Positions 1 to 64,000 of a stretch of DNA of 64,000 bases are shown in pieces; position 1 is the stretch's first letter; each line of letters opens with the position of its first letter. Source of the stretch: Bacteroidota bacterium (GTDB taxonomy: Bacteria; Bacteroidota; Bacteroidia; Flavobacteriales_E; Vicingaceae); contig JABFGJ010000012.1 in NCBI GenBank assembly GCA_013112545.1, positions 1-64,000 on the forward strand. The letters are read 5' to 3'. Position numbers and translations under genes: made by a program. The notes beneath the pieces were generated by a model. That model made no database searches. It saw only the letters and a program-made list of their open reading frames with translations, and was not told the origin of the DNA.

Positions 1-51
1 TATTTATATAATATAATTTTTCAAAAAAACAAAGCCTGTACTTTTATGTCA

Positions 52-85
52 TTTTGTCATCTAGTCTAAATTTTGGCTAATTTTG
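52..85 (+). promoter_or_regulatory. Bacteroidota-type promoter of the miaB operon
   Basis: An exact TAnnTTTG element (TAATTTTG, 78-85) lies 21 nt after TTG (54-56), which fits the -33/-7 promoter consensus known for Bacteroides and Flavobacterium. Transcription would start near 92, just before the ATG at 106. This argues against the upstream in-frame TTG at 73 as translation start, because that codon would lie upstream of the transcript. Confidence 0.5.
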
Positions 86-105
86 TATTTCAATTTTTGA
101 ATTCG

Positions 106-1554
106 ATGAAGCTAGATATAAAAGAGAAGGAAATAATAGAAGAAAGACAAGGTGAGACACTTGATAGACCTGCAACAAACCAAAAAAAAACAGCTCGAAA
201 GTTTTACATAGAAAGTTATGGTTGTCAGATGAATTTTTCTGACAGTGAGATTGTTGCCTCTATTTTAGAATCAGAAGGATATCAAACCACTAAGCTAATG
301 CACGAGGCCGATATGGTTTTTGTGAATACTTGTTCTATTCGTGAAAAGGCAGAACAAACCGTAAGAAAAAGACTTAGTGTTATCAATAAATCCAAAAAGG
401 CTAATCCTGGGATGATTGTAGGTGTTTTGGGCTGCATGGCAGAACGCATGAAAGCTAAGCTTTTAGAAGAAGAAAAATTAGTTGACATTGTTGTTGGACC
501 AGATGCTTATCGCGATTTACCAAACCTTGTAGGAGAAGTAGATGGTGGAAGAAAGGCTGTTAACGTAATTCTTTCGAAAGAAGAAACCTATGGAGATATA
601 AGTCCTGTCAGATTGGGAGGCAACGGCGTAACTGCTTTTGTTTCAATCACTAGAGGTTGTGACAACATGTGTACTTTTTGCGTTGTTCCATTTACTAGAG
701 GAAGAGAACGAAGCAGAAACCCCGAATCAATAATTAATGAAGTATCCGACTTGGCAAAAAAAGGATACAAAGAAATAACATTGCTAGGTCAAAATGTAGA
801 TTCTTATTTATGGCATGGAGGCGGTTTGAAAAAAGAATTTGACCTATTGTCTGATGCAGAAAAAGAAGCGAGTTGCAATTTTGCCCAATTAATGGAAAAA
901 GTTGCTTTAGTCGATTCTAAAGTTAGGATACGATTTTCAACTTCACATCCCAAAGACATGAGCGATGAAGTGTTGCACGTAATGGCTAAATATGATAATA
1001 TCTGCAAATACATCCATTTGCCTTTTCAGTCAGGTAATAGTAGAATACTAGAGATGATGAACAGAGGCTATACAAGAGAATGGTATATTAATCGTATTGA
1101 TGCTATTAAAAGAATAATGCCTGACTGTGCTATTTCTGCAGATATTATTTCTGGGTTTTGTACAGAAACAGAAGAAGAACATCGCGAAACATTAAGCCTA
1201 ATGGAGTATGTTCAATATCACTTTTCATACATGTTTAAATATTCTGAAAGGCCCAACACCTTAGCTCAACGGAAATTTGAAGACGATATACCCGAAGAAA
1301 CAAAACAAAGAAGATTAGCTGAAATAATAGAGTTGCAGCAGGTTCACTCTCATAATCAGCTTAAGAAAGACATTGGAAAAACCTATGAAGTTTTAGTGGA
1401 AGGAGTTTCTAAAAAATCAGATGATGAATTGTATGGTAGAAATACACACAACTCAGTTGTTGTATTTCCTAGAAAGAACTACAAAGCAGGTGATTATGTT
1501 AATGTTTTCATAAATGAATGCACTTCTGCAACATTAAAAGGAGAAGCAATTTAA
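106..1554 (+). CDS. miaB: tRNA-2-methylthio-N6-dimethylallyladenosine synthase MiaB
   Basis: Radical-SAM methylthiotransferase that adds the 2-methylthio group to i6A37 of tRNAs reading UNN codons. The N-terminal UPF0004 domain carries the three auxiliary-cluster cysteines (C40 in YGCQMN, C76 in NTCS, C110 in GCMAER). The radical-SAM CxxxCxxC is C185/C189/C192 in [10 protein letters not shown], and a TRAM-like RNA-binding domain fills the last 65 or so residues. Length (482 aa) is normal for the family. ATG 106 is preferred over an in-frame TTG at 73 because the promoter -7 element covers 78-85. It is first in an operon: its stop overlaps the next start as TAATG. Function is confident; the start is slightly uncertain. 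Confidence 0.95.
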
Positions 1555-2816
1555 TGACGATACAACAAATTAAACAACGATTTGGAATCATAGGAAATTC
1601 CGAAGGCTTAAATCGAGCAATTGACATCGCATCTCAAGTTGCACCAACTGATTTGTCGGTGTTAATAACTGGTGAAAGTGGCTCGGGTAAAGAAGCTATG
1701 CCACAAATTATACATCAGCTTAGCGCTAGAAAGCACAATCAATACATAGCTGTAAACTGTGGTGCAATACCCGAAGGTACAATTGATTCTGAGTTATTCG
1801 GACATGAAAAAGGGTCATTTACAGGTGCCCATGATTCAAGAAAAGGATATTTTGAGGTAGCTGATGGAGGGACAATATTCCTTGACGAAGTTGCCGAGTT
1901 ACCTACTCAAACACAAGCCAGGTTATTGCGTGTTTTAGAATCGGGTGAATTCTTAAAAGTTGGCTCTTCTAAAGTTTTAAAAACCAATGTTAGAATTGTA
2001 GCTGCAACGAATGTCAATATTCCTGAAGCCATTCGAAATAATAAATTTAGAGAAGATTTATACTATCGCTTAAATACCGTTCCGATTGAAGTTCCTCCAT
2101 TGAGAAACAGAAAAGGAGACATACACCTTATATTTCGAAAATTCGCTTCAGATTTTGCAGAAAAGTACAAGATGCCATCCATCCATTTAACACCAGATGC
2201 TGTTAAATTATTAGAGAAGTATCGATGGCCAGGAAATGTACGTCAATTAAAAAATGTAACTGAACAGATATCTGTAATTGAACAAGAGAAGGAAATTACA
2301 GCTCATACCCTATTAAAGTATCTGCCAGAAAATAGCGAAAAATCTTTACCCATATTATATACAGGCGATCAAGAAGGCATGTCAGAACGAGACATTTTAT
2401 ATAAAGTGCTCTTTGAAATGAAAAAAGATGTGACAGACCTTAAAAAGATTGTATTTCAAGTTATAAACTCGGATAGCGCAGTTGGCAAACATGAAGAAAA
2501 TGAACAGGTTATAGAACGATTGTATGGAGAACCTAAATCGCCTAGCAAAGTTAATTTTGATAAATTACAAATAACTGAATCGATAGACAATCATGAACAA
2601 AAGGCATATGAAACAGCAAATGATATTGCTGACGACATGGAAGAATACCAAGAGGTAGAAAGTGAAGAATCCTTATCGATTTCTGAAACGGAAAAGCGTT
2701 TAATTAAAAAAGCCTTAGAAAAGCACCATGGCAAAAGGAAAAACGCATCTGAGGATTTGGGAATTTCAGAAAGAACACTTTATCGCAAAATAAAAGAATA
2801 CGAAATAGAACAATGA
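1554..2816 (+). CDS. Sigma-54-dependent activator (AAA+ and Fis-type HTH, no receiver domain)
   Basis: Bacterial enhancer-binding protein that would drive open-complex formation by sigma-54 RNA polymerase. Visible parts, in order: Walker A GESGSGKE, the sigma-54 contact loop as GSFTGA (canonical GAFTGA, one conservative change), Walker B in GGTIFLDE, the FREDLYYRLN arginine region, an acidic linker of about 110 residues, and a C-terminal Fis-like helix-turn-helix (KNASEDLGISERTLYRKI). There is no response-regulator or GAF domain in front, so the activating signal cannot be read from the sequence. ATG 1554 follows AAAAGGAG at a good distance, one of the few clear ribosome-binding sites here. 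It overlaps miaB by 1 nt and lptE by 4 nt; miaB - regulator - lptE is a familiar Bacteroidota order. Confidence 0.88.
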   Translation: MTIQQIKQRFGIIGNSEGLNRAIDIASQVAPTDLSVLITGESGSGKEAMPQIIHQLSARKHNQYIAVNCGAIPEGTIDSELFGHEKGSFTGAHDSRKGYFEVADGGTIFLDEVAELPTQTQARLLRVLESGEFLKVGSSKVLKTNVRIVAATNVNIPEAIRNNKFREDLYYRLNTVPIEVPPLRNRKGDIHLIFRKFASDFAEKYKMPSIHLTPDAVKLLEKYRWPGNVRQLKNVTEQISVIEQEKEITAHTLLKYLPENSEKSLPILYTGDQEGMSERDILYKVLFEMKKDVTDLKKIVFQVINSDSAVGKHEENEQVIERLYGEPKSPSKVNFDKLQITESIDNHEQKAYETANDIADDMEEYQEVESEESLSISETEKRLIKKALEKHHGKRKNASEDLGISERTLYRKIKEYEIEQ

Positions 2817-3319
2817 TAAAACTATTTAAAATATCTTTCTTCGCTCTGTTTTTATTCACCATAAGTGGTTGCGGAAGCTATTCATTTACAGGCGCCTCTA
2901 TCTCTCCAAATGTAAAAACCGTATCGATAAGCTTTTTCAGTTCTTATGCCCCATTAGCCCCACCAAGTGCAGGGCAGTTATTTACAGAAGCCTTAAAAGA
3001 TATTTTTTTATCGCAAACCAATTTGGCTTTAGTTAAGTCCGATGGCGATTTGCAATTTGAAGGTTCAATTTCGGATTATCAAACAAATCCTGTAGCTATT
3101 CAAGGTAATGAAACCGCAGCATTGACAAGGTTGAGCATGACTGTAAAAGTGAAGTTTATAAACCAAAAAGAAGAAGGCCAGGATTTTGAAACTTCTTTTT
3201 CTCGATTTGAAGATTTTGAAACGTCGCAAAACTTATCATCTGTAGAAGAAGATTTATTAAAAAGCATTAACAATCAGTTGGTTCAAGACATCTTTAACAA
3301 ATCTGTTACAAATTGGTAA
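2813..3319 (+). CDS. lptE: LptE-family lipoprotein (LPS transport)
   Basis: Outer-membrane lipoprotein that would plug and help assemble the LptD translocon delivering lipopolysaccharide to the cell surface. A signal peptide (KLFKISFFALFLFTISG) ends in a lipobox with the acylated Cys at residue 20 (SGCGSYSF). The GSYSFTG start of the mature protein and the 168-aa length match the LptE/RlpB family of Bacteroidota. The ATG lies inside the stop of the upstream regulator (ATGA overlap), so the two are probably translationally coupled. Similarity between phyla is low for this family, so the call rests on the lipobox, size and synteny with miaB and secG. Confidence 0.8.
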   Translation: MIKLFKISFFALFLFTISGCGSYSFTGASISPNVKTVSISFFSSYAPLAPPSAGQLFTEALKDIFLSQTNLALVKSDGDLQFEGSISDYQTNPVAIQGNETAALTRLSMTVKVKFINQKEEGQDFETSFSRFEDFETSQNLSSVEEDLLKSINNQLVQDIFNKSVTNW

Positions 3320-4245
3320 TGAATAGAGGGGATTTTATACAGCTTGTAGAAAAGAAAATTCCGTTGCAAAGTGAACACCTTGTGGATTTGCAGGCGATTA
3401 TTCATGAATTCCCCTATTTTCAAACTGGGCAACTCCTACTTAGCAAGGCATTCCAAAATACAGAGAACATTAATTTTGAAAAGCAATTGAGGAAAACTGC
3501 TGCCTTTGCTGCTAATCGCAAAGTATTGCATGAACTTTTATTTCAACAGAACCCACTTGAAGGAAATATACCTGAAAGGGTTCAAGATGAACTAGAAAGC
3601 AGTTCATTGATTGAAACAACAGATATACATAATGAAATAGCAATTGAATCTGTTGAAGAAGAAGTAAAAGCTGTAACTGGTATTGACCAAGCAATAGCGC
3701 CTAACAATGATTCAGAAGTAGAGGAAAAAGACAAAACATTAGAGCAACAAATATTAAGTTCAGCAATTAGCAGTTCCATTTTTTTAGAGGTTTCTGAGGA
3801 GCTTGACTTAGAAGGTTTTCAAACAGCACCAAAAGAATCATTTGAAGCCAAGAAAACATCAGACTCTTCTATAGAAAATCAAGAAAGTAGTTTTAGTGAA
3901 CAAACAGCCCATAGCTTTAATGAATGGCTTGCACATTTTAGTAATAAAGTTGAAGAAACAACCTTAGAGTGGGATAAAAACGAAGATTCGGAAGAAACCT
4001 ACACCTATGAAGAATCTAATTTGCCGGCTAAAAGCGAATTTTACTCACCTGCAAAAATGGCTCGACTAAGTGTACAAGAAAACGATGACCTTGTAACTGA
4101 GACATTAGCAAACATTTATGCCGATCAAGGATCTTATGAAAAAGCAATAAAAGCCTTTCAAAAGTTACAGTTGAAATATCCAGAAAAAAAGATTTATTTT
4201 GCAGCCCGAATTAAAGAAATAGAGAATCAATTAAATTCACAATAG
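3319..4245 (+). CDS. Conserved Bacteroidota protein with C-terminal TPR-like helices
   Basis: Cytoplasmic protein of 308 aa with no signal peptide. The N-terminal 75 residues (LVEKKIPLQ, HEFPYFQTGQLLL, AAFAANRKVLHELLF) are helical and of a type seen beside secG in this phylum. The middle is acidic and low in complexity (residues 90-240). The last 60 residues (ETLANIYADQGSYEKAIKAFQKL) form a recognisable TPR motif. ATG 3319 overlaps the lptE stop as TAATG, so the TTG two codons upstream is not needed. Function is unknown; its place in the miaB-lptE-secG operon is the only clue. Confidence 0.75.
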   Translation: MNRGDFIQLVEKKIPLQSEHLVDLQAIIHEFPYFQTGQLLLSKAFQNTENINFEKQLRKTAAFAANRKVLHELLFQQNPLEGNIPERVQDELESSSLIETTDIHNEIAIESVEEEVKAVTGIDQAIAPNNDSEVEEKDKTLEQQILSSAISSSIFLEVSEELDLEGFQTAPKESFEAKKTSDSSIENQESSFSEQTAHSFNEWLAHFSNKVEETTLEWDKNEDSEETYTYEESNLPAKSEFYSPAKMARLSVQENDDLVTETLANIYADQGSYEKAIKAFQKLQLKYPEKKIYFAARIKEIENQLNSQ

Positions 4246-4248
4246 ATT

Positions 4249-4623
4249 ATGTTCATTTTTGTATCCGTTTTAATCTTTTTAGTAGCCATATTGTTAATAT
4301 TGGTCATACTTGTTCAAAATCCAAAAGGAGGCCTAGCATCTAACTTTTCATCTTCTAATCAAGTAATGGGTGTTCGCAAAACGACCGATTTCTTGGAAAA
4401 AGCTACATGGAGTTTAGGAATTGCATTAATTATTTTAAGTGTTATTTCATCTTCGTTAATAGGTGGAACTTCTGCAGTAGTAACTACAGAATCTGAATTA
4501 ACGGAGCAAGCAAATCAAGTAATCATTCCACAAAATCAAGCACCACAATTACAAGAAGGTGTGCCAGCTGGGCAATCTAGCGATGGAGCGCTTCCGGTAG
4601 GCGATGGTGAAGATGAAGAATAA
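4249..4623 (+). CDS. secG: Preprotein translocase subunit SecG
   Basis: Small inner-membrane subunit of the SecYEG channel. Two transmembrane helices are visible (residues 2-22 and 52-72), joined by the family's conserved loop (LVQNPKGGLAS, SNQVMGVRKTTDFLEKATW). The C-terminal tail of about 50 residues is rich in Gln, Pro and acidic residues, making the protein longer (124 aa) than proteobacterial SecG but normal for Bacteroidota. It starts 3 nt after the TPR gene and is the last gene of the operon, followed by a hairpin terminator. Confidence 0.92.
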   Translation: MFIFVSVLIFLVAILLILVILVQNPKGGLASNFSSSNQVMGVRKTTDFLEKATWSLGIALIILSVISSSLIGGTSAVVTTESELTEQANQVIIPQNQAPQLQEGVPAGQSSDGALPVGDGEDEE

Positions 4624-4644
4624 GAAAATAAAAAACAACAAATG

Positions 4645-4674
4645 AAAGCTCTGCGAAAACGCAGGGCTTTTTTT
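4645..4674 (+). terminator. Rho-independent terminator after secG
   Basis: A stem of AAGCTCTGCG against CGCAGGGCTT (one mismatch), with an AAAA loop, runs straight into seven or more T. It closes the miaB-secG operon. Confidence 0.85.
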
Positions 4675-4714
4675 GTGGGGTAATAAATCAGAAGTTTTGT
4701 AGTTTTATTCTTGA

Positions 4715-6520
4715 ATGACAAAGTTCTACAAGCCTATATATTTAATAATTGCGTTTCTATTTACTTGCAATTTATTTGCACAAATTGATCGGCAATTCAA
4801 TAATGAACTAAACAAATTTAAAGATAACACTATAGCCCCAAAGAATAATTATCTTTTAGATGGTGTTTTTATTAAAGAAACATCTCTAACTAGAAATATT
4901 TCTTACAATTCCATTTCAAGACCTTATTACGGAAATCAAAGTTTTAGGAAATTCAAGTCTTACCCTAGAAGTTTTTTATTCAATCCAAATCAATTAAGAA
5001 GCAAAACCAATACAGCAGTTTTAAGTGATACTATTTTAAATCTTATTCAAAGCAAACCAAAAGTTGACAAAACAATAGATGATTGTATATATATTGAACC
5101 TATTAAAGATTACTGTTTAAATTATCAAGAAATAAACAACAAACCACTTTTCATATTAGATAAAAATGAAAAACCAATTTTAGGTCATTATCTTTTTCCA
5201 AACTCAATTCGTTTTTACATAGATACTCAGTACTTATCATTGGGAAAAAACCAAATTGAATTAACTCTTGATTCTAATTTCCAATTAAACAAAGTCGATT
5301 TTCTAGAACCTTTTTATTTTAGAAAATTTGAAGTGACAAATAAGGAGTATAAAGAATTTGTTAATTGGGTACGCGATTCAATTTATAGAACTGCATTATT
5401 TGAATCAGGTTTTACAGAGTTTGGCCATTATAAATATTTAGAGAACAATGATAGTATATTGGTAATCAACTGGAATTCAAAAATAGATTTCAATAATAAA
5501 GAGCTAGTTAACGAACTAGAGTATTTCTTTAAACCCAATTATGAGCGTTTCTATACCCAAAGGGAGATTGACACACGGCGCTTAAACTACAATTTTAATT
5601 ACCAAAACCAAACCTCTATAAATATATATCCTGATACTTTAGTTTGGGTTACTGATTTTAATTACTCCTTTAATGAACCATTAACGAATACTTATTTCTG
5701 GCATCCTGCATACAGTAATTATCCAGTCGTTGGAATTAACTTTTGGCAGGCTAAAGCATTTTTAAACTGGAAAACAAAACAACATCAGAATAAGTTAGAT
5801 GAATCGGGAGTTCATTTAATTGTTAAGTATAATTTGCCAAATGATTTCCAGTGGGATATTGTAGCAACAGCTGAACTAGATGAAAACAAAAACATTTCCC
5901 TTTTCACAAATCATTATGAATACATCTCTGACTATAACTGGATAACAGATTTAATTCTAAACAAAAACCAAAAGGAAATCATTGATAGTGTTGATAAAAG
6001 TGGGAAAAAATTTGTTTCTTCAAAATACGATTATTTACATAGATACCTATTAGGAAATGAAAAGTTTTTTGGAAATCTTGTTCTGGATGGAAGTTTAACT
6101 ACAACAATTTGTGATCTAAGTCAATTAAAGAAAAGAGATAGAAAAAACCCGTTTGTGGCAATTAATCTTGACAAAACAAACGTATCACACTTAGGTAGTA
6201 ATGTTTCCGAATGGATTGATAATGATTACAAAACCCAATGGAAACCAGTTTTTAACATGAGACAAATGCAACTTCAATCAAATAATGGAGATGATTCTAA
6301 AATCATTTCTAGTATTGAACGGTATTATGATTTAAACAATGATTCATTAGGAAAATTAATTAGAGGAGGAAATTGGTATGACCAACGGTTTTCAAATCTA
6401 TTTGATAAAAACGTTAAAGGAACCAATGCTAAAGTATTTGCTCATCCTGATAGCTCTTATTCTACAGTTGGGTTTCGATACATCATTCAGTTTCAATTCA
6501 AGGAAACAGAAGCAGATTAA
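4715..6520 (+). CDS. GldJ/GldK-like secreted protein with formylglycine-generating-enzyme fold
   Basis: A signal peptide (KPIYLIIAFLFTCNLFA, cleavage before Q) leads into about 160 residues of unassigned sequence, then a sulfatase-modifying-factor (FGE-sulfatase) type domain: FRKFEVTNKEYKEFV, PAYSNYPVVGINFWQAKAF, GSNVSEW, LIRGGNWYDQRF and TVGFRY. YPDTLVWVTDFNY followed by FWHPAY resembles the gliding-motility/T9SS lipoproteins GldJ and GldK. The FGE catalytic cysteine in GFRC is Tyr here, so a structural rather than enzymatic role is inferred. No good lipobox is visible (LFTC is poor), unlike GldJ/K. It stands alone between the secG terminator and groES. Whether it belongs to gliding or T9SS cannot be decided from the sequence. 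Confidence 0.65.
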   Translation: MTKFYKPIYLIIAFLFTCNLFAQIDRQFNNELNKFKDNTIAPKNNYLLDGVFIKETSLTRNISYNSISRPYYGNQSFRKFKSYPRSFLFNPNQLRSKTNTAVLSDTILNLIQSKPKVDKTIDDCIYIEPIKDYCLNYQEINNKPLFILDKNEKPILGHYLFPNSIRFYIDTQYLSLGKNQIELTLDSNFQLNKVDFLEPFYFRKFEVTNKEYKEFVNWVRDSIYRTALFESGFTEFGHYKYLENNDSILVINWNSKIDFNNKELVNELEYFFKPNYERFYTQREIDTRRLNYNFNYQNQTSINIYPDTLVWVTDFNYSFNEPLTNTYFWHPAYSNYPVVGINFWQAKAFLNWKTKQHQNKLDESGVHLIVKYNLPNDFQWDIVATAELDENKNISLFTNHYEYISDYNWITDLILNKNQKEIIDSVDKSGKKFVSSKYDYLHRYLLGNEKFFGNLVLDGSLTTTICDLSQLKKRDRKNPFVAINLDKTNVSHLGSNVSEWIDNDYKTQWKPVFNMRQMQLQSNNGDDSKIISSIERYYDLNNDSLGKLIRGGNWYDQRFSNLFDKNVKGTNAKVFAHPDSSYSTVGFRYIIQFQFKETEAD

Positions 6521-6667
6521 AAATGCCAACCTGTCACTTCCATTAAATTTTACGGCTGAAAAAAATGCAGAATTCCTGAAAAAATTACAGTTTTTGGCAA
6601 TCATTTGAGATGGCACAAAATATGACAATGGCGATATCATCAATTTAAAATTATTAAAACTAAAAAT

Positions 6668-6943
6668 ATGTCAGTAAATGTAAAACCATTAGCAGATCGA
6701 GTTCTAGTTGAACCAGCTGCTGCTGAAGAAAAAACTGCTGGAGGGATTTTTATTCCAGACACAGCGAAAGAAAAACCACAAAAAGGAACTGTCGTTGCAG
6801 TAGGAAACGGAAAAGTAGATGAACCTATGACTGTAAAAGTTGGCGACCATGTACTTTATGGTAAATATGCTGGAACAGAAATTAATGTTGAAGGAAAAGA
6901 CTACTTAATCATGAGAGAGTCTGATTTATTCGCAATTGTTTAA
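6668..6943 (+). CDS. groS: Co-chaperonin GroES
   Basis: 10-kDa heptameric lid of the GroEL folding chamber. The start ([12 protein letters not shown]), the GroEL-binding mobile loop ([21 protein letters not shown]) and the C-terminal [13 protein letters not shown] are all typical, and 91 aa is the normal length. The gene sits 24 nt before groEL. No CIRCE element or good TAnnTTTG element was found in the 147 nt upstream, so the heat-shock control is not evident. Confidence 0.97.
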
Positions 6944-8614
<1,671 letters not shown>

Positions 8615-8633
8615 TACCCATTTCAACTTATTT

Positions 8634-8683
8634 AAAGTCCGATGTGTTTATTGAAAAAAGTCAATAAGTGCATCGGACTTTTG
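8634..8683 (+). terminator. Long hairpin terminator after groEL
   Basis: AAAGTCCGATG pairs with CATCGGACTTT, and an inner TTTATTGA/TCAATAA stem extends it; an AT-rich run with T follows. It separates the chaperonin operon from the restriction-modification locus. Confidence 0.75.
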
Positions 8684-8826
8684 TTTTAGAGGGATTAAAA
8701 GGTGAAAGTGCAGTCAAGATTTAAGCAAAATCAAAGTTTTTCACTATATATTGTAGCCTAAATTATCAGCAATAAAAATCTTAATAATTTTTTAAAAAAT
8801 CGAACACAAATACTTCATATTTTCAT

Positions 8827-8843
8827 AACCTTTGTGTAAGGTT
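8827..8843 (+). promoter_or_regulatory. Palindrome AACCTT-N5-AAGGTT overlapping the putative methyltransferase promoter
   Basis: A perfect 6-bp inverted repeat with a 5-nt spacer lies 15 nt before the methyltransferase ATG. Its left half and spacer form AACCTTTG, one mismatch from the Bacteroidota -7 element TAnnTTTG. A dyad over the promoter is what the MerR-type N-terminus of the downstream methyltransferase could bind for self-repression; that link is inference. Confidence 0.4.
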
Positions 8844-8858
8844 TAACAATTTGGTTAT

Positions 8859-10097
8859 ATGAAGAATTATTTGTCATTATCAGAAACCGCAGAACTGGTT
8901 GGTAAAAGCAAAGAAACACTAAGAAGATGGGATAAAGAAGGTATTTTAACTGCTATTAGAGAGCCTGTTTCTAATTATAGAGTGTATCGGAGTGAAGATG
9001 TGCAAACCCTACTCGGTTCTCTATTCAATAAAAATTTTGACGATGACGTTTCAAACTTCGTTGAGCCTGATAATGAATATAAAGTTTTAGAGCTTTTTGC
9101 TGGGGCTGGAGGCTTAGCTATCGGTTTAGAAAGTGCAGGTTTAAAATGCGCTGCGTTAAACGAAATCGATAAATGGGCTTGTCAAACCCTGAAAAACAAC
9201 CGCCCAAATTGGAATGTATTAGAAGGCGATATTAGAAATTTTAATTTCGACGAATACAAAGATAAAATCGATATCGTTACTGGTGGATTTCCTTGTCAAG
9301 CATTTAGTTATGCTGGCAAACGACTTGGCTTAAATGATGCCAGAGGGACGCTTTTTTATGAATTTGCACGAGTTGTTAAAGAAGTAAATCCAGCTATTTG
9401 CATTGGCGAAAATGTTCGTGGTTTATTGAGCCATGAAAATGGGAAAACACTACAGGGAATGATTTCAATACTTGATGAAATTGGGTATCATGTAATGCCA
9501 GTAAAAGTATTAAAGGCTATCCATTATAGAGTACCTCAAAAAAGAGAGCGATTAATACTTGTCGGTGTTAGAAAAGACATTCCATTAAGTTATGAATATC
9601 CAAAACCACACAAAAAAATATACAATCTAGAGGATGCTTTAAAAAAAGGAGAACTTTTTAAAAATGATGTACCCAAATCAGATGGTGCAACTTATCCTGA
9701 ATCAAAAAAAGCAGTTTTAGATATGGTTCCACCCAAAGGTTATTGGCGTGATTTGCCCATAGATGTTCAAAAAGAATATATGGGTGGTAGTTTTTTTCTT
9801 GGTGGTGGAAAAACAGGAATGGCAAGAAGAATTGGATGGGACGAACCTTCGTTAACTTTAACCTGTAGTCCTGCTCAAAAACAAACCGAAAGGTGTCACC
9901 CTGAAGAAACAAGACCATTTACTGTACGTGAATATGCTCGCATTCAAACTTTTCCAGACCAATGGAAATTTGCAGGTTCAGTTGCCCAGCAATACAAACA
10001 AATTGGAAATGCTGTTCCAGTCAATCTGGGACAAGAGATTGGCTATTCTTTAATTGAGTTTTTAAATAAATACTATAGCTTATCAAATCCTAAATAA
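8859..10097 (+). CDS. DNA (cytosine-5) methyltransferase with N-terminal MerR-type HTH
   Basis: Methylates the C5 position of cytosine in a recognition site that cannot be read from the sequence. Residues 1-55 form a MerR/HTH_17-like DNA-binding unit (LSLSETAELVGKSKETLRRW, then YRVYRSEDV). The C5-methyltransferase motifs follow in order: I (LELFAGAGGLAIGLE, about 77), IV with catalytic C146 (GGFPCQAFS), VI with E184 (GENVRGLL), VIII (QKRERLILVG), a short target-recognition region, IX (FTVREYARIQTFP) and X (YKQIGNAVPVNL). It leads a restriction-modification locus with a second C5 methyltransferase and a nuclease. An HTH fused to a C5 methyltransferase is known for self-regulating enzymes such as M.SsoII; regulation here is inferred from that and the upstream palindrome. 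Confidence 0.92.
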   Translation: MKNYLSLSETAELVGKSKETLRRWDKEGILTAIREPVSNYRVYRSEDVQTLLGSLFNKNFDDDVSNFVEPDNEYKVLELFAGAGGLAIGLESAGLKCAALNEIDKWACQTLKNNRPNWNVLEGDIRNFNFDEYKDKIDIVTGGFPCQAFSYAGKRLGLNDARGTLFYEFARVVKEVNPAICIGENVRGLLSHENGKTLQGMISILDEIGYHVMPVKVLKAIHYRVPQKRERLILVGVRKDIPLSYEYPKPHKKIYNLEDALKKGELFKNDVPKSDGATYPESKKAVLDMVPPKGYWRDLPIDVQKEYMGGSFFLGGGKTGMARRIGWDEPSLTLTCSPAQKQTERCHPEETRPFTVREYARIQTFPDQWKFAGSVAQQYKQIGNAVPVNLGQEIGYSLIEFLNKYYSLSNPK

Positions 10098-10282
10098 TAC
10101 CCGAAGTTTTCAAAAGTTATTTGATCGTATATACTTCTTCCACTTTGATAAGATGCAGATTCTATTTCTAGAAGAGCCGAGTCATTTGTTTTAGTATTAA
10201 TTTTCTTTTGATTTTCTAAAAAATCTTGTATTGCTATTGGCAGTGCTTTATAAAGATCAACAAAAAGGTGTAGAGGGGATAT
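10073..10282 (-). pseudogene. Start-less reverse-strand reading frame, probable gene remnant
   Basis: On the minus strand an open frame of 69 codons runs from an in-frame TAA at 10283-10285 to a TAG at 10073-10075, overlapping the end of the first methyltransferase by 25 bp. It has no ATG, GTG or TTG start. The translation has normal protein composition (for example DLYKALPIAIQDFLENQKK, then ASYQSGRSIYDQITFENFGY) rather than the look of a shadow frame. I read it as the C-terminal leftover of a gene once convergent with the methyltransferase, perhaps an earlier nuclease or control gene. The family is not recognised. Confidence 0.35.
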
Positions 10283-10325
10283 TTAAAATTTATCCTATCT
10301 TACTAGGCAAGAAAAATTAAAATAC

Positions 10326-10333
10326 TATTTTTG
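10326..10333 (+). promoter_or_regulatory. Candidate -7 element of the second methyltransferase
   Basis: TATTTTTG matches TAnnTTTG exactly, 5 nt before the ATG at 10339. The transcript would then be nearly leaderless. No clear -33 TTG is seen, so this is tentative. Confidence 0.3.
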
Positions 10334-10338
10334 AAACA

Positions 10339-11613
10339 ATGAATAAAAAATATAGAGTAGCGAGTTTGTTTTCAGGTTGTGGTGGACTTGATTTAGGTTT
10401 TATTCAGAATGGCTTTGAGGTTGTGTGGGCAAACGATTTTTTTAAAGAGGCTGTTGAAACTTACAAAAATAATATTGGTGACCATATTGTTTACGGTGAT
10501 ATAACGCAAATACCAAGCTCCGAAATTCCAAATAACATTGACATACTACTGGGCGGTTTTCCTTGCCAAGGTTTTTCAGTAGCCAACACCAAACGAAGTA
10601 TGAAAGATGAAAGAAACTTTCTTTACAAAGAGTTAATGAGATTGGTAAAAGACAAACAACCAAAATATTTTATAGGTGAAAATGTAAAAGGACTGCTTTC
10701 TATGCAAAAAGGTCAAGTTATTGAAATGATTGTAAATGATTTTCGATCACTAGGTTACGATGTAGAATTTAGATTACTTAAAGCATCTGATTATGGAGTA
10801 CCTCAAAATAGAGAAAGGGTTATAATTATTGGCAATAGATTAGGGCTAGAGAACCCATTTCCAAAGATAACACATGGTTTAGGAAATGATTTATTCAACC
10901 ATACAACAAAGCCTTACGTAACAGTAAAAGATGTTGTTGGACATTTAGCTGAAATAAGGACTAGAGATGTACCTTTTCAACTAGATGGGAAAACAATATA
11001 TAATCACGTAGCTCGAACAAATGTGTCTGATAAATTTTGGGGTAGAAAACACCAAGTCAATCAACATGAAATATGTGATTATTTAAAAGAGTGGAGGAAT
11101 AAAAGTGATTTAAGTACAAAAAAAATAGACGAGCATTTTGGTTATGCTCATACTGCTGGTCATTGGTTTCGAAAAGATAATAATTCTGGTAGTATTCCTA
11201 ACCCTAAAGATTGGTGGGAATTAAAAAAAATTCTTGGTTTCGATGATACGTATGACTTAGCAGTTACGGAATTAGAAATTAAAGAAATTAAATTTGAACA
11301 ATCTTTAAGAATTAATAATTGGGAGTCTCCTAGTGATACTATAACTGCTACTGGACCTGAAATCCATCCTAATAGGCTAAGAAGAATGTCTGTCAGGGAA
11401 TGTGCAATTATTCAAACTTTTCCTGATGATTTCATTTTTTATGGGAGCCTAGGTAATATGTATAAGCAAATTGGAAATGCAGTACCAGTATTGTTAGCTA
11501 ATAAGATTGCAGAAGGTATAAAAAAAAGTTTAGACAACCATGAGCAAATTAACGACAGAGCAAAAAGCAGAACTTATCATTATAGAGAAGTTAGAGAAAA
11601 AGTATTTGGATAA
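10339..11613 (+). CDS. DNA (cytosine-5) methyltransferase, second enzyme of the R-M locus
   Basis: C5-cytosine methyltransferase without an added HTH. Motif I (ASLFSGCGGLDLGF), motif IV with catalytic C76 (GGFPCQGFS), motif VI with E114 (GENVKGLLS), motif VIII (QNRERVIIIGNR), a target-recognition region of about 130 residues (200-330), and C-terminal motifs IX (MSVRECAIIQTFP) and X (MYKQIGNAVPVLLA) are all present. The recognition region differs from that of the first methyltransferase. Its 3' end overlaps the nuclease gene by 74 bp, tying the two together. Two C5 methyltransferases with one nuclease are known in systems with asymmetric sites, where each modifies one strand; that is possible here but unproven. 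Confidence 0.92.
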   Translation: MNKKYRVASLFSGCGGLDLGFIQNGFEVVWANDFFKEAVETYKNNIGDHIVYGDITQIPSSEIPNNIDILLGGFPCQGFSVANTKRSMKDERNFLYKELMRLVKDKQPKYFIGENVKGLLSMQKGQVIEMIVNDFRSLGYDVEFRLLKASDYGVPQNRERVIIIGNRLGLENPFPKITHGLGNDLFNHTTKPYVTVKDVVGHLAEIRTRDVPFQLDGKTIYNHVARTNVSDKFWGRKHQVNQHEICDYLKEWRNKSDLSTKKIDEHFGYAHTAGHWFRKDNNSGSIPNPKDWWELKKILGFDDTYDLAVTELEIKEIKFEQSLRINNWESPSDTITATGPEIHPNRLRRMSVRECAIIQTFPDDFIFYGSLGNMYKQIGNAVPVLLANKIAEGIKKSLDNHEQINDRAKSRTYHYREVREKVFG

Positions 11614-12361
11614 ATATTATTATTTCTTAAAATTCGCAGAAGATGAATTGCTTTTAGGTTTTCGTACAAAATATAAAATAAAAGACGATTGGTATCCAAA
11701 ATGGAATCCAAAAGAAGAAGGAAAAGGTATTTCAGATTTTGCAACAGGCGCTGAAAGAATTGTCTATTCCTTGCTAAACGGCAAAGGAATAGGACAGCCA
11801 AATTCATCGCCTATAGGAGCTGATTTATTCTTTGAAGTTGAAGACGCATTTATCCATATTGACCTAAAAACTGTTCAAACTAGAAATATCGGTGATTATA
11901 CAGGAGATATATTTGTTGGTAACAACCAAAACAGTTATGTGGGAAAACTTGATGTGAGTAGTCATGAAAAAATATATGATGAAGCTTGTTTACCCTATTA
12001 TTACACTTTAAAAGAAGGTAATGTAAAGAAAAAACCATGCTTAACTTATTTTATTACAATTCTCTATGAAGAAGTTAATCTAGAAATATTGAACATCAAC
12101 ATTCTATGCATGCCAAACGGCATTCTTTATCCAATCTATGGGAAAAAAGTTTTAAAAGCTGGTAAAGTATTATATCCAATAGGAAATCCAAAAAGAAATA
12201 CTCATGCGAAATCTATTCGTTTTAAATGGAAAGACAATTTAGATTTTGAACTTCTAGATACTAAATCTAAAAGATTAAAGGTTGCCTATTTTAATGAAAA
12301 TATGGAAGAAAAATTCAAAAAGAAATTAACTCTTATTGAAAACTTAGAGAAGAATCAATAA
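11540..12361 (+). CDS. Type II restriction endonuclease (PD-(D/E)XK type)
   Basis: Probable restriction nuclease cutting the site protected by the neighbouring methyltransferases. The key evidence is the D95-x12-D108-x-K110 arrangement (SPIGADLFFE, then HIDLKTVQT), a standard PD-(D/E)XK active-site layout, plus GNNQNSYVG shortly after. 273 aa is a usual size for a type II enzyme. No signal peptide or transmembrane helix. The ATG lies inside the upstream methyltransferase, giving an unusually long 74-bp overlap. The DNA specificity is not recognisable. Position directly behind the methyltransferase supports the call. Confidence 0.75.
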   Translation: MSKLTTEQKAELIIIEKLEKKYLDKYYYFLKFAEDELLLGFRTKYKIKDDWYPKWNPKEEGKGISDFATGAERIVYSLLNGKGIGQPNSSPIGADLFFEVEDAFIHIDLKTVQTRNIGDYTGDIFVGNNQNSYVGKLDVSSHEKIYDEACLPYYYTLKEGNVKKKPCLTYFITILYEEVNLEILNINILCMPNGILYPIYGKKVLKAGKVLYPIGNPKRNTHAKSIRFKWKDNLDFELLDTKSKRLKVAYFNENMEEKFKKKLTLIENLEKNQ

Positions 12362-12457
12362 AGCACAAAAGTTTTATCAACTACAACCAAATAACCGTAA
12401 TCGAGCATACTTTTATTAAGCAAAAAAGCAAAATTAACTTTAATGGGTATATATTAA

Positions 12458-12492
12458 AAGAGCTAATCCGCTTAAGAAACGGATTAGCTCTT
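12458..12492 (-). terminator. Hairpin terminator, mainly for the YqeY-like gene
   Basis: A perfect 13-bp stem (AAGAGCTAATCCG against its complement) with a 9-nt loop lies 30 nt past the minus-strand stop at 12522. On the minus strand it continues as CTCTTTTAAT, a fair T tract; on the plus strand it continues GTCGG, so it acts poorly for the nuclease gene. Confidence 0.7.
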
Positions 12493-12521
12493 GTCGGTTA
12501 TAATCGTTGAATTATAAACTC

Positions 12522-12968
12522 CTAAACCAATGCTTTCTTTACCAAATCAGCAACCATTTTGCCATCTGCTTGCCCAGCTGTTTTTTGATTAACCATTCCC
12601 ATTACTTTGCCCATATCAGCCATAGAACTTGCTCCAGTTGCTTTTACCACTTCGGCAACAATGGCTTTCACATCCTCTTCTGATAATTGGGCTGGCAAGT
12701 ACTTTTCGATAATTGAAATTTGCGCCAATTCGGGTTCAGCTAAATCTTCTCTTCCTTGTTCGCTAAAAATACTAGCGGCATCTTTTCTTTGTTTCACCAA
12801 TTTTTGCAGCATTTTCATTTCAGCTGCTTCAGAAGTATCTCCTGCACCCTTTTCAGTTGCAGCCATTAATAATGCTGCTTTGATAGCTCTAAGAGCTTCT
12901 AAGCTCACCTTGTCTTTGGCCTTCATGGCCGTTTTTATATCGTTGTTAATTTGATCTGTTAAGTTCAT
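12522..12968 (-). CDS. GatB/YqeY domain protein
   Basis: Stand-alone YqeY-type protein of 148 aa, related to the tail domain of the GatB amidotransferase subunit and thought to touch tRNA; its cellular role is not established. Typical features are the N-terminal helix (LTDQINNDIKTAMKAKDKVSLEALRAIKAAL), KQRKDAASIFSEQGR, the SIIEKYLPAQLSEEDVKAIV stretch and the C-terminal MGKVMGMVNQKTAGQADGK. In many Bacteroidota it follows ftsZ directly; here it is separated from ftsZ by an oppositely oriented lipoprotein gene. Confidence 0.9.
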   Translation of the reverse strand: MNLTDQINNDIKTAMKAKDKVSLEALRAIKAALLMAATEKGAGDTSEAAEMKMLQKLVKQRKDAASIFSEQGREDLAEPELAQISIIEKYLPAQLSEEDVKAIVAEVVKATGASSMADMGKVMGMVNQKTAGQADGKMVADLVKKALV

Positions 12969-13033
12969 CTTCTTTTTTTGCGAAGTTATTCAATTCTATG
13001 TTTTAAGCCGCCTATATTTTAGAAAAGTACAAT

Positions 13034-13051
13034 ATACTCACAATTGAGTAT
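13034..13051. promoter_or_regulatory. 18-bp palindrome ATACTCA-CAAT-TGAGTAT
   Basis: Perfect 7-bp arms with a 4-nt spacer lie 70 nt before the lipoprotein start and 66 nt before the yqeY-like start. A copy with 16 of 18 identical positions sits at 31443-31460 before the SpoIIE-LuxR gene, and a weaker one (14 of 18) at 42390-42407. Such a dyad fits a dimeric HTH regulator; the binder is unknown. Confidence 0.45.
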
Positions 13052-13120
13052 TGCAACATAAAACAAGGTGTAGCTATCTTGTTGGCGACAATTAACTCAA
13101 TAAATAAAAATTAAATAGAA

Positions 13121-13987
13121 ATGATGAAAAGAATAATTTATGTAGCATTATTAATTACTAGCACAGTCTTTAGTGGGTGTAGTGATGATAAAAAAACAAG
13201 TAGCCCCTCTGGCAGCAGTACCACAAATGTAGATTTTAAGGGGACTTATTCTACAAACTATACATATATAGAAACCTCTAAATCAACTGGTGCTAAAGAC
13301 ACTACTACTTATACGGGTATTACTTTAGAGATAACAGGAGAGAGCCCAACATTTACAATTACAGATGCAGATGACTCAAATAACACTTTAGTCATCAATA
13401 CTAGTGGATCAAATTTTACTGGAGGAGCTGGGACAGGTGTGTTTTCTGGGGCAAGTTTTAGTGGGAACCTAAATGGGAACCTACTTACCATCAATGAAAC
13501 TGGAGAAGACGCTACTAGCACTTGGACAGGTCAATTCTTAGGAACAAAGCAATCAACTGGCGGCGGCGGTGGTGGCGGTGGCACTGGTTCAAATACCTTA
13601 AGTGTCGATGGCGAAACTGTTGGAGCATTTTGGACTGCTAAGTGTCAAGTTGACTATACAGCAAGCTTTGCCGCTGATGGAGATAATGAATGGCACATTA
13701 CGATATATACATTAGAGGATTGTGACCATGCAAATAATGGAGCTGGCAATTATACAATCAAAGAAAACTGGAATGGGAACATTGATAATGGAGAATGTGC
13801 CATTTATATCAGTAAACAAGATGACAATGGTTATGATTTATTAAACCTTGATTCTAGAGACAATACAGGAACTATGACTGTTTCTTTTGTCAATGGCAAG
13901 AAGAGAGTTAGTGTTTCTAACCTAACGATGCAAGAATCAGTAAACGGAGGCACAAAGCAAGTTAGCTTTAGTATTACAGAACAATAA
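13121..13987 (+). CDS. Lipoprotein of unknown function with a Gly-rich linker
   Basis: Signal peptide with lipobox (LLITSTVFSGC, Cys about residue 20) followed by SDDKKTSSPSGSS, a typical Bacteroidota surface-lipoprotein start with acidic residues after the Cys. Two beta-rich parts are joined by a run of Gly (about residues 147-154, TGGGGGGGGTG). The C-terminal part has two Cys pairs at most (KCQVDY, EDCDHANN, GECAIY) and no recognisable catalytic motif. It stands alone on the plus strand between the YqeY-like gene and ftsZ, with its own palindrome upstream and a strong terminator downstream, which looks like an insertion into a conserved neighbourhood. Codon 1 or 2 (ATGATG) may be the start. 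Family not recognised. Confidence 0.75.
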   Translation: MMKRIIYVALLITSTVFSGCSDDKKTSSPSGSSTTNVDFKGTYSTNYTYIETSKSTGAKDTTTYTGITLEITGESPTFTITDADDSNNTLVINTSGSNFTGGAGTGVFSGASFSGNLNGNLLTINETGEDATSTWTGQFLGTKQSTGGGGGGGGTGSNTLSVDGETVGAFWTAKCQVDYTASFAADGDNEWHITIYTLEDCDHANNGAGNYTIKENWNGNIDNGECAIYISKQDDNGYDLLNLDSRDNTGTMTVSFVNGKKRVSVSNLTMQESVNGGTKQVSFSITEQ

Positions 13988-14005
13988 GTTCCTTTTAATA
14001 AATCA

Positions 14006-14041
14006 AAAAGGCTCGATGCAAATTGCATCGAGCCTTTTTTT
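14006..14041. terminator. Bidirectional hairpin terminator between the lipoprotein gene and ftsZ
   Basis: AAAAAGGCTCGATGCAA pairs with its complement through a tiny AT loop and is flanked by A and T runs, so it can terminate both the lipoprotein transcript and the minus-strand dcw operon, whose last gene ftsZ ends at 14061. Confidence 0.88.
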
Positions 14042-14060
14042 CTACTAACCAAAGTATCTC

Positions 14061-15638
14061 TTAATCAACATTGTCATGCAAAAAAGAGTTGTTTTGCTTT
14101 AAAGTGGTTTTGTTTTCTTCATCTTCACTTAAAGTATATCTCGAAACATTCGACTCCGAAGAGTGTGGTGTGTCATCTAACGTTATGTTGCGTCTTTTAT
14201 ACGCAGGTTCTTTTTCTAAGTCATTCAAACCTCCTGGGCTTTTCATTTTCAAACTTAAAGCTCTTAGTTTCATTATCCTATCTTGAGTTCTTTTCAGCTG
14301 CTCTTCTTCGTCTGCTGCTGATTTTATCTCCTCATGAATCGGTTTTTTAATTAGGGTTATCTCCTCAACTTTTTCTTCCTTTGCCGCTGGCTTTGAGTTA
14401 AATTCATCTGTTTCAAACTCATCATCCAGATTAAACCTTTTTATTTCTGGTTTTAAATTTTCAGGTTTAGGCTCAGGGCTTTTTGGTTGAGCAGGTCTAA
14501 TGTTAAATTCAAAACTTTTTTGTTCTTGAGTTTTGATAAAAGGCTCGTTTGAAGCTAATTTAGGTTCCTCTTTAACTTTAGTATCCGAATTTACAGGCTG
14601 GGTAATCGTGGTTTTTACATCATCGTCTAAGCTAACAACTACTCGCTTTGTTCCAGTTTCAGTTTGAAAACCCGAAGGCTTATTCGAACCAAATCCTGTT
14701 GCAATAATCGTAACACTTACTTTATTTCCCAAAGTCTCATCTTGACCTAAGCCCCAAATAATATCAGCTGTATTTCCAGCTTCTGCTTGTATGTACTCGG
14801 TAATTTCATCAATTTCATCCATGGCTACTTCTTGCTCGCCAGATGTAATGTTCAATAAAATATAATTAGCACCTGTAATATCATTATCGTTTAATAATGG
14901 AGAAGCTAAAGCTTGGCTTACTGCCTTGGTTGCTCTACCCTCACCTTCTGCTGAAGCTGAACCCATAATAGCTGTACCGCCATCTTTCATCACAGTTTTA
15001 ACATCCTCAAAATCAACATTTACATGACCTGCTACAGTAATAATTTCTGCAATACCCTTAGCTGCTATGGTTAAAATATCATCGGCTTTAGAGAAAGCTT
15101 CTGAAATTTTTAAGTTACCGTGCATTTCTCTAAGTTTATCGTTGCAAATAACAAGAAGAGTATCCACATTAGCTCTTAATTCCTCTAATCCTTCCTCGGC
15201 TTGTAATTTTCTTCTCCTACCTTCAAATGTAAATGGTATAGTAACGATTCCTACTGTTAAAATTCCCATCTCTCTAGCTGTTTGAGCGATAATAGGTGCA
15301 GCGCCTGTACCTGTTCCACCGCCCATACCTGCAGTAATGAATATCATTTGAGTGTTTTTCTCTAACATCTCTCTTAGTTCATCAACATTTTCGATAGCTG
15401 CATTTTTTCCAACAGCAGGATTAGAACCTGCACCTCGACCTTCTGTTAAAGTTGCACCCAATTGCACCTTGTTTGGTATAGGGCTCATGTCTAAAGCTTG
15501 TTGATCTGTATTGCAAATAATGAAATCAACACCGGTAATCCCCTGTTTATACATGTGATTAACTGCATTGCTTCCGCCACCGCCTACGCCGATTACTTTA
15601 ATAATTGATGATTGATCTTTAGGTAAGTCAAATTTCAT
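14061..15638 (-). CDS. ftsZ: Cell division GTPase FtsZ
   Basis: Tubulin homologue that polymerises into the division ring. The N-terminal GTPase shows GVGGGGSNAV, the tubulin signature GGGTGTGAAP (about 107-116) and the T7-loop region. The conserved core ends near residue 325; a long, charged, low-complexity tail of about 200 residues follows, making the protein 525 aa, usual for Bacteroidota. Last gene of the dcw cluster, 17 nt after ftsA and before a shared terminator. Confidence 0.97.
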   Translation of the reverse strand: MKFDLPKDQSSIIKVIGVGGGGSNAVNHMYKQGITGVDFIICNTDQQALDMSPIPNKVQLGATLTEGRGAGSNPAVGKNAAIENVDELREMLEKNTQMIFITAGMGGGTGTGAAPIIAQTAREMGILTVGIVTIPFTFEGRRRKLQAEEGLEELRANVDTLLVICNDKLREMHGNLKISEAFSKADDILTIAAKGIAEIITVAGHVNVDFEDVKTVMKDGGTAIMGSASAEGEGRATKAVSQALASPLLNDNDITGANYILLNITSGEQEVAMDEIDEITEYIQAEAGNTADIIWGLGQDETLGNKVSVTIIATGFGSNKPSGFQTETGTKRVVVSLDDDVKTTITQPVNSDTKVKEEPKLASNEPFIKTQEQKSFEFNIRPAQPKSPEPKPENLKPEIKRFNLDDEFETDEFNSKPAAKEEKVEEITLIKKPIHEEIKSAADEEEQLKRTQDRIMKLRALSLKMKSPGGLNDLEKEPAYKRRNITLDDTPHSSESNVSRYTLSEDEENKTTLKQNNSFLHDNVD

Positions 15639-15655
15639 AATCGTTATTTTATGTT

Positions 15656-16945
15656 CTATATTTCGTCTTCTTCGAAGAACTGTTTTCCTCTTTTAATAAT
15701 ACTTTGCAATAAGCCCTCTTTCGTTTTTTCGCCTTGTCTAATCTTTATTGTTTCTGGGTCTTCTACTACCACATTGCCTTTTTGTTTATCTAATTTTTCA
15801 AATCCTTTTAAAATTAAACCAACACTTGTAGCATACATAGGGCTCGTGATTTCCTCTGAATTGCCCTTGGCTAGATATTCATTCGGATAGCCAATTCTTG
15901 TATCCATTCCGGTAACGTATTCAAACAATTGTCCAATGTGCTTCATTTGGGCTCCACCACCAGTAATAACCAATCCGGCAATCAATTTATTTTCATAACC
16001 AGAGTTTTTCACCTCGTAATAGATATGCTCTATAATTTCTTCTAATCTAGCTTGGATGATATTTGAAAGATTTTTTATAGAAATTTCTTTAGGTTCTCTT
16101 CCTCTAAGTCCTGGAATAGAAACGATTTCATTCTCTTGGCTTTCATTTGCTAAAGCAGATCCAAATTTCACTTTTAAAAGTTCAGCTTGATTTTTTATAA
16201 TCGAACATCCTTCTTTTATGTCTTCGGTGATTACGTTTCCTCCAAAAGGTATAACGGCTGTATGTCTAATGATGCCATCTTGAAAAATAGCTACATCAGT
16301 TGTTCCGCCACCTATATCAACTAAAACGACTCCAGCTTCTTTTTCCTCTTCACTTAAAACTGCAGCAGAAGAAGCAATTGGCTCAAGTATTACATCTTGA
16401 ACATCTAAATCTGCTTTATGAATACACTTGTGAATGTTTTTTGCTGCTGCAACTTGACCTGTGATAATATGGAAATTTGCTTCTAAGCGCGTACCAGACA
16501 TGCCAACAGGATCCTTAATTCCCTGCTCGTTGTCAACAATAAACTCTTGTGGAAGTACATCAATAATCTCTTCGCCAGGCAAAGTTACTAGCTTAAACAT
16601 GTCATTGATTAACAAATCAATATCATTCTGTGAAATTTCCTCTTCTGTGTTGTTTCTCACTCGAATTCCACGGTGTTGTAAACTTTTGATATGCTGACCG
16701 GCAATTCCAACATTTACAATTCGCACATCAACACCAGATTTACTTTCAGCTTCGTTTACAGCATCTCTGATTGATTGTACTGTTTTTTCTATATTAGCGA
16801 CAACACCACGTGTTACACCCAAGGATTCAGCTTTACCCATGCCAAGAATTTCAAGCTTTCTGTGCTCGTTTCTCCTGCCTACCATGACTACGATTTTGGT
16901 TGTTCCAATATCTAAACCTACTACTATGTCGGATGAAGCGTCCAT
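15656..16945 (-). CDS. ftsA: Cell division protein FtsA
   Basis: Actin-like ATPase that anchors FtsZ to the membrane. Phosphate-1 motif VGLDIGTTKIVV at the start, the SHS2/1C region after residue 85, phosphate-2 VVLVDIGGGTTDVAIF (about 205) and the adenosine motif GLVITGGGAQMKHI (about 325) are present. The C-terminus (GLLQSIIKRGKQFFEEDE) is an amphipathic helix of the membrane-targeting kind. Located 3 nt after ftsQ and just before ftsZ. Confidence 0.96.
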   Translation of the reverse strand: MDASSDIVVGLDIGTTKIVVMVGRRNEHRKLEILGMGKAESLGVTRGVVANIEKTVQSIRDAVNEAESKSGVDVRIVNVGIAGQHIKSLQHRGIRVRNNTEEEISQNDIDLLINDMFKLVTLPGEEIIDVLPQEFIVDNEQGIKDPVGMSGTRLEANFHIITGQVAAAKNIHKCIHKADLDVQDVILEPIASSAAVLSEEEKEAGVVLVDIGGGTTDVAIFQDGIIRHTAVIPFGGNVITEDIKEGCSIIKNQAELLKVKFGSALANESQENEIVSIPGLRGREPKEISIKNLSNIIQARLEEIIEHIYYEVKNSGYENKLIAGLVITGGGAQMKHIGQLFEYVTGMDTRIGYPNEYLAKGNSEEITSPMYATSVGLILKGFEKLDKQKGNVVVEDPETIKIRQGEKTKEGLLQSIIKRGKQFFEEDEI

Positions 16946-16948
16946 TTA

Positions 16949-17740
16949 TTATCGTTTAGTGCAAACCACTTGATTCGCGTATTTTAAATTGATGATACTG
17001 TATTCGTTCCAGCCTGTTTTATTTAAGCCTTTGAAATAGAATACTTTTAACTTGTCAAACTTTTCACGTATAGAAACAGCATCTCCAAATACAATTCTAT
17101 GATTTCCTACCTTTGGAATCAATTCTATTTCTAAATCTTTATTAACATACAACTGTTCAATTTGTGCATTCCAGAATTTATCTTTTCGAATAAATTCAGC
17201 AAAAGTGAAAATCTCGTCGATATATGACCTATTTGCAAGGGTATCAGATACATTACGAGCATTTTCTTGATATACATCTATAAAGGAATCGTTGATGTAT
17301 CCATTGGCAATTAAGACTCGAGAAGTATAATTTGGCGATTGAGGCATAATCTGACCAGTGCTGTCAATATAAAAGCTCTCACCTTCTTTGTTAAAAATCC
17401 TAACTATCGGTGTTCTTTGCTTGACTTCGATAACTAATTTTCCATTGATGGTTTTATACACTTCTGCATTATACACCGAGGGATGATTATTAATTTTATA
17501 TTCTAATCGCTCTGTTTTTATGTCAGAAATTGCTCGACCAATAACCGTATCAATTTCATGATAAACCATGGCGTTAATATCTTCTTCTTCCACAAAAAAG
17601 TTTCCGTTGCTTCTGTCAATGTCCACTTTAATTTCAGAACAAATTACTTCATTTTGTGCTTTATTGACAAAGCCAAGCAACAGTAGAATTCCTACTGAAC
17701 AAATAACCCAAAGGCTGATATGTAGCACTTTTTTTATCAT
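16949..17740 (-). CDS. ftsQ: Cell division protein FtsQ/DivIB
   Basis: Bitopic division protein linking FtsL-type proteins to the septal synthase. A single N-terminal transmembrane helix (HISLWVICSVGILLLLGFV) is followed by a periplasmic part with a POTRA-like start (NGNFFVEEEDINAMVYHEI) and VKQRTPIVRIFNKEGESFYID, then a beta domain. 263 aa matches the family. It overlaps murC by 4 nt and sits in the usual place before ftsA, which supports the call despite low sequence conservation. Confidence 0.85.
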   Translation of the reverse strand: MIKKVLHISLWVICSVGILLLLGFVNKAQNEVICSEIKVDIDRSNGNFFVEEEDINAMVYHEIDTVIGRAISDIKTERLEYKINNHPSVYNAEVYKTINGKLVIEVKQRTPIVRIFNKEGESFYIDSTGQIMPQSPNYTSRVLIANGYINDSFIDVYQENARNVSDTLANRSYIDEIFTFAEFIRKDKFWNAQIEQLYVNKDLEIELIPKVGNHRIVFGDAVSIREKFDKLKVFYFKGLNKTGWNEYSIINLKYANQVVCTKR

Positions 17741-19104
17741 TCGTAATAGGCTATTATCGGTTCTACCATGGTGTCAATATCTCCAGCACCTATAGTCAAC
17801 AATAATTCAATTTTTTTGCTTTTTAGCACATTCATTAATAGCCCTTTAGAGCATACATGAACATTTTCTTTATTAATTTTCTTTGCCAGCCATCGCGAGT
17901 CAATTCCTTCTATTGGTTCTTCTCTCGCTGGGTATAATTCAAGAAGAATTAAATCGTCTATTTTGGCTAGCTCTTCCCCAAACTCATCTCCAAAATCTTG
18001 TGTTCTAGAGTATAAATGTGGTTGAAAAATGGCAGTTATTTGCTTTTCAGGATACAATTCACGAACAGAACTTATTAAGGCCTTAATTTCTTGAGGGTGA
18101 TGAGCATAATCATCAATGTAAATAAAATCGTTTGTTTTTAAATGCACATCAAACCTGCGTTTTACACCTTTAAATTTTGCTAATGAAGCTTTAATTTGAT
18201 TGACTTCAACTCCCAATTCTAGTGCAACAGCAATAGCTGCAGTTGCATTTTCTACATTGTGTTTGCCGGGTAAACCACAAGTAAAATCTTTATACTTGTT
18301 GCCGTCATGAATTAAATCAAAATGAATTTCTCCATTTTTCACCTTTAAATTTTTGGCATTTACCCAAGCATTTTGCGATAAGCCATAGGTTCTTTTTTGA
18401 AATTCATTTAATGCTCCAAATTTTTCAAAAATCGTTTCTTTAGAATATAAAACTCCTTTAAAATCAGTTTTATTTGCAAAGTCTTTATAGGTAGCAACAA
18501 TATCATCTTCATCAGCATAAATATCTAAATGATCGGCATCTATGGCAGTAATCACAGAAACAAATGGTGCTAATTGCAAAAATGAGCGATCGTATTCATC
18601 GGCTTCAGTAACCATGTATTCGGCTTGATCGTCAAGAATTAAATTGGTGCCAAAATCCCTAGAAATTCCTCCTAGAAAAGCATTTACTTTTATACCAGCA
18701 TCTTTGAGTAAGAAAGCAATCATAGAGGAAACCGTTGTTTTCCCATGAGTACCCCCAACTGCAATTGTTTTTAAATTTTTGCTAATCAACCCTAATACTG
18801 CAGCTCTTTTCAAACAAAGAAATTTTTCCTCTTTGAAATAAGTTAAAATAGAATTCGATGGTGGAATCGCCGGTGTATAAACAACTAGTGTTTTTTCTTT
18901 ATCACGGTAGGGAAATGGAATCGAATCTGCTTCGTCAAAATTGGTAACAGCTATCCCCTCAGCTTGAAGTTGCTTGGTTAATGTTGTAATCGTTCGATCA
19001 TAACCGGCCACTTTTTTACCTTTTTGATTGAAGTATCTGGCTAGCGCACTCATGCCTATCCCTCCAATGCCAACAAAATAAATATGTTCTTTATCAGTTT
19101 CCAA
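17737..19104 (-). CDS. murC: UDP-N-acetylmuramate--L-alanine ligase MurC
   Basis: Adds L-Ala to UDP-MurNAc, the first peptide step of peptidoglycan precursor synthesis. The N-terminal GIGGIGMSALA nucleotide-sugar motif, the ATP loop GGTHGKTTVSSM (about 118), TEADEYDRSFL and the DDYAHHPQEI motif (about 345) are characteristic. 455 aa is normal. It overlaps ftsQ by 4 nt. Confidence 0.96.
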   Translation of the reverse strand: METDKEHIYFVGIGGIGMSALARYFNQKGKKVAGYDRTITTLTKQLQAEGIAVTNFDEADSIPFPYRDKEKTLVVYTPAIPPSNSILTYFKEEKFLCLKRAAVLGLISKNLKTIAVGGTHGKTTVSSMIAFLLKDAGIKVNAFLGGISRDFGTNLILDDQAEYMVTEADEYDRSFLQLAPFVSVITAIDADHLDIYADEDDIVATYKDFANKTDFKGVLYSKETIFEKFGALNEFQKRTYGLSQNAWVNAKNLKVKNGEIHFDLIHDGNKYKDFTCGLPGKHNVENATAAIAVALELGVEVNQIKASLAKFKGVKRRFDVHLKTNDFIYIDDYAHHPQEIKALISSVRELYPEKQITAIFQPHLYSRTQDFGDEFGEELAKIDDLILLELYPAREEPIEGIDSRWLAKKINKENVHVCSKGLLMNVLKSKKIELLLTIGAGDIDTMVEPIIAYYE

Positions 19105-19146
19105 TTTTAATTTTCAATTAATCATATTATTTTTTATTTCACCCTA

Positions 19147-20244
19147 TTAAAGTACAAGTTTCAATACTTCTGCTGCAATAATATCAGCTGCGTCATGATA
19201 GCCAAATGGACTCATGTTATCACTCAATTTATTTAATTCTTGTTCATTTTCAAGTAAAGCCAAAGCCATAGTTCCTAGTTTTTCTCTAACTTCTATATCC
19301 TTACACAACTTTGCTGCATTGTGCGTTACTAAAGCCATAGCATTCTTAGTTTGATGATCTTCAGCCGCAGAAGGTAAAGGAACCAAAATGGCTGGTTTTT
19401 TAACTAAACACAATTCTGAAACTGCAATAGCTCCAGCCCTTGAGACGACTAAATCTGCAATAGCATAAGCCAAATCCATGCGGCTGATAAACTCATGAAC
19501 CTTTAACCATGATTCTTTGCCCTTAGCAGCTTCAACAGCTCTGTTATTGAATAGTTTGCCAGTTTGCCAAACAACTTGAATTCCAGCTTTTTCAAAGTCA
19601 GCTATCGCTTTTTCTACTCCTTCATTAATTGACCAAGCACCAAGGCTACCACCAACAATCAACATGGTTTTTTTGTCGGGCTTTAGGCCAAAATATTCTA
19701 CAGCTCGTTCATATTTCCCGTCAAGCTTAACAACTTCATTTCTAACTGGATTTCCAGTAAGTACAATTTTTTCTTTAGGAAAAAACTGTTCCATTCCATC
19801 ATAAGCAACACAAATTTTATCTGCATTTTTTCCCAATATTTTATTGGTTAATCCAGCATAGGAATTTTGTTCTTGAAGCAAGGTGGGAACATTTGCTTTT
19901 TTTGCTGCACGCAATAAAGGTCCACTAGCATAACCACCCACTCCGATTGCTACGTTTGGTTTAAACTCTTTTACAATTCTTCTAGCTTTACGAGCACTTT
20001 TTATTAACATGATCGGGAATTTCAAATTTTTCCATGTGAATTTCCGCTGTAAACCCATGATGGGTAAACCAATAATTTTGTAACCAGCTTCTGGCACTTT
20101 CGTCATTTCCATTCTACCTAATGCGCCTACAAATAAAAATTCAGTATCAGGTTTAATCCTTTTAATGGCATTTGCAATGGCAATGGCAGGAAAAATATGT
20201 CCACCGGTTCCTCCTCCGCTTATGATGACTTTAATATTATCCAT
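19147..20244 (-). CDS. murG: Lipid II synthase MurG
   Basis: Peripheral membrane GT28 glycosyltransferase that adds GlcNAc to lipid I. The GGGTGGHIFPAIAIA loop at the N-terminus, GVGGYASGPLL (about 103), QEQNSYAGLTNK and the donor-site SRAGAIAVSEL (about 265) are diagnostic. Full length at 365 aa. Its start overlaps ftsW by 8 nt. Confidence 0.96.
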   Translation of the reverse strand: MDNIKVIISGGGTGGHIFPAIAIANAIKRIKPDTEFLFVGALGRMEMTKVPEAGYKIIGLPIMGLQRKFTWKNLKFPIMLIKSARKARRIVKEFKPNVAIGVGGYASGPLLRAAKKANVPTLLQEQNSYAGLTNKILGKNADKICVAYDGMEQFFPKEKIVLTGNPVRNEVVKLDGKYERAVEYFGLKPDKKTMLIVGGSLGAWSINEGVEKAIADFEKAGIQVVWQTGKLFNNRAVEAAKGKESWLKVHEFISRMDLAYAIADLVVSRAGAIAVSELCLVKKPAILVPLPSAAEDHQTKNAMALVTHNAAKLCKDIEVREKLGTMALALLENEQELNKLSDNMSPFGYHDAADIIAAEVLKLVL

Positions 20245-21385
20245 GAGCTGTTTCTTGATTAGATTCTAACTCGTTTTGACGACTTACACTTAAAATAATT
20301 CCAATGGCTAAACAAGTAAACCAAATGGAAGTACCTCCCATAGAAACCATGGGAAGCGGCTGACCAGTAACTGGAAATAAGTTTACAGCTACTGCCATGT
20401 TAATCATAGCTTGAAAAACCAAACTAAAACTTAGACCGATTGCTAGAAGTGAACCAAATGTTTGTGGAGATCCTCTTGCTATGTGAATTCCTCGATACAA
20501 TAAAATGAGGTATAGCAACAAGATAAAAACTCCGCCAACGATTCCATATTCCTCAATAACTATAGCAAAAATAAAATCAGAATAAGGATGTGGAAGAAAA
20601 TTTCGTTGAGTGCTGCCACCCGGGCCTTTACCTATAATGCCTCCAGTAGCTATTGCAACTTTAGACTGCTCGACTTGATAATTTCCCTCAGAATCTCCTT
20701 CTATATAGTGTTCAATTCTACTTTTCCAAGTTCCAATACGGCCTGTATTTTCAGAGTTCATAACTACTGCAATGAAAATCACAAAACAAACCACACCTAA
20801 ACTGATAAGTGAAATGATGTAAGCTAGGTTAATGCGTCCAATAAACATCACCACCAAACTAGTTACAAAAAGCATAGCAGCTGTAGAAAAGTTAGCGGGA
20901 AGAATTAAGCCACAGACTAATAAAACAGGTATCATAATTGGCACAAATGCTTGATTAAAATCCTTGATGTTGTCTTGCTTTTTAGATAGCATTCTAGCTA
21001 AAAACATAATGAGCGCTAACTTGGCTAAATCTGAAGTTTGAAAGGTTTGGTTAATTACAGGAATAACTAACCAACGACTAGCTTCATTAATGCTTTGCCC
21101 CGTTAAAAGCGTAATGCCTAGTAATGGAATGGCCAAGATTAAAGCAATTTGAGAAATCCTTGAATAATAGCGATAATTCACCTTGTGGGCGAAATACATT
21201 AACATAAATCCGACACCTAAAATAATGGAATGCTTGAACAGGAAGAACTCGGTGTTTCCTCCTTGATATTTATATGCAAGTGTAACAATTGAACTATAAA
21301 CAACCAGTATAGAAAAAATTGCAAGCAATAAAACCACAGCCCAAATAACTCGGTCTCCTTTTATGTATTTCTCAATAAATTGCAT
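20237..21385 (-). CDS. ftsW: Septal peptidoglycan glycosyltransferase FtsW
   Basis: SEDS-family polytopic membrane enzyme that polymerises lipid II with its partner FtsI. About ten transmembrane helices are visible; the catalytic-loop region (QVEQSKVAIATGGIIGKGPGG) and the C-terminal LPMVSMGGTSIWFTC signature identify it. 382 aa is typical. It starts 1 nt after murD and overlaps murG. FtsW rather than RodA is favoured by the dcw location. Confidence 0.94.
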   Translation of the reverse strand: MQFIEKYIKGDRVIWAVVLLLAIFSILVVYSSIVTLAYKYQGGNTEFFLFKHSIILGVGFMLMYFAHKVNYRYYSRISQIALILAIPLLGITLLTGQSINEASRWLVIPVINQTFQTSDLAKLALIMFLARMLSKKQDNIKDFNQAFVPIMIPVLLVCGLILPANFSTAAMLFVTSLVVMFIGRINLAYIISLISLGVVCFVIFIAVVMNSENTGRIGTWKSRIEHYIEGDSEGNYQVEQSKVAIATGGIIGKGPGGSTQRNFLPHPYSDFIFAIVIEEYGIVGGVFILLLYLILLYRGIHIARGSPQTFGSLLAIGLSFSLVFQAMINMAVAVNLFPVTGQPLPMVSMGGTSIWFTCLAIGIILSVSRQNELESNQETAHG

Positions 21386-21386
21386 T

Positions 21387-22730
21387 TTATAGCGCTCTCA
21401 CTGCTTTTTTAAATTGATGACCTCTGTCTTCGTAGTTTTCAAATAAATCAAAACTTGCACAAGCTGGCGACAATAAAACAACATCACCAGATCTTCCAAT
21501 CTCATAAGCTTTTTTAACTGCTTCACTTGCAGAACTTGCCTCTTCTATAATTTGAATATCATTTTTAAAAGCTTCAATTATTTTTGAGTTATCAAGACCT
21601 AAGCAAATGATAGCACTAACTTTATCTTTTACTAGTTCTAGCAATTCAGAGTAATCATTTCCTTTGTCAACTCCGCCAACAATCCAAATTGCTGGTTTTT
21701 TTAAACTTTCTAAAGCATACCATGTTGAGTTAACATTTGTAGCTTTTGAGTCGTTGATAAATTCGATACCATGGATTGTAGCTACGGTTTCTAAACGATG
21801 CTCAACATTTTGAAAATCTGAAAGGCTTTCACGAATTATTTCCTTTCTTAAATCTAAAATTCTACTAGCTATTCCTGAAGCCATTGAATTGTACAAATTG
21901 TGTTTGCCTTGTAAGGCTAAGTCATGTATGGACATATTAAAACGGTTGTTATTGATGTTTATAATTAATTGATCGTTATCTAAATAAGCTCCCTCGGGGA
22001 GTGTTTTTTTTATACTAAATGGAATTAAGTTCGCTTGAGGTTTATTTCTAGAGATTGCTTTTAAAATTGCTTCATCATCGATACAATAAATCAACTGTTG
22101 TGCTGGTGTAGCGTTTAATGCAATTCTCATTTTTGAGTCAGCATATTGTTCAAAGCTGTTGTTATATCGATCCAAATGATCAGGAGTGATGTTTAACAAA
22201 ATCGATACATCTGGTCGGTAGTTTTTGATTCCATCTAACTGAAAACTACTTAACTCCAGCACATAGATATCAACATTTTTTTCTGCCACTTGTCTAGCAA
22301 AGCTTTGACCTACATTTCCAGCTAGTCCAACATTAAGCCCAGCATGCTGCAAGATGTGATATGTTAAAAGTGCAGTTGTTGTTTTTCCATTACTTCCTGT
22401 AATTCCTATTGTTTTTGCTTTGCAATACCTTGCGGCAAATTCGATTTCAGAGATTACAGATGTACCTTGCTTTAACAATTTTTGAATTAGTTGTGCCGAG
22501 TCTGGAATTCCAGGACTTTTGATTACTTCAATAGCCGATAGAATTCTCGCCTCATTATGCGCTCCTTCTTCCCATTCAATTTCATACTTTAAAAGAACAT
22601 CTTTGTACTTTTTTTTCAGTTCTCCACGATCTGAAACGAAGGGAACAAATCCTTCTTTTTTTGCTAGAATAGCTGCTCCAACTCCACTTTCTCCACCACC
22701 TAGGATTGCTATTTCTAATGTTTTATTCAA
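21387..22730 (-). CDS. murD: UDP-N-acetylmuramoylalanine--D-glutamate ligase MurD
   Basis: Cytoplasmic ligase adding D-Glu to UDP-MurNAc-L-Ala. GGGESGVGAAILAK at the N-terminus, the ATP loop GITGSNGKTTTALL (about 113), LNITPDHLDRY and NDSKATNVNSTWYALES (about 310) are typical of MurD. 447 aa, intact. The gap to mraY upstream is 64 nt, the longest in this part of the cluster, but no terminator is visible there. Confidence 0.96.
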   Translation of the reverse strand: MNKTLEIAILGGGESGVGAAILAKKEGFVPFVSDRGELKKKYKDVLLKYEIEWEEGAHNEARILSAIEVIKSPGIPDSAQLIQKLLKQGTSVISEIEFAARYCKAKTIGITGSNGKTTTALLTYHILQHAGLNVGLAGNVGQSFARQVAEKNVDIYVLELSSFQLDGIKNYRPDVSILLNITPDHLDRYNNSFEQYADSKMRIALNATPAQQLIYCIDDEAILKAISRNKPQANLIPFSIKKTLPEGAYLDNDQLIININNNRFNMSIHDLALQGKHNLYNSMASGIASRILDLRKEIIRESLSDFQNVEHRLETVATIHGIEFINDSKATNVNSTWYALESLKKPAIWIVGGVDKGNDYSELLELVKDKVSAIICLGLDNSKIIEAFKNDIQIIEEASSASEAVKKAYEIGRSGDVVLLSPACASFDLFENYEDRGHQFKKAVRAL

Positions 22731-22794
22731 ACCCTTTTATTCTTTTCTTAATCGATTGTCCATTTCGACTCTGCTCAATGTGACTCTCTTTTTT

Positions 22795-24039
22795 TTACCT
22801 CAATTTCAGTGTTACTATGGATAGAATAGCGAGCATTACGCCTACTATCCAAAACCTTGAAACTATTTTTGATTCGTGAAATCCTTTTTTCTGAAAATGA
22901 TGATGTAATGGCGCCATCAAAAACACCCTTTTTCCCTCTCCAAACTTCTTTTTGGTGTATTTGAAATAGCCCACTTGTATCACCACTGATAAATTCTCAA
23001 CTAAGAATACTCCACAGATTACTGGTATCAATAATTCTTTGCGAATTGCCAATGCAAAAACAGCGATAATACCCCCTAATGCAAGGCTGCCAGTGTCGCC
23101 CATAAAAACTTGCGCTGGGTAAGAGTTATACCATAAAAAGCCAACACAAGCACCAACAAATGCCCCAATAAACACAACCAGTTCACCGGAGTTTGGTATA
23201 TACATGATGTTGAGATAATCTGAAAAAATGGTATTACCAGATACATAAGCAAAAACAGCCAAAGCCACTCCAATAATTGCAGATGTTCCAGTTGCGAGGC
23301 CATCTAAACCATCGGTCATATTTGCACCATTAGAAACGGCCGTTATAATAAAAATGACAATTGGAATAAAAATTAACCAGGCCCAGTCCATGGCTTTATC
23401 ACAACACCAATCGATTAAAACTCCGTAATCAAACTCGTTGTCTTTTACAAAAGGAATGGTAGTTACAACTGATTTTGTTTCTACCCAATGAAAATCATTG
23501 CCTTCTAAAACTTTTCTTCCATCAATAGTAATAACTTCTTTTGGGGCACTATCGTAAACCTTTTCTTTCACGATAACATCATCATTGAAATATAAAACCG
23601 AGCCCACTAAAATCCCGATTAATACTTGGCCGGCAACTTTAAATCGACCAGCTAAGCCTTCTTTATTTTTCTTAAATACTTTAATGTAATCATCTAAAAA
23701 TCCAATAAGCCCTAGTAGAACAGTGGACACAAGCATTAAAATGATGTATATATTATCTAGCTTAGCAAATAAAAGTGTTGGAATAAGAATGGAAGCTAGA
23801 ATAATTAGCCCACCCATTGTAGGGGTTCCTTGCTTTTCTTTTTGCCCTTCAAGTCCTAAATCTCTTACCGTTTCTCCCACTTGTTGTTTGCGCAATAAGT
23901 CGATAATACGTTTTCCAAAAACCATAGAAATCAACAAGGAAACAAAAACCGAAGCGGCTGTTCTAAAGGTAATGTATTGAAAGACCCCTGCTCCAGGAAA
24001 GTCCATTTTATCTAAATATTCGAACAAGTAGTATAACAT
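22795..24039 (-). CDS. mraY: Phospho-N-acetylmuramoyl-pentapeptide transferase MraY
   Basis: Integral membrane enzyme making lipid I. Conserved motifs: [18 protein letters not shown]-type [41 protein letters not shown] and [11 protein letters not shown]. At 414 aa it is about 50 residues longer than the E. coli enzyme because of an insertion around residues 145-210 ([18 protein letters not shown], ending before the DYGVLIDW helix), a familiar feature in Bacteroidota. Directly follows murE (4-nt gap); murF, which often lies between them, is absent. Confidence 0.96.
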
Positions 24040-24043
24040 CTTT

Positions 24044-25513
24044 TTATGCTTCTGTTTTATATATTTCGTTTAAAGATTCAGTTAGCACTTCAACATCGTC
24101 AAAGTGATTTCTAACTCCATTTATTTCTTGGTAGGTTTCATGTCCTTTTCCTGCTATCAATAAGATATCTGACTTTTGAGCAAAAGAGCAAGCGGTTCTT
24201 ATCGCTTCTTTTCGATTAGTTATTACAAGCACTTTTCGCTTAGAAGCTGCATCAACTCCAGCTTTCATTTCTTCTATAATGGTATTGGGGTCTTCAGTTC
24301 TTGGATTGTCGGAAGTGAGTATAACACGATCACTTAATTTGCAAGCAATTGCAGCCATAATGGGTCGTTTTGATTTATCTCTATCTCCTCCACAACCCAC
24401 AACAGTAATCACTTGCTCATTCCCAGTTCTTATGTCTTTTATGGTTCTCAACACATTTTCAAGTGCATCGGGACTATGTGCATAATCAACAATGCCTGCA
24501 ACTTCAAATAAATTGATGTATTGAAAGCGACCAGCTACTGTTTTTAATGTGCTTAATGCAGTAAGAACATCTAATTTTTCTTCACCCAATAAAGTAGCAG
24601 TGGCATAAACTGCAGTAAGGTTATAAGCATTAAAATGGCCAATTAAAGGGCTCCAAAACTCTTGGTCATCCATTTTTAAACTCAATCCAGTAAAATTGCT
24701 TTCAATGATTTTCGTTTTAAAATCAGCATGAGTTTTAAGTGCATAATACCGTTTGTTTGCTTTAGTTTCTTGCAATATCACTTCCCCGTTTTTATCGTCT
24801 CTATTTGATAAGGCAAAGCTATTTTTTGACAAAAGGTTGAAAAATCCTCGTTTAGCTTGTATGTATTCAGCAAAAGTCTTGTGATAATCTAAGTGTTCGT
24901 GTGTAATGTTTGTAAAAACTCCGCCTGTAAACGATAAACCTGAAATTCGATGTTGAACGACTGCATGCGAACTCACCTCCATAAAGCAATGCGAACATCC
25001 AGCCTCAAGCATAGCATTGATAAGTGAATTGATTGATATTGAATCTGGGGTTGTGTGGGTAGATTTGATGTCTTCATTTCCTATTTTATTTACTACCGTA
25101 GAAATCAAACCCACTTTATATCCTAATTTGGAAAAGAGTTGATGTAATAGCGTAACTGTTGTTGTTTTGCCATTCGTTCCAGTTACACCTACTAACTTTA
25201 ATTTTCTTGAAGGATTGTTATAAAAATTTGCTGCCATCAAACCCATCGTTTCAGCAGAGTTTTTTACTTTTAAATAGCAAATGCTATCCAATATAACTTC
25301 AGGAAACTTTTCACAGACAATAACTATAGCTCCAGAAGCAATAACCTGATTAATATAATCGTGGCCATCTGCTTTTGTCCCTCTTATAGCGAAGTAGCAA
25401 GAATTATTCGTCCCTTTTCTTGAGTCAAAAACAAGTTTAGAAACACTTTTATCGGTATTTCCTTTTGTTTCTAAAATTGAAACTTGTTCTAATATGTCTT
25501 TTAAGTTTTTCAT
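24044..25513 (-). CDS. murE: UDP-MurNAc-L-Ala-D-Glu--meso-diaminopimelate ligase MurE
   Basis: Adds the third residue of the stem peptide. ATP loop [15 protein letters not shown] (about 110), the THTTPDS substrate motif and the DNPR motif ([10 protein letters not shown], about 405) mark the meso-DAP-specific form, so the cell wall is predicted to be of the DAP type. 489 aa, intact. Its ATG overlaps the ftsI stop by 1 nt. Confidence 0.96.
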
Positions 25514-27633
25514 TAAGACAATTCAATATTTATAAGTTGGCCATTCCTTATTCTTACACCTGCAGGAATTGACTGATTTTTAACCATTCCACTACCTGAA
25601 ATTTTCACCCTAAGTCCTTGATTTTCTAATAAAAAAATAGCATCTCTTAAGCCCATACCAATTACATTTGGCACTAAATTCTCTCTGATTACTCGAGGAG
25701 CTATAGTCACTGAAGCTTCATTTGTTCTTGTCACTATCCAATCTGCATCATCCGCTTTAGATTCTACAGGAATTTTAAGTTCATTAAAAATAGTTTCTAT
25801 GTCTTGCTTACTTCCGTGTTTGGAATATGGGATAGCTGAGTTAGCCATAAAGCTTTGCGCCTTTAATTGCTCGTGCATGTCTAAGCTATTAGCATATACT
25901 TTGTCTGCAACTTCCTTAAATATTGGCCCTGCCACTAAGTTGCCATAATATACATTTTGACTTGGTGCATTGATAACTACGATACAGCTAAACTCTGGAT
26001 TATCAGCAGGGAAGTATCCAACAAAAGAAGCTTGATAACTCACATTCGATTGGTATTTATATCCGTAATTCTTATTTGCAATTTGTGCAGTTCCAGTCTT
26101 ACCTGCAATTTTATAGTCTGCGTTTCTTAAATTTCTAGCAGTTCCATCAGTAACAACTCCCTCTAAGGCTTTTTGCACTTTCTCGATTGTGGATTTAGAG
26201 CATATTTTAGAGTTAATAACCTCGGTTTCAATCACGTTTACCACTTTACGCCCTTTGGTAACTTTTTCAACAAATTTTGGCTTTACCATCACTCCACCGT
26301 TTGCAACCGCATTATAAAAGGTTAGGATTTGAAGTGGAGTTTGTTGCAATTCATAGCCATGCGCCATCCAAGCTAAAGAAATACCCGACCAAGATTCATC
26401 ATTCGTATTTTTAATGTATGGCTTTCCTTCTCCAGCTATTTCAATACCCAAAGGCATTTTTAAATTCATTTTTGCTAAATGATCAATAAACTTTTGAGGT
26501 TGTTGTCCATAAGATCGAGTTATGATTTCAGCCATACCAATGTTTGAAGATACCTCAAGTATGCGTTGAACTGTAATTTTTCCCCAACCCCCTTCGTCGT
26601 GATTAGAATCATACATCGTATGGTCGTAGTATTTTTTAGACCCATCACCACAATTAATTAAGTCGTCCATATCAACATAACCATCCTCTATAGCTGCAAT
26701 TAATGCAGGCAGCTTAAAAGTTGAGCCTGGCTCTGTACTTTCACCGATGGCATAATTATACCCTTCGTAATAATCTCCGCTAGCATTTCTTTTTAAGTTG
26801 GCTATTGCTTTTATTGCGCCTGTTTTTACCTCCATTAAAACCACTGTTCCATGGTCAGCTTGTTGTTTTTGAAGCTGCTTCATCAAAGCACTTTCAGCAA
26901 CATCTTGCAGGTTAACGTCAATCGTTGTGTAGATATCCATGCCATCTTCAGGCTCTATTTCATCGGCATCTTCTAATGGCATCCAAACACCACCTGCAAT
27001 TTTTTGCATTAAGCGTTGTCCATCAATTCCGCTCAACACTTCACTATAAGCACCCTCTAAACCAACAGGAGTAACATCTTCGCGCTCATAACCTATTGTT
27101 CTAGCAGCCAACACCTTAAAAGGCATTTCCCGTTTATTTCTTTGAATAAAAATAAATCCTCCCTTGTATTTCCCTCTTCTAAATAGCGGAAATTGCTTCA
27201 TCTTTTTAAGTTGTGTAAACTTCACGTTCCGTCTAATCAAATGATAACGCGCACCAGATTGGCGAGCATTAATTAGCTCTTTACGATAAGCAGCAATCGA
27301 TTTGTCTTTAAATAAATCGCTTAGATGCCAAGCCAAGGAATCAACTTTTTCTTTGAATAACTGAGCAGTGATTGCATCTGCATTCGGATCAAATCGCACT
27401 TCGTAAATTGGAATTGAAGTTGCCAACAGGCTACCATCTTCTGCATAAATGTTTCCTCTTACTGCCTCTATACTTTTATCTACTGTAGTAAGCGATTGAA
27501 TTTTTTTCTTCAACTCATCTCCTTCCACTAGTTGAATTGTCAGTGCTTTGCCAACAATAACCATGGCAAACAAGCAAACAACCACATATACTGTATAAAT
27601 CCTCCAGGCGATATCTTTTTTAATCTCAGTCAT
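25513..27633 (-). CDS. ftsI: Septal transpeptidase FtsI (PBP3) with C-terminal PASTA domain
   Basis: Class B penicillin-binding protein that cross-links septal murein. One N-terminal transmembrane helix (IYTVYVVVCLFAMVIVGKAL), a dimerisation domain, then the transpeptidase with S304-T-F-K307 in EPGSTFKLP, an SSN motif (EVSSNIGMAE) and the KTGTAQ triad member (AGKTGTAQIA). A PASTA domain occupies the last 65 residues (VPNVIGMGLRDAIFLLENQGLRV). 706 aa. Overlaps the ftsL-like gene by 8 nt and pairs with FtsW in the same operon. Confidence 0.95.
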   Translation of the reverse strand: MTEIKKDIAWRIYTVYVVVCLFAMVIVGKALTIQLVEGDELKKKIQSLTTVDKSIEAVRGNIYAEDGSLLATSIPIYEVRFDPNADAITAQLFKEKVDSLAWHLSDLFKDKSIAAYRKELINARQSGARYHLIRRNVKFTQLKKMKQFPLFRRGKYKGGFIFIQRNKREMPFKVLAARTIGYEREDVTPVGLEGAYSEVLSGIDGQRLMQKIAGGVWMPLEDADEIEPEDGMDIYTTIDVNLQDVAESALMKQLQKQQADHGTVVLMEVKTGAIKAIANLKRNASGDYYEGYNYAIGESTEPGSTFKLPALIAAIEDGYVDMDDLINCGDGSKKYYDHTMYDSNHDEGGWGKITVQRILEVSSNIGMAEIITRSYGQQPQKFIDHLAKMNLKMPLGIEIAGEGKPYIKNTNDESWSGISLAWMAHGYELQQTPLQILTFYNAVANGGVMVKPKFVEKVTKGRKVVNVIETEVINSKICSKSTIEKVQKALEGVVTDGTARNLRNADYKIAGKTGTAQIANKNYGYKYQSNVSYQASFVGYFPADNPEFSCIVVINAPSQNVYYGNLVAGPIFKEVADKVYANSLDMHEQLKAQSFMANSAIPYSKHGSKQDIETIFNELKIPVESKADDADWIVTRTNEASVTIAPRVIRENLVPNVIGMGLRDAIFLLENQGLRVKISGSGMVKNQSIPAGVRIRNGQLINIELS

Positions 27634-28018
27634 TTAAGATTTCCTCCTTTTCGCTTTCGGTTAATACAATTTTTTTAGGCGGCGAAGTCAATTCCTTCAA
27701 ACCAAATCCTGCTGTAGCTCTAGCAACTTGAGATTGTTTAGAGATATACATTAAATCGGATTTAGTCGTAATGTATTCTGATCGCAACTCTTTGAGTTCG
27801 TTGTTGGTGTTATATAAATCGCGTATCACCTTTTCGGTTTGATAGCCGTTAGCGATATAGCAAATCCCCAAAAAGGTTAAAAAGAAAATAAATGGCAAAG
27901 ACCCCGTAACCTGCTCTTTAGAGAGGAAACTACCAGAAAGCAAGCTCTTGAAATTAGAAGCCTTTTTATCGGCAACTATTTCTTCTTTCTCTTCTTTTAT
28001 GTCTTTATACTTATTCAA
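27626..28018 (-). CDS. ftsL: FtsL-like division protein
   Basis: Small bitopic protein of 130 aa: about 45 charged cytoplasmic residues, one transmembrane helix (LPFIFFLTFLGICYIANGYQ, residues 41-60), and a short periplasmic coiled-coil segment (DLYNTNNELKELRSEYITTKSDLMYI). Placement between rsmH and ftsI is the classic ftsL position; sequence similarity in this family is always weak, so the name rests on topology and synteny. Confidence 0.75.
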   Translation of the reverse strand: MNKYKDIKEEKEEIVADKKASNFKSLLSGSFLSKEQVTGSLPFIFFLTFLGICYIANGYQTEKVIRDLYNTNNELKELRSEYITTKSDLMYISKQSQVARATAGFGLKELTSPPKKIVLTESEKEEILND

Positions 28019-28021
28019 TTT

Positions 28022-28939
28022 TTAATTATTTTGAATCATTCGTTTTTCGGCAATTCTCAATTTTGCACTTCTCGCTCTATTGTTTTCTTTAATTTCCTCA
28101 TCAGAAGGGATGATTGGTTTTCTATTGATTGGCTCTAATGGTCGCTCTATGTTTCCAAAAAAATCCTTGTTTAGGTCCCCTTTAAAATTTCCTGTTTTGA
28201 AATAATTTTTTACCAATCTATCTTCTAAAGAATGGTAAGTAATCACAGCCAAACGACCTTTTTCTTTTAGTACCTCAGCTGATTGACTAAGCATTTGTTC
28301 AATTACAGCTAATTCTTCATTTACTTCTATTCTAAGCGCTTGAAAAACTTGAGCTAAAAACTTGTGTTCAACCTTAGCGGGAACCATTCCCTTTAAACAA
28401 TTTTTAAACTCATCAATGGTTTCAATTTTGGCTTCGGCTCGAGCCTTTACAATGCGGTCAACCACTTTAGCCGTATTATTTAATTCGCCATAGGTTTTAA
28501 AGATTCGCGTCAATTCTTCTTCACTATAGGTATTGACAATTTTCGCTGCGGTCAATTTTCTAGCTTTATCCATACGCATGTCTAAAGGCCCTGAAAAACG
28601 AAAAGAAAATCCTCGTTCAGCTACATCAAATTGATGAAAAGAAACACCCAAATCGGCTAAAATTCCATCGACAGGTACAGCCTGATACATTCTCAAGTAA
28701 TTTTTAAGAAAAGAGAAATTTTGCTTTATCAATGTAAATCGACTATCCTCAATGCTATTTCGTTCTGCATCTGGATCTTGATCAAAAGCAAACAATTTCC
28801 CATGCTCAGACAATTGTTCTAAAATCGCTTTTGAATGACCACCACCACCAAAGGTCACATCCACATAAACACCGTCTGGGTTTATTGCTAAACCCAAAAT
28901 AGTTTCATCTAAAAGTGCGGGCTTATGATACATTCTCAT
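28022..28939 (-). CDS. rsmH: 16S rRNA (cytosine1402-N4)-methyltransferase RsmH
   Basis: Methylates N4 of C1402 in 16S rRNA using SAM. The start HKPALLDETILGL, the SAM motif VDVTFGGGGHSKAIL (about 28), DLGVSFHQFDVAERGFSFR and the C-terminal VITYHSLEDRLVKNYF with NNRARSAKLR are diagnostic. Start overlaps mraZ by 17 nt; ATG at 28939 or the next one two codons on (28933) are both possible. Confidence 0.95.
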   Translation of the reverse strand: MRMYHKPALLDETILGLAINPDGVYVDVTFGGGGHSKAILEQLSEHGKLFAFDQDPDAERNSIEDSRFTLIKQNFSFLKNYLRMYQAVPVDGILADLGVSFHQFDVAERGFSFRFSGPLDMRMDKARKLTAAKIVNTYSEEELTRIFKTYGELNNTAKVVDRIVKARAEAKIETIDEFKNCLKGMVPAKVEHKFLAQVFQALRIEVNEELAVIEQMLSQSAEVLKEKGRLAVITYHSLEDRLVKNYFKTGNFKGDLNKDFFGNIERPLEPINRKPIIPSDEEIKENNRARSAKLRIAEKRMIQNN

Positions 28940-29399
28940 CTGGATTTTGAAGTGGTTTATTTCCCATCACCTCTTCCGCCAAATTGGCGAAATCTTCAGG
29001 CTCATCAGTGAGCAATCCTTCGTAAGTGTTTTTATCCCAAACCTCTATTCTATCAGAATAAGCAAATAACACAACCTCTTTTCCAAGGCCTCCATATTCT
29101 TGCAATCGCTTGGGCAATAAGATTCTTCCAGTACCATCTAGAGCCAATTCTGAAGCTCCGCGATAGAAATAGCGAATAAAATCTCTGTTTTTCTTAACAT
29201 ATTGATTGAGCTGATTCACCTCAGCGCTAATTCTGTCCCAATCGTTTTTCGGGTAAAGCACCAAACATTTTTCAAAACCACGATTAATCACAAAACTTTC
29301 ATTTGCAGCAGGACTTAATTGCTTACGCAGACCTGAAGGCACCATCAAGCGGCCTTTAGCATCTAGTTTACAATCGAATTCTCCTATAAAGTTTGTCAT
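28923..29399 (-). CDS. mraZ: Transcriptional regulator MraZ
   Basis: First gene of the dcw cluster; AbrB-like DNA-binding protein that in E. coli represses its own operon. Two SpoVT-AbrB-type halves are visible: FIGEFDCKLDAKGRLMVPSGLR and, near residue 80, ASELALDGTGRILLPKRLQEY. 158 aa, typical. The three tandem decamers 50-79 nt upstream fit its known TGGG-repeat type of operator. Confidence 0.93.
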   Translation of the reverse strand: MTNFIGEFDCKLDAKGRLMVPSGLRKQLSPAANESFVINRGFEKCLVLYPKNDWDRISAEVNQLNQYVKKNRDFIRYFYRGASELALDGTGRILLPKRLQEYGGLGKEVVLFAYSDRIEVWDKNTYEGLLTDEPEDFANLAEEVMGNKPLQNPDENVS

Positions 29400-29435
29400 A
29401 AGTCTTACAGAGCGTGGGTTTTAGCAATTTGAGTG

Positions 29436-29443
29436 TAAAAATA
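29436..29443 (-). promoter_or_regulatory. Candidate -7 element of the mraZ/dcw promoter
   Basis: On the minus strand TATTTTTA matches TAnnTTTG at five of six fixed positions and lies 5 nt downstream of the MraZ-type repeats, so bound MraZ would cover the -33 region. Confidence 0.35.
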
Positions 29444-29448
29444 AACGA

Positions 29449-29478
29449 ATTTTACCACAATTTCCCACATTTTACCAC
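29449..29478 (-). promoter_or_regulatory. MraZ-type operator: three tandem decamers
   Basis: Reading the minus strand, GTGGTAAAAT, GTGGGAAATT and GTGGTAAAAT follow one another with a strict 10-nt period, ending 50 nt before the mraZ ATG. E. coli and Mycoplasma MraZ bind direct TGGGN repeats with 5-nt spacers, that is the same period. The role as an autoregulatory site is inferred from this match and the position. Confidence 0.65.
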
Positions 29479-29850
29479 TTTGTTAATAACTTCCTGAAAA
29501 AAATGCTGAAATCTCGCAAAAGAATTTCGGTTATCTAAGTTTTAGCAACCTGATTACACGCTACTTAAATAATTATAAAAAAAGTGGTAAATAAATTTCA
29601 ACTACAGTTGAAACTGTATTGAATTCACAGATTTAAGATGAGAGGCCTAATGTTTTAAGACATCTATTCCCTCAGCCTTCGAAATGCTGTAAAAATTAAA
29701 GTCCAATATGATAGTAGCCATTGATGAATTGCAAGAAAAAAAATAGAAAATGCATGGAGCTACATAGTTAGAACCACTGATTTAAATAATCTTATAAAAA
29801 CTTAATTTGATAGGCGTGCATAGGAAATAGATTTTATTACCTTTGGGCTT
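29479..29850. other. Intergenic region between the dcw operon and a hydrolase gene
   Basis: No reading frame or RNA gene was recognised in these 372 nt. Contents: an 18-bp perfect palindrome at 29596-29613 (TTTCAACT-AC-AGTTGAAA), one more GTGGTAAA unit on the opposite strand at 29583-29590, and an exact TAnnTTTG element (TACCTTTG, 29838-29845) only 5 nt before the hydrolase ATG, which would give an almost leaderless transcript. Confidence 0.45.
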
Positions 29851-30618
29851 ATGAGTCACGAAAAATATATCAAGAAAGAAGGGGAATTTGAGTACCTGGA
29901 AAAAGGTGAAGGACACACCTTAGTTGTATTGCATGGTTTATTTGGCGCATTGAGCAATTTTGCTGATGTTATTGACAATTTCTCTAAAAAGTATCGAGTA
30001 ATTGTGCCTTTAATGCCGCTTTACGAATTACCGCTTTTAAAGACAAGTGTAGGCAGTATGGCTAAGTATATTCAGAACTTCATCAAATTCAAAAAGCTTG
30101 ACAATGTTACTTTATTGGGTAATTCATTAGGTGGACATATCGCATTGGTTTGTGCTTTGGAAATTCCAGAAAAAATTCATTCCATGGTTTTAACTGGCAG
30201 TTCAGGTTTATATGAAAATGCATTTGGTGGCTCATTCCCAAGACGAGAAGACAAAGAATATTTAAGAAAAAAGATTGCCGTTACATTTTATGATCCTGCA
30301 GTTGCAACTGATGAGCTAGTAGATGAAGTTTTTAAAATTGTAAACGACAGGAACAAGTTGATTCGAATTTTAGCCTTAGCAAAATCTGCCATAAGACATA
30401 ATATGTCCGAGGACTTACAAAAATTCAACATGCCTGCTTGTTTGATTTGGGGAAAAAATGATGCTGTTACGCCACCAGAAGTTGCAGAAGAATTTCATTC
30501 AAAACTGCCTAATTCTGAATTGCATTGGATAGATAAATGTGGCCATGCAGCTATGATGGAGCACCCTGATGAATTCAACCGATTACTAGACGATTGGCTT
30601 TCTAGAAATATTCATTAA
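29851..30618 (+). CDS. Alpha/beta hydrolase
   Basis: Cytoplasmic alpha/beta-hydrolase fold enzyme of 255 aa without signal peptide. The oxyanion-hole segment LHGLFG (about 28), nucleophile S92 in GNSLGGH, the acid in IWGKNDAVTPP (about 208) and the catalytic His in KCGHAAMMEHP (about 234) complete the triad. Substrate cannot be deduced. It precedes engB by 34 nt and is probably co-transcribed with it; the pair is common in Bacteroidota. Confidence 0.85.
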   Translation: MSHEKYIKKEGEFEYLEKGEGHTLVVLHGLFGALSNFADVIDNFSKKYRVIVPLMPLYELPLLKTSVGSMAKYIQNFIKFKKLDNVTLLGNSLGGHIALVCALEIPEKIHSMVLTGSSGLYENAFGGSFPRREDKEYLRKKIAVTFYDPAVATDELVDEVFKIVNDRNKLIRILALAKSAIRHNMSEDLQKFNMPACLIWGKNDAVTPPEVAEEFHSKLPNSELHWIDKCGHAAMMEHPDEFNRLLDDWLSRNIH

Positions 30619-30652
30619 TATTTTTTAATTTTCTAAACATAGAATAAACCGT

Positions 30653-31261
30653 ATGAAAATTAAAACGGCTGAATTTGTTATTAGTAATACTAATCCAGAG
30701 CTTTGTCCAACACCCGACAAGCCTGAGTATGCATTTATTGGTCGATCAAATGTTGGTAAATCTTCTTTAATCAATACTTTAACCGAAAGAAAAAGCCTTG
30801 CAAAAACATCAACTACGCCAGGTAAGACCCAGTTAATTAATCACTTTATCATAAACGATGAATGGTATTTGGTTGATCTACCGGGATATGGATACGCCAA
30901 ATCTTCCAAAAAGCAAAGAGAAAAATGGGATGGTTTTATTCGAAATTACCTAAACAATAGAACCAACCTTATTTATACTTTCGTGTTGTTAGATAGCAGA
31001 CTCGAACCTCAAAAAATAGATTTAGAGTTTATGGAAATGCTAGGCCTTAAAGGAATTCCATTTGTTATGGTTTTTACCAAACTCGACAAACTTTCTAGTT
31101 CTGCTGCCAATAAAAACCTAAGCCATTATAAAAAAGTAATGCTAAAAGCATGGGAGGAATTGCCACCCATTATTTTAACATCTTCCACTACCAAATTAGG
31201 TAGAGATGAAGTTTTAAAAACCATAGAAGAAACAAATAAAGACTTTGTGTTTAAGGCTTAA
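30653..31261 (+). CDS. engB: Ribosome biogenesis GTPase EngB (YsxC/YihA)
   Basis: Small GTPase needed for late 50S subunit assembly. G1 [12 protein letters not shown] (about 31), G2 [10 protein letters not shown]3 VDLPGYGYA (about 74), G4 TKLDK (about 143) and G5 TSSTT are all present. 202 aa, normal. Followed 21 nt later by a terminator hairpin. Confidence 0.95.
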
Positions 31262-31282
31262 TCGAATTTTAACTTAAAATAA

Positions 31283-31314
31283 AAAACGCTCACCTTGTTA
31301 AGGATGAGCGTTTT
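31283..31314 (+). terminator. Rho-independent terminator after engB
   Basis: AAAACGCTCA pairs with TGAGCGTTTT around a loop containing a short inner stem (CTT/AAG); the T run is short (four). Confidence 0.75.
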
Positions 31315-31566
31315 ATGTTAGGTATAAATCATGTGAGCTGAAGTATAAAGAACGATACATGACATAAAACAAGACTAATCGTAGAATACCTAACTTGCTT
31401 AACTGTATAGGACAAATATTCTTCTATTGGATAGTTTCTACAATACTTATAATTGAGTATTTTTTAATACCTAGAATCATTGATTTTTTAGATCTGCTTT
31501 CATTCTCAACAAGAACTTTAGTGTGATTAATCATATTCTTTTATCTTTGACGACATATATGTTAGC
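31315..31566 (+). other. Leader region of the SpoIIE-LuxR gene
   Basis: No gene seen. It holds a palindrome ATACTTATAATTGAGTAT (31443-31460), differing at two positions from that at 13034-13051 and followed by six T on the plus strand, and an exact TAnnTTTG element (TATCTTTG, 31542-31549) 17 nt before the ATG. The palindrome lies about 80 nt upstream of this promoter element, so it could be an activator site or a weak terminator hairpin. Confidence 0.45.
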
Positions 31567-34116
31567 ATGAGGTATTTTTTAATTATTTTCTTAGTCACAT
31601 TTTCTATAAAAACAAACGCTCAAAACACGCAGTACTACCTCTTTGATTCTATACCTATTCAAGAAATTGATTCGGTTGACAAACACATCATAGATAGTTG
31701 CTTTACTGTATATTACTCAAACACAACAGATACCAACAAAGCAAATGCTTTAGCATATATCACCAATGCTATTCAATATGACAAATGGTATTTATTTCTA
31801 TTTTCAGAAAAAAACGGGCTTAACACTTTGTTAAAAAACCAAACAGATGAGGTTACTATATCATTTCTAAATCAAAAAAGAGCTCAGTGCTATTACAACA
31901 TTGGATTCTTTTATTATGGATATGAAAGCGCTCCTTATTACAATCAAGACAGTGCATTTCATTATCTTTTTAGCTCACTTGCTTTATATGAACAACTAAA
32001 CGATCTTAAAGGACAACGGGGTGTATCAAACAACATAGGTTCATATTATGAAAAACAAGGAGACATTCCAAAAGCTTTAGAATATTATTATAGATGTTTG
32101 AAAATAGATGAAGAAACTGGCGACAGCTTAGGTATGGCTAACAGCTACAATATTTTAGGTTCTGTTGCAAAAAACGAAAATGAACTAGAAAAGGCACTAG
32201 ACTTCTATTTTAAAAGCTTAACCATTGCCGAAGCGGTAAAACACAAATATTATATTGCTAGCTCTTTAAACAACATTGCCAATGTTTACCTCATACAGTT
32301 TGAAAAAGACACTTTACTTAAAGATGATACTACATTACTTGTAAAAGCTTTTGACAATTACACCAAGAGCCTTAGTCTATTTCAAGAAATAAACAACAAA
32401 TATGGAGTCGCTGCTATTACTTATAAGTTAGGAACTCTGGCACTTACCAAAAAGGATTATAAAACAGCAATAAGTTTGTTTGAAAGTAGTTTGGAAAAAT
32501 TTAGACCAATGAATAACAAATTGAGTCTTTCCATGGTTTTAGAGCGATTAGCTAAGGCAGAATTAAGTATAAATCGATTAGAAAGCGCAGAAATAAATGC
32601 AAAACAAAGTTTAGCCATAGCCCAGCAAATAGATTACCCTACTTACATACAAAATGCTGCTGAGACATTAAGTGAAATCTATGTCTTAAAAGGCGAAGGG
32701 CTAAAGGCCTTAGAATCATTTAAACTGTATATCGAAAATCGAGACAAGGTTTATAATGAGCAGTCTTTAAAAGCCAAAATAGTTGAAAGCACAAAGTATG
32801 AATACGAAAAACAAAAAGCGATAGATGATTTAAGAAACGAAAAATTAATTGCGATTGAAAAGGAAGAAAAAGAAAAACAACAATTAATTGCATATGGTAG
32901 TACAACTGGGGTTGTATTGTCATTTTTTTTGGTTTTTGTATTGATAAAATCAAATAGGAGAAAACAAAGAGACAACCAAGTAATTCTACAACAAAAAAAA
33001 GAAGTTAGTCTTCAAAGAGATCTTGCTAAAGCCAATGAAAAGATTGCAGAAGAAAAGAAAGTTGAGGTAGAAGAAAGAAATCGTGAAATCATGGATTCTA
33101 TTACCTATGCTCGTCGATTACAAGAAGCGGTTTTACCTCCCCAAAAGTTAGTTAAAGAGTGGCTAACCAATAGTTTTATACTTTATAAACCTAAGGATAT
33201 CGTTTCGGGAGATTTTTATTGGATGGAGACGGCAAATTATATGCAGGATGGCAAACAACACTCTATGGTGTTTTTTGCAGCTGCAGATTGCACTGGCCAT
33301 GGTGTACCTGGTGCAATGGTAAGTGTTATTTGTGCTGGAGCATTAAATAGAGCTGTTAATGAGTTTCAACTTACTGATGTTGGCGAAATCCTCAATAAAG
33401 TTACTTCACTTGTAATTGATACATTTAAGAAAGGAAATGACAAGGTAAAAGATGGTATGGATATCGCACTATGCGGATTAGACATTGGCAGGAAAATACT
33501 TTATACTTCGGGGGCTAACAATCCAATTTGGATTATTAGTAAAAATAAAAAGCTAATAACTGAGATGGCATATAATACATTTCAACATGAAGACGAATTA
33601 CCTCTCTACTTACATGAATTTAAAAGTTTAAAAAAACCCATAGGTTTAAACGACATCGAAGAGCCATTTACAACCAATGTTATTCAACTAGAACCTGAAG
33701 ATGGAATCTATGTTTTTTCAGATGGATATCCAGATCAGTTTGGTGGTGAGAAAGGTAAAAAGTTCAAGTATAATAACTTTCGAAAGTTGTTGCTAGAAAA
33801 TTTCCACTTAAGCATGGACGAGCAAAAAATCACCATTAATGATTGCTTTGAAAATTGGAAAGGTGAGCATGAGCAAATTGATGATGTATGCGTAATTGGT
33901 GTAAAAATTAATGGAAAAGAACGCAATAATTTTACCAATCGCGAAATAGAAGTTTTAGAGTATTTAATTTTAGGATTACCCAGCAAATTAATTGCAGATA
34001 AGATGAATATCAGCAATCACACAGTTGATACATACAGAAGAAGGTTATTAGCAAAAACAAATACTTTTAACTCAACTGAGCTAATCAATTACTGCAAAGC
34101 GAAAGAAATTATTTAA
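31567..34116 (+). CDS. Membrane-anchored TPR - SpoIIE/PP2C phosphatase - LuxR HTH protein
   Basis: A single uninterrupted 849-aa protein. Signal peptide (FLIIFLVTFSIKTNA), then TPR repeats over about 95-400 (for example GSYYEKQGDIPKALEYYYRCL), one transmembrane helix near 441-461 (STTGVVLSFFLVFVLI), a coiled coil, a SpoIIE/RsbU-type PP2C phosphatase about 508-770 (DIVSGDFYWM, AADCTGHGVPGAMVS, FSDGYPDQFGG, IDDVCVIGV with the metal-binding Asp residues), and a C-terminal LuxR/GerE helix-turn-helix from 788 (FTNREIEVLEYLILGLPSKLIADK). TPR-SpoIIE proteins are common in Bacteroidota and act in partner-switching; the added DNA-binding domain is the odd part. Its HTH resembles those of the two LuxR regulators nearby. 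Converges with and overlaps the next gene by 8 nt. Confidence 0.85.
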   Translation: MRYFLIIFLVTFSIKTNAQNTQYYLFDSIPIQEIDSVDKHIIDSCFTVYYSNTTDTNKANALAYITNAIQYDKWYLFLFSEKNGLNTLLKNQTDEVTISFLNQKRAQCYYNIGFFYYGYESAPYYNQDSAFHYLFSSLALYEQLNDLKGQRGVSNNIGSYYEKQGDIPKALEYYYRCLKIDEETGDSLGMANSYNILGSVAKNENELEKALDFYFKSLTIAEAVKHKYYIASSLNNIANVYLIQFEKDTLLKDDTTLLVKAFDNYTKSLSLFQEINNKYGVAAITYKLGTLALTKKDYKTAISLFESSLEKFRPMNNKLSLSMVLERLAKAELSINRLESAEINAKQSLAIAQQIDYPTYIQNAAETLSEIYVLKGEGLKALESFKLYIENRDKVYNEQSLKAKIVESTKYEYEKQKAIDDLRNEKLIAIEKEEKEKQQLIAYGSTTGVVLSFFLVFVLIKSNRRKQRDNQVILQQKKEVSLQRDLAKANEKIAEEKKVEVEERNREIMDSITYARRLQEAVLPPQKLVKEWLTNSFILYKPKDIVSGDFYWMETANYMQDGKQHSMVFFAAADCTGHGVPGAMVSVICAGALNRAVNEFQLTDVGEILNKVTSLVIDTFKKGNDKVKDGMDIALCGLDIGRKILYTSGANNPIWIISKNKKLITEMAYNTFQHEDELPLYLHEFKSLKKPIGLNDIEEPFTTNVIQLEPEDGIYVFSDGYPDQFGGEKGKKFKYNNFRKLLLENFHLSMDEQKITINDCFENWKGEHEQIDDVCVIGVKINGKERNNFTNREIEVLEYLILGLPSKLIADKMNISNHTVDTYRRRLLAKTNTFNSTELINYCKAKEII

Positions 34117-34906
34117 AAACAGATTGAGCAAATGCTTGAAGGAGGTTGTTGAATGCCTCCAGATTATCAATTTGAGGAGAATGTGAGCCCCCCTTTATGA
34201 TCATTAGCTTATTCTTATACAATGACTTAAAGCTTATTGTTTTTAAAAATTCTTTATTAATTAGTGGATCATTTTCTCCTACAACAAAGGCTATTGGCTT
34301 CTCGGTAGCATTAATAATCTCCACCTCATCTTTATATTCTTGAGAGAAAATTGAACCGGCAATTCCAGTTCTATAATTACCGTCTGTAGAAGCTATTTGC
34401 TGCTCCAACAATTTGCCTTTAAAACTAAAATTCGACGCTAAAGATCGTACTTCTTCTCTAGTCAATGTAGCATTAAACGCAAGATTAGCAGCTTCATTTG
34501 GCAAAAACATCTCACTCAGCTGAATTGGTATTTTCGCAGGGCTAGAACCAAAAATAAACGAACCTTTAATTTCTCCAAGTTCTTCTAATATTTGAAGCGA
34601 AAGATCTCCACCAAGAGAATGACCAACAAGAATAATAGATTTTAATTCTAATTTCAAAATAAACTCTACTAGCAATTCACTCAGCTTTTGCAGTGAATAA
34701 TGATTTAGCTTTTCAGATTGCCCACAACCTGGCAAATCCAAGGCTATCATTCTATATTCACACAACTCTTTTGAATTCAACTGCTTTTCAAAAGTTGCCG
34801 CACTTAATGAATTCCCATGAATATAAAACAAACAATTATTTGCTGCTTTATTTTCTTGATAATAATGTATTCTAACTCCTTTAATTTCTATATAGTTCGA
34901 CTCCAT
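34109..34906 (-). CDS. Alpha/beta hydrolase, last gene of the kinase/caspase operon
   Basis: Second alpha/beta-hydrolase of the window, 265 aa, no signal peptide. Oxyanion segment YIHGNS (about 29), nucleophile S97 in VGHSLGGD, the acid in VVGENDPLI (about 210) and the catalytic His in IKGGSHSPQ (about 240). It is 22 nt behind the PAS-LuxR gene, in the same direction, and so probably ends the signalling operon. Substrate unknown. Confidence 0.82.
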   Translation of the reverse strand: MESNYIEIKGVRIHYYQENKAANNCLFYIHGNSLSAATFEKQLNSKELCEYRMIALDLPGCGQSEKLNHYSLQKLSELLVEFILKLELKSIILVGHSLGGDLSLQILEELGEIKGSFIFGSSPAKIPIQLSEMFLPNEAANLAFNATLTREEVRSLASNFSFKGKLLEQQIASTDGNYRTGIAGSIFSQEYKDEVEIINATEKPIAFVVGENDPLINKEFLKTISFKSLYKNKLMIIKGGSHSPQIDNLEAFNNLLQAFAQSVFK

Positions 34907-34928
34907 TTTAAGGATGGGTTTTAACGGG

Positions 34929-35675
34929 TTAAATAGTTAAACTCTCAGCGAAACCGAGAAGCTCTTGAGTGTTTTTACAATGTGACTTCTTTAGTAATTT
35001 CCTTCGATGAGTGTCAATGGTATGTCTGCTGTTATTAAACTTGGCTGCAATTTCTTTACTCGTTTTTCCCTTTTTTAATTCGGTTAAGAATTCTAATTCT
35101 CGCTCTGAAAAAATATTTTTTCCCAACTTATATACTTCATGGATAATATTTTGTTCCAATTCATTATCCACTCCTTCTAATTTCCACTCGACTTTGTCAG
35201 TATCCATTAATCCAGTAACGTCTGTAATGAATGAATACATCGTTATCATTCTATTATTTGAATCCGTTTCAAAAACGCCAGTTTGCCTTAAAATAGAACG
35301 ATAGGTACCATTTTTATGTTTGACTTTATATAGTAAAACAAATTTAATGTTATCAGGATTAAACACTCCAGTTACAACTGAGCTAATACCTTGATTAATC
35401 AATAATGAAACAATCACCTTCTGTTTAGGGTGCAACAAATTTTGTGTTGGTAACAACTTCTCAAATTCTTCTGGATAATAACCAAGCACTTTCTCAATAT
35501 TTCTAGAATAAGTAACCTCTCCTTTTTTGTAATTTGCTACATACATAGCTTGCCCATTTTGCAGAAATGCGTGCTTAAACGAATCTAAGCTTTTAGGAAT
35601 TTTCTCTAAATGAGCTAGCTTCTTTTTTATTGTTTTTAGAAAATTCGAAATATCTAATGTGATAGAATCAGACAT
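34929..35675 (-). CDS. PAS-LuxR transcriptional regulator
   Basis: One-component regulator of 248 aa: an N-terminal region (20-150) with PAS-like sequence (YSRNIEKVLGYYPEEFEKLL, then KHKNGTYRSILRQTGVF as in PAS_3 folds) and a C-terminal LuxR/GerE HTH (FSERELEFLTELKKGKTSKE, HTIDTHRRKLL). ATG 35675 is preferred over the in-frame TTG at 35684. It lies 27 nt after the response regulator gene, so both output proteins are encoded together. Ligand or partner unknown. Confidence 0.8.
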   Translation of the reverse strand: MSDSITLDISNFLKTIKKKLAHLEKIPKSLDSFKHAFLQNGQAMYVANYKKGEVTYSRNIEKVLGYYPEEFEKLLPTQNLLHPKQKVIVSLLINQGISSVVTGVFNPDNIKFVLLYKVKHKNGTYRSILRQTGVFETDSNNRMITMYSFITDVTGLMDTDKVEWKLEGVDNELEQNIIHEVYKLGKNIFSERELEFLTELKKGKTSKEIAAKFNNSRHTIDTHRRKLLKKSHCKNTQELLGFAESLTI

Positions 35676-35702
35676 ATTAAACAATTTTTGATGGTTAATT
35701 AT

Positions 35703-36329
35703 TTACAACAAATCATTATCCATTGCATATTTCACCAAGCCAACACTGTTTTTACAACCTGTTTTACTCAATAAATTTCTTCGATGAGTATCGGCGGTGT
35801 GAACACTTATAAAAAGTCTTTCAGCTATCTCATGAGAATTCATCTCTTCGCAAACAAGTTTCAAAATATCTTTTTCTCGAGGTGTCAATTCAACATAATC
35901 AGGATCCTCTTTTCTACGATAACTTTCAATTAACTCTGCATGTGCTTCTTTAGCAAAATAATCAGTTCCATTCACAACTTGGTGTATTGCTTCAGAAACC
36001 TCTTCGTCGTCAGTTGTTTTTAGCAGGTACCCATTCACTTTTGCCGCTACGGCTTCTTGAATTTTAGTACTACTTAAGTGCATCGACAAAATCACAATTT
36101 TAATTTTTGGTTTAAGTTTTAAAATTAATGGAGCGGCTTCTAAACCTGACATCTCAGGCATATCGATATCCAATAAAATCAAATCCGCTTCTATGTTTGG
36201 AAGATGTTTTAATAAGTCAACTGCGGATTCAAATTTTTCAACCACTTGTATGTCTTCTTTTGCGGCTAACATCACTCCCAATCCTTGACGGAATAATTGA
36301 TGGTCATCTACGATTAATATTTTTATCAT
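35703..36329 (-). CDS. NarL/FixJ-family response regulator
   Basis: Receiver domain with acidic pocket D8/D9, phosphoacceptor D54 (ILLDIDMPEMSG) and the conserved Lys in YLLKT (about 104), followed by a LuxR/GerE HTH (LTPREKDILKLVCEEMNSHE, HTADTHRRNLL). 208 aa. ATGA overlap with the upstream histidine kinase gene shows it is that kinase's partner. It is the only response regulator in the cassette, so the second, nearly identical kinase probably also signals to it. Confidence 0.93.
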   Translation of the reverse strand: MIKILIVDDHQLFRQGLGVMLAAKEDIQVVEKFESAVDLLKHLPNIEADLILLDIDMPEMSGLEAAPLILKLKPKIKIVILSMHLSSTKIQEAVAAKVNGYLLKTTDDEEVSEAIHQVVNGTDYFAKEAHAELIESYRRKEDPDYVELTPREKDILKLVCEEMNSHEIAERLFISVHTADTHRRNLLSKTGCKNSVGLVKYAMDNDLL

Positions 36330-38119
36330 GATTTTTGATTTAATTCAATTATAAAAATAGAGCCTCTACCCTTTTCAGCGTCAACATGTAAGCTTCCATT
36401 CATTTTTTTAACTCTTGCTTTGATATTTTCTAAACCAATTCCCTGTTTTACTTCTTTTGGATTAAAACCTTTCCCATTGTCTTCGTAGATTAGGTTAAAT
36501 GTGTTTCCATCAGAGTTAGTTTGCACGCTTATTTCACTTGCATTTGCGTGTTTCAATGTATTGCTTACCAACTCTTGCACAATGCGATACAAACCCAAAA
36601 TGGCGGTTTGATCTAATAAAGCTATATCTTGATGCAAATAGACTTTCAACTGTATTCCACTTGTTCGTTCTATGGTTTGTTTCAATTGAAGTAGTGCTTC
36701 ATTCAAACCGTACTTTTGAAGCAAACCACTAGATAAATTATGGGCAATGCTTCTAACTTCATTTACAGCCTCATCAACAATAGCTAAATCTTCTTTTCCA
36801 ACCGAATTCTCTGGTCGCCTTAGCGAAAGTTTTAGCGCAGCTAGAGTACCTCCTAATCGATCGTGCAAATCTTGAGCAATTCGCTCTCGCTCTTTTTCTT
36901 GTCCTTTCAGCATGGCTGAATAAGTATTCGATTCTTGAATGGCCATCATTTCATCTAGTTGATTTTCTTTGACTTTTAAATCCATCTGAACTAGCTTTCT
37001 TTTGTTTTTGACAGAATAATAAATTGCCAAAAGACTGATTGCTATAATCGCAGAAACAACCATAATAATTGCAATATACAAATCTTTGGTTTTATTGGCT
37101 AAACTTAAATTAGTCGCCTTTTCATTAACTAGTTCAAGTTCTGCTTCTTTTTTTTCTACTTCATATTTTGTTTGAAATTCTTGAATGTTCTTTGATGTTT
37201 TGTCTGCAATTACTGAATCAATAAGTAAATTAAATTCAGATAAATGTTTTAAAGCTACCTGATTGTTTTCTTTATGTAGATAATATTTTAACAAGGTGTA
37301 TTTATTATCCTTTTGAAGTTCGAAAGTTGCAGAAAACTTAGCCAAACTATCAGCCATTTTAATATGTTCGTAGGCCTTATCAAATTCTCCTTTTCTTAAG
37401 TATAATTCGCCAAGTTTATTAGAACAAAAAGCTAAGCCTGAATTCCTATTACTTATCTTATTAAACGAAATTCCTAATTCTAAGTATTTAATTGCCAAGT
37501 CTAGTTCTTCGTTCAAAATATACAAGGCGCCAAGATTCGCATAAATTAACGCTCTCATGTACTGGCTTTCATCCGAACTATCTCCTTCTATAAACTCTAC
37601 CGATTTTTTATAATAGTATATTGCAGAGTCTCGTTTATTCATCGAATTATAAATTGCACCTAATGTATTATATGGCGATGAAGCAAACCTGTTTGGGACA
37701 CTTGAAGCTAAAGTAAGTTGAATAGATTCTTTGATTTGTTTAATTGCACTTTCATAAGCATTTGTATAATAATTAATGGTCCCATAAACTATGAGTGCAT
37801 CAATCATTTTACTAGTATCTCCGTTTTTTTTTGCAATTTTTAAATACTCTAAATTACTTTGAATAGCATCTTCATAATTTCCCTTGTAAAACGAAATGCT
37901 TCTTTTCGCTTGCCACAAACTAATGCTCAGCGAATCTGGGCTATCATGACTTAAGTACTTAAATAGCTGTTCGTTAATTTGTTTTGCGCTATCTATGTCA
38001 TTATCTACCAAAGCAATAGCTACTTGGTTAAGTCGAAATAAGCTATCCCAATTCATTACTGACTGAGCACTAATGGACTGAGACAAGCAAATTAGGATAT
38101 ATAAAAAATACTTTTTCAA
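36326..38119 (-). CDS. TPR sensor histidine kinase (HisKA_3), copy A
   Basis: Signal peptide (YFLYILICLSQSISA), periplasmic TPR region (about 60-300), a transmembrane helix (YIAIIMVVSAIIAISLLAIY, about 338-358), a coiled coil, then a NarX/DesK-type kinase with phosphoacceptor H419 in AQDLHDRLGG and an HATPase with N box QELVSNTLKHANAS and G boxes DNGKGF and GIGLENI. The start is TTG; it gives a complete signal peptide, and the next Met is at residue 22. From about residue 320 onward it is nearly identical to the kinase at 39356, whereas the TPR halves differ strongly. It overlaps the response regulator by 4 nt. Confidence 0.9.
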   Translation of the reverse strand: MKKYFLYILICLSQSISAQSVMNWDSLFRLNQVAIALVDNDIDSAKQINEQLFKYLSHDSPDSLSISLWQAKRSISFYKGNYEDAIQSNLEYLKIAKKNGDTSKMIDALIVYGTINYYTNAYESAIKQIKESIQLTLASSVPNRFASSPYNTLGAIYNSMNKRDSAIYYYKKSVEFIEGDSSDESQYMRALIYANLGALYILNEELDLAIKYLELGISFNKISNRNSGLAFCSNKLGELYLRKGEFDKAYEHIKMADSLAKFSATFELQKDNKYTLLKYYLHKENNQVALKHLSEFNLLIDSVIADKTSKNIQEFQTKYEVEKKEAELELVNEKATNLSLANKTKDLYIAIIMVVSAIIAISLLAIYYSVKNKRKLVQMDLKVKENQLDEMMAIQESNTYSAMLKGQEKERERIAQDLHDRLGGTLAALKLSLRRPENSVGKEDLAIVDEAVNEVRSIAHNLSSGLLQKYGLNEALLQLKQTIERTSGIQLKVYLHQDIALLDQTAILGLYRIVQELVSNTLKHANASEISVQTNSDGNTFNLIYEDNGKGFNPKEVKQGIGLENIKARVKKMNGSLHVDAEKGRGSIFIIELNQKS

Positions 38120-38120
38120 T

Positions 38121-38468
38121 TTATGCGCCTAAACCTATTTTCACATCACCTTTTGTTGGTTCGCTTGCTACAATATAATTCTCCTCGCCCAATTCAAAAT
38201 AAACAAGCACTAGCCCATTCGATTTACCTGATGTTTTTCTAGAAAACATTTGATCGGTTATTGTAAGCACTTCTTCCTTGTCAGAAGGCTCAACGTAAGC
38301 TATCATAACACTTTCGATGTGTTGACCAATAGAATTATTAATTGAAGAAGGCATGCTGCCGAAATCTGTTTTTTTGAAGCAAACGACTTCATTTAGCTTA
38401 TAAGAATGTCCTGAAAACTCCGCAATTACTAGCTCGTCTTCAACTTCTTGTATTATTGATAATGCCAT
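38121..38468 (-). CDS. Small conserved protein of unknown function in the kinase/caspase cassette
   Basis: 115 aa, no signal peptide or transmembrane helix, probably a beta-rich soluble protein. Family not recognised. It sits 2 nt behind the caspase-like gene and 1 nt before the kinase. The segment MPSSINNSIGQHIESVMIAYV lines up loosely with MPDNINQYLI and AQVMAIEV in the 127-aa protein at 41184, which occupies the same place before the other kinase; the two are probably diverged copies. A role as adaptor or caspase substrate is possible but unsupported. Confidence 0.6.
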   Translation of the reverse strand: MALSIIQEVEDELVIAEFSGHSYKLNEVVCFKKTDFGSMPSSINNSIGQHIESVMIAYVEPSDKEEVLTITDQMFSRKTSGKSNGLVLVYFELGEENYIVASEPTKGDVKIGLGA

Positions 38469-38470
38469 AA

Positions 38471-39304
38471 TTATATCTTTAAAGGTTTATTATTTACAAA
38501 GTATGATAAACTGCATTTATAATGAAATTTTTGAGGAATATGTCCTACACCTCGACTTGAATCAGCAGTTTCAACAAAATGATTCTGCAATTTATAGAAA
38601 AACGGCTCATAATTCTTTTTCTCTTCTTTATTTTCTTCTAAAAACTTTAAGAGCCAAAAGGTAAAATCAAAGATATTTTGCACCATGTCTATTCTTGCCC
38701 AATTCAATTTTCCAACAGCAGCTATCATAAAGGTTTCTGGATATTCATTTGAGTTTAATTCAATTTTCAATTTATTATTGTAATACTTTATGAGTTGCTC
38801 ATAGGCGTTTTCCCCATTATCTATCAAACCAAAATCATTATCCATTATTAATTTTTTATCCGAACCATATCCTCCTGCATAGCAAGAATCAATAACACAA
38901 AACAATTTAGAATCTATATGAAAATCTTTAAGCCAATTTTTGAACTCATTTTCAAAAAGCATCTGGTCGTAAAGATTAAAAAAAGTGAACTCACCTTTTT
39001 CTTTTCCGTCCATACTAAAGCTATGCCCTGCAAAATATAAAAATAGAAATATGGGTTCCGAATTGGGCAAATTGGATAATCGTGCATAATGCTTCATTCT
39101 AATGTCTATATCATGAAAAACGGCTTCTTTGCCAACATAAACATCAATTCTATTATCGGGAATTGTAGAAAAATCAAGTAAGTGTCTATGAATCTTTTCA
39201 GCACTGTTTTTCGCAGAAGGAGTAATCATACTTACTCCATAATGTTTAGGATTCACTTCATCTACACCAACTAATATCGCGTATCCTTTCATTTCTTCTA
39301 CCAT
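38471..39304 (-). CDS. Caspase-like (peptidase C14 / metacaspase-type) protein
   Basis: Caspase-fold cysteine peptidase of 277 aa. GYAILVGVDEVNPKHYG at the N-terminus is the usual first strand of prokaryotic caspase homologues. The catalytic His is H94 in FLYFAGHSF and the catalytic Cys C141 in VIDSCYAGG (family pattern DxCxSGG), 47 residues apart. No signal peptide and no extra C-terminal repeats, so it is a bare protease domain plus a helical tail of about 100 residues. It lies in one operon with two TPR histidine kinases and two DNA-binding regulators. ATG 39304 is inside a duplicated leader; Met5 (39292) is an alternative start. Target unknown. Confidence 0.8.
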   Translation of the reverse strand: MVEEMKGYAILVGVDEVNPKHYGVSMITPSAKNSAEKIHRHLLDFSTIPDNRIDVYVGKEAVFHDIDIRMKHYARLSNLPNSEPIFLFLYFAGHSFSMDGKEKGEFTFFNLYDQMLFENEFKNWLKDFHIDSKLFCVIDSCYAGGYGSDKKLIMDNDFGLIDNGENAYEQLIKYYNNKLKIELNSNEYPETFMIAAVGKLNWARIDMVQNIFDFTFWLLKFLEENKEEKKNYEPFFYKLQNHFVETADSSRGVGHIPQKFHYKCSLSYFVNNKPLKI

Positions 39305-39350
39305 TTATACATCCATTATTTCAATTATATAAAAGCTAATATAGGGCTTT
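39299..39350 (-). repeat. Duplicated leader, copy A (before the caspase-like gene)
   Basis: 52 nt covering the caspase start codon and its upstream region. The same sequence recurs at 41598-41650 with about 48 of 53 aligned positions identical. It contains TTAGCTTTTA, one mismatch from TAnnTTTG, so it may carry a promoter, and an AAAGC/GCTTT mini-hairpin. Confidence 0.7.
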
Positions 39351-39355
39351 AGTTT

Positions 39356-41203
39356 TCATTTGCCTTGTTGATTTAATTCAACAATAAAAATAGAGCCTCT
39401 TCCTTTTTCGGCATCAACATGTAGGCTTCCATTCATTTTTTTAACCCTTGCTTTTATGTTTTCCAAACCAATTCCCTGTTTTACTTCTTTTGGGTTAAAG
39501 CCTTTCCCATTGTCTTCATAGATTAGATTAAATGTAGTTCCATCAGAGTTAGTTTGCACGCTTATTTCACTGGCATTTGCGTGTTTTAATGTATTGCTTA
39601 CCAACTCTTGCACAATGCGATACAAACCCAAAATGGCCGACTGGTCTAATAAAGCTATGTCTTGATGCAAATAGACTTTCAATTGTATTCCACTTGTTCG
39701 TTCTATGGTTTGTTTCAATTGAAGGAGTGCTTCATTCAGCCCATATTTTTGAAGCAAGCCACTAGATAAATTATGAGCAATGCTTCTAACCTCATTTACA
39801 GCTTCATCAACAATGGCTAAATCTTCTTTTCCAACCGAATTCTCTGGTCGCCTTAGCGAAAGTTTTAGTGCAGCCAAAGTGCCCCCTAAGCGATCGTGCA
39901 AATCTTGAGCGATCCGTTCTCGCTCTTTTTCTTGTCCTTTCAGCATAGCTGAGTATGTGCTCGATTCTTGAATCGCCATCATCTCGTCCAGTTGGTTTTC
40001 TTTAATTTTCAAATCCAACTGCACCAATTTTCGTTTGTTTTTGACTGAATAATAAATGGCCAATAAGCTGATTGCAACAATTGCAAAAACGACTAATATA
40101 ATAGCAATATACAAGTCTTTGGTTTTGTTGGCTAAGCTTAAATTGGTCGCTTTTTCTTCAACTAATTCGAGGGCGGCTTGTTTTTTTTCTACTTGGTATT
40201 TCGCTTCTATTTCCTGAATGTTCTTATTGGTTTGCATTTCAATTACCGAATCATTCAAGTTATAATACTTTGCATTATACTTTAAGGCTGAATCATTCTC
40301 GCCAATTAATAAATAGTATTTAAAAAAGCCATATTGAATATTCTTTCTAATGTCTAAAGTAGAAGAGTATGAACTTAACGAGTCTGCATATTTTAAATTT
40401 TTAAATGCTTTTTTATATTCTTTAGCAGATAATAAAATTTCAGCCTTTTTATAATAAGTCCAAGTTGAAGATTGAAAATCTCTATTTTCGAGGCTAATGC
40501 TAATCGCAGAATCTAAAAACAACAAGGCTTTGTTATTTTTATTTTCATACTGATAAACAGATGCAATATTTCCATACATTTTAGCCTTCATCATCAAATA
40601 ATTTTCTGGTGCACCAGCCAAATCTTGAAGACCAAGTTCAAAGTATTTTATAGCAGAATCCAATTGTAGTTCAGCCAAAAAGCTCAAAGCCATCGTATTG
40701 CGATTATTAGCAAAAACCCATCTATCTACTTTGGCCAACTTTAACCACAAGAAATTTTCTTTTAGATAATCTCTGCACTTATCGTAATCATTTGTAGCGT
40801 AATATATGTTTGCAAATTTGACATAGGTTTGTCCAATCAAAAACGTATCCTTCATTTGTTGCCTAAGCTTTAAACAAGCCAAGTTGTACTTTAATGATTT
40901 TTCGAAATCCCCTTTATTGTAAAAAATATTAGCTTGAACAGAATTTATATTGGATAATACCAAAGTGTCAATCGGCTCTTTTATCAAATGAAATAAACTT
41001 GAGTTAATTGTTTCAGCGCTATCTATATCAGAACTTGTTAAAGCATGCGCTTCTTTATTTAGCGAATCAAGTCTTTCCCAGTGTTCTTTATCAATTTCTT
41101 GAGAGAATGAATTTAATCCTAGCAGCAAAAGCCCCAATAAAAATTGGGGCTTTAAACTTTTTATATTAAAAAAAGGATACAAATTAATCTTTAGGATTTT
41201 CAA
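39356..41203 (-). CDS. TPR sensor histidine kinase (HisKA_3), copy B
   Basis: Same layout as the kinase at 36326: signal sequence (FLLGLLLLGLNSFS, cleavage before Q), TPR region, transmembrane helix (YIAIILVVFAIVAISLLAIY), coiled coil, phosphoacceptor H436 in AQDLHDRLGG, and HATPase with QELVSNTLKHANAS and GIGLENI. From about residue 335 onward roughly 95 percent of residues match copy A; the sensor half has diverged. The start is TTG and lies 20 nt inside the upstream 127-aa gene. No response regulator follows directly; the caspase-like gene comes next. Confidence 0.88.
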   Translation of the reverse strand: MKILKINLYPFFNIKSLKPQFLLGLLLLGLNSFSQEIDKEHWERLDSLNKEAHALTSSDIDSAETINSSLFHLIKEPIDTLVLSNINSVQANIFYNKGDFEKSLKYNLACLKLRQQMKDTFLIGQTYVKFANIYYATNDYDKCRDYLKENFLWLKLAKVDRWVFANNRNTMALSFLAELQLDSAIKYFELGLQDLAGAPENYLMMKAKMYGNIASVYQYENKNNKALLFLDSAISISLENRDFQSSTWTYYKKAEILLSAKEYKKAFKNLKYADSLSSYSSTLDIRKNIQYGFFKYYLLIGENDSALKYNAKYYNLNDSVIEMQTNKNIQEIEAKYQVEKKQAALELVEEKATNLSLANKTKDLYIAIILVVFAIVAISLLAIYYSVKNKRKLVQLDLKIKENQLDEMMAIQESSTYSAMLKGQEKERERIAQDLHDRLGGTLAALKLSLRRPENSVGKEDLAIVDEAVNEVRSIAHNLSSGLLQKYGLNEALLQLKQTIERTSGIQLKVYLHQDIALLDQSAILGLYRIVQELVSNTLKHANASEISVQTNSDGTTFNLIYEDNGKGFNPKEVKQGIGLENIKARVKKMNGSLHVDAEKGRGSIFIVELNQQGK

Positions 41204-41567
41204 CCTGTCCTTTTATTGGAACTGCTTTAACAGGTGTACTCACTCCTGTAAAACCCTTAATTATAAGAACAATTGCCCCATTAATGATATTTGGATCTTT
41301 ATCAAATTTTAGTACTGAATTTCCTGTTTCTCCTTTGGTTACATAAAAAACATTATCATTCCCGCTCGATGTAGTTACCTCAATCGCCATAACTTGTGCT
41401 ATATTTATAATGTCATTATCAATTAAATATTGATTTATATTATCAGGCATAGTTAGCATTGAATATCTTTCAATACTTATTATTTCAAAATATCCTTCAC
41501 TTTGGATAATTGCATCAACTTTTTCACCGCATTTATGTTCACCAATTATTTCTATTTCCCAACTCAT
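41184..41567 (-). CDS. Small protein of unknown function before kinase copy B
   Basis: 127 aa, soluble, no recognised family. It begins MSWEIEIIGEHKCGEKVDAI and ends in a Pro/Lys-rich tail. Its middle (MPDNINQYLI, AQVMAIEV) resembles the 115-aa protein at 38121, which holds the same position before kinase copy A. It overlaps the kinase gene by 20 nt, suggesting coupled translation. The degraded leader copy lies 31 nt upstream. Confidence 0.55.
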   Translation of the reverse strand: MSWEIEIIGEHKCGEKVDAIIQSEGYFEIISIERYSMLTMPDNINQYLIDNDIINIAQVMAIEVTTSSGNDNVFYVTKGETGNSVLKFDKDPNIINGAIVLIIKGFTGVSTPVKAVPIKGQVENPKD

Positions 41568-41597
41568 CTTATTTATTTTAGTTTAAACTTATTTAAT

Positions 41598-41650
41598 TAC
41601 CATTTATACATCCATTGTTTCAGCTTTATAAAAGCTAATATAAGGGCTTT
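41598..41650 (-). repeat. Duplicated leader, copy B, with a vestigial caspase start
   Basis: Nearly identical to 39299-39350 (about four substitutions and one 1-nt indel). It retains ATGGTA, the first two codons of the caspase-like gene, but then runs ATT AAA TAA, a five-codon dead end (41589-41603). It thus marks the place where a second caspase copy has been lost. Confidence 0.65.
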
Positions 41651-41793
41651 TTCTAATTTCCCCATATTGGTGTTTTGTTCTCTGTTCAAGTTATAGTCCA
41701 TTTTTTTATTCTTTCACATAACAAAGTTGGATATTCAATTTGCCACTTAAGTCATTATAAACCGTGAATTGCTTCTACTTATTTCTAAGTATT

Positions 41794-42312
41794 TTAAGCC
41801 ATTCTCAATATTCTTTCTGGCTTAGACTCTAGGTCGAACAAATTCATATTCAACACCTTACTTTCGCTAGCGTGCGTTTTGGTTCTAACACATAAATCGC
41901 TCATGGAAATCACAGATAACTCTGTTTCAAACTCCTCTTGAAAAGCTTTTAGCTCTAATAAGATGTCCTCTCTTTTAATACAGGTATCATAAAAATGAAA
42001 ATAATTGGTATCTGATATAAAGGCCTTAGTTCGCTCTCTAAAATCGCTACAATAGACTATTTCTAATTTCCCTTTTCTGATATATGATAAATGTCTGTAT
42101 TCTTCTATTCGCTCTTTAATTTCCGACCAATTTGCACCTGCGCCAATAAACACATCTTCATATGTCGAAATGCAATCTATTTTGGACTTTAATAAAATTG
42201 CCTTAGAAACAATCTGATAATTTGAAATGGATCTAAAAGAGCTTTCAAACTCTTTCATTTCATTCACAACAATCATCATTCTATAAGTTTTATTTCTTTC
42301 TAAAGTTTCCAT
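41794..42312 (-). CDS. Hypothetical protein upstream of the kinase/caspase cassette
   Basis: 172-aa soluble protein, no signal peptide, transmembrane helix or recognised motif. Charged and Tyr-rich (KGKLEIVYCSDFRERTKAF, ERIEEYRHLSY). It is separated from the 127-aa gene by 226 nt containing the vestigial leader, and is divergent from the T9SS cargo genes on its other side. It may be the first gene of the signalling cluster, but nothing in the sequence proves this. Confidence 0.55.
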   Translation of the reverse strand: METLERNKTYRMMIVVNEMKEFESSFRSISNYQIVSKAILLKSKIDCISTYEDVFIGAGANWSEIKERIEEYRHLSYIRKGKLEIVYCSDFRERTKAFISDTNYFHFYDTCIKREDILLELKAFQEEFETELSVISMSDLCVRTKTHASESKVLNMNLFDLESKPERILRMA

Positions 42313-42389
42313 GTGTATTGTTTTAATATTACCCTACAAAGATGTGACGCTCAATTAAAAGAAAGCTCATTAAAAAAAGGTAAATTTGA

Positions 42390-42407
42390 CTACTGATTAT
42401 TAAGTAT
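42390..42407. promoter_or_regulatory. Degenerate copy of the ATACT-AGTAT palindrome
   Basis: CTACTGATTATTAAGTAT matches the 31443-31460 site at 14 of 18 positions, 90 nt before the first T9SS cargo gene. A half-site TTAAGTAT also occurs at 44182-44189 before the second one. Confidence 0.25.
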
Positions 42408-42496
42408 TTTATTTCTAGTCCAATGAATCGTTGATTGGAATAGGCAACACTGACTAATTTATTAGTGTCTTTAAACTAAACTAAAAAACAATTATC

Positions 42497-44134
42497 ATGT
42501 ACTTTAGAAAACTACTATTTGCAAGCTTAAATTTTATTTGCATTGCATCCTTTGCGCAAACTTTTACTTATTTAGATGTTGGAAATTCCAAATCGATAAT
42601 CTATTCGGATGGGAATTTATTCCAAGACATGGCAAATTCTAATGCTGGCTTAGAAATCCCAAAAAATTCAAACAAACACAGTATTTATGCTTCTGCAATA
42701 TGGTTAAGTGCAACCAGCCAGCGAAATGGCATTCCTTATATTTCTTCGGCTTACGAAACATTTGGTTTTGAAAATAAGTTTCAAGTTGGGCCTGTTGACA
42801 TCGTGAATCAAGTGGGAGATCAATCTATGCAATTTCAAACTTTATGGAATGTAAAAAAGAGTGAAATAAACAATCACATTCTAAATTGGAATAATCCAAA
42901 TTATACTACTCCTAGTGGAATAGCTAGCTGGCCAGGAAATGGGAACGCTAATACAGCCCAAAACTTAGCACCTTTTGCCGATTTAGATGGAGATAATCTA
43001 TATGAGCCGCAGTCTGGGGAGTACCCGATAATAAAAGGCGACCAGGCTGTTTACCTTATTGTAAACGATTATAGAGCAGAAGACACCGTTTTTAATTTGG
43101 GGAATATTCAGGCAATTTATGCCCCTTTAAAAGTAGAAATGCACCTCATGCTATATGCATTCAATAGCCCAATCCCTGCAATTTCCAACACCATTTTTGT
43201 TGAAGCTACCATTTATAATCGCTCAAACGCAAGCATAGACGATCATCAAGATTTAAGATTTTCGGTTTTTGCCGATTTCGACTTGGGCAACCCCATTGAT
43301 GACTATGTTGGCAGCTCGCAAAGTAAAAACATGTTTTATGCATACAATGCTGATTTGTTTGATGAAAACTTTGGAGGAAACTCTGGTTATGGAAATCAAC
43401 TTGCAACACAAGGTGTTAAATTTTTAGACTACGGTTTAAACCATGCTGTATATTATAACATTGGAAGTCAATGGAATGGAGATCCTACAAATCCAAAAGA
43501 TTTTTCAAATTATCAACGTGGAAAATGGAGAAATGGCAATCAGATTCTTAAAGGCGGCGACGGTTATAATTCAGCTTGTGTCAATCCGAATTCTCCTGTT
43601 AAGATAATGTATGACGGAAACCCTAATGCTGCAAACCTCAACGGAGAATGGACAGAAATAAGCCCTTGCTTAACTAATTCTGGAAATAGCAATGCACCTG
43701 GTGATCGGCGTATGGTTGGCGGTCCTTCTGTTCCACAGCAACTTTTACATGGCAACAGCCTAAAAGTTAATTTTGCTTATGTATTTGCCCAAGATAATTC
43801 TGTAAGTACTAGCGTAGGCAGTCCTGTCGGAAAATTATTTGCTGTTGCCGATACAGTCCAATCTTTTTTTGACAATACAATTACTCAGGTTGATCAGTTG
43901 GATGCAAAACCCTTAGAATTTACGATTTATCCAAATCCGGCTAACAATTGGGTACAAATAAATACAAAAAGCAAAAACTTCGAAATTGAAGTATTGGATA
44001 TAAAAGGAAGTGTTCTTATGAAAGATAAAAACAAAACGAACCTTGATTTTTCAGCTTTAAAGAATGGAATTTACTTTGTTCGAATAAAAGACAAAGGTTC
44101 AGTTCAAACTAAAAAATTGATACTCTCCAGATAA
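42497..44134 (+). CDS. Secreted protein with type IX secretion (type A) sorting domain, paralogue 1
   Basis: Signal peptide (LLFASLNFICIASFA, cleavage before Q), a body of about 440 residues of unassigned beta-rich sequence (YLDVGNSKSIIYSDGNLFQD, ADLDGDNLYEPQSGEYP with a calcium-like Asp motif), and a C-terminal type A sorting domain (FTIYPNPANNWVQI, GIYFVRIKD, TKKLIL) that directs export by the T9SS. 545 aa. The body is homologous to the next gene throughout, so the two are a tandem duplication. No catalytic motif was found. A cell-surface or secreted role is inferred. Confidence 0.85.
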   Translation: MYFRKLLFASLNFICIASFAQTFTYLDVGNSKSIIYSDGNLFQDMANSNAGLEIPKNSNKHSIYASAIWLSATSQRNGIPYISSAYETFGFENKFQVGPVDIVNQVGDQSMQFQTLWNVKKSEINNHILNWNNPNYTTPSGIASWPGNGNANTAQNLAPFADLDGDNLYEPQSGEYPIIKGDQAVYLIVNDYRAEDTVFNLGNIQAIYAPLKVEMHLMLYAFNSPIPAISNTIFVEATIYNRSNASIDDHQDLRFSVFADFDLGNPIDDYVGSSQSKNMFYAYNADLFDENFGGNSGYGNQLATQGVKFLDYGLNHAVYYNIGSQWNGDPTNPKDFSNYQRGKWRNGNQILKGGDGYNSACVNPNSPVKIMYDGNPNAANLNGEWTEISPCLTNSGNSNAPGDRRMVGGPSVPQQLLHGNSLKVNFAYVFAQDNSVSTSVGSPVGKLFAVADTVQSFFDNTITQVDQLDAKPLEFTIYPNPANNWVQINTKSKNFEIEVLDIKGSVLMKDKNKTNLDFSALKNGIYFVRIKDKGSVQTKKLILSR

Positions 44135-44231
44135 GATAATAGCATCACTATTGGTAATCCAAGCATTAATAAAATGATTAGTTAAGTATCATTAATACAA
44201 CCTATAATGTAATCAAACAACTAAAAAAACC

Positions 44232-45923
44232 ATGAATAAGTTAACCTTACTTTTCTGCTTCATATTTTTGGCTTCTCTAAGCTCCTTGGCACAAAGCAAA
44301 GCATATTTAGACATAGGAAATGTGAAAGCTTTGGTAAATTCTAACGGCCTTTTATTTCAGGACGAGACTAATCAAATGGGAAGCTACGAAGTTCCGAAAG
44401 GCTCAGGAATTAATTCAATTAAATCAACTGCATTCTGGATGACCTCTATGGATACCATCAATAATTTAATTCAATACAATTATGGCTTTGATGCTTTTGG
44501 AACTATGGGAAACTTAAATTCAATTCAAACAGGCCCAGTTGATATTGTTCACCAAAAAAAAGATACAAGCAGCCAATTTCAGCGTTTATGGAAAATAAAT
44601 AAATCAGAAATAGATTTTCACATTCAAAATTGGAGCTCTCCAAGTTATACCATTCCAGCATCTATTATGGACTGGCCTGGAAATGGAAATGCCAACACCG
44701 CCAAGATATTGGCTCCTTTCATAGATTTAGATGGAGACAGTATTTACGAACCACAAATGGGTGAATATCCTTTAATTGAAGGCGACCAAGCCATTTATGT
44801 GATTGCAAACAATTTCAATGATAATTTACCAGACACCATTTATGATTACATAAGAGGTGATACAAGTAAGCCTTGGGTTTTTACCGACTCTACTATAAAT
44901 GGCACGCAAAGCCTTACTCAAATTGAAATGCATTTGATGGTTTACGCTTATGCCAATCAGCCAGAAGAAATAAGTAACGCAGTTTTTATTAAGGCAAAAC
45001 TTCACAACAGGTCGAATTCATCGAAAAATGACTATGCTAATTTTAGATTTTCAGTTTTAAGCTATTTTGACCTAGGTTTTTCTAGAGATAATTATTTAGG
45101 AACTGACACAAGCCGAAACATGTATTATTGTTATAATGGCGATAATTATGACGAATCGACCATAAACAATCTCGGTTATGGAAGCAATTTGGGAGTTCAA
45201 GGATTAAAGTTTCTTGATCAAAACATTGCTTCTACTATGCGAGTACCTGTCAACCATAATGCAGTTTCTGGGTATTATGAATTTCCGTTTCATGTTTATA
45301 ATTACCAAAAAAATAATTGGCTCAATGGAGTACCTCTTAGCTATGGAGGTTCTGGGTATTATTATGAACTTAGTTGTGGTGATTCAAGTAAAAACCCAAA
45401 TTTCATTTTCCCGGGCGACCCTACTTTAACTGGTGACACTTCGCAGTGGACCGAGCTAAATCCTTGCTTTGGAGATAGCTCAAAAGCAATTACGCCTGGC
45501 GATAGACGAATGATTGGCAGCCCTGATTTACCGCGTAATTTTTTACATAAGTCCAGCATGGAATTTAACTTCGCTTATGTTTTTGCTCGGGATTCTAGCA
45601 GCAATATTGGTTCTGTTACAGCATTGCAAATAGCGGCGGATACTGTACAAGCATTTTTTAACAAAAAGACTAATGGAATTCAAAAAGTATTAAAAAGCAG
45701 AACAGAATTCACGATTTATCCAAATCCGGCTAATAATTGGGTACAAATAAGTACAAAAAGCAAAAACTTCGAAATTGAAGTGTTGGATATGAAAGGAAGC
45801 GTTTTATATAGAAAAACTAACAGCTTACAAATAGATGTATCTAATTTTCACAGTGGGATTTATTTTATAAGGTTAATCGAAGAAAATCAAATTCAAACTA
45901 AAAAACTTGTTATAGCTAAATAA
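44232..45923 (+). CDS. Secreted protein with type IX secretion (type A) sorting domain, paralogue 2
   Basis: 563-aa paralogue of the upstream gene: signal peptide (LLFCFIFLASLSSLA), YLDIGNVKALVNSNGLLFQD, WPGNGNANTAKILAPF and FIDLDGDSIYEPQMGEYP match the first protein, and the sorting domain FTIYPNPANNWVQIST ends the protein. The body has diverged substantially from paralogue 1, but the segment coding for the start of the sorting domain is nearly identical at nucleotide level. The 97-nt gap between the two shows no terminator. Confidence 0.85.
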   Translation: MNKLTLLFCFIFLASLSSLAQSKAYLDIGNVKALVNSNGLLFQDETNQMGSYEVPKGSGINSIKSTAFWMTSMDTINNLIQYNYGFDAFGTMGNLNSIQTGPVDIVHQKKDTSSQFQRLWKINKSEIDFHIQNWSSPSYTIPASIMDWPGNGNANTAKILAPFIDLDGDSIYEPQMGEYPLIEGDQAIYVIANNFNDNLPDTIYDYIRGDTSKPWVFTDSTINGTQSLTQIEMHLMVYAYANQPEEISNAVFIKAKLHNRSNSSKNDYANFRFSVLSYFDLGFSRDNYLGTDTSRNMYYCYNGDNYDESTINNLGYGSNLGVQGLKFLDQNIASTMRVPVNHNAVSGYYEFPFHVYNYQKNNWLNGVPLSYGGSGYYYELSCGDSSKNPNFIFPGDPTLTGDTSQWTELNPCFGDSSKAITPGDRRMIGSPDLPRNFLHKSSMEFNFAYVFARDSSSNIGSVTALQIAADTVQAFFNKKTNGIQKVLKSRTEFTIYPNPANNWVQISTKSKNFEIEVLDMKGSVLYRKTNSLQIDVSNFHSGIYFIRLIEENQIQTKKLVIAK

Positions 45924-46019
45924 AGCTTTTCGTTTTTTGTAAGGCTCAAGTTGAATTTGATGTTTTACTTGATCCTTTTTTTGCTTCATTCATCATTAGC
46001 TTATTCCTAGTATAAAAAT

Positions 46020-46027
46020 TACTTTTG
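46020..46027 (+). promoter_or_regulatory. Candidate -7 element of leuS
   Basis: TACTTTTG fits TAnnTTTG exactly, 24 nt before the ATG. No clear -33 TTG at the usual distance. Confidence 0.4.
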
Positions 46028-46051
46028 CGCTCTTAATTCGGAATAAAAAAG

Positions 46052-48811
46052 ATGGACTATAATTTCTCTGAGATAGAAAAAAACTGGCAAAAATATTGGG
46101 CGGATAACAAAACTTTCGCAGCAGCTGATCAAAGCGAAAAACCAAAATTTTATGTGTTAGACATGTTCCCTTATCCTTCTGGTGCTGGCTTGCACGTTGG
46201 GCATCCATTGGGTTATATTGCTTCAGATATCTATTCGAGGTATAAAAGACATTTGGGCTTTAATGTTTTGCACCCGATGGGCTACGATTCTTTTGGATTG
46301 CCAGCAGAACAATACGCCATACAAACTGGGCAACATCCAAAAATCACGACTGAAGAAAACATTGCCACCTATAGAAGACAATTGGATCAAATTGGTTTTT
46401 CATTCGATTGGGATAGAGAAGTGAGGACTTCTAAACCAGAATACTACAAGTGGACCCAGTGGATTTTTATCCAAATTTTTAATTCTTGGTACAACAAAAA
46501 AACTGACAAAGCAGAAGATATTGCAGACTTGATTGCGCATTTCGAAAATAAAGGAACAAATGATTTAAACGCACATAGCGATTCTGAAGTTCAGTTTACT
46601 GCTGAAGAATGGAATGCTTTTTCTGAAAAAGAAAAAGCAGCTATTTTAATGGATTATCGCTTAGCATTTTTAGCTGATTCATTTGTGAATTGGTGCCCGG
46701 CTTTAGGGACTGTTTTAGCCAACGATGAAATTAAAGATGGCGTTTCGGAACGAGGCGGTCATCCAGTAGAGCGTAAAAAAATGCAACAATGGAGCATGCG
46801 AATTTCAGCATACTCACAGCGATTATTGGATGGACTTGAAACTATAGATTGGACTGAAGCTATAAAAGAAATTCAACGCAACTGGATTGGCCGTTCGCAA
46901 GGAGCTTCTATCCAGTTTGATGTTGCTAATTCGAAGCATAAAATAGAAGTATTTACTACCAGACCAGATACTATTTTTGGAGTGTCTTTTATGGTAATTG
47001 CACCAGAGCATGAATTAGTGAACGAACTAACCACAGCAGCACAAAAAGAAGAAATTGAGGCTTATGTAAAATACGCTGCTTCTCGTTCTGAACGTGAACG
47101 AATGACGGAAGTAAAAAAGGTTAGCGGTGCATTTACAGGAGCTTATGCCAAACACCCATTTACAGGCGAAAACATTCCCATTTGGATTGGAGACTATGTG
47201 TTGGCTGGTTATGGTACTGGCGCAGTTATGGCTGTACCATCTGGCGATCAGCGAGATTGGGATTTTGCCAAAAAATTCGAATTAGCTATTCCTCCAGTTA
47301 TTGAAGGGCAAGACGTTTCTGAAGGTGCAGACGACCGAAAAGATGGAATTTTAGCGAATTCAGATTTCCTAAATGGGCTTTCTGTGAAAGATGCCATTGC
47401 CAAATCGATAGAAGTATTGGAAGAAAAAGGCATTGGAAAAGGTAAAATAAACTTTCGATTGAGAGATGCTGTTTTTAGCAGACAACGCTATTGGGGAGAA
47501 CCAATTCCTATCTATTATGAAGATGGAATTGCAAAGGCTTATCCTACAGAAAAGCTACCTTTAGAATTACCCGAAGTCGATAAATATTTACCAACCGAAG
47601 ATGGCGAACCACCATTGGCTAGAGCAAGTAATTTTACCTACGAAGGAAATCCGATTGAAACTTCTACCATGCCGGGTTGGGCGGGTTCTTCTTGGTATAT
47701 GTATCGCTACATAAGCCCTAACAATACCAAAGCATTTGCAAGTAAAGAAGCGTTGGATTATTGGAAAAATGTGGATTTGTATTTTGGTGGAGCAGAACAT
47801 GCCACTGGCCATTTATTGTATGCTCGCTTTTGGTGTAAATTCTTGAAAGATCGAGGGCATTTAAACATTGATGAGCCTTTTCAAAAGTTGATTAATCAGG
47901 GGATGATTTTGGGAAATAGTAGGTTTGTTTATCGAGATAAAGCATCAGGGAAATTTATTTCAAAAAGTTTAAGAAAAAATTATGAGACCATTAGTTTTCA
48001 TGTCGATGTTAACCACACTGAGGGAGTTGAACTAGATATCGAAGCTTTTAAAACAAGTCGTGAAGAATATGCTAATGCAGAATTCATTTTAGAAGATGGA
48101 AAATACATTTGCGGTTCGGAAGTCGAAAAAATGTCCAAATCCAAGTTCAATGTGGTTAATCCTGACCACATCGTTGAGCGATATGGAGCAGATACACTCA
48201 GGCTTTACGAAATGTTTTTAGGGCCTTTGGAACAAGCAAAACCTTGGGACATGGATGGCATAGAAGGTGTTCACCGATTCTTGAGAAAGCTATGGAGATT
48301 ATACCACAATGGAAACAATGAGTTTACAGTAAGCGATGAAAAAGCTTCGAAAGAAGAACTAAAATCTTTGCACAAAACCATTAAAAAAATACGTGAAGAC
48401 ATTGAGCGCTATTCTTTCAATACTGGCGTGAGTGCTTTTATGATTTGTGTTAATGAACTCAGTGATTTAAAATGCAATAAGCGTGAAATATTAGAACCAC
48501 TTGCTGTTTTAATATCACCTTATGCACCACACATTGCAGAAGAGCTGTGGAAACAACTAGGTCATTCTGGTTCAATTAGTTTAGTTAATTATCCAGCGCA
48601 CAATGAATCTTTTCTAGTAGAAAGTTCGCATAAATATCCAGTTTCATTTAATGGAAAAATGCGATTTATGTTAGAGTTGCCTGCAGACATGTCCAAAGAT
48701 GAAATCGAAAAAACGGTTTTAGCGCATGAGGAAAGTCAAAAATGGTTGGAAGGGAAAACGCCAAAAAAGATGATAGTGATTCCGAAGAAAATTGTGAATG
48801 TGGTGATTTAA
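46052..48811 (+). CDS. leuS: Leucyl-tRNA synthetase
   Basis: Class I aminoacyl-tRNA synthetase charging tRNA-Leu. [16 protein letters not shown] (HIGH motif), the CP1 editing domain with TTRPDT-type TTRPDTIFG and [19 protein letters not shown], and [12 protein letters not shown] (KMSKS, about 690) are clear. 919 aa is at the long end but normal for Bacteroidota. It converges on the next gene with a 4-nt overlap and no visible terminator. Confidence 0.97.
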
Positions 48812-49269
48812 ACCGGCAATTCGAAGCTAGTTTCCCAAATTTCTTTGGTCTTTACTCGCTCTAATTTCATATGAAGAAAAACATGATCCTTCTCTTTTTT
48901 AATCCAGCGATCAATAACGACACTCATTTCTGTTCCGCCTTCAACATCACTAATAACATCCTCTAATCTAGGAAGGAATGGATAGCTAATCGTGATTTTC
49001 TCGTCTTCAAATTTCACCAGCTCTAATGCTGTTTCGAAAATGATTTCTTCAAATTTTTCCCCAATAATAACCTCATTTATTTCTTCATTAGCTTTTTCGT
49101 TTAATCCAGAAGTCCATTCGAAAAAAAGTTGAGTAGATTTTTCTTTCAACTCAGGATGTATATATGCAGGAAAAGGAGATCGTATATGCTCTCTATCATT
49201 AAACCAGAAATTGAAAGTCTGTTCAACTAATTCACTACTTTCAACTGTAGTTGGGTCAAGTTCTTTCAT
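48808..49269 (-). CDS. Hypothetical protein downstream of ric
   Basis: 153-aa soluble acidic protein with no signal peptide and no recognised family ([20 protein letters not shown], then [15 protein letters not shown]). It starts 3 nt after the stop of the Ric-like gene in the same direction, so it probably shares the FNR-type promoter at 50017-50060. Function unknown. Confidence 0.6.
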
Positions 49270-49272
49270 AGC

Positions 49273-49992
49273 CTATTTTAATAATTGTGTTTCTAATTCT
49301 ATTGCTCTTGGAAACAAGATATTATTTTCGAGGTGAATGTGTTGATGCAGGTCGTTTTCAAACTCTTCGAGTAGTTTATACGATACCATATAAGTATTAC
49401 ATGCATACTCCGGTGGAGTATATCCACTACTTAATCTACTTATTTCACTCATGTTATTTCCAACCATATCATGCTCAACTTCCATCATTTTTATTGGATT
49501 TTTGATGGTTCCAAAATGTGGTTTTGCTAAATCAGTTCCCAATGCTTCACTGTTTGCCATTTCTTTGATATAAGCAAACAAGGTCATTTCTTCTTTTTGC
49601 ATGTGTTGCTCTAATTCGTCAGCCACTGTATTAAAGAGAGCCAGTATTTCTTTTAACTCTGGATTATGTGCTCCATGCACTTTGGCTACTTTATTTAAAT
49701 ATTGACTCAATGTAACAATGGTGGTTCTTACATAAGTATGGTGCTTGTCTTCTATGTAATTCACCAGTCGATTTAAATCCCAATTATTAAATTGATCTTG
49801 CTGAGGATTGCTGCCTTTTTCGATTTCTAAAAGGTCTTGTAAAAGCTGATTCTTATTTATTCCTTTGGATTGGCAAGCTGCTTCTATGGTTTTTCCACCT
49901 CCACAACAAAAATCTATATTGTATTTCTTAAAAACTGTAGCAGTTCTATAATCAGATGCCACTATATTACCGATATGATCTGTCAAATCCAT
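49273..49992 (-). CDS. ric: Iron-sulfur cluster repair di-iron protein Ric (ScdA/YtfE)
   Basis: Cytoplasmic di-iron protein induced by nitric oxide and involved in repair of damaged Fe-S clusters. The N-terminal DUF542/ScdA_N domain has the hallmark FCCGGGKTIEAAC (C29/C30); the hemerythrin-type domain shows the His/Glu iron-ligand pattern (EDKHHTYVR, VHGAHNPE, HMQKEEMTLFAYI, EHDMVGNNM, LHQHIHLENNILFP). 239 aa, typical. An ATGAT-N4-GTCAT box and a TAATTTCG element lie correctly spaced upstream, which fits NO or anaerobic induction. Confidence 0.92.
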   Translation of the reverse strand: MDLTDHIGNIVASDYRTATVFKKYNIDFCCGGGKTIEAACQSKGINKNQLLQDLLEIEKGSNPQQDQFNNWDLNRLVNYIEDKHHTYVRTTIVTLSQYLNKVAKVHGAHNPELKEILALFNTVADELEQHMQKEEMTLFAYIKEMANSEALGTDLAKPHFGTIKNPIKMMEVEHDMVGNNMSEISRLSSGYTPPEYACNTYMVSYKLLEEFENDLHQHIHLENNILFPRAIELETQLLK

Positions 49993-50016
49993 TGTCTATC
50001 TATTTTATAATTAAAG

Positions 50017-50060
50017 CGAAATTATACTAGTTAATCACATACAAATATGATATAAGTCAT
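50017..50060 (-). promoter_or_regulatory. FNR-family box 1 with promoter of ric
   Basis: Box ATGAT-ATAA-GTCAT at 50047-50060. On the minus strand TAATTTCG (50024 down to 50017, one mismatch to TAnnTTTG) follows after exactly 22 nt, which puts the box centre about 41 nt upstream of the expected start of transcription, the normal activator place. The 5' leader to ric would be about 20 nt. It may also serve narK to the right, but no matching -7 element was found there. Confidence 0.65.
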
Positions 50061-50244
50061 AAATGGATTTCAGTCCGCTTTAGAAAGCCTTTCCGCATGG
50101 GTTATTTGTAAAAAAATATGTTATGAATTACGAATAAAAGGCTTCACAATTTAGCCTAAAACCATCATGAAATAAAGGGTAAAGTATGACCTGACTCATT
50201 TATTTTTAATGAACTGCGTTGTTCCTTTGTTGAAAATTTTATTG

Positions 50245-51792
50245 ATGGAACAACTTAAGATTTTCGATTTCAAACAAGAAAGGATAAGAACTCTACATTA
50301 TACCTGGATTGCGTTTTTTGTTACCTTTTATTTGTGGTTTAACATGGCTCCTTTAGCCACTACAATGCTTTCGTCCATTGATTGGCTTACGAAAGAACAC
50401 ATAAAGATACTTGCCATTTGCAATGTGGCTCTGACCATTCCAGCAAGAATATTAATTGGAACTTTAACAGACAAATATGGCCCAAGAAGGGTTTTTTCTG
50501 GACTATTAATTTTTATGTCCATTCCGGTTTTCTTTTTTGCCTTTGGAACCACCTTCATGCAATTAATGATTTCTCGTTTAATTCTTGGATCTATAGGTGC
50601 GGGCTTTGTAATCGGAATAAAAATGATGGCCATTTGGTTTCCTAAAGAAATGATAGGTAGAGCAGAAGGCTTTTATGCAGGTTGGGGAAATTTTGGGTCT
50701 GCTTGGGCAGCGATGACCCTCCCTTGGTTTGCAATTACAGTTTGTGAAAAATGGCTTGGCTTAGGAGAAGATTCTTGGAAATATGCACTCGCAGTCAATG
50801 GACTTGTTTCACTGGTTTATGGCATTATGTATTATTTCTTAGTGAAAGACAGCCCTCCAGATAAACAAATAAAGTTTACACAAAAAGCTGAACCAATGAG
50901 GGTTACTTCTTATGGAGACCTCATTCAATACATTGTTTGGTCTTTCCCATTAGTTGGAGCAATGGGATTGCTTGCTTGGAGGCTAGGAAGCATAGAGGTA
51001 AATGGACAAGAATTGTTCTCAAACAATGTGCTTTATATCATCTATGCCATCCTGGGCTTAGTTTATATTGGGCATGTCGCAAAAGTTTTACAAACCAACC
51101 TACCCGACTTAAAAGCAGGTATTCCTGAAAACAAAAAATACTCTTGGGGTAGTGTTGCTGCTCTAAATAGCACCTATTTTGCCAATTTCGGTGCAGAATT
51201 AGCAGTCGTTTCTATGCTGCCCATGTTTTTTGAATCCGTATTTATAGGATTAACCGACTCAAGTGGAAACCACATTATGACAGCAACTATGGCCGGAATG
51301 GTTGCAGCATCTTTTGCAGTTGTAAACTTAATTGCTCGCCCCTTAGGTGGTTACTTATCAGACAAAATGAAAAACCGCAAAAGAACCATGCTCATTTATA
51401 TGATAGGGATAACCATAGGGTTCTTCTTTATGGCATTAATTGGAAAATACGGCCCCATAGAAGACGGTGTGCAAACGATAGTTCCCATGTTTGATGGAGT
51501 TTGGTGGTTAGTTGTAGCCGTAATCATAACAATTATTTGCTCCATGTTTGTTCAAGGGGCAGAAGGGGCAACTTTTGCCATTATACCTATGATTAAAAGA
51601 GGAATGACTGGGCAAATAGCTGGAATGGCTGGAGCTTATGGAAATGTAGGTGCGGTAGTTTACCTAGTAATTTACTCTTTAGTAGATGCTAAAACTTTTT
51701 TCTACATCATAGCTGGTGGTGCAGCATTAAGCTTTTTGTATTGTCTCTTTTTCTTAAAAGAACCAGAAGAAGCATTTAGCGACGAATATTAA
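50245..51792 (+). CDS. narK: Nitrate/nitrite transporter NarK (MFS), first copy
   Basis: Major facilitator with about 12 transmembrane helices (515 aa from this start). FFVTFYLWFNMAPLATTM in the first helix, RILIGTLTDKYGPRRVFSG in loop 2-3, the nitrate signature GWGNFGSAWAAMTLPW in helix 5 and GMAGAYGNVGAVVYLVIYSLV in helix 11 identify the NNP/NarK group. ATG 50245 (MEQLKIFDFKQERIR) is preferred because NarK proteins of this phylum start similarly; the in-frame ATG at 50209 would add MNCVVPLLKILL. Followed 34 nt later by a second narK. Confidence 0.92.
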   Translation: MEQLKIFDFKQERIRTLHYTWIAFFVTFYLWFNMAPLATTMLSSIDWLTKEHIKILAICNVALTIPARILIGTLTDKYGPRRVFSGLLIFMSIPVFFFAFGTTFMQLMISRLILGSIGAGFVIGIKMMAIWFPKEMIGRAEGFYAGWGNFGSAWAAMTLPWFAITVCEKWLGLGEDSWKYALAVNGLVSLVYGIMYYFLVKDSPPDKQIKFTQKAEPMRVTSYGDLIQYIVWSFPLVGAMGLLAWRLGSIEVNGQELFSNNVLYIIYAILGLVYIGHVAKVLQTNLPDLKAGIPENKKYSWGSVAALNSTYFANFGAELAVVSMLPMFFESVFIGLTDSSGNHIMTATMAGMVAASFAVVNLIARPLGGYLSDKMKNRKRTMLIYMIGITIGFFFMALIGKYGPIEDGVQTIVPMFDGVWWLVVAVIITIICSMFVQGAEGATFAIIPMIKRGMTGQIAGMAGAYGNVGAVVYLVIYSLVDAKTFFYIIAGGAALSFLYCLFFLKEPEEAFSDEY

Positions 51793-51826
51793 CAATAGTA
51801 ACATTTAACAAATAATTCAAACAATT

Positions 51827-53452
51827 ATGTCAGTTAACATTAGTAAATGGGAAGTAGAAGACAGTTCATTTTGGGAATCTACTGGTAAAAAAATAGCAAA
51901 CCGTAACTTATGGTGCTCTATACCTGCACTACTTCTCTCTTTTGCCATTTGGATCATGTGGGGAGTCTTAATAAAATACATGAAAGAATTTGGCTTCTCA
52001 TTTGGCATGATGGACGGATTAGTAGCTGGAACGGATGAATATCTATCAACATTAAAAGAGGTAAATAATTTATACTATACCTTACCCGCCATTGCTGGAT
52101 TAGCTGGTGCAACGTTAAGGTTACCAAACTCATTCTTAATATCTTTAGGTGGTGGTAGAAATGTAATTTTTACAACTACAGCTTTATTATTAATTCCTGC
52201 TATTGGCACTGGAATAGCTTTAGGAAATATAAACACTCCTTATTTATTCTTTGCATCTATGGCACTACTTTCAGGTTTCGGTGGCGGAAATTTTGCCTCA
52301 TCCATGAGTAATATCAGCTTCTTTTTTCCAAAGAAAATACAAGGGTATTCTTTAGGCATGAATGCTGGTTTGGGCAATTTAGGTGTGGGTGTTATGCAAA
52401 AATTAATTCCTATTGTAATCACTTTTTCTATTTTTGGTGGAACTGCAGGAAGCATTGCTACTGCTAAAGGCGCACCATTTGAAGGATTGCAAAATGCAGC
52501 TTGGGTGTGGGTGCCATTAATTGTCTTGTCTTCCATTTTCGCCTTTTTCGGAATGAATAATGTTTCTACAGGAACACCTAGCCTTCCTTCTACTTCAAAA
52601 GGAATATCCAAAACACTATATATGGTTGCTTTAGGCTTAATTGCTGCTGCAATAGGAGCTTGGCTACTAATTGGCTTACCTTGGGACAATTGGGGGTTAA
52701 ATAATTTAGCCATGTGGATAGTTCTTCCCATCGTAATTATTCTATCTGTGGTTTTCATGAAACACGCCACACCCAGCGAAATTAAAACCAATTTAAAAAA
52801 GCAGTTTTCCATTTTAGGCGACAAACACAATTGGATTATGACTACCATTTATACCATGACCTTCGGCTCATTTATAGGCTATTCAATGGTATTTCCAAAA
52901 CTAGCACAAGATATTTTTGTTTACTCTAATCCTGCAGACCCAGAATGGATTAATCCCAATGCCCCAAACATAATGTTATGGGCATTTTTAGGGCCAATTA
53001 TTGGCGCCTTGGTTCGTCCTGTTGGCGGCATTCTATCTGATAGAGTAAATAGTGGCTCTAGAGTTACTGCATGGAGCACAATTATTCAAATTATAGCTGC
53101 ATTGGCAGTAGCCTACTTTGTTATTCAAGCTAAAGAGGCTAGTTCGCCAGAACAATATTGGTGGCCATTTTTTGCCTGTTTTATGGTTTTATTCCTCAGC
53201 ACTGGAATTGGAAATGGCTCGACATTTAGAAGTATTCCTTATATATTTTCTAAAGAAAAAGCAGGGCCTGTTCTTGGTTGGACTTCAGCCATCGCGGCTT
53301 ATGGAGCATTCATAATCCCTATAGTTTTTGGTCAACAGGTTCAAGCTGGGCATGCAGAATATGCGCTCTACGGATTTGCCATTTATTACTTAATTTGTTT
53401 AGGCTTAAACTGGTGGTATTACGATAGAAAAAACTCAGGCATTAAGTGTTAG
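51827..53452 (+). CDS. narK: Nitrate/nitrite transporter NarK (MFS), second copy
   Basis: 541-aa NNP-type transporter with about 12 helices. IPALLLSFAIWIMWGVLI (helix 1), GGGNFASSMSNISFFFPKKIQG and MNAGLGNLGVGVMQKLIPI (helix 5 signature) and RPVGGILSDRVNSGSRVTAW are typical. Differs clearly from the preceding narK, and the two are likely of the NarK1 and NarK2 types that cooperate as nitrate/proton symporter and nitrate/nitrite antiporter in other bacteria; which is which is not assigned. Same operon as the first copy. Confidence 0.92.
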   Translation: MSVNISKWEVEDSSFWESTGKKIANRNLWCSIPALLLSFAIWIMWGVLIKYMKEFGFSFGMMDGLVAGTDEYLSTLKEVNNLYYTLPAIAGLAGATLRLPNSFLISLGGGRNVIFTTTALLLIPAIGTGIALGNINTPYLFFASMALLSGFGGGNFASSMSNISFFFPKKIQGYSLGMNAGLGNLGVGVMQKLIPIVITFSIFGGTAGSIATAKGAPFEGLQNAAWVWVPLIVLSSIFAFFGMNNVSTGTPSLPSTSKGISKTLYMVALGLIAAAIGAWLLIGLPWDNWGLNNLAMWIVLPIVIILSVVFMKHATPSEIKTNLKKQFSILGDKHNWIMTTIYTMTFGSFIGYSMVFPKLAQDIFVYSNPADPEWINPNAPNIMLWAFLGPIIGALVRPVGGILSDRVNSGSRVTAWSTIIQIIAALAVAYFVIQAKEASSPEQYWWPFFACFMVLFLSTGIGNGSTFRSIPYIFSKEKAGPVLGWTSAIAAYGAFIIPIVFGQQVQAGHAEYALYGFAIYYLICLGLNWWYYDRKNSGIKC

Positions 53453-53630
53453 GTATGCGATGCCCTTGATTTGCTTTATAGATTAAGTTGTATTTATAAA
53501 TGAAATGTTTTTTACTGCTAAATCTAGCTTCTCAGCATTAAAGTTTGCCAATTAGCTATCATCTCATTTCTGCACATTAAAATTTATGTGTTAAGTTAAT
53601 TACGATATTTTAAAATTCAATAGGTATAAT

Positions 53631-53644
53631 ATGATGTAAATCAT
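53631..53644 (+). promoter_or_regulatory. FNR-family box 2, upstream of hemerythrin-moaA
   Basis: ATGAT-GTAA-ATCAT, perfect 5-bp arms, 49 nt before the hemerythrin ATG. The region 22-24 nt downstream (GTTATTTACA) only weakly resembles TAnnTTTG. The 240 nt between narK and this gene hold nothing else recognisable. Confidence 0.6.
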
Positions 53645-53692
53645 TTTTTAGGCTCATACATACACCGTTATTTACATCAAAATATAACGACA

Positions 53693-54394
53693 ATGAAGAT
53701 TATAGATAGTAAAACTGGGAAACGAATCGTTGATGTTGATAAAGAACTCAATAAGAAAATAAGCAAAGCTGATCCTGTAAAAAGAAATGTAGAAAAAGGC
53801 TTAGAAAATGAAGAGTATTCTCCTATGGATCCACCAGAAGCGTACGATGCAACAATAATTTCTGACATATCTTACGACCAAATGGACGGGTTTATAAAAA
53901 AATATATGGATGAGCATAAGGTCTGCATAGAAAAACTGGATGCTTTTGAAAAAGCTCTCGTTAGCTTTAAAGAATCAAATTATAAACTCAGCACTGAAAT
54001 AAATTCTGTGTTCGGGGATTTCTTTGATTTTTTTGACAATAACTTATTAGACCATAATCAAAGGGAAGAAAAACAACTCTTTCCGCTACTCCACAAACGC
54101 TTAATTGAGTCTGGTGAAAGTGCTGAAGGAGAAAACCCCAACACTGCAGTTGATATGATGGAAGATGATCATATTAAATTCATTCAATTGGGGACTCTTA
54201 CTTTTAATTTATTAGGTTTAGCGACAAGGTTGCAAGATGATAGATCAAGAATATTCACATACGATGTTGCCTACAACAATGGAAGAGAGTTGGTTGAATT
54301 GTTGAGACTACATATTTTTAGAGAAGACAACATTCTTTTCCCATTAGCTCAAAAATTAATAAGCAAAGAAGAGTTCTCAACACTAGCAAACTGA
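53693..54394 (+). CDS. Hemerythrin-like domain protein
   Basis: Cytoplasmic protein of 233 aa: a charged N-terminal 75 residues and an all-helical hemerythrin HHE-type region from about 80 with ligand-like residues (MDEHKVCIEKLDAFE, NNLLDHNQREEKQLFPLLH, MMEDDHIKFIQL, LRLHIFREDNILFPLA). A di-iron or heme centre that binds O2 or NO is inferred from the family. It lies under FNR-family box 2 and 23 nt before moaA, so it belongs to the nitrate/NO respiration set. Confidence 0.82.
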   Translation: MKIIDSKTGKRIVDVDKELNKKISKADPVKRNVEKGLENEEYSPMDPPEAYDATIISDISYDQMDGFIKKYMDEHKVCIEKLDAFEKALVSFKESNYKLSTEINSVFGDFFDFFDNNLLDHNQREEKQLFPLLHKRLIESGESAEGENPNTAVDMMEDDHIKFIQLGTLTFNLLGLATRLQDDRSRIFTYDVAYNNGRELVELLRLHIFREDNILFPLAQKLISKEEFSTLAN

Positions 54395-54417
54395 TATTCA
54401 ATTTTTTGAACTAAGAA

Positions 54418-55455
54418 ATGCAGAACAAAACATTAATACATCCTTTACCAACTGAAGTGCGACCTCAATTGATAGATTCATTTGGCCGAGTTCATAATTA
54501 TCTGAGAATTTCACTTACTGAACGGTGCAACCTTAGGTGTTTTTACTGTATGCCAGAAGAAGGAATTCCCTTACGCGATAAGGCTCATTTTATGAACCAT
54601 GAAGAAGTATTTGGGATTGCAAAAATTTTTAACCAGCTTGGGGTTTCTAAAATACGACTAACAGGAGGTGAACCCCTTATCAAAAAAGGAGCAAAAGACA
54701 TCATTGCCAATCTTGCTAAATTAGACACAGAACTAGCTATTACGACAAATGGCATTTTGGTAGATCAATTTATTGATGTTATTAAAGACAATGGAATTAA
54801 GTCTGTAAATATTAGTTTGGACTCCTTGGTAGCTCAACGACAGGAAATGATAAGTAGAAGAAACTACTTTGATCGAATTTTTAAAAACATAAATCTTTTG
54901 ATAGACGAGGGATTTAATGTTAAAATAAATGTCGTTGTAATGAACAATGTAAATGATACTGAATTAGTTGATTTTGTGGAGTTAACTAAAGACAAATCTG
55001 TTCAAATTCGATTTATAGAATTTATGCCTTTTAATGGAAATAAATGGAGCTGGTCTAAAGGAGTTGGGTTTCAGAAAATGATGAATGCAATCAACTATCA
55101 TTTTGGAGAAGAAAAGGTGATACCACTTGTTGGTAATCCCAATGATACTGCTAAGTGTTTTACAGTTGAAAATTATAAAGGATCATTTGGAATTATTTCA
55201 TCTATTAGCAATCCGTTTTGTGGAACTTGCAATCGAATTCGGTTAACGGCAGATGGTAAAATGAAAAACTGTCTTTTTTCATCGGGTGAAACAGACCTTC
55301 TAACAGCGTATAGAAATGGAGAAGACCTTATTCCTTTAATTAAGCATAGTATTGGTACAAAAAAAGCAGAAAGGGCGGGTTTGGATACTATAGAAAAGCT
55401 CAACACTTCCTCTTTAAACACTAAGAATAGGAGCATGATTTCTATAGGTGGTTAA
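54418..55455 (+). CDS. moaA: GTP 3',8-cyclase MoaA
   Basis: Radical-SAM enzyme for the first step of molybdenum cofactor synthesis. N-terminal cluster C37/C41/C44 (TERCNLRCFYCMPEEGI), GGEPL after RLTGGEPL, and the C-terminal second cluster (NPFCGTCNRIRLTADG with the third Cys in KNCLFS, about 282). 345 aa. The last residues after SLNTKNRSMISIGG end in Gly-Gly as in active MoaA proteins. Placed with nitrate reductase genes whose product needs the cofactor. Convergent with the next gene, 4-nt overlap. Confidence 0.95.
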   Translation: MQNKTLIHPLPTEVRPQLIDSFGRVHNYLRISLTERCNLRCFYCMPEEGIPLRDKAHFMNHEEVFGIAKIFNQLGVSKIRLTGGEPLIKKGAKDIIANLAKLDTELAITTNGILVDQFIDVIKDNGIKSVNISLDSLVAQRQEMISRRNYFDRIFKNINLLIDEGFNVKINVVVMNNVNDTELVDFVELTKDKSVQIRFIEFMPFNGNKWSWSKGVGFQKMMNAINYHFGEEKVIPLVGNPNDTAKCFTVENYKGSFGIISSISNPFCGTCNRIRLTADGKMKNCLFSSGETDLLTAYRNGEDLIPLIKHSIGTKKAERAGLDTIEKLNTSSLNTKNRSMISIGG

Positions 55456-55883
55456 TCGGCTTTGTTCCACTTTAACTTTTTGCCAAATCCCAAAGAGTTA
55501 TCGGTCATTTTTATATAAGTTAACTCTATTGCCCACAATTCGCCAGGCATAGTCAAAGCAAAGGGAAAACTTTTATAATATGAATTCTTCAATTCACTAA
55601 ACCCCTCTTCTACTTTGCTAAATATTCCTGAAAACTGAATTCCTTTTACACTTGATAATTTGTTTTTATTGGGCAAAATCGTCCCTGCAACAAGCGTGTT
55701 AGATAAAGCATTTTGTATGTGTTTTGTAGTGATATCTGATTTAAATACCAAATAAATATTGTCCTCTTTTTTACAGAAGGAATAGAAGCAGCTAGCGCAA
55801 TGTGGTGAGTTATCCAGACAAGAGCAATATGATAATACATTAGACTCTTCAATAAACGATAATATTCTTTTATCAATTTCCAT
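55452..55883 (-). CDS. Pyridoxamine 5'-phosphate oxidase-like (YhbP/UPF0306-type) protein
   Basis: 143-aa split-barrel protein, probably flavin-binding. ILSFIEESNVLSYCSCLDNSPHCASCFYSF matches the UPF0306/YhbP start, LVFKSDITTKHIQNALSN fits the FMN-phosphate contact region, and WAIELTYIKMTDNSLGFGKKL is a typical end. Three closely spaced Cys (C21, C29, C32 region) are notable. A palindrome and FNR-family box 3 lie upstream with a fair -7 element, so anaerobic expression is likely. Substrate unknown. Confidence 0.7.
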   Translation of the reverse strand: MEIDKRILSFIEESNVLSYCSCLDNSPHCASCFYSFCKKEDNIYLVFKSDITTKHIQNALSNTLVAGTILPNKNKLSSVKGIQFSGIFSKVEEGFSELKNSYYKSFPFALTMPGELWAIELTYIKMTDNSLGFGKKLKWNKAD

Positions 55884-55933
55884 TTTTTTTCTACCTTAGC
55901 TTTAAATTTAGAGTTCTTATTGTGACAGTTTGA

Positions 55934-55956
55934 ATTAAGTAAGAATAATACTTAAT
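55934..55956 (-). promoter_or_regulatory. Perfect palindrome ATTAAGTA-N7-TACTTAAT in the leader
   Basis: Eight-bp arms with a 7-nt spacer, just downstream of the putative -7 element (55958-55965, minus strand). It would cover the transcription start, as a repressor operator does, or form a hairpin at the 5' end of the mRNA. Confidence 0.4.
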
Positions 55957-55986
55957 CCAAATTTCTTGGTATCACTCTGAATAAAT

Positions 55987-56000
55987 ATGATTTAAATCAT
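55987..56000. promoter_or_regulatory. FNR-family box 3 in a divergent promoter region
   Basis: ATGAT-TTAA-ATCAT, perfect arms. On the minus strand GAAATTTG (one mismatch to TAnnTTTG) follows after 21 nt, pointing to the FMN-type protein gene. On the plus strand TTTCTTTA after 22 nt is weaker, pointing to the fnr-like gene. A second dyad TGTGTA-TTT-TACACA (56034-56048) lies 2 nt before the fnr-like ATG and could be a self-regulation site. Confidence 0.6.
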
Positions 56001-56050
56001 ACAACATACTGTATTTTTTCTCTTTCTTTATACTGTGTATTTTACACATA

Positions 56051-56782
56051 ATGCAAATTAATATGCAACGTAAGAGGCCCATAGAAATTCCTTCATGCAA
56101 AGACTGTAAAGGTCGCTCCAAAAGTAAACTATTTTGCAATCTTTCAGCAAACGAATTAGATAAACTTTCTGAGGAGAAGGGTGATAATTTTTACAAAAAG
56201 GGACAAGTTATTTTTTACGAAGGTAACAGAGGTCACGGTTTATATTGCATTCACGAAGGTAAGGTTAAGGTTCATAAACTAGGCGATGAAGCTAAGGAAC
56301 AAATTATTCGCTTAGCCAATAAGGGTGAAGTACTGGGTTATCGTTCACTTTTAAGTAATGAGCCTTACAATGCAACAGCAACAGCTCTTGAAGATTGCGT
56401 CATTTGTTATTTACCTCGAAGCAAATTCATGGAATTGTTGGGCAGCAATAATGATCTTTCATTTAAAACGATTAGCCTTTTAACCGATGATCTCAGAAAT
56501 TCGGAAGACAAAATCATCAGCATCACTCAAAAAACTGTGATTGAGAGAATTACTGAAGCAATACTAGTTCTAAAAGAAAAATTTGGACTAGATGATGATG
56601 GGAAAACGCTCAGTGTGACTTTGACCAGAAGAGAAATTGGAAACATAGCCGGAGTCACAACAGAAACAACCATAAGAACACTTTCGGATTTAAAAAAGAG
56701 TGGTATAATCAATCTAAATGGCAAACAAATCGAAATCCTCAATTTGGCTAAATTAACTCGCCTATCTAACATCGTCAATTAG
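56051..56782 (+). CDS. FNR-like regulator with candidate [4Fe-4S] cysteines
   Basis: Crp/Fnr-family regulator of 243 aa. N-terminal cysteines C16, C19 and C29 (CKDC, then KLFC) precede NLSANELDKLSEE, which lines up with the E. coli FNR start after C20, C23 and C29; C119 in ALEDCVICYLPR lines up with FNR C122. The cNMP-type beta-roll follows, then the HTH (LTRREIGNIAGVTTETTIRTLSDLKKSG). The recognition helix keeps Glu and Arg (FNR E209, R213) but has Ile where FNR has S212. A direct O2-sensing role is inferred. A good candidate to bind the four ATGAT boxes. ATG 56051 or the Met at codon 5 could be the start. Confidence 0.82.
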   Translation: MQINMQRKRPIEIPSCKDCKGRSKSKLFCNLSANELDKLSEEKGDNFYKKGQVIFYEGNRGHGLYCIHEGKVKVHKLGDEAKEQIIRLANKGEVLGYRSLLSNEPYNATATALEDCVICYLPRSKFMELLGSNNDLSFKTISLLTDDLRNSEDKIISITQKTVIERITEAILVLKEKFGLDDDGKTLSVTLTRREIGNIAGVTTETTIRTLSDLKKSGIINLNGKQIEILNLAKLTRLSNIVN

Positions 56783-56806
56783 TAAATCTTATTGTCATGG
56801 TTGATT

Positions 56807-56850
56807 ATGATTCAAGTCATAATCATTCATTTTTCGCTCTCTTATATTTG
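56807..56850 (+). promoter_or_regulatory. FNR-family box 4 with promoter of the crp2-norCB genes
   Basis: ATGAT-TCAA-GTCAT at 56807-56820 is followed after exactly 22 nt by TATATTTG (56843-56850), a perfect TAnnTTTG. Expected transcription start is near 56855, with the box centre about 41 nt upstream. It would drive the Crp-type regulator and the norC-norB genes. Confidence 0.7.
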
Positions 56851-56896
56851 TTAATGTGATACCTATTGCATCCAATCAAAATATTCGGAGTTTAAA

Positions 56897-57544
56897 ATGG
56901 ACATACTACACATATTAGAAGATTATTGTAGCAAAAATGAATTAGATTTAATTAAATTCAATGCCCAAGAAGTAGTCTATAGTGAAGGAGAAAAAGCTAA
57001 AGGTGTATATTTCTTAAAAGAAGGGCAGGTCAAAGTTTTTAAGTACGATCGGGAAAGAAAACCTATATTCTTATGGACTGCCAGACCAGGAGAACCCATT
57101 GGCTTAGTTTCATTTTTTCAAAATACGAGTCTCTATTGCTGTACGGTTAAGGCAAATCACACTGAGCCATCTCTTTACTTTCTTCCAAATAAAGTTTTTT
57201 TAGACTTGTTGAATCAGCACCCAGAATTGAAACTAAAGCTTTTGAAAAGACTTTGTGAAGGAATCAGCTTTATGGAAATGAGGTCGAAATATTTTTTATT
57301 TAATAGCATCGATGAACGCATCATTGAAACATTAATATTTCTTGCCAATAGAGAAGGTGAAAAGAAATTGAATTTGCGTTTCGAGTTTTCCATGAAAGAT
57401 TTTACCGAGATGGTAGGCGCATCTTTAGGTTATATTAGAAAAAGAGTAAAAAACTTAAAAAACAAGGAGTTGATTGATTATGGGAGAAACTGGCTCGTAA
57501 TTAACGACCTAGAAAAGCTAAAGTTAGCGAGAAATAATTTTTAG
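56897..57544 (+). CDS. Crp/Fnr-family regulator without cluster cysteines (DNR/NnrR-like candidate)
   Basis: 215-aa regulator with a cNMP-type beta-roll (VVYSEGEKAKGVYFLKEGQV, GEPIGLVSFFQ), dimerisation helix (HPELKLKLLKRLCEGISFMEMR) and C-terminal HTH (FSMKDFTEMVGASLGYIRKRVKNLKNKELID). It lacks the N-terminal Cys set, so it is not an O2-sensing FNR. Its place 17 nt before norC suggests a nitric-oxide or nitrogen-oxide responsive role like DNR, but the HTH (SLGYIRKR) is unlike the ETTIR helix of the first regulator, so it probably reads another site. Confidence 0.78.
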   Translation: MDILHILEDYCSKNELDLIKFNAQEVVYSEGEKAKGVYFLKEGQVKVFKYDRERKPIFLWTARPGEPIGLVSFFQNTSLYCCTVKANHTEPSLYFLPNKVFLDLLNQHPELKLKLLKRLCEGISFMEMRSKYFLFNSIDERIIETLIFLANREGEKKLNLRFEFSMKDFTEMVGASLGYIRKRVKNLKNKELIDYGRNWLVINDLEKLKLARNNF

Positions 57545-57561
57545 TTTAAATTTTTATCATT

Positions 57562-57984
57562 TTGAATAAGCAACTTATTTTTTTCTTCCTTTTCGTTCTC
57601 TTCATCATCTATTCTTTTAGCGTATATTTTTCTGGAACTACTTATGATAAAGGAATTTCGCACTTCACTACAGAAGCAAAGTTGGGCAAGAAATTATTCC
57701 AAGAGAAAAACTGCATTTCTTGTCATCAAATATATGGTTTGGGCGGATACATGGGTCCTGAACTAACTAACATCATTTCTTATAGAGACAATGACGAATC
57801 TATAGCAAGGGCTTTTCTTAAAGGTGGTACTGCTAAGATGCCCAATTTTCAACTGAATGATGAAGAGATTGATGCATTAATTTCTTATTTAAAATACATA
57901 GATAAAGCTGGGAATTACCCACCAAAAGCTTATGAAATAACACCATATGGAACTGTAAATGAAATTGTAACAGATGAAAAATAA
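57562..57984 (+). CDS. norC: Nitric oxide reductase cytochrome c subunit NorC
   Basis: Membrane-anchored monoheme cytochrome c that passes electrons to the NorB-type subunit. N-terminal anchor helix (LIFFFLFVLFIIYSFSVYF), heme site C51-I-S-C54-H55 followed by GLGGYMGPELTN, and axial Met M93 in KMPNFQLNDEEIDALISYL, all standard for NorC. 140 aa. The start is TTG: upstream in-frame codons back to the stop hold no ATG. Overlaps norB by 11 nt. No norQ or norD in the window. Confidence 0.9.
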   Translation: MNKQLIFFFLFVLFIIYSFSVYFSGTTYDKGISHFTTEAKLGKKLFQEKNCISCHQIYGLGGYMGPELTNIISYRDNDESIARAFLKGGTAKMPNFQLNDEEIDALISYLKYIDKAGNYPPKAYEITPYGTVNEIVTDEK

Positions 57985-59290
57985 TCAAGGCTTTCCATTT
58001 TTAATTGCAGGTATTTTGGCTTTGGGCTTAGGTATGTTCATAGGAACACTGGCAGCTTTTCAATTTATTATTCCCGATTTTTTTGAATTGCTTCCATTCT
58101 TTAAATCTCGACCACTACATGTCTCATTGGTCGTTTCTTGGATCTTTCTTTGTGCCATAGGTGGCATCTATTATTACCTTCCAACCTATTGTAGGTTACC
58201 TTTGTTTTCTTCACGTTTAGTAAAGGCTCATTTTATTATTTTTATTGCAACTGGTTTAGCAATTATTACAAGCTACTTGCTCGGAAAATTTGGAGGAAGA
58301 GAATATTGGGAATTTCCTCCTATACTGTCCATTCCAATCATTATTTCTTGGGTATTATTCGGAGTCAATTTCTTTAAAACTGTTTTTCGTAAAAAAGGTA
58401 AATGGCCTGTTTATTTGTGGATGTGGGCAACTGGAATTGTATTCTTTTTTATCACATATTTAGAAGCGAATCTGTGGTTAATCCCCTTCTTTGGTGACAA
58501 CATTGTGCGCGAAATAACCATACAATGGAAAGCTTATGGCGCATTAGTTGGTTCTTGGAATATGCTGGTTTATGGCACTGCCATTTTTTTAATGGAAATG
58601 ATTAGTAAGAATTCAAGCCTCGCCAAATCCAACATGTCTTATTTTCTTTATTTTTTAGGACTTACAAACTTGATGTTTGGTTGGGCGCATCACACTTATT
58701 TAGTTCCTTCTGCTCCGTGGATAAGATATTTCGCTTACGGAATTAGCATGACTGAACTGTTCATACTCGCCAAAATAATCTGGGATTGGAAAAGTTCGCT
58801 TTCAAATGCATTAAAATTTAAACATCATATTGCCTATAAATTTCTGTTAAGCTCTGAAATATGGATTTTTCTAAATCTGATATTGGCTTTGCTAATTTCT
58901 ATACCAGCCATTAATTTATTTACTCATGGCACACACATTACTGTTGCACACTCTATGGGTAGTACTATTGGTATAAATTCCATGATATTACTAGCCTCTT
59001 TGTTTTTTATTATTCAAGAAAATTCGGAGAAAGCAATCGGGTCTAATGTATTGAAAACTGGGATTTGGCTGGCAAACATTTCCTTGTTGGTTTTTTGGAT
59101 TAGCCTTATTGGAGCTGGGTATTTAAAAGGAACTTTAAGCTTTGGAAGCGATTTGACTTTTCAGGAAATTATGGAGAAACTTAGCCCCTATTTGATCTCA
59201 TTTGGGATAGCAGGAATATGTCTTTTTATTGGAATGTGTGTTATATTATGGGTTGCTCTTACTCACCTTTTGGCGCTTAGAAAAAAATAA
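57974..59290 (+). CDS. NorB-like heme-copper oxidase family protein lacking several catalytic ligands
   Basis: Twelve-helix protein, 438 aa, partner of NorC. Conserved: H49 in RPLHVSLVVSW (low-spin heme ligand of helix II), H239/H240 in FGWAHHTYLV (two FeB ligands of helix VII), and THGTHITVAHSMG with H326 in the place of the high-spin heme ligand. Changed against P. aeruginosa NorB: helix VI reads QWKAYGALVGSWN, so FeB ligand H207, E211 and E215 fall on Tyr188, Val192 and Asn196, and the second low-spin heme ligand H349 falls on Met328. No other His is found in helix VI. The frame is intact, so it is not an obvious pseudogene. It is either a new NorB-like clade or a protein with altered function; NO reductase activity should not be assumed. 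Confidence 0.75.
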   Translation: MKNNQGFPFLIAGILALGLGMFIGTLAAFQFIIPDFFELLPFFKSRPLHVSLVVSWIFLCAIGGIYYYLPTYCRLPLFSSRLVKAHFIIFIATGLAIITSYLLGKFGGREYWEFPPILSIPIIISWVLFGVNFFKTVFRKKGKWPVYLWMWATGIVFFFITYLEANLWLIPFFGDNIVREITIQWKAYGALVGSWNMLVYGTAIFLMEMISKNSSLAKSNMSYFLYFLGLTNLMFGWAHHTYLVPSAPWIRYFAYGISMTELFILAKIIWDWKSSLSNALKFKHHIAYKFLLSSEIWIFLNLILALLISIPAINLFTHGTHITVAHSMGSTIGINSMILLASLFFIIQENSEKAIGSNVLKTGIWLANISLLVFWISLIGAGYLKGTLSFGSDLTFQEIMEKLSPYLISFGIAGICLFIGMCVILWVALTHLLALRKK

Positions 59291-59291
59291 G

Positions 59292-60173
59292 CTAATCAAT
59301 CTTTTTAATGATTGGGTTAAACGCTTTTGAGGCAACCAAAACCTTGTCGCCAATCCTTAAACCTTCGATTTCTTCTTCATCTGCAACTACCTTAATCAAA
59401 TCATTGCCAATCAAAATTGATAGTATAGTGACAAAATCTTGTTTAACTATCTCGATTAATTCACCACTGAATTTAAATTTTCCGCTAACTTCTCCACTAC
59501 TAAAAAGTTCAACTGGAGTTAGATCCTTTGAAATTATCCCCTGATCTAATACCAATACCCTCTCCGACATTTTTATAATTTCAGAAGCGTCATGACTTAC
59601 CATTAAAGTTGTTAGTTTATACTGTTTATGAATCTCTAATAGATAGTCCTGCAATTTTCTTCTCAAGGAAATATCTAAAGCAGCAAGTGGTTCATCCAGC
59701 ATCAACAACAAAGGCTTGTTTACTAAAGCTCGAGCAATTGCTACGCGTTGCTTTTGCCCACCTGATAGCATCTCGGACTTCCTATTTTGCAAATCTCTCA
59801 ACTCCATTATTTCAATCAATTCATCAATGATTTTTCTATCGGAATTCTTTGCACAAGCATATAAAAGATTCTCCCTGACTGTCATGTTTGGAAACAAAGC
59901 ATAATCTTGAAATACAAAGCCAATTTTTCTTTGCTGTGGCTTAAGGTTTATATTTCTTGAAGTATCTAACCAAACGTTATCGTTAAAAGTTATTTTTCCT
60001 TTTTCAAGGGCTAAAAGCCCAGCTAAAATTCTCAACATTGAAGTTTTGCCAGAACCAGATACGCCAAAAATGGTCGTGAAACTGCCTTGCACTAGACTCG
60101 TTTCTATCTGAAGCTTAAGGCTTCCAACTGATGAGCCTAAGGTTTTATGAATTTCTATATCTATCATTTCCAA
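59292..60173 (-). CDS. modC: Molybdate ABC transporter ATP-binding protein ModC
   Basis: ABC ATPase energising molybdate uptake. Walker A GVSGSGKT (37-44), QDYALFPNMTVRENL Q-loop region, signature LSGGQKQR (about 135), Walker B LLLMLDEPLAALD and the switch His in LMVSHD. The C-terminal part after residue 225 is a Mop/TOBE-like domain (LIKVVADEEEIEGLRIGDKV), which supports molybdate rather than another substrate. Overlaps modB by 10 nt; converges with the NorB-like gene 1 nt away. Confidence 0.92.
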   Translation of the reverse strand: MEMIDIEIHKTLGSSVGSLKLQIETSLVQGSFTTIFGVSGSGKTSMLRILAGLLALEKGKITFNDNVWLDTSRNINLKPQQRKIGFVFQDYALFPNMTVRENLLYACAKNSDRKIIDELIEIMELRDLQNRKSEMLSGGQKQRVAIARALVNKPLLLMLDEPLAALDISLRRKLQDYLLEIHKQYKLTTLMVSHDASEIIKMSERVLVLDQGIISKDLTPVELFSSGEVSGKFKFSGELIEIVKQDFVTILSILIGNDLIKVVADEEEIEGLRIGDKVLVASKAFNPIIKKID

Positions 60174-60838
60174 AACCTTTTTAAGTAACCTCCATTTGTT
60201 AAATAGACGAGCAGCAATATAGTAAAAGTAATAGCGAATAAAATCAAAGAATAGTGATTGGCTAAACCATAATTTAAAGCTTCTACCTCGTCGTATATGG
60301 CTATTGAAGCTACTTTAGTTTTTCCAGGTATATTTCCACCAATCATTAATACCAATCCAAACTCGCCTATGGTATGTGCAAAAGCTAATACGATACCCGT
60401 TAAAAGTGAGGATTTCATGTTTGGTAATAACACATTAATTAGGGTGTTCCATTTTGATTTGCCGAGCACATAAGCAGCTTCTTTTAACGAGGGTGATAAG
60501 CCAGAAAACCCAGACTGAATTGGTTGAACCATAAAAGGTAAACTGTATAAGATGGATGCGAAAACCAAGCCCTCAAATGAGAAAAGCAAGGAAAGGCCAA
60601 AGGTTTCATTCAACCATGCGCCAAATGAGTTTGACGGACTAAAAGAGACCAAAAGGTAAAAGCCTAAAACCGTAGGCGGCAATACCAAAGGCATACTTAC
60701 CAATGTTTCTACTACTGGTTTTATACCTGACTTTGTATAAGCTAACCAATAAGCCAACGGGATGGAGAGAATTAACAAGAATCCAGTTGTGATTAATGAT
60801 AACTTAAAAGTTAATATAAGTGGTGCATAATCCATCAT
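60164..60838 (-). CDS. modB: Molybdate ABC transporter permease ModB
   Basis: Inner-membrane permease of 224 aa with five to six helices. PLVLPPTVLGFYLL, and the ATPase-contact loop EAAYVLGKSKWNTLINVLLPNMKSSLLTG with GEFGLVLMIGGNIPGKT, are typical of ModB. Coupled with the mop gene upstream (4-nt ATGA-type overlap) and modC downstream. Confidence 0.93.
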   Translation of the reverse strand: MMDYAPLILTFKLSLITTGFLLILSIPLAYWLAYTKSGIKPVVETLVSMPLVLPPTVLGFYLLVSFSPSNSFGAWLNETFGLSLLFSFEGLVFASILYSLPFMVQPIQSGFSGLSPSLKEAAYVLGKSKWNTLINVLLPNMKSSLLTGIVLAFAHTIGEFGLVLMIGGNIPGKTKVASIAIYDEVEALNYGLANHYSLILFAITFTILLLVYLTNGGYLKRFWK

Positions 60839-61233
60839 GCTGATAACATTATGTCAGTAGATTTAATCATAGCCATTATTTTATCTTCGGGCTTTAATTC
60901 CAATTCAATTGCCATGTGAAAGCTTATAATTGATGTTAATTCTCCAATTGCGGTAGCTACTATAATTTTTGAAAATAAGTCTCCATGTTGTATTGACTTC
61001 AGTGTGCCATTTATTTTATTTTCCAGACTATTGCTTCTTTCATTTCCCTTGCCAATTATTACTTCAATCTCTTTAAACATCAGCTGTATTGGGCATCCCA
61101 CTTTCAAATAAGTTGAGGTTTCCGGCGTGTCGATTACAACAACTTCAATGAGAATTGTATCTACCTCAACAGTTAACAGTGACAACTTAGCCTGTACCTG
61201 TATCGTCTTAATTTTACCTTCTACTTTATTCAT
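60835..61233 (-). CDS. Molbindin-type protein with two Mop domains
   Basis: 132 aa made of two Mop (molybdate-binding TOBE) repeats, about 1-66 and 67-132 (NKVEGKIKTIQVQAKLSLLTVEV and NKINGTLKSIQHGDLFSKIIV start each). It has no HTH, so it is a di-Mop molybdate-storage or buffering protein rather than ModE itself. It lies inside the mod operon between modA (8-nt overlap) and modB. Confidence 0.8.
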   Translation of the reverse strand: MNKVEGKIKTIQVQAKLSLLTVEVDTILIEVVVIDTPETSTYLKVGCPIQLMFKEIEVIIGKGNERSNSLENKINGTLKSIQHGDLFSKIIVATAIGELTSIISFHMAIELELKPEDKIMAMIKSTDIMLSA

Positions 61234-61981
61234 CTTTGCTTAATTCATAACCATAGGCTTCAAGTATTTTTTCAGCCTTTTTATTGAATACAAATTTTAA
61301 AAACTCTTCAGATTCAGTCAACTTTTCATTTTTTATTACAACAATTCCATGCTTTATGGCAGAATAAAAAGACTCATCTAATTCTATCCAACGTCCCTTA
61401 CCTTCCATCTGTTTATAATAAATTGATGATTTAGATGTAAAACCAAGATCAACTGCACCTGACAATATAAATTGATTTGTTTGAGAAATACTCTCCCCAT
61501 AAATCAACTTATGTTCTACTTTGTCTAATATTTGAAAGTGTTTTAAAACCTCCATGGCAACTTCACCATAGGGTGCTACTTTTGGGTTTGCCATTGCAAT
61601 ATGCTTAATGGAATCATGACTTAACATTTCTATAGTCGGATTTGTCGTATTATTCTTTGTCCATAATATCAATTTACCATAAGCAAATATTTTAGGCCGG
61701 CTACATAAGTTATTTTCATAAAGAAGACTCGGGTATTTCATGTTAGCAGAAACAAAAACATCGTATGGAGCTCCTTCTTTAATCTGAGCCGTTAGTTTAC
61801 CTGAAGAACTAAGCAATAATTCACATGCTATCCCGCTCTCTTTTGTGAACTCTTCAATCAATTCTTCCATCACTAAATTCATGCTTGATGCGGCTGCTAT
61901 TAAAAGCTTTGGCTTTGCATTTTCTTTGCATCCAAATATAGAAAAGGCTATCAGAAGTATAACAATGTAAAGTTTTTTCAT
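61226..61981 (-). CDS. modA: Molybdate-binding lipoprotein ModA
   Basis: Periplasmic binding protein anchored by lipidation: signal MKKLYIVILLIAFSIFGC with lipobox Cys at about 18. The mature part starts KPKLLIAAASSMNLVMEELI, and LLSSSGKLTAQIKEGAPYDVFVSAN, ANPKVAPYGEVAMEVL and GAVDLGFTSKSSIYY match ModA, including Ser residues that hold the oxyanion. ATG 61981 is preferred over a TTG at 62002. 251 aa. First gene of the operon, 25 nt behind a ModE-like palindrome. Confidence 0.9.
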   Translation of the reverse strand: MKKLYIVILLIAFSIFGCKENAKPKLLIAAASSMNLVMEELIEEFTKESGIACELLLSSSGKLTAQIKEGAPYDVFVSANMKYPSLLYENNLCSRPKIFAYGKLILWTKNNTTNPTIEMLSHDSIKHIAMANPKVAPYGEVAMEVLKHFQILDKVEHKLIYGESISQTNQFILSGAVDLGFTSKSSIYYKQMEGKGRWIELDESFYSAIKHGIVVIKNEKLTESEEFLKFVFNKKAEKILEAYGYELSKDE

Positions 61982-62005
61982 CCCAGATAACTTATGTTTC
62001 AAATT

Positions 62006-62029
62006 CGTTATATATTTATATAAATAACG
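62006..62029 (-). promoter_or_regulatory. ModE-like operator of the molybdate operon
   Basis: A 24-bp dyad CGTTAT-N12-ATAACG with AT-rich centre lies 25-48 nt before the modA ATG. The left half reads CGTTATATA and the right half TAAATAACG; E. coli ModE binds sites of the form CGTTATATA-N6-TATATAACG-like. Repression by molybdate-loaded ModE is inferred; no ModE with HTH is encoded in the window. Confidence 0.6.
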
Positions 62030-62040
62030 CTTTTTAAAGA

Positions 62041-62064
62041 AAAAGACTTCCTAAGAAATCTTTT
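62041..62064 (-). terminator. Hairpin terminator after narI
   Basis: On the minus strand AAAAGATTTC-TTAG-GAAGTCTTTT forms a stem with one mismatch and a T-rich end, 29 nt after the narI stop. It separates the nar and mod transcripts. Confidence 0.65.
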
Positions 62065-62092
62065 ACCTTTTAAATTTATGTATTTGTTTTTA

Positions 62093-63052
62093 TTAAGTAG
62101 TAGGCTTTTTACCAAAGAAATGAGCTCTTGAGTTTCTAATTGATTTTCTTCCCCAATTCCAAATTACTAATTGATAACCTCTCCACGTATAGTCTATAGG
62201 TGCTACCAAAAAGTGCATGTAGCGAGTAAATGGAATAATTGCAATTAAACCAAAGGCAGAAATAATGTGAATTTGAATTAACCAAGGCATTGCACTTACT
62301 GCTGCAATATCAGGATTAAAGGCAAACAAAGATCTCAAATAAGGTGTGAGAACTCCCGCAAACCAAGATGAACCCCAACGCACAAAATACGCTACTCCCA
62401 AACCAGAAACAATTTGAACTAGCAAGGTTGTATAAACCAACATGTCCATTTTATTACTGACTACCAAAATTTGAGAATTTGTCATCCTTCTTTTGATAAG
62501 CAATACTAAACCTGTTAGTGCTGCAAGTGCAAAAACAAATGAAGAAACTTCAAGTATAAGCAAGCGAATGGGTTCACCATTCCAAGCTAAAACAGATTGT
62601 GGAAATAGGAAGGCAATCAAGTGACCAAAGAATAATACTAAAAGTCCCCAGTGGAAAGGTTGGCTTCCCCAGAATAATTTCTTTCTCTCTAAAAACTCTG
62701 AAGATAATGAAGAAACTTGAAAGCCTCTAGATTTGTATCTGTAAATAGATCCCATCAAAAAGATAGCTAATGCGAGGTAAGGAAATATTAAAAATACGAC
62801 CTCGTTTAGCATGCCTACATTATTCTCCAATCCTATCTTTAACAAGTAAATAATCACTGAAGCTGTAGCAATCATTATTAAAAACACATGAAAATGTTTC
62901 ATTGGTTTGGATTCTATATAGCCTCCACTTTCCCTTACCACATTCCGTGCTCTAATAACTAACTTAATAGCATAATAAACTATAATAGCTGTAATTGCTA
63001 ATAGTCCATAAAGCATAAATTTTCCAAAAAGTTCAACTGTAAGTAACATCAT
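62093..63052 (-). CDS. narI: Respiratory nitrate reductase gamma subunit NarI, with N-terminal extension
   Basis: Membrane cytochrome b that takes electrons from quinol to NarGH. The four heme ligands of E. coli NarI are present at H134 (QPFHWG), H144 (FFGHLIA), H262 (IQIHIIS) and H280 (RYMHFLVAPIDY). The NarI-like part starts near residue 85 (FLIFPYLALAIFLMGSIYRY). The first 80 residues add two further transmembrane helices (about 10-32 and 55-72), making it 319 aa against about 225 in E. coli. Overlaps narJ by 4 nt and ends the nar operon. Confidence 0.92.
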   Translation of the reverse strand: MMLLTVELFGKFMLYGLLAITAIIVYYAIKLVIRARNVVRESGGYIESKPMKHFHVFLIMIATASVIIYLLKIGLENNVGMLNEVVFLIFPYLALAIFLMGSIYRYKSRGFQVSSLSSEFLERKKLFWGSQPFHWGLLVLFFGHLIAFLFPQSVLAWNGEPIRLLILEVSSFVFALAALTGLVLLIKRRMTNSQILVVSNKMDMLVYTTLLVQIVSGLGVAYFVRWGSSWFAGVLTPYLRSLFAFNPDIAAVSAMPWLIQIHIISAFGLIAIIPFTRYMHFLVAPIDYTWRGYQLVIWNWGRKSIRNSRAHFFGKKPTT

Positions 63053-63744
63053 GTTTTTATTGTTTTGTTTGTACTACTTGTAAATGAACAGCTTCCGCAA
63101 TCTTCCTCACTAAATCCAACCAATGATGGACTTAGTATTGCTTCGCGTTCTGAATAATTAACTCCTTCAAAATCTTTATGAAGAACTTTCAATAAAGCTT
63201 GTAAGGCATTTTGGTATATATTCCCATTTGCGACATCTTCTAAAATCATCGCTTTTTGTTTCTTTTTAATCACATTTTTCCTAGCTTCCATTCTCTTGGT
63301 CTGAAATTCATTAAGCATTTGTTCTAATGCAGGAATAACAGCTCTCACAGTTAGTTCGTTAATAAATTCTTCATCATTAGAAATGGCCATTAATTTTAAA
63401 ACATGAGGTAAATTATCAGCGAGTTCTTCACCACAATCATGTCCTATTTTTGCTTGTTCTTGCTTCATATTCACCAAGAATTCTCCTCTAGAATAATCTT
63501 CTCGAAACAACACATAGCCAATATCAAGAAAACAAATTGCTTGTATGTGAAACGTGACCCCAAAGATTTCTTCAATATCGTAAAGACTATTGCTTTGAAC
63601 AAAATCATTAAACCGTTCTAAGGAGGATGCAGCATCTGGATAATGTGTTTCCAAATACTCCATACACTTTCCTACTTTCAATTTGTAATCCCATTTAGGA
63701 TATACAAATAATTCGGATAACATTATGTATTGTTCTTTATTCAT
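63049..63744 (-). CDS. narJ: Nitrate reductase assembly chaperone NarJ
   Basis: Cytoplasmic chaperone (TorD/NarJ family) for cofactor insertion into NarG. LSELFVYPKWDYKLKVGKC at the N-terminus, the EIFGVTFHIQAICFLDIGYVLFREDYSRGEFL region (counterpart of the TFDLQRRRSLHL-type motif), and the DNLPHVLKLMA stretch support it. 231 aa. ATG 63744 overlaps the narH stop (TGATG); the TTG one codon earlier is not needed. A Cys pair near the end (EDCGSCSF) is unusual. Confidence 0.85.
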   Translation of the reverse strand: MNKEQYIMLSELFVYPKWDYKLKVGKCMEYLETHYPDAASSLERFNDFVQSNSLYDIEEIFGVTFHIQAICFLDIGYVLFREDYSRGEFLVNMKQEQAKIGHDCGEELADNLPHVLKLMAISNDEEFINELTVRAVIPALEQMLNEFQTKRMEARKNVIKKKQKAMILEDVANGNIYQNALQALLKVLHKDFEGVNYSEREAILSPSLVGFSEEDCGSCSFTSSTNKTIKT

Positions 63745-64000
63745 CAAAGTCCTCTTTGTGGTTTTTCTTTAAATCCAAAACCTGTTTCACCTTTATAATC
63801 TGCTGTTGCTTCCATCATTTCTATCGCTTCTTCTCTATGCGAAGGTGGAATTACGAAACGCTCATCGAAAGTTGCTAATGAAGTTAATCTAAAAATAGCA
63901 TTTGCAGTATCTGCGCTTACTTTGGCTACAGCCATCAATTCTTTTACTTCGTCTTTAGACAAATCACCTACAGTCACATTTCTACGATGCATTTTTACTG
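63744..64000 (-). CDS. narH: Respiratory nitrate reductase beta subunit NarH (C-terminal part, cut by window edge)
   Basis: The last 84 codons or so of an Fe-S electron-transfer subunit. The frame stays open to the right edge, so the Met at 63992 is internal. The visible part (ANAIFRLTSLATFDERFVIPPSHREEAIEMM) is typical of NarH C-termini, and the order narH-narJ-narI confirms it. The Fe-S cluster region and narG must lie beyond 64000. Confidence 0.85.
   Translation of the reverse strand, partial: VKMHRRNVTVGDLSKDEVKELMAVAKVSADTANAIFRLTSLATFDERFVIPPSHREEAIEMMEATADYKGETGFGFKEKPQRGL

What the first reader, a model, noticed from the sequence alone, without database searches (positions are those of the whole stretch)
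57974..59290. NorB-like protein without helix-VI FeB ligand, without catalytic glutamates, and with Met for a heme His
Against P. aeruginosa NorB, H207, E211 and E215 align with Tyr188, Val192 and Asn196, and H349 aligns with Met328 in the gapless match THGTHITVAHSMG. The other histidines (H49, H239, H240, H326) remain. NorC next to it is fully canonical and the frame is intact, so decay is unlikely. It may be a distinct NO-reducing or NO-converting clade, or an electron-transfer protein with His/Met heme.
Basis: partly seen in the sequence, partly recalled or inferred. Interest (0 to 1): 0.75.

Follow-up and report, generated by a model that had tools for sequence, protein, structure and literature searches.

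The report
NO-reductase relative with dismantled metal site
Many Bacteroidota bacteria carry a two-part relative of the enzyme that turns nitric oxide into nitrous oxide, but with part of its metal-binding site missing in every copy read here, so it may be a differently built nitric-oxide enzyme in organisms that are otherwise counted as having none.

Summary
Two alignments pair P. aeruginosa NorB H207/E211/E215/H349 with Tyr188/Val192/Asn196/Met328. In a 70-row family alignment Met328, Asn196, H49, H239, H240, E261, H318 and H326 are the same in 69 of 69 readable rows; position 188 is never His. The family ("X") is its own clade (100/98, 100/99) beside cNOR, qNOR, NO dismutase and CcoN, found mainly in Bacteroidota, with a NorC-like cytochrome c that has its own loop signature. 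The host genome has narI, nirK and nosZ but no other NOR found. X is in 46 of 198 genomes of the class, 35 with nosZ (OR 10.6; 27 of 31 X genera). NorD, part of the machine that inserts FeB into cNOR, was found in 0 of 43 X genomes without cNOR. Best reading: a cytochrome c-linked NO-converting complex, most likely an NO reductase without the canonical FeB site and with a His/Met heme b. Activity is unproven; known catalytic glutamates are gone. No description was seen in the paper listings searched; the main NOR-diversity paper was not held.

The parts
57974..59290 (+). X: NorB/CcoN-fold heme-copper-superfamily subunit I, 438 aa
   Evidence: PF00115 107 bits; AF2 pLDDT 87.6, pTM 0.90; Foldseek TM (query) 0.84-0.87 to CcoN and cNOR NorB
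57562..57984 (+). NorC-like membrane-anchored monoheme cytochrome c, overlapping X by 11 nt
   Evidence: PF00034/PF13442. In 45 X loci of the class: NorC directly upstream in 43, two genes further upstream in 2 (L166, L177); in 49 of 50 named-contig loci directly upstream, the 50th starts at its contig end
58523..58561 (+). helix VI Q184-W-K-A-Y188-G-A-L-V192-G-S-W-N196: lost FeB His and both glutamates
58688..58693 (+). H239-H240, the two retained FeB-type ligands
   Evidence: 69 of 69 rows
58748..58756 (+). M259-T-E261: invariant Met and the retained equivalent of NorB E280
   Evidence: M259 and E261 in 69 of 69 rows
58949..58957 (+). H326-S-M328: heme b3 proximal His and Met in place of the heme b His
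   Evidence: H326 and M328 in 69 of 69 rows
56897..57544 (+). Crp/Fnr-type regulator, 17 bp upstream of the norC frame
   Evidence: a Crp/Fnr-type gene lies directly upstream of norC in 9 of the 39 X loci with an adjacent NorC ORF call
56051..56782 (+). Fnr-type regulator
   Evidence: NF008365 Fnr 9e-31, 107 bits, below curated cut-off 228
49273..49992 (-). RIC/ScdA-type di-iron protein
   Evidence: TIGR03652 242 bits, over cut-off
50209..53452 (+). two NarK-family transporters (50209-51792, 51827-53452)
   Evidence: TIGR00886 274 and 252 bits, below cut-off 311.7
62093..63992 (-). narI; a 232-aa ORF in the narJ position without family match; 3' end of narH at the window edge
   Evidence: TIGR00351 over cut-off for narI; TIGR01660 1.5e-6 for the narH end; narG lies outside the window and was not read

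Best explanation
X plus its NorC-like cytochrome c is a conserved, working two-subunit membrane complex of NO/N2O metabolism in Bacteroidota. Electrons enter through the cytochrome c, pass to a low-spin heme b held by His49 and Met328, and reach heme b3 (His326), where NO binds. The canonical FeB site (3 His + Glu) is not there: two His (239, 240) and Glu261 remain, so the pocket holds a two-His/one-carboxylate iron (or copper) or no metal. I think it most likely reduces NO to N2O, which NosZ then removes. Shown: the residues, the gene pair, the clade, the co-occurrence. Inferred: the electron path, the heme ligation and the reaction.
For: The altered site is fixed in 69 of 69 rows, with the Ca-site Glu (E110, 70 of 70) and NorC CxxCH (60 of 60) kept; N314 (68 of 69) and H318 (69 of 69) are kept, whose cNOR counterparts N335 and H339 matter for activity (PMC4816578, passages). 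Own genome: nirK and clade II nosZ over cut-off, no cNOR/qNOR/NOD. nosZ is in 35 of 46 X genomes against 35 of 152 others (p 1.6e-10), 27 of 31 X genera against 23 of 89 others. X lies within 15 kb of nosZ in 6 of 35 genomes with both, 0.30 expected (positions, test; three of the six are one genus, so four independent cases). RIC in 11 of 45 X stretches; NO dismutase-type genes near X in L007, L008, L023. No FeB chaperone: NorD in 0 of 43 X genomes without cNOR. A water is bound between FeB and Glu280 in cNOR simulations (PMC3431322, passages), so a direct Glu261 ligand is thinkable.
Against: The E215 equivalent is catalytic: qNOR variants there lose over 90% of activity (PMC7201271, passages); Glu211 and Glu280 are called critical in cNOR (PMC3431322, passages); X lacks the counterparts of E211 and E215. 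NorC Glu70, whose change to Gln leaves P. denitrificans cNOR at background, is Leu here. 29 of 46 X genomes have nosZ but no nirK, and none has nirS at E 1e-60, so the NO source is unclear. X is no clean substitute: 8 of 46 X genomes also have cNOR, qNOR or NOD (weak positive association, p 0.04), 5 of 17 nirK genomes have neither X nor these, 11 of 46 X genomes lack nosZ. Model confidence is low at the heme pocket (pLDDT block means 61-73 for residues 231-250 and 311-330).
Confidence: 0.45

Rival explanations
1. X oxidises or otherwise converts NO (for example to nitrite), passing electrons from heme b3 through the His/Met heme b to cytochrome c.
For: Of the three cavity glutamates below the active site only one remains, which would fit a reaction that takes up fewer protons; Met ligation usually raises a heme potential (general knowledge). 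NO dismutase-type genes sit near X in three named loci.
Against: Linkage and co-occurrence are with nosZ, an N2O consumer; Crp/Fnr-type and anaerobic-type genes surround it.
Confidence: 0.15
2. X is an electron-transfer or NO-binding (scavenging or sensing) heme protein without catalytic turnover, for example serving NosZ.
For: Lost FeB His and glutamates, no NorD, association with nosZ; a second predicted HCO-fold protein with still fewer His sits in some X operons.
Against: The heme b3 pocket keeps H239, H240, E261 and M259 in 69 of 69 rows, more than a pure electron carrier should need; 11 of 46 X genomes lack nosZ.
Confidence: 0.22
3. X is an oxygen reductase of the C family with an altered copper site.
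For: Foldseek and VIA-align place it as near to CcoN as to NorB; MbnP- and MbnH-type (copper-linked) genes in 8 of 45 X stretches.
Against: No third CuB-type His in any row; the partner is NorC-like; the setting is anaerobic N metabolism. The genome already has cbb3 (over cut-off) and aa3-type oxidases.
Confidence: 0.07
4. X is a canonical cNOR in decay, or the substitutions are an alignment error.
For: Low identity to cNOR (24-25% to L076/L077).
Against: Invariance across 68 distinct rows, open frames, two alignment methods.
Confidence: 0.02

Closest known systems
cNOR (NorCB)
   Same: NorC-NorB gene pair, fold, heme b3 His, heme b His on helix II, two FeB-type His, E280 counterpart, Ca-site Glu
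   Different: No helix VI His, no E211/E215, Met for the second heme b His, Leu for NorC E70, no NorQ/NorD, own clade
qNOR and NO dismutase (NOD)
   Same: NOR core fold; NOD too has a changed metal site
   Different: These are one-chain proteins; NOD-type proteins change one of the paired His to Asn and the E280 counterpart to Gln while keeping the helix VI His; X keeps the pair and E261 and loses the helix VI His
CcoN of cbb3 oxidase
   Same: C-family fold, similar Z-score
   Different: CcoN keeps the six-His set (seen in the P. aeruginosa sequence and in L002); X lacks two
HGHS411 family (named here)
   Same: predicted HCO fold; in some X operons
   Different: No sequence kinship detected (probability 1.5); of its His only H46 and H317 are invariant in 11 rows

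Membership tests
Heme-copper oxidoreductase superfamily | subunit I fold / PF00115 | tested here: met
   PF00115 107 bits, cut-off 34.8; Z 39-41 to cNOR and CcoN
Heme-copper oxidoreductase superfamily | six conserved His ligands | tested here: not met
   four of the six, in 69 of 69 rows
cNOR | FeB ligands H207, H258, H259, E211 | tested here: not met
   only the H258/H259 pair is kept
cNOR | two His for heme b | tested here: not met
   Met328 in 69 of 69 rows; ligation itself not measured
cNOR | NorC cytochrome c subunit | tested here: met
   NorC-like gene at every X locus with readable upstream DNA (45 of 45 class loci, 49 of 50 contig loci), with Leu for Glu70
cNOR | NorQ/NorD for FeB insertion | tested here: not met
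   none in 45 X loci; NorD in 0 of 43 X genomes without cNOR. Control: all 7 cNOR clusters read have both, but 6 of these 7 NorD sequences built the profile
cNOR | falls in the cNOR clade | tested here: not met
   separate clade, 100/98 and 100/99
cNOR | reduces NO to N2O | not testable with these tools
   needs an assay
NO dismutase | FeB-pair His to Asn and Glu to Gln (PMC3413370, passages) | tested here: not met
   X keeps H239-H240 and E261
cbb3 oxidase CcoN | CcoN equivalog score | tested here: not met
   TIGR00780 52 bits, cut-off 583; the genome's own CcoNO scores 650
eNOR/sNOR/gNOR/nNOR/bNOR | membership of the B-family-related NOR groups | not tested
   no reference sequences at hand; described as related to B-family oxidases (PMC11388526, passages), while X matches C-family proteins and cNOR best

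The most novel reading that the evidence does not exclude
X is an undescribed class of cytochrome c-dependent NO reductase that works with a two-His/one-carboxylate (or copper) centre, or heme b3 alone, and a His/Met heme b; it is the missing NOR of many nosZ-bearing Bacteroidota now filed as lacking nor.
Probability: 0.4. Interest if true: 0.88.

Novelty: new variant of a known kind. Interest (0 to 1): 0.74.

Why it matters
A genome survey finds nir and nosZ without nor in 9% of Bacteroidota with denitrification genes and suggests NO reduction by others or Nor-independent routes; it curated out candidates lacking conserved ligand domains (PMC12569097, passages), so X would probably have been dropped (inference). 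If X makes N2O, some of these bacteria are more complete than thought, and N2O budgets based on nor counts change. Chemically it would be a natural test of how much of the NOR metal site is needed to join two NO.

Tried and rejected
Fnr boxes (TTGATNNNNATCAA, one mismatch): 12 in the window against 8.6 expected, none between 56000 and 57600; no support. NrfA in the own genome: no match. A His from another helix at FeB: no other helix has an invariant one. The AF2 models came without coordinates, so ligand distances could not be measured. X as a clean complement of cNOR was rejected. X against the HGHS411 family by profile: probability 1.5, so no sequence kinship is claimed.

Trees: the first held wrong reading frames and only one NOR row and was discarded. 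Searches left out six of the 14 fetched CcoN-like rows (three misread or aa3-like, three redundant), NOD rows L112 and L116 and the fragment L128, and the aa3 row; one search also lacked qNOR (pattern missed it), and one search dropped seven X rows to save time.

Limits: 'other NOR' in the counts means cNOR, qNOR and NOD (profile A2, E 1e-40); B-family-type NORs were not searched outside the own genome. 3 of the 17 nirK matches are below the family cut-off. Fisher tests carry no phylogenetic correction beyond collapsing to genus. Neighbourhood counts rest on longest-ORF calls and are lower bounds (the nosZ of G044 was missed that way), and the stretch for G121 (L156) starts past X. The NorD profile was built from 6 of its 7 positive genomes, so only its absences are informative. 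Flavodiiron and Hcp-type NO reductases were not searched in the own genome. Names such as NrdJ, QueD, ModABC and NorQ/NorD rest on domain hits and gene order; the numbering of NorB ligands and the axial-Met role in NorC are recalled knowledge, as is the role of Met ligation.

Literature: six searches aimed at prior descriptions showed none in their listings; four others served side questions. Seven papers were seen as passages only. Murali et al. 2024 is not held, so prior mention there cannot be excluded.

Full report
What is there. Window 57974-59290 (+) encodes a 438-aa protein (X) that overlaps by 11 nt a NorC-like cytochrome c gene (57562-57984). X matches PF00115 (107 bits) and, far below cut-off, CcoN models; among solved structures it matches CcoN and cNOR NorB about equally by sequence and by predicted fold. 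The pair follows two Crp/Fnr-type regulators and lies among NarK-type transporters, RIC, moaA, a molybdate-type ABC transporter and narI.

The residues. MAFFT to P. aeruginosa NorB and a profile-profile alignment to 7 Bacteroidota cNOR give H207->Y188, E211->V192, E215->N196 and H349->M328, with H60, H258, H259, H347 and E280 kept as H49, H239, H240, H326 and E261. In the family alignment (70 rows, window protein twice, one row too short at these columns) M328, N196, Q184, W185, K186, H239, H240, M259, E261, H318 and H326 stand in 69 of 69 rows; position 188 varies (Y45/N18/G4/A1/L1) but is never His. Two of the six signature His and two of three cavity Glu are lost as a fixed trait.

The partner. 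In 60 X-linked NorC proteins CxxCH is kept in 60 and the loop Tyr in 52, but the residue at cNOR NorC Glu70 is Leu in 60, and in 40 of 40 readable rows of a second, overlapping set. In P. denitrificans cNOR the Glu-to-Gln change here leaves background activity (PMC4816578, passages). Of 45 X loci of the class, 43 have this NorC directly upstream (one with masked bases in the heme motif) and two of one genus have it two genes further up; of 50 named-contig loci 49 have it directly upstream and one starts at the contig end.

The clade. Trees of 50 and 47 proteins put X in one clade (100/98, 100/99) with a long stem, apart from cNOR, NOD, CcoN and (second tree) qNOR; in the second, cNOR, qNOR and NOD group (99/98) without X. 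Long branches meet at the base, so X's sister is unsure. Of 54 relatives in named genome contigs 50 carry Bacteroidota labels; the others read Rhodospirillales, Ardenticatenales, Azovibrio and 'uncultured bacterium'. The Azovibrio locus is nearly the same as a Bacteroides-labelled one, so misbinning is likely there; transfer is not excluded for the rest. X is in 46 of 198 genomes drawn from the class and 8 of 395 drawn from the phylum, two of these 8 as fragments.

Genome setting. The own genome (24 contigs, estimated 100% complete) holds three PF00115 proteins: an aa3-type subunit, a CcoNO fusion over its cut-off, and X. It has NirK and clade II NosZ over cut-off, no NrfA, no NirS at E 1e-60 and no match to the cNOR/NOD profile. 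Over 198 genomes NosZ is in 35 of 46 X genomes against 35 of 152 others (Fisher p 1.6e-10), and in 27 of 31 X genera against 23 of 89 (p 3.6e-9). X lies within 15 kb of nosZ in 6 of 35 genomes with both (0.30 expected), three of them one genus. Of 17 NirK genomes 4 have X alone, 4 have X and another NOR, 4 another NOR alone and 5 neither. X can thus fill a NOR gap but is not its general complement, and 29 X genomes have NosZ without NirK.

The FeB machinery. NorQ and NorD are required to insert FeB into cNOR, while qNOR needs none (PMC9976466, passages). All 7 Bacteroidota cNOR clusters read here carry a NorQ-type ATPase (CbbQ/NirQ/NorQ domain, tested in 2) and a NorD-type VWA protein; BLAST with three pairs of these found none in 45 X loci. 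A NorD profile matched 7 of 50 genomes, exactly those with cNOR (4 without X, 3 with X), and 0 of 43 X genomes without cNOR; since 6 of the 7 built the profile, the absences carry the weight. This agrees with the residues: X has no canonical FeB, or loads a metal without NorQD, as qNOR does.

Neighbours. In 45 X loci: Crp/Fnr 19, proline dehydrogenase 15, tryptophanase-type lyase 15, RIC 11, ribonucleotide reductase 10, QueD-type 10, MbnP 8, MbnH 8, NadA 8, NadB 8, HGHS411 7, Rrf2 6, NosZ 5. NO dismutase-type genes (paired His to HN, Q for the E280 counterpart) lie near X in L007, L008 and L023; the same signature was seen in six class genomes, four of which have X.

Mechanism. Shown by sequence: the electron-entry subunit, the Ca-site Glu and the heme b3 proximal His are kept; FeB ligation is halved; a heme b ligand is Met. 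Inferred: electrons run cytochrome c -> heme b (His/Met) -> heme b3; NO binds heme b3; H239, H240 and E261 may hold a metal, since a water sits between FeB and Glu280 in cNOR simulations (PMC3431322, passages), and M259 offers a ligand for copper. Against: the E215 equivalent is needed for over 90% of qNOR activity (PMC7201271, passages). I give NO reduction 0.45, with non-catalytic and NO-oxidising roles as rivals.

Known or new. Surveys report nosZ-bearing Bacteroidota without nor (PMC4250227, passages: nosZ-only Bacteroidetes, 24 genomes, 17% with nor; PMC12569097, passages). I saw no paper on this clade in the listings of six searches, but the key NOR-diversity paper was not readable.

Noticed in passing
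L150:10577-11809 (-); also in L143, L149, L155, L169, L170, L175, L026, L048, L049, L053, L056: A membrane protein family without Pfam, NCBIfam or PDB sequence match folds as a heme-copper oxidase subunit I (AF2 pLDDT 87.2; Foldseek TM 0.75 to CcoN, probability 1.00), but only H46 and H317 among its His are invariant in 11 rows: perhaps a one-heme HCO-fold protein. It lies directly upstream of norC-X in 3 of 39 loci with an adjacent NorC call.
   Followed up: partly
L007:13546-15876, L008:13463-15793, L023:11963-14275 (-): NO dismutase-type proteins (HN in the FeB pair, Gln for the E280 counterpart) encoded within about 5 kb of X.
   Followed up: partly
L124 (G057): A qNOR-like protein with Tyr in place of the heme b His (HGY); three related ones (L125-L127) keep His. 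All four read QGLN where cNOR, NOD and X read HGT.
   Followed up: no
L133-L177: Recurrent neighbours of X with no obvious link to NO: proline dehydrogenase, tryptophanase-type lyase, NadA/NadB, a QueD-type protein, ribonucleotide reductase.
   Followed up: partly
L134, L149, L154, L166, L169, L175, L176, L177: MbnP- and MbnH-type gene pairs near X.
   Followed up: partly
window 63049-63747 (-): A 232-aa ORF in the narJ position has no Pfam (E 1e-3) or NCBIfam (E 1e-5) match.
   Followed up: no
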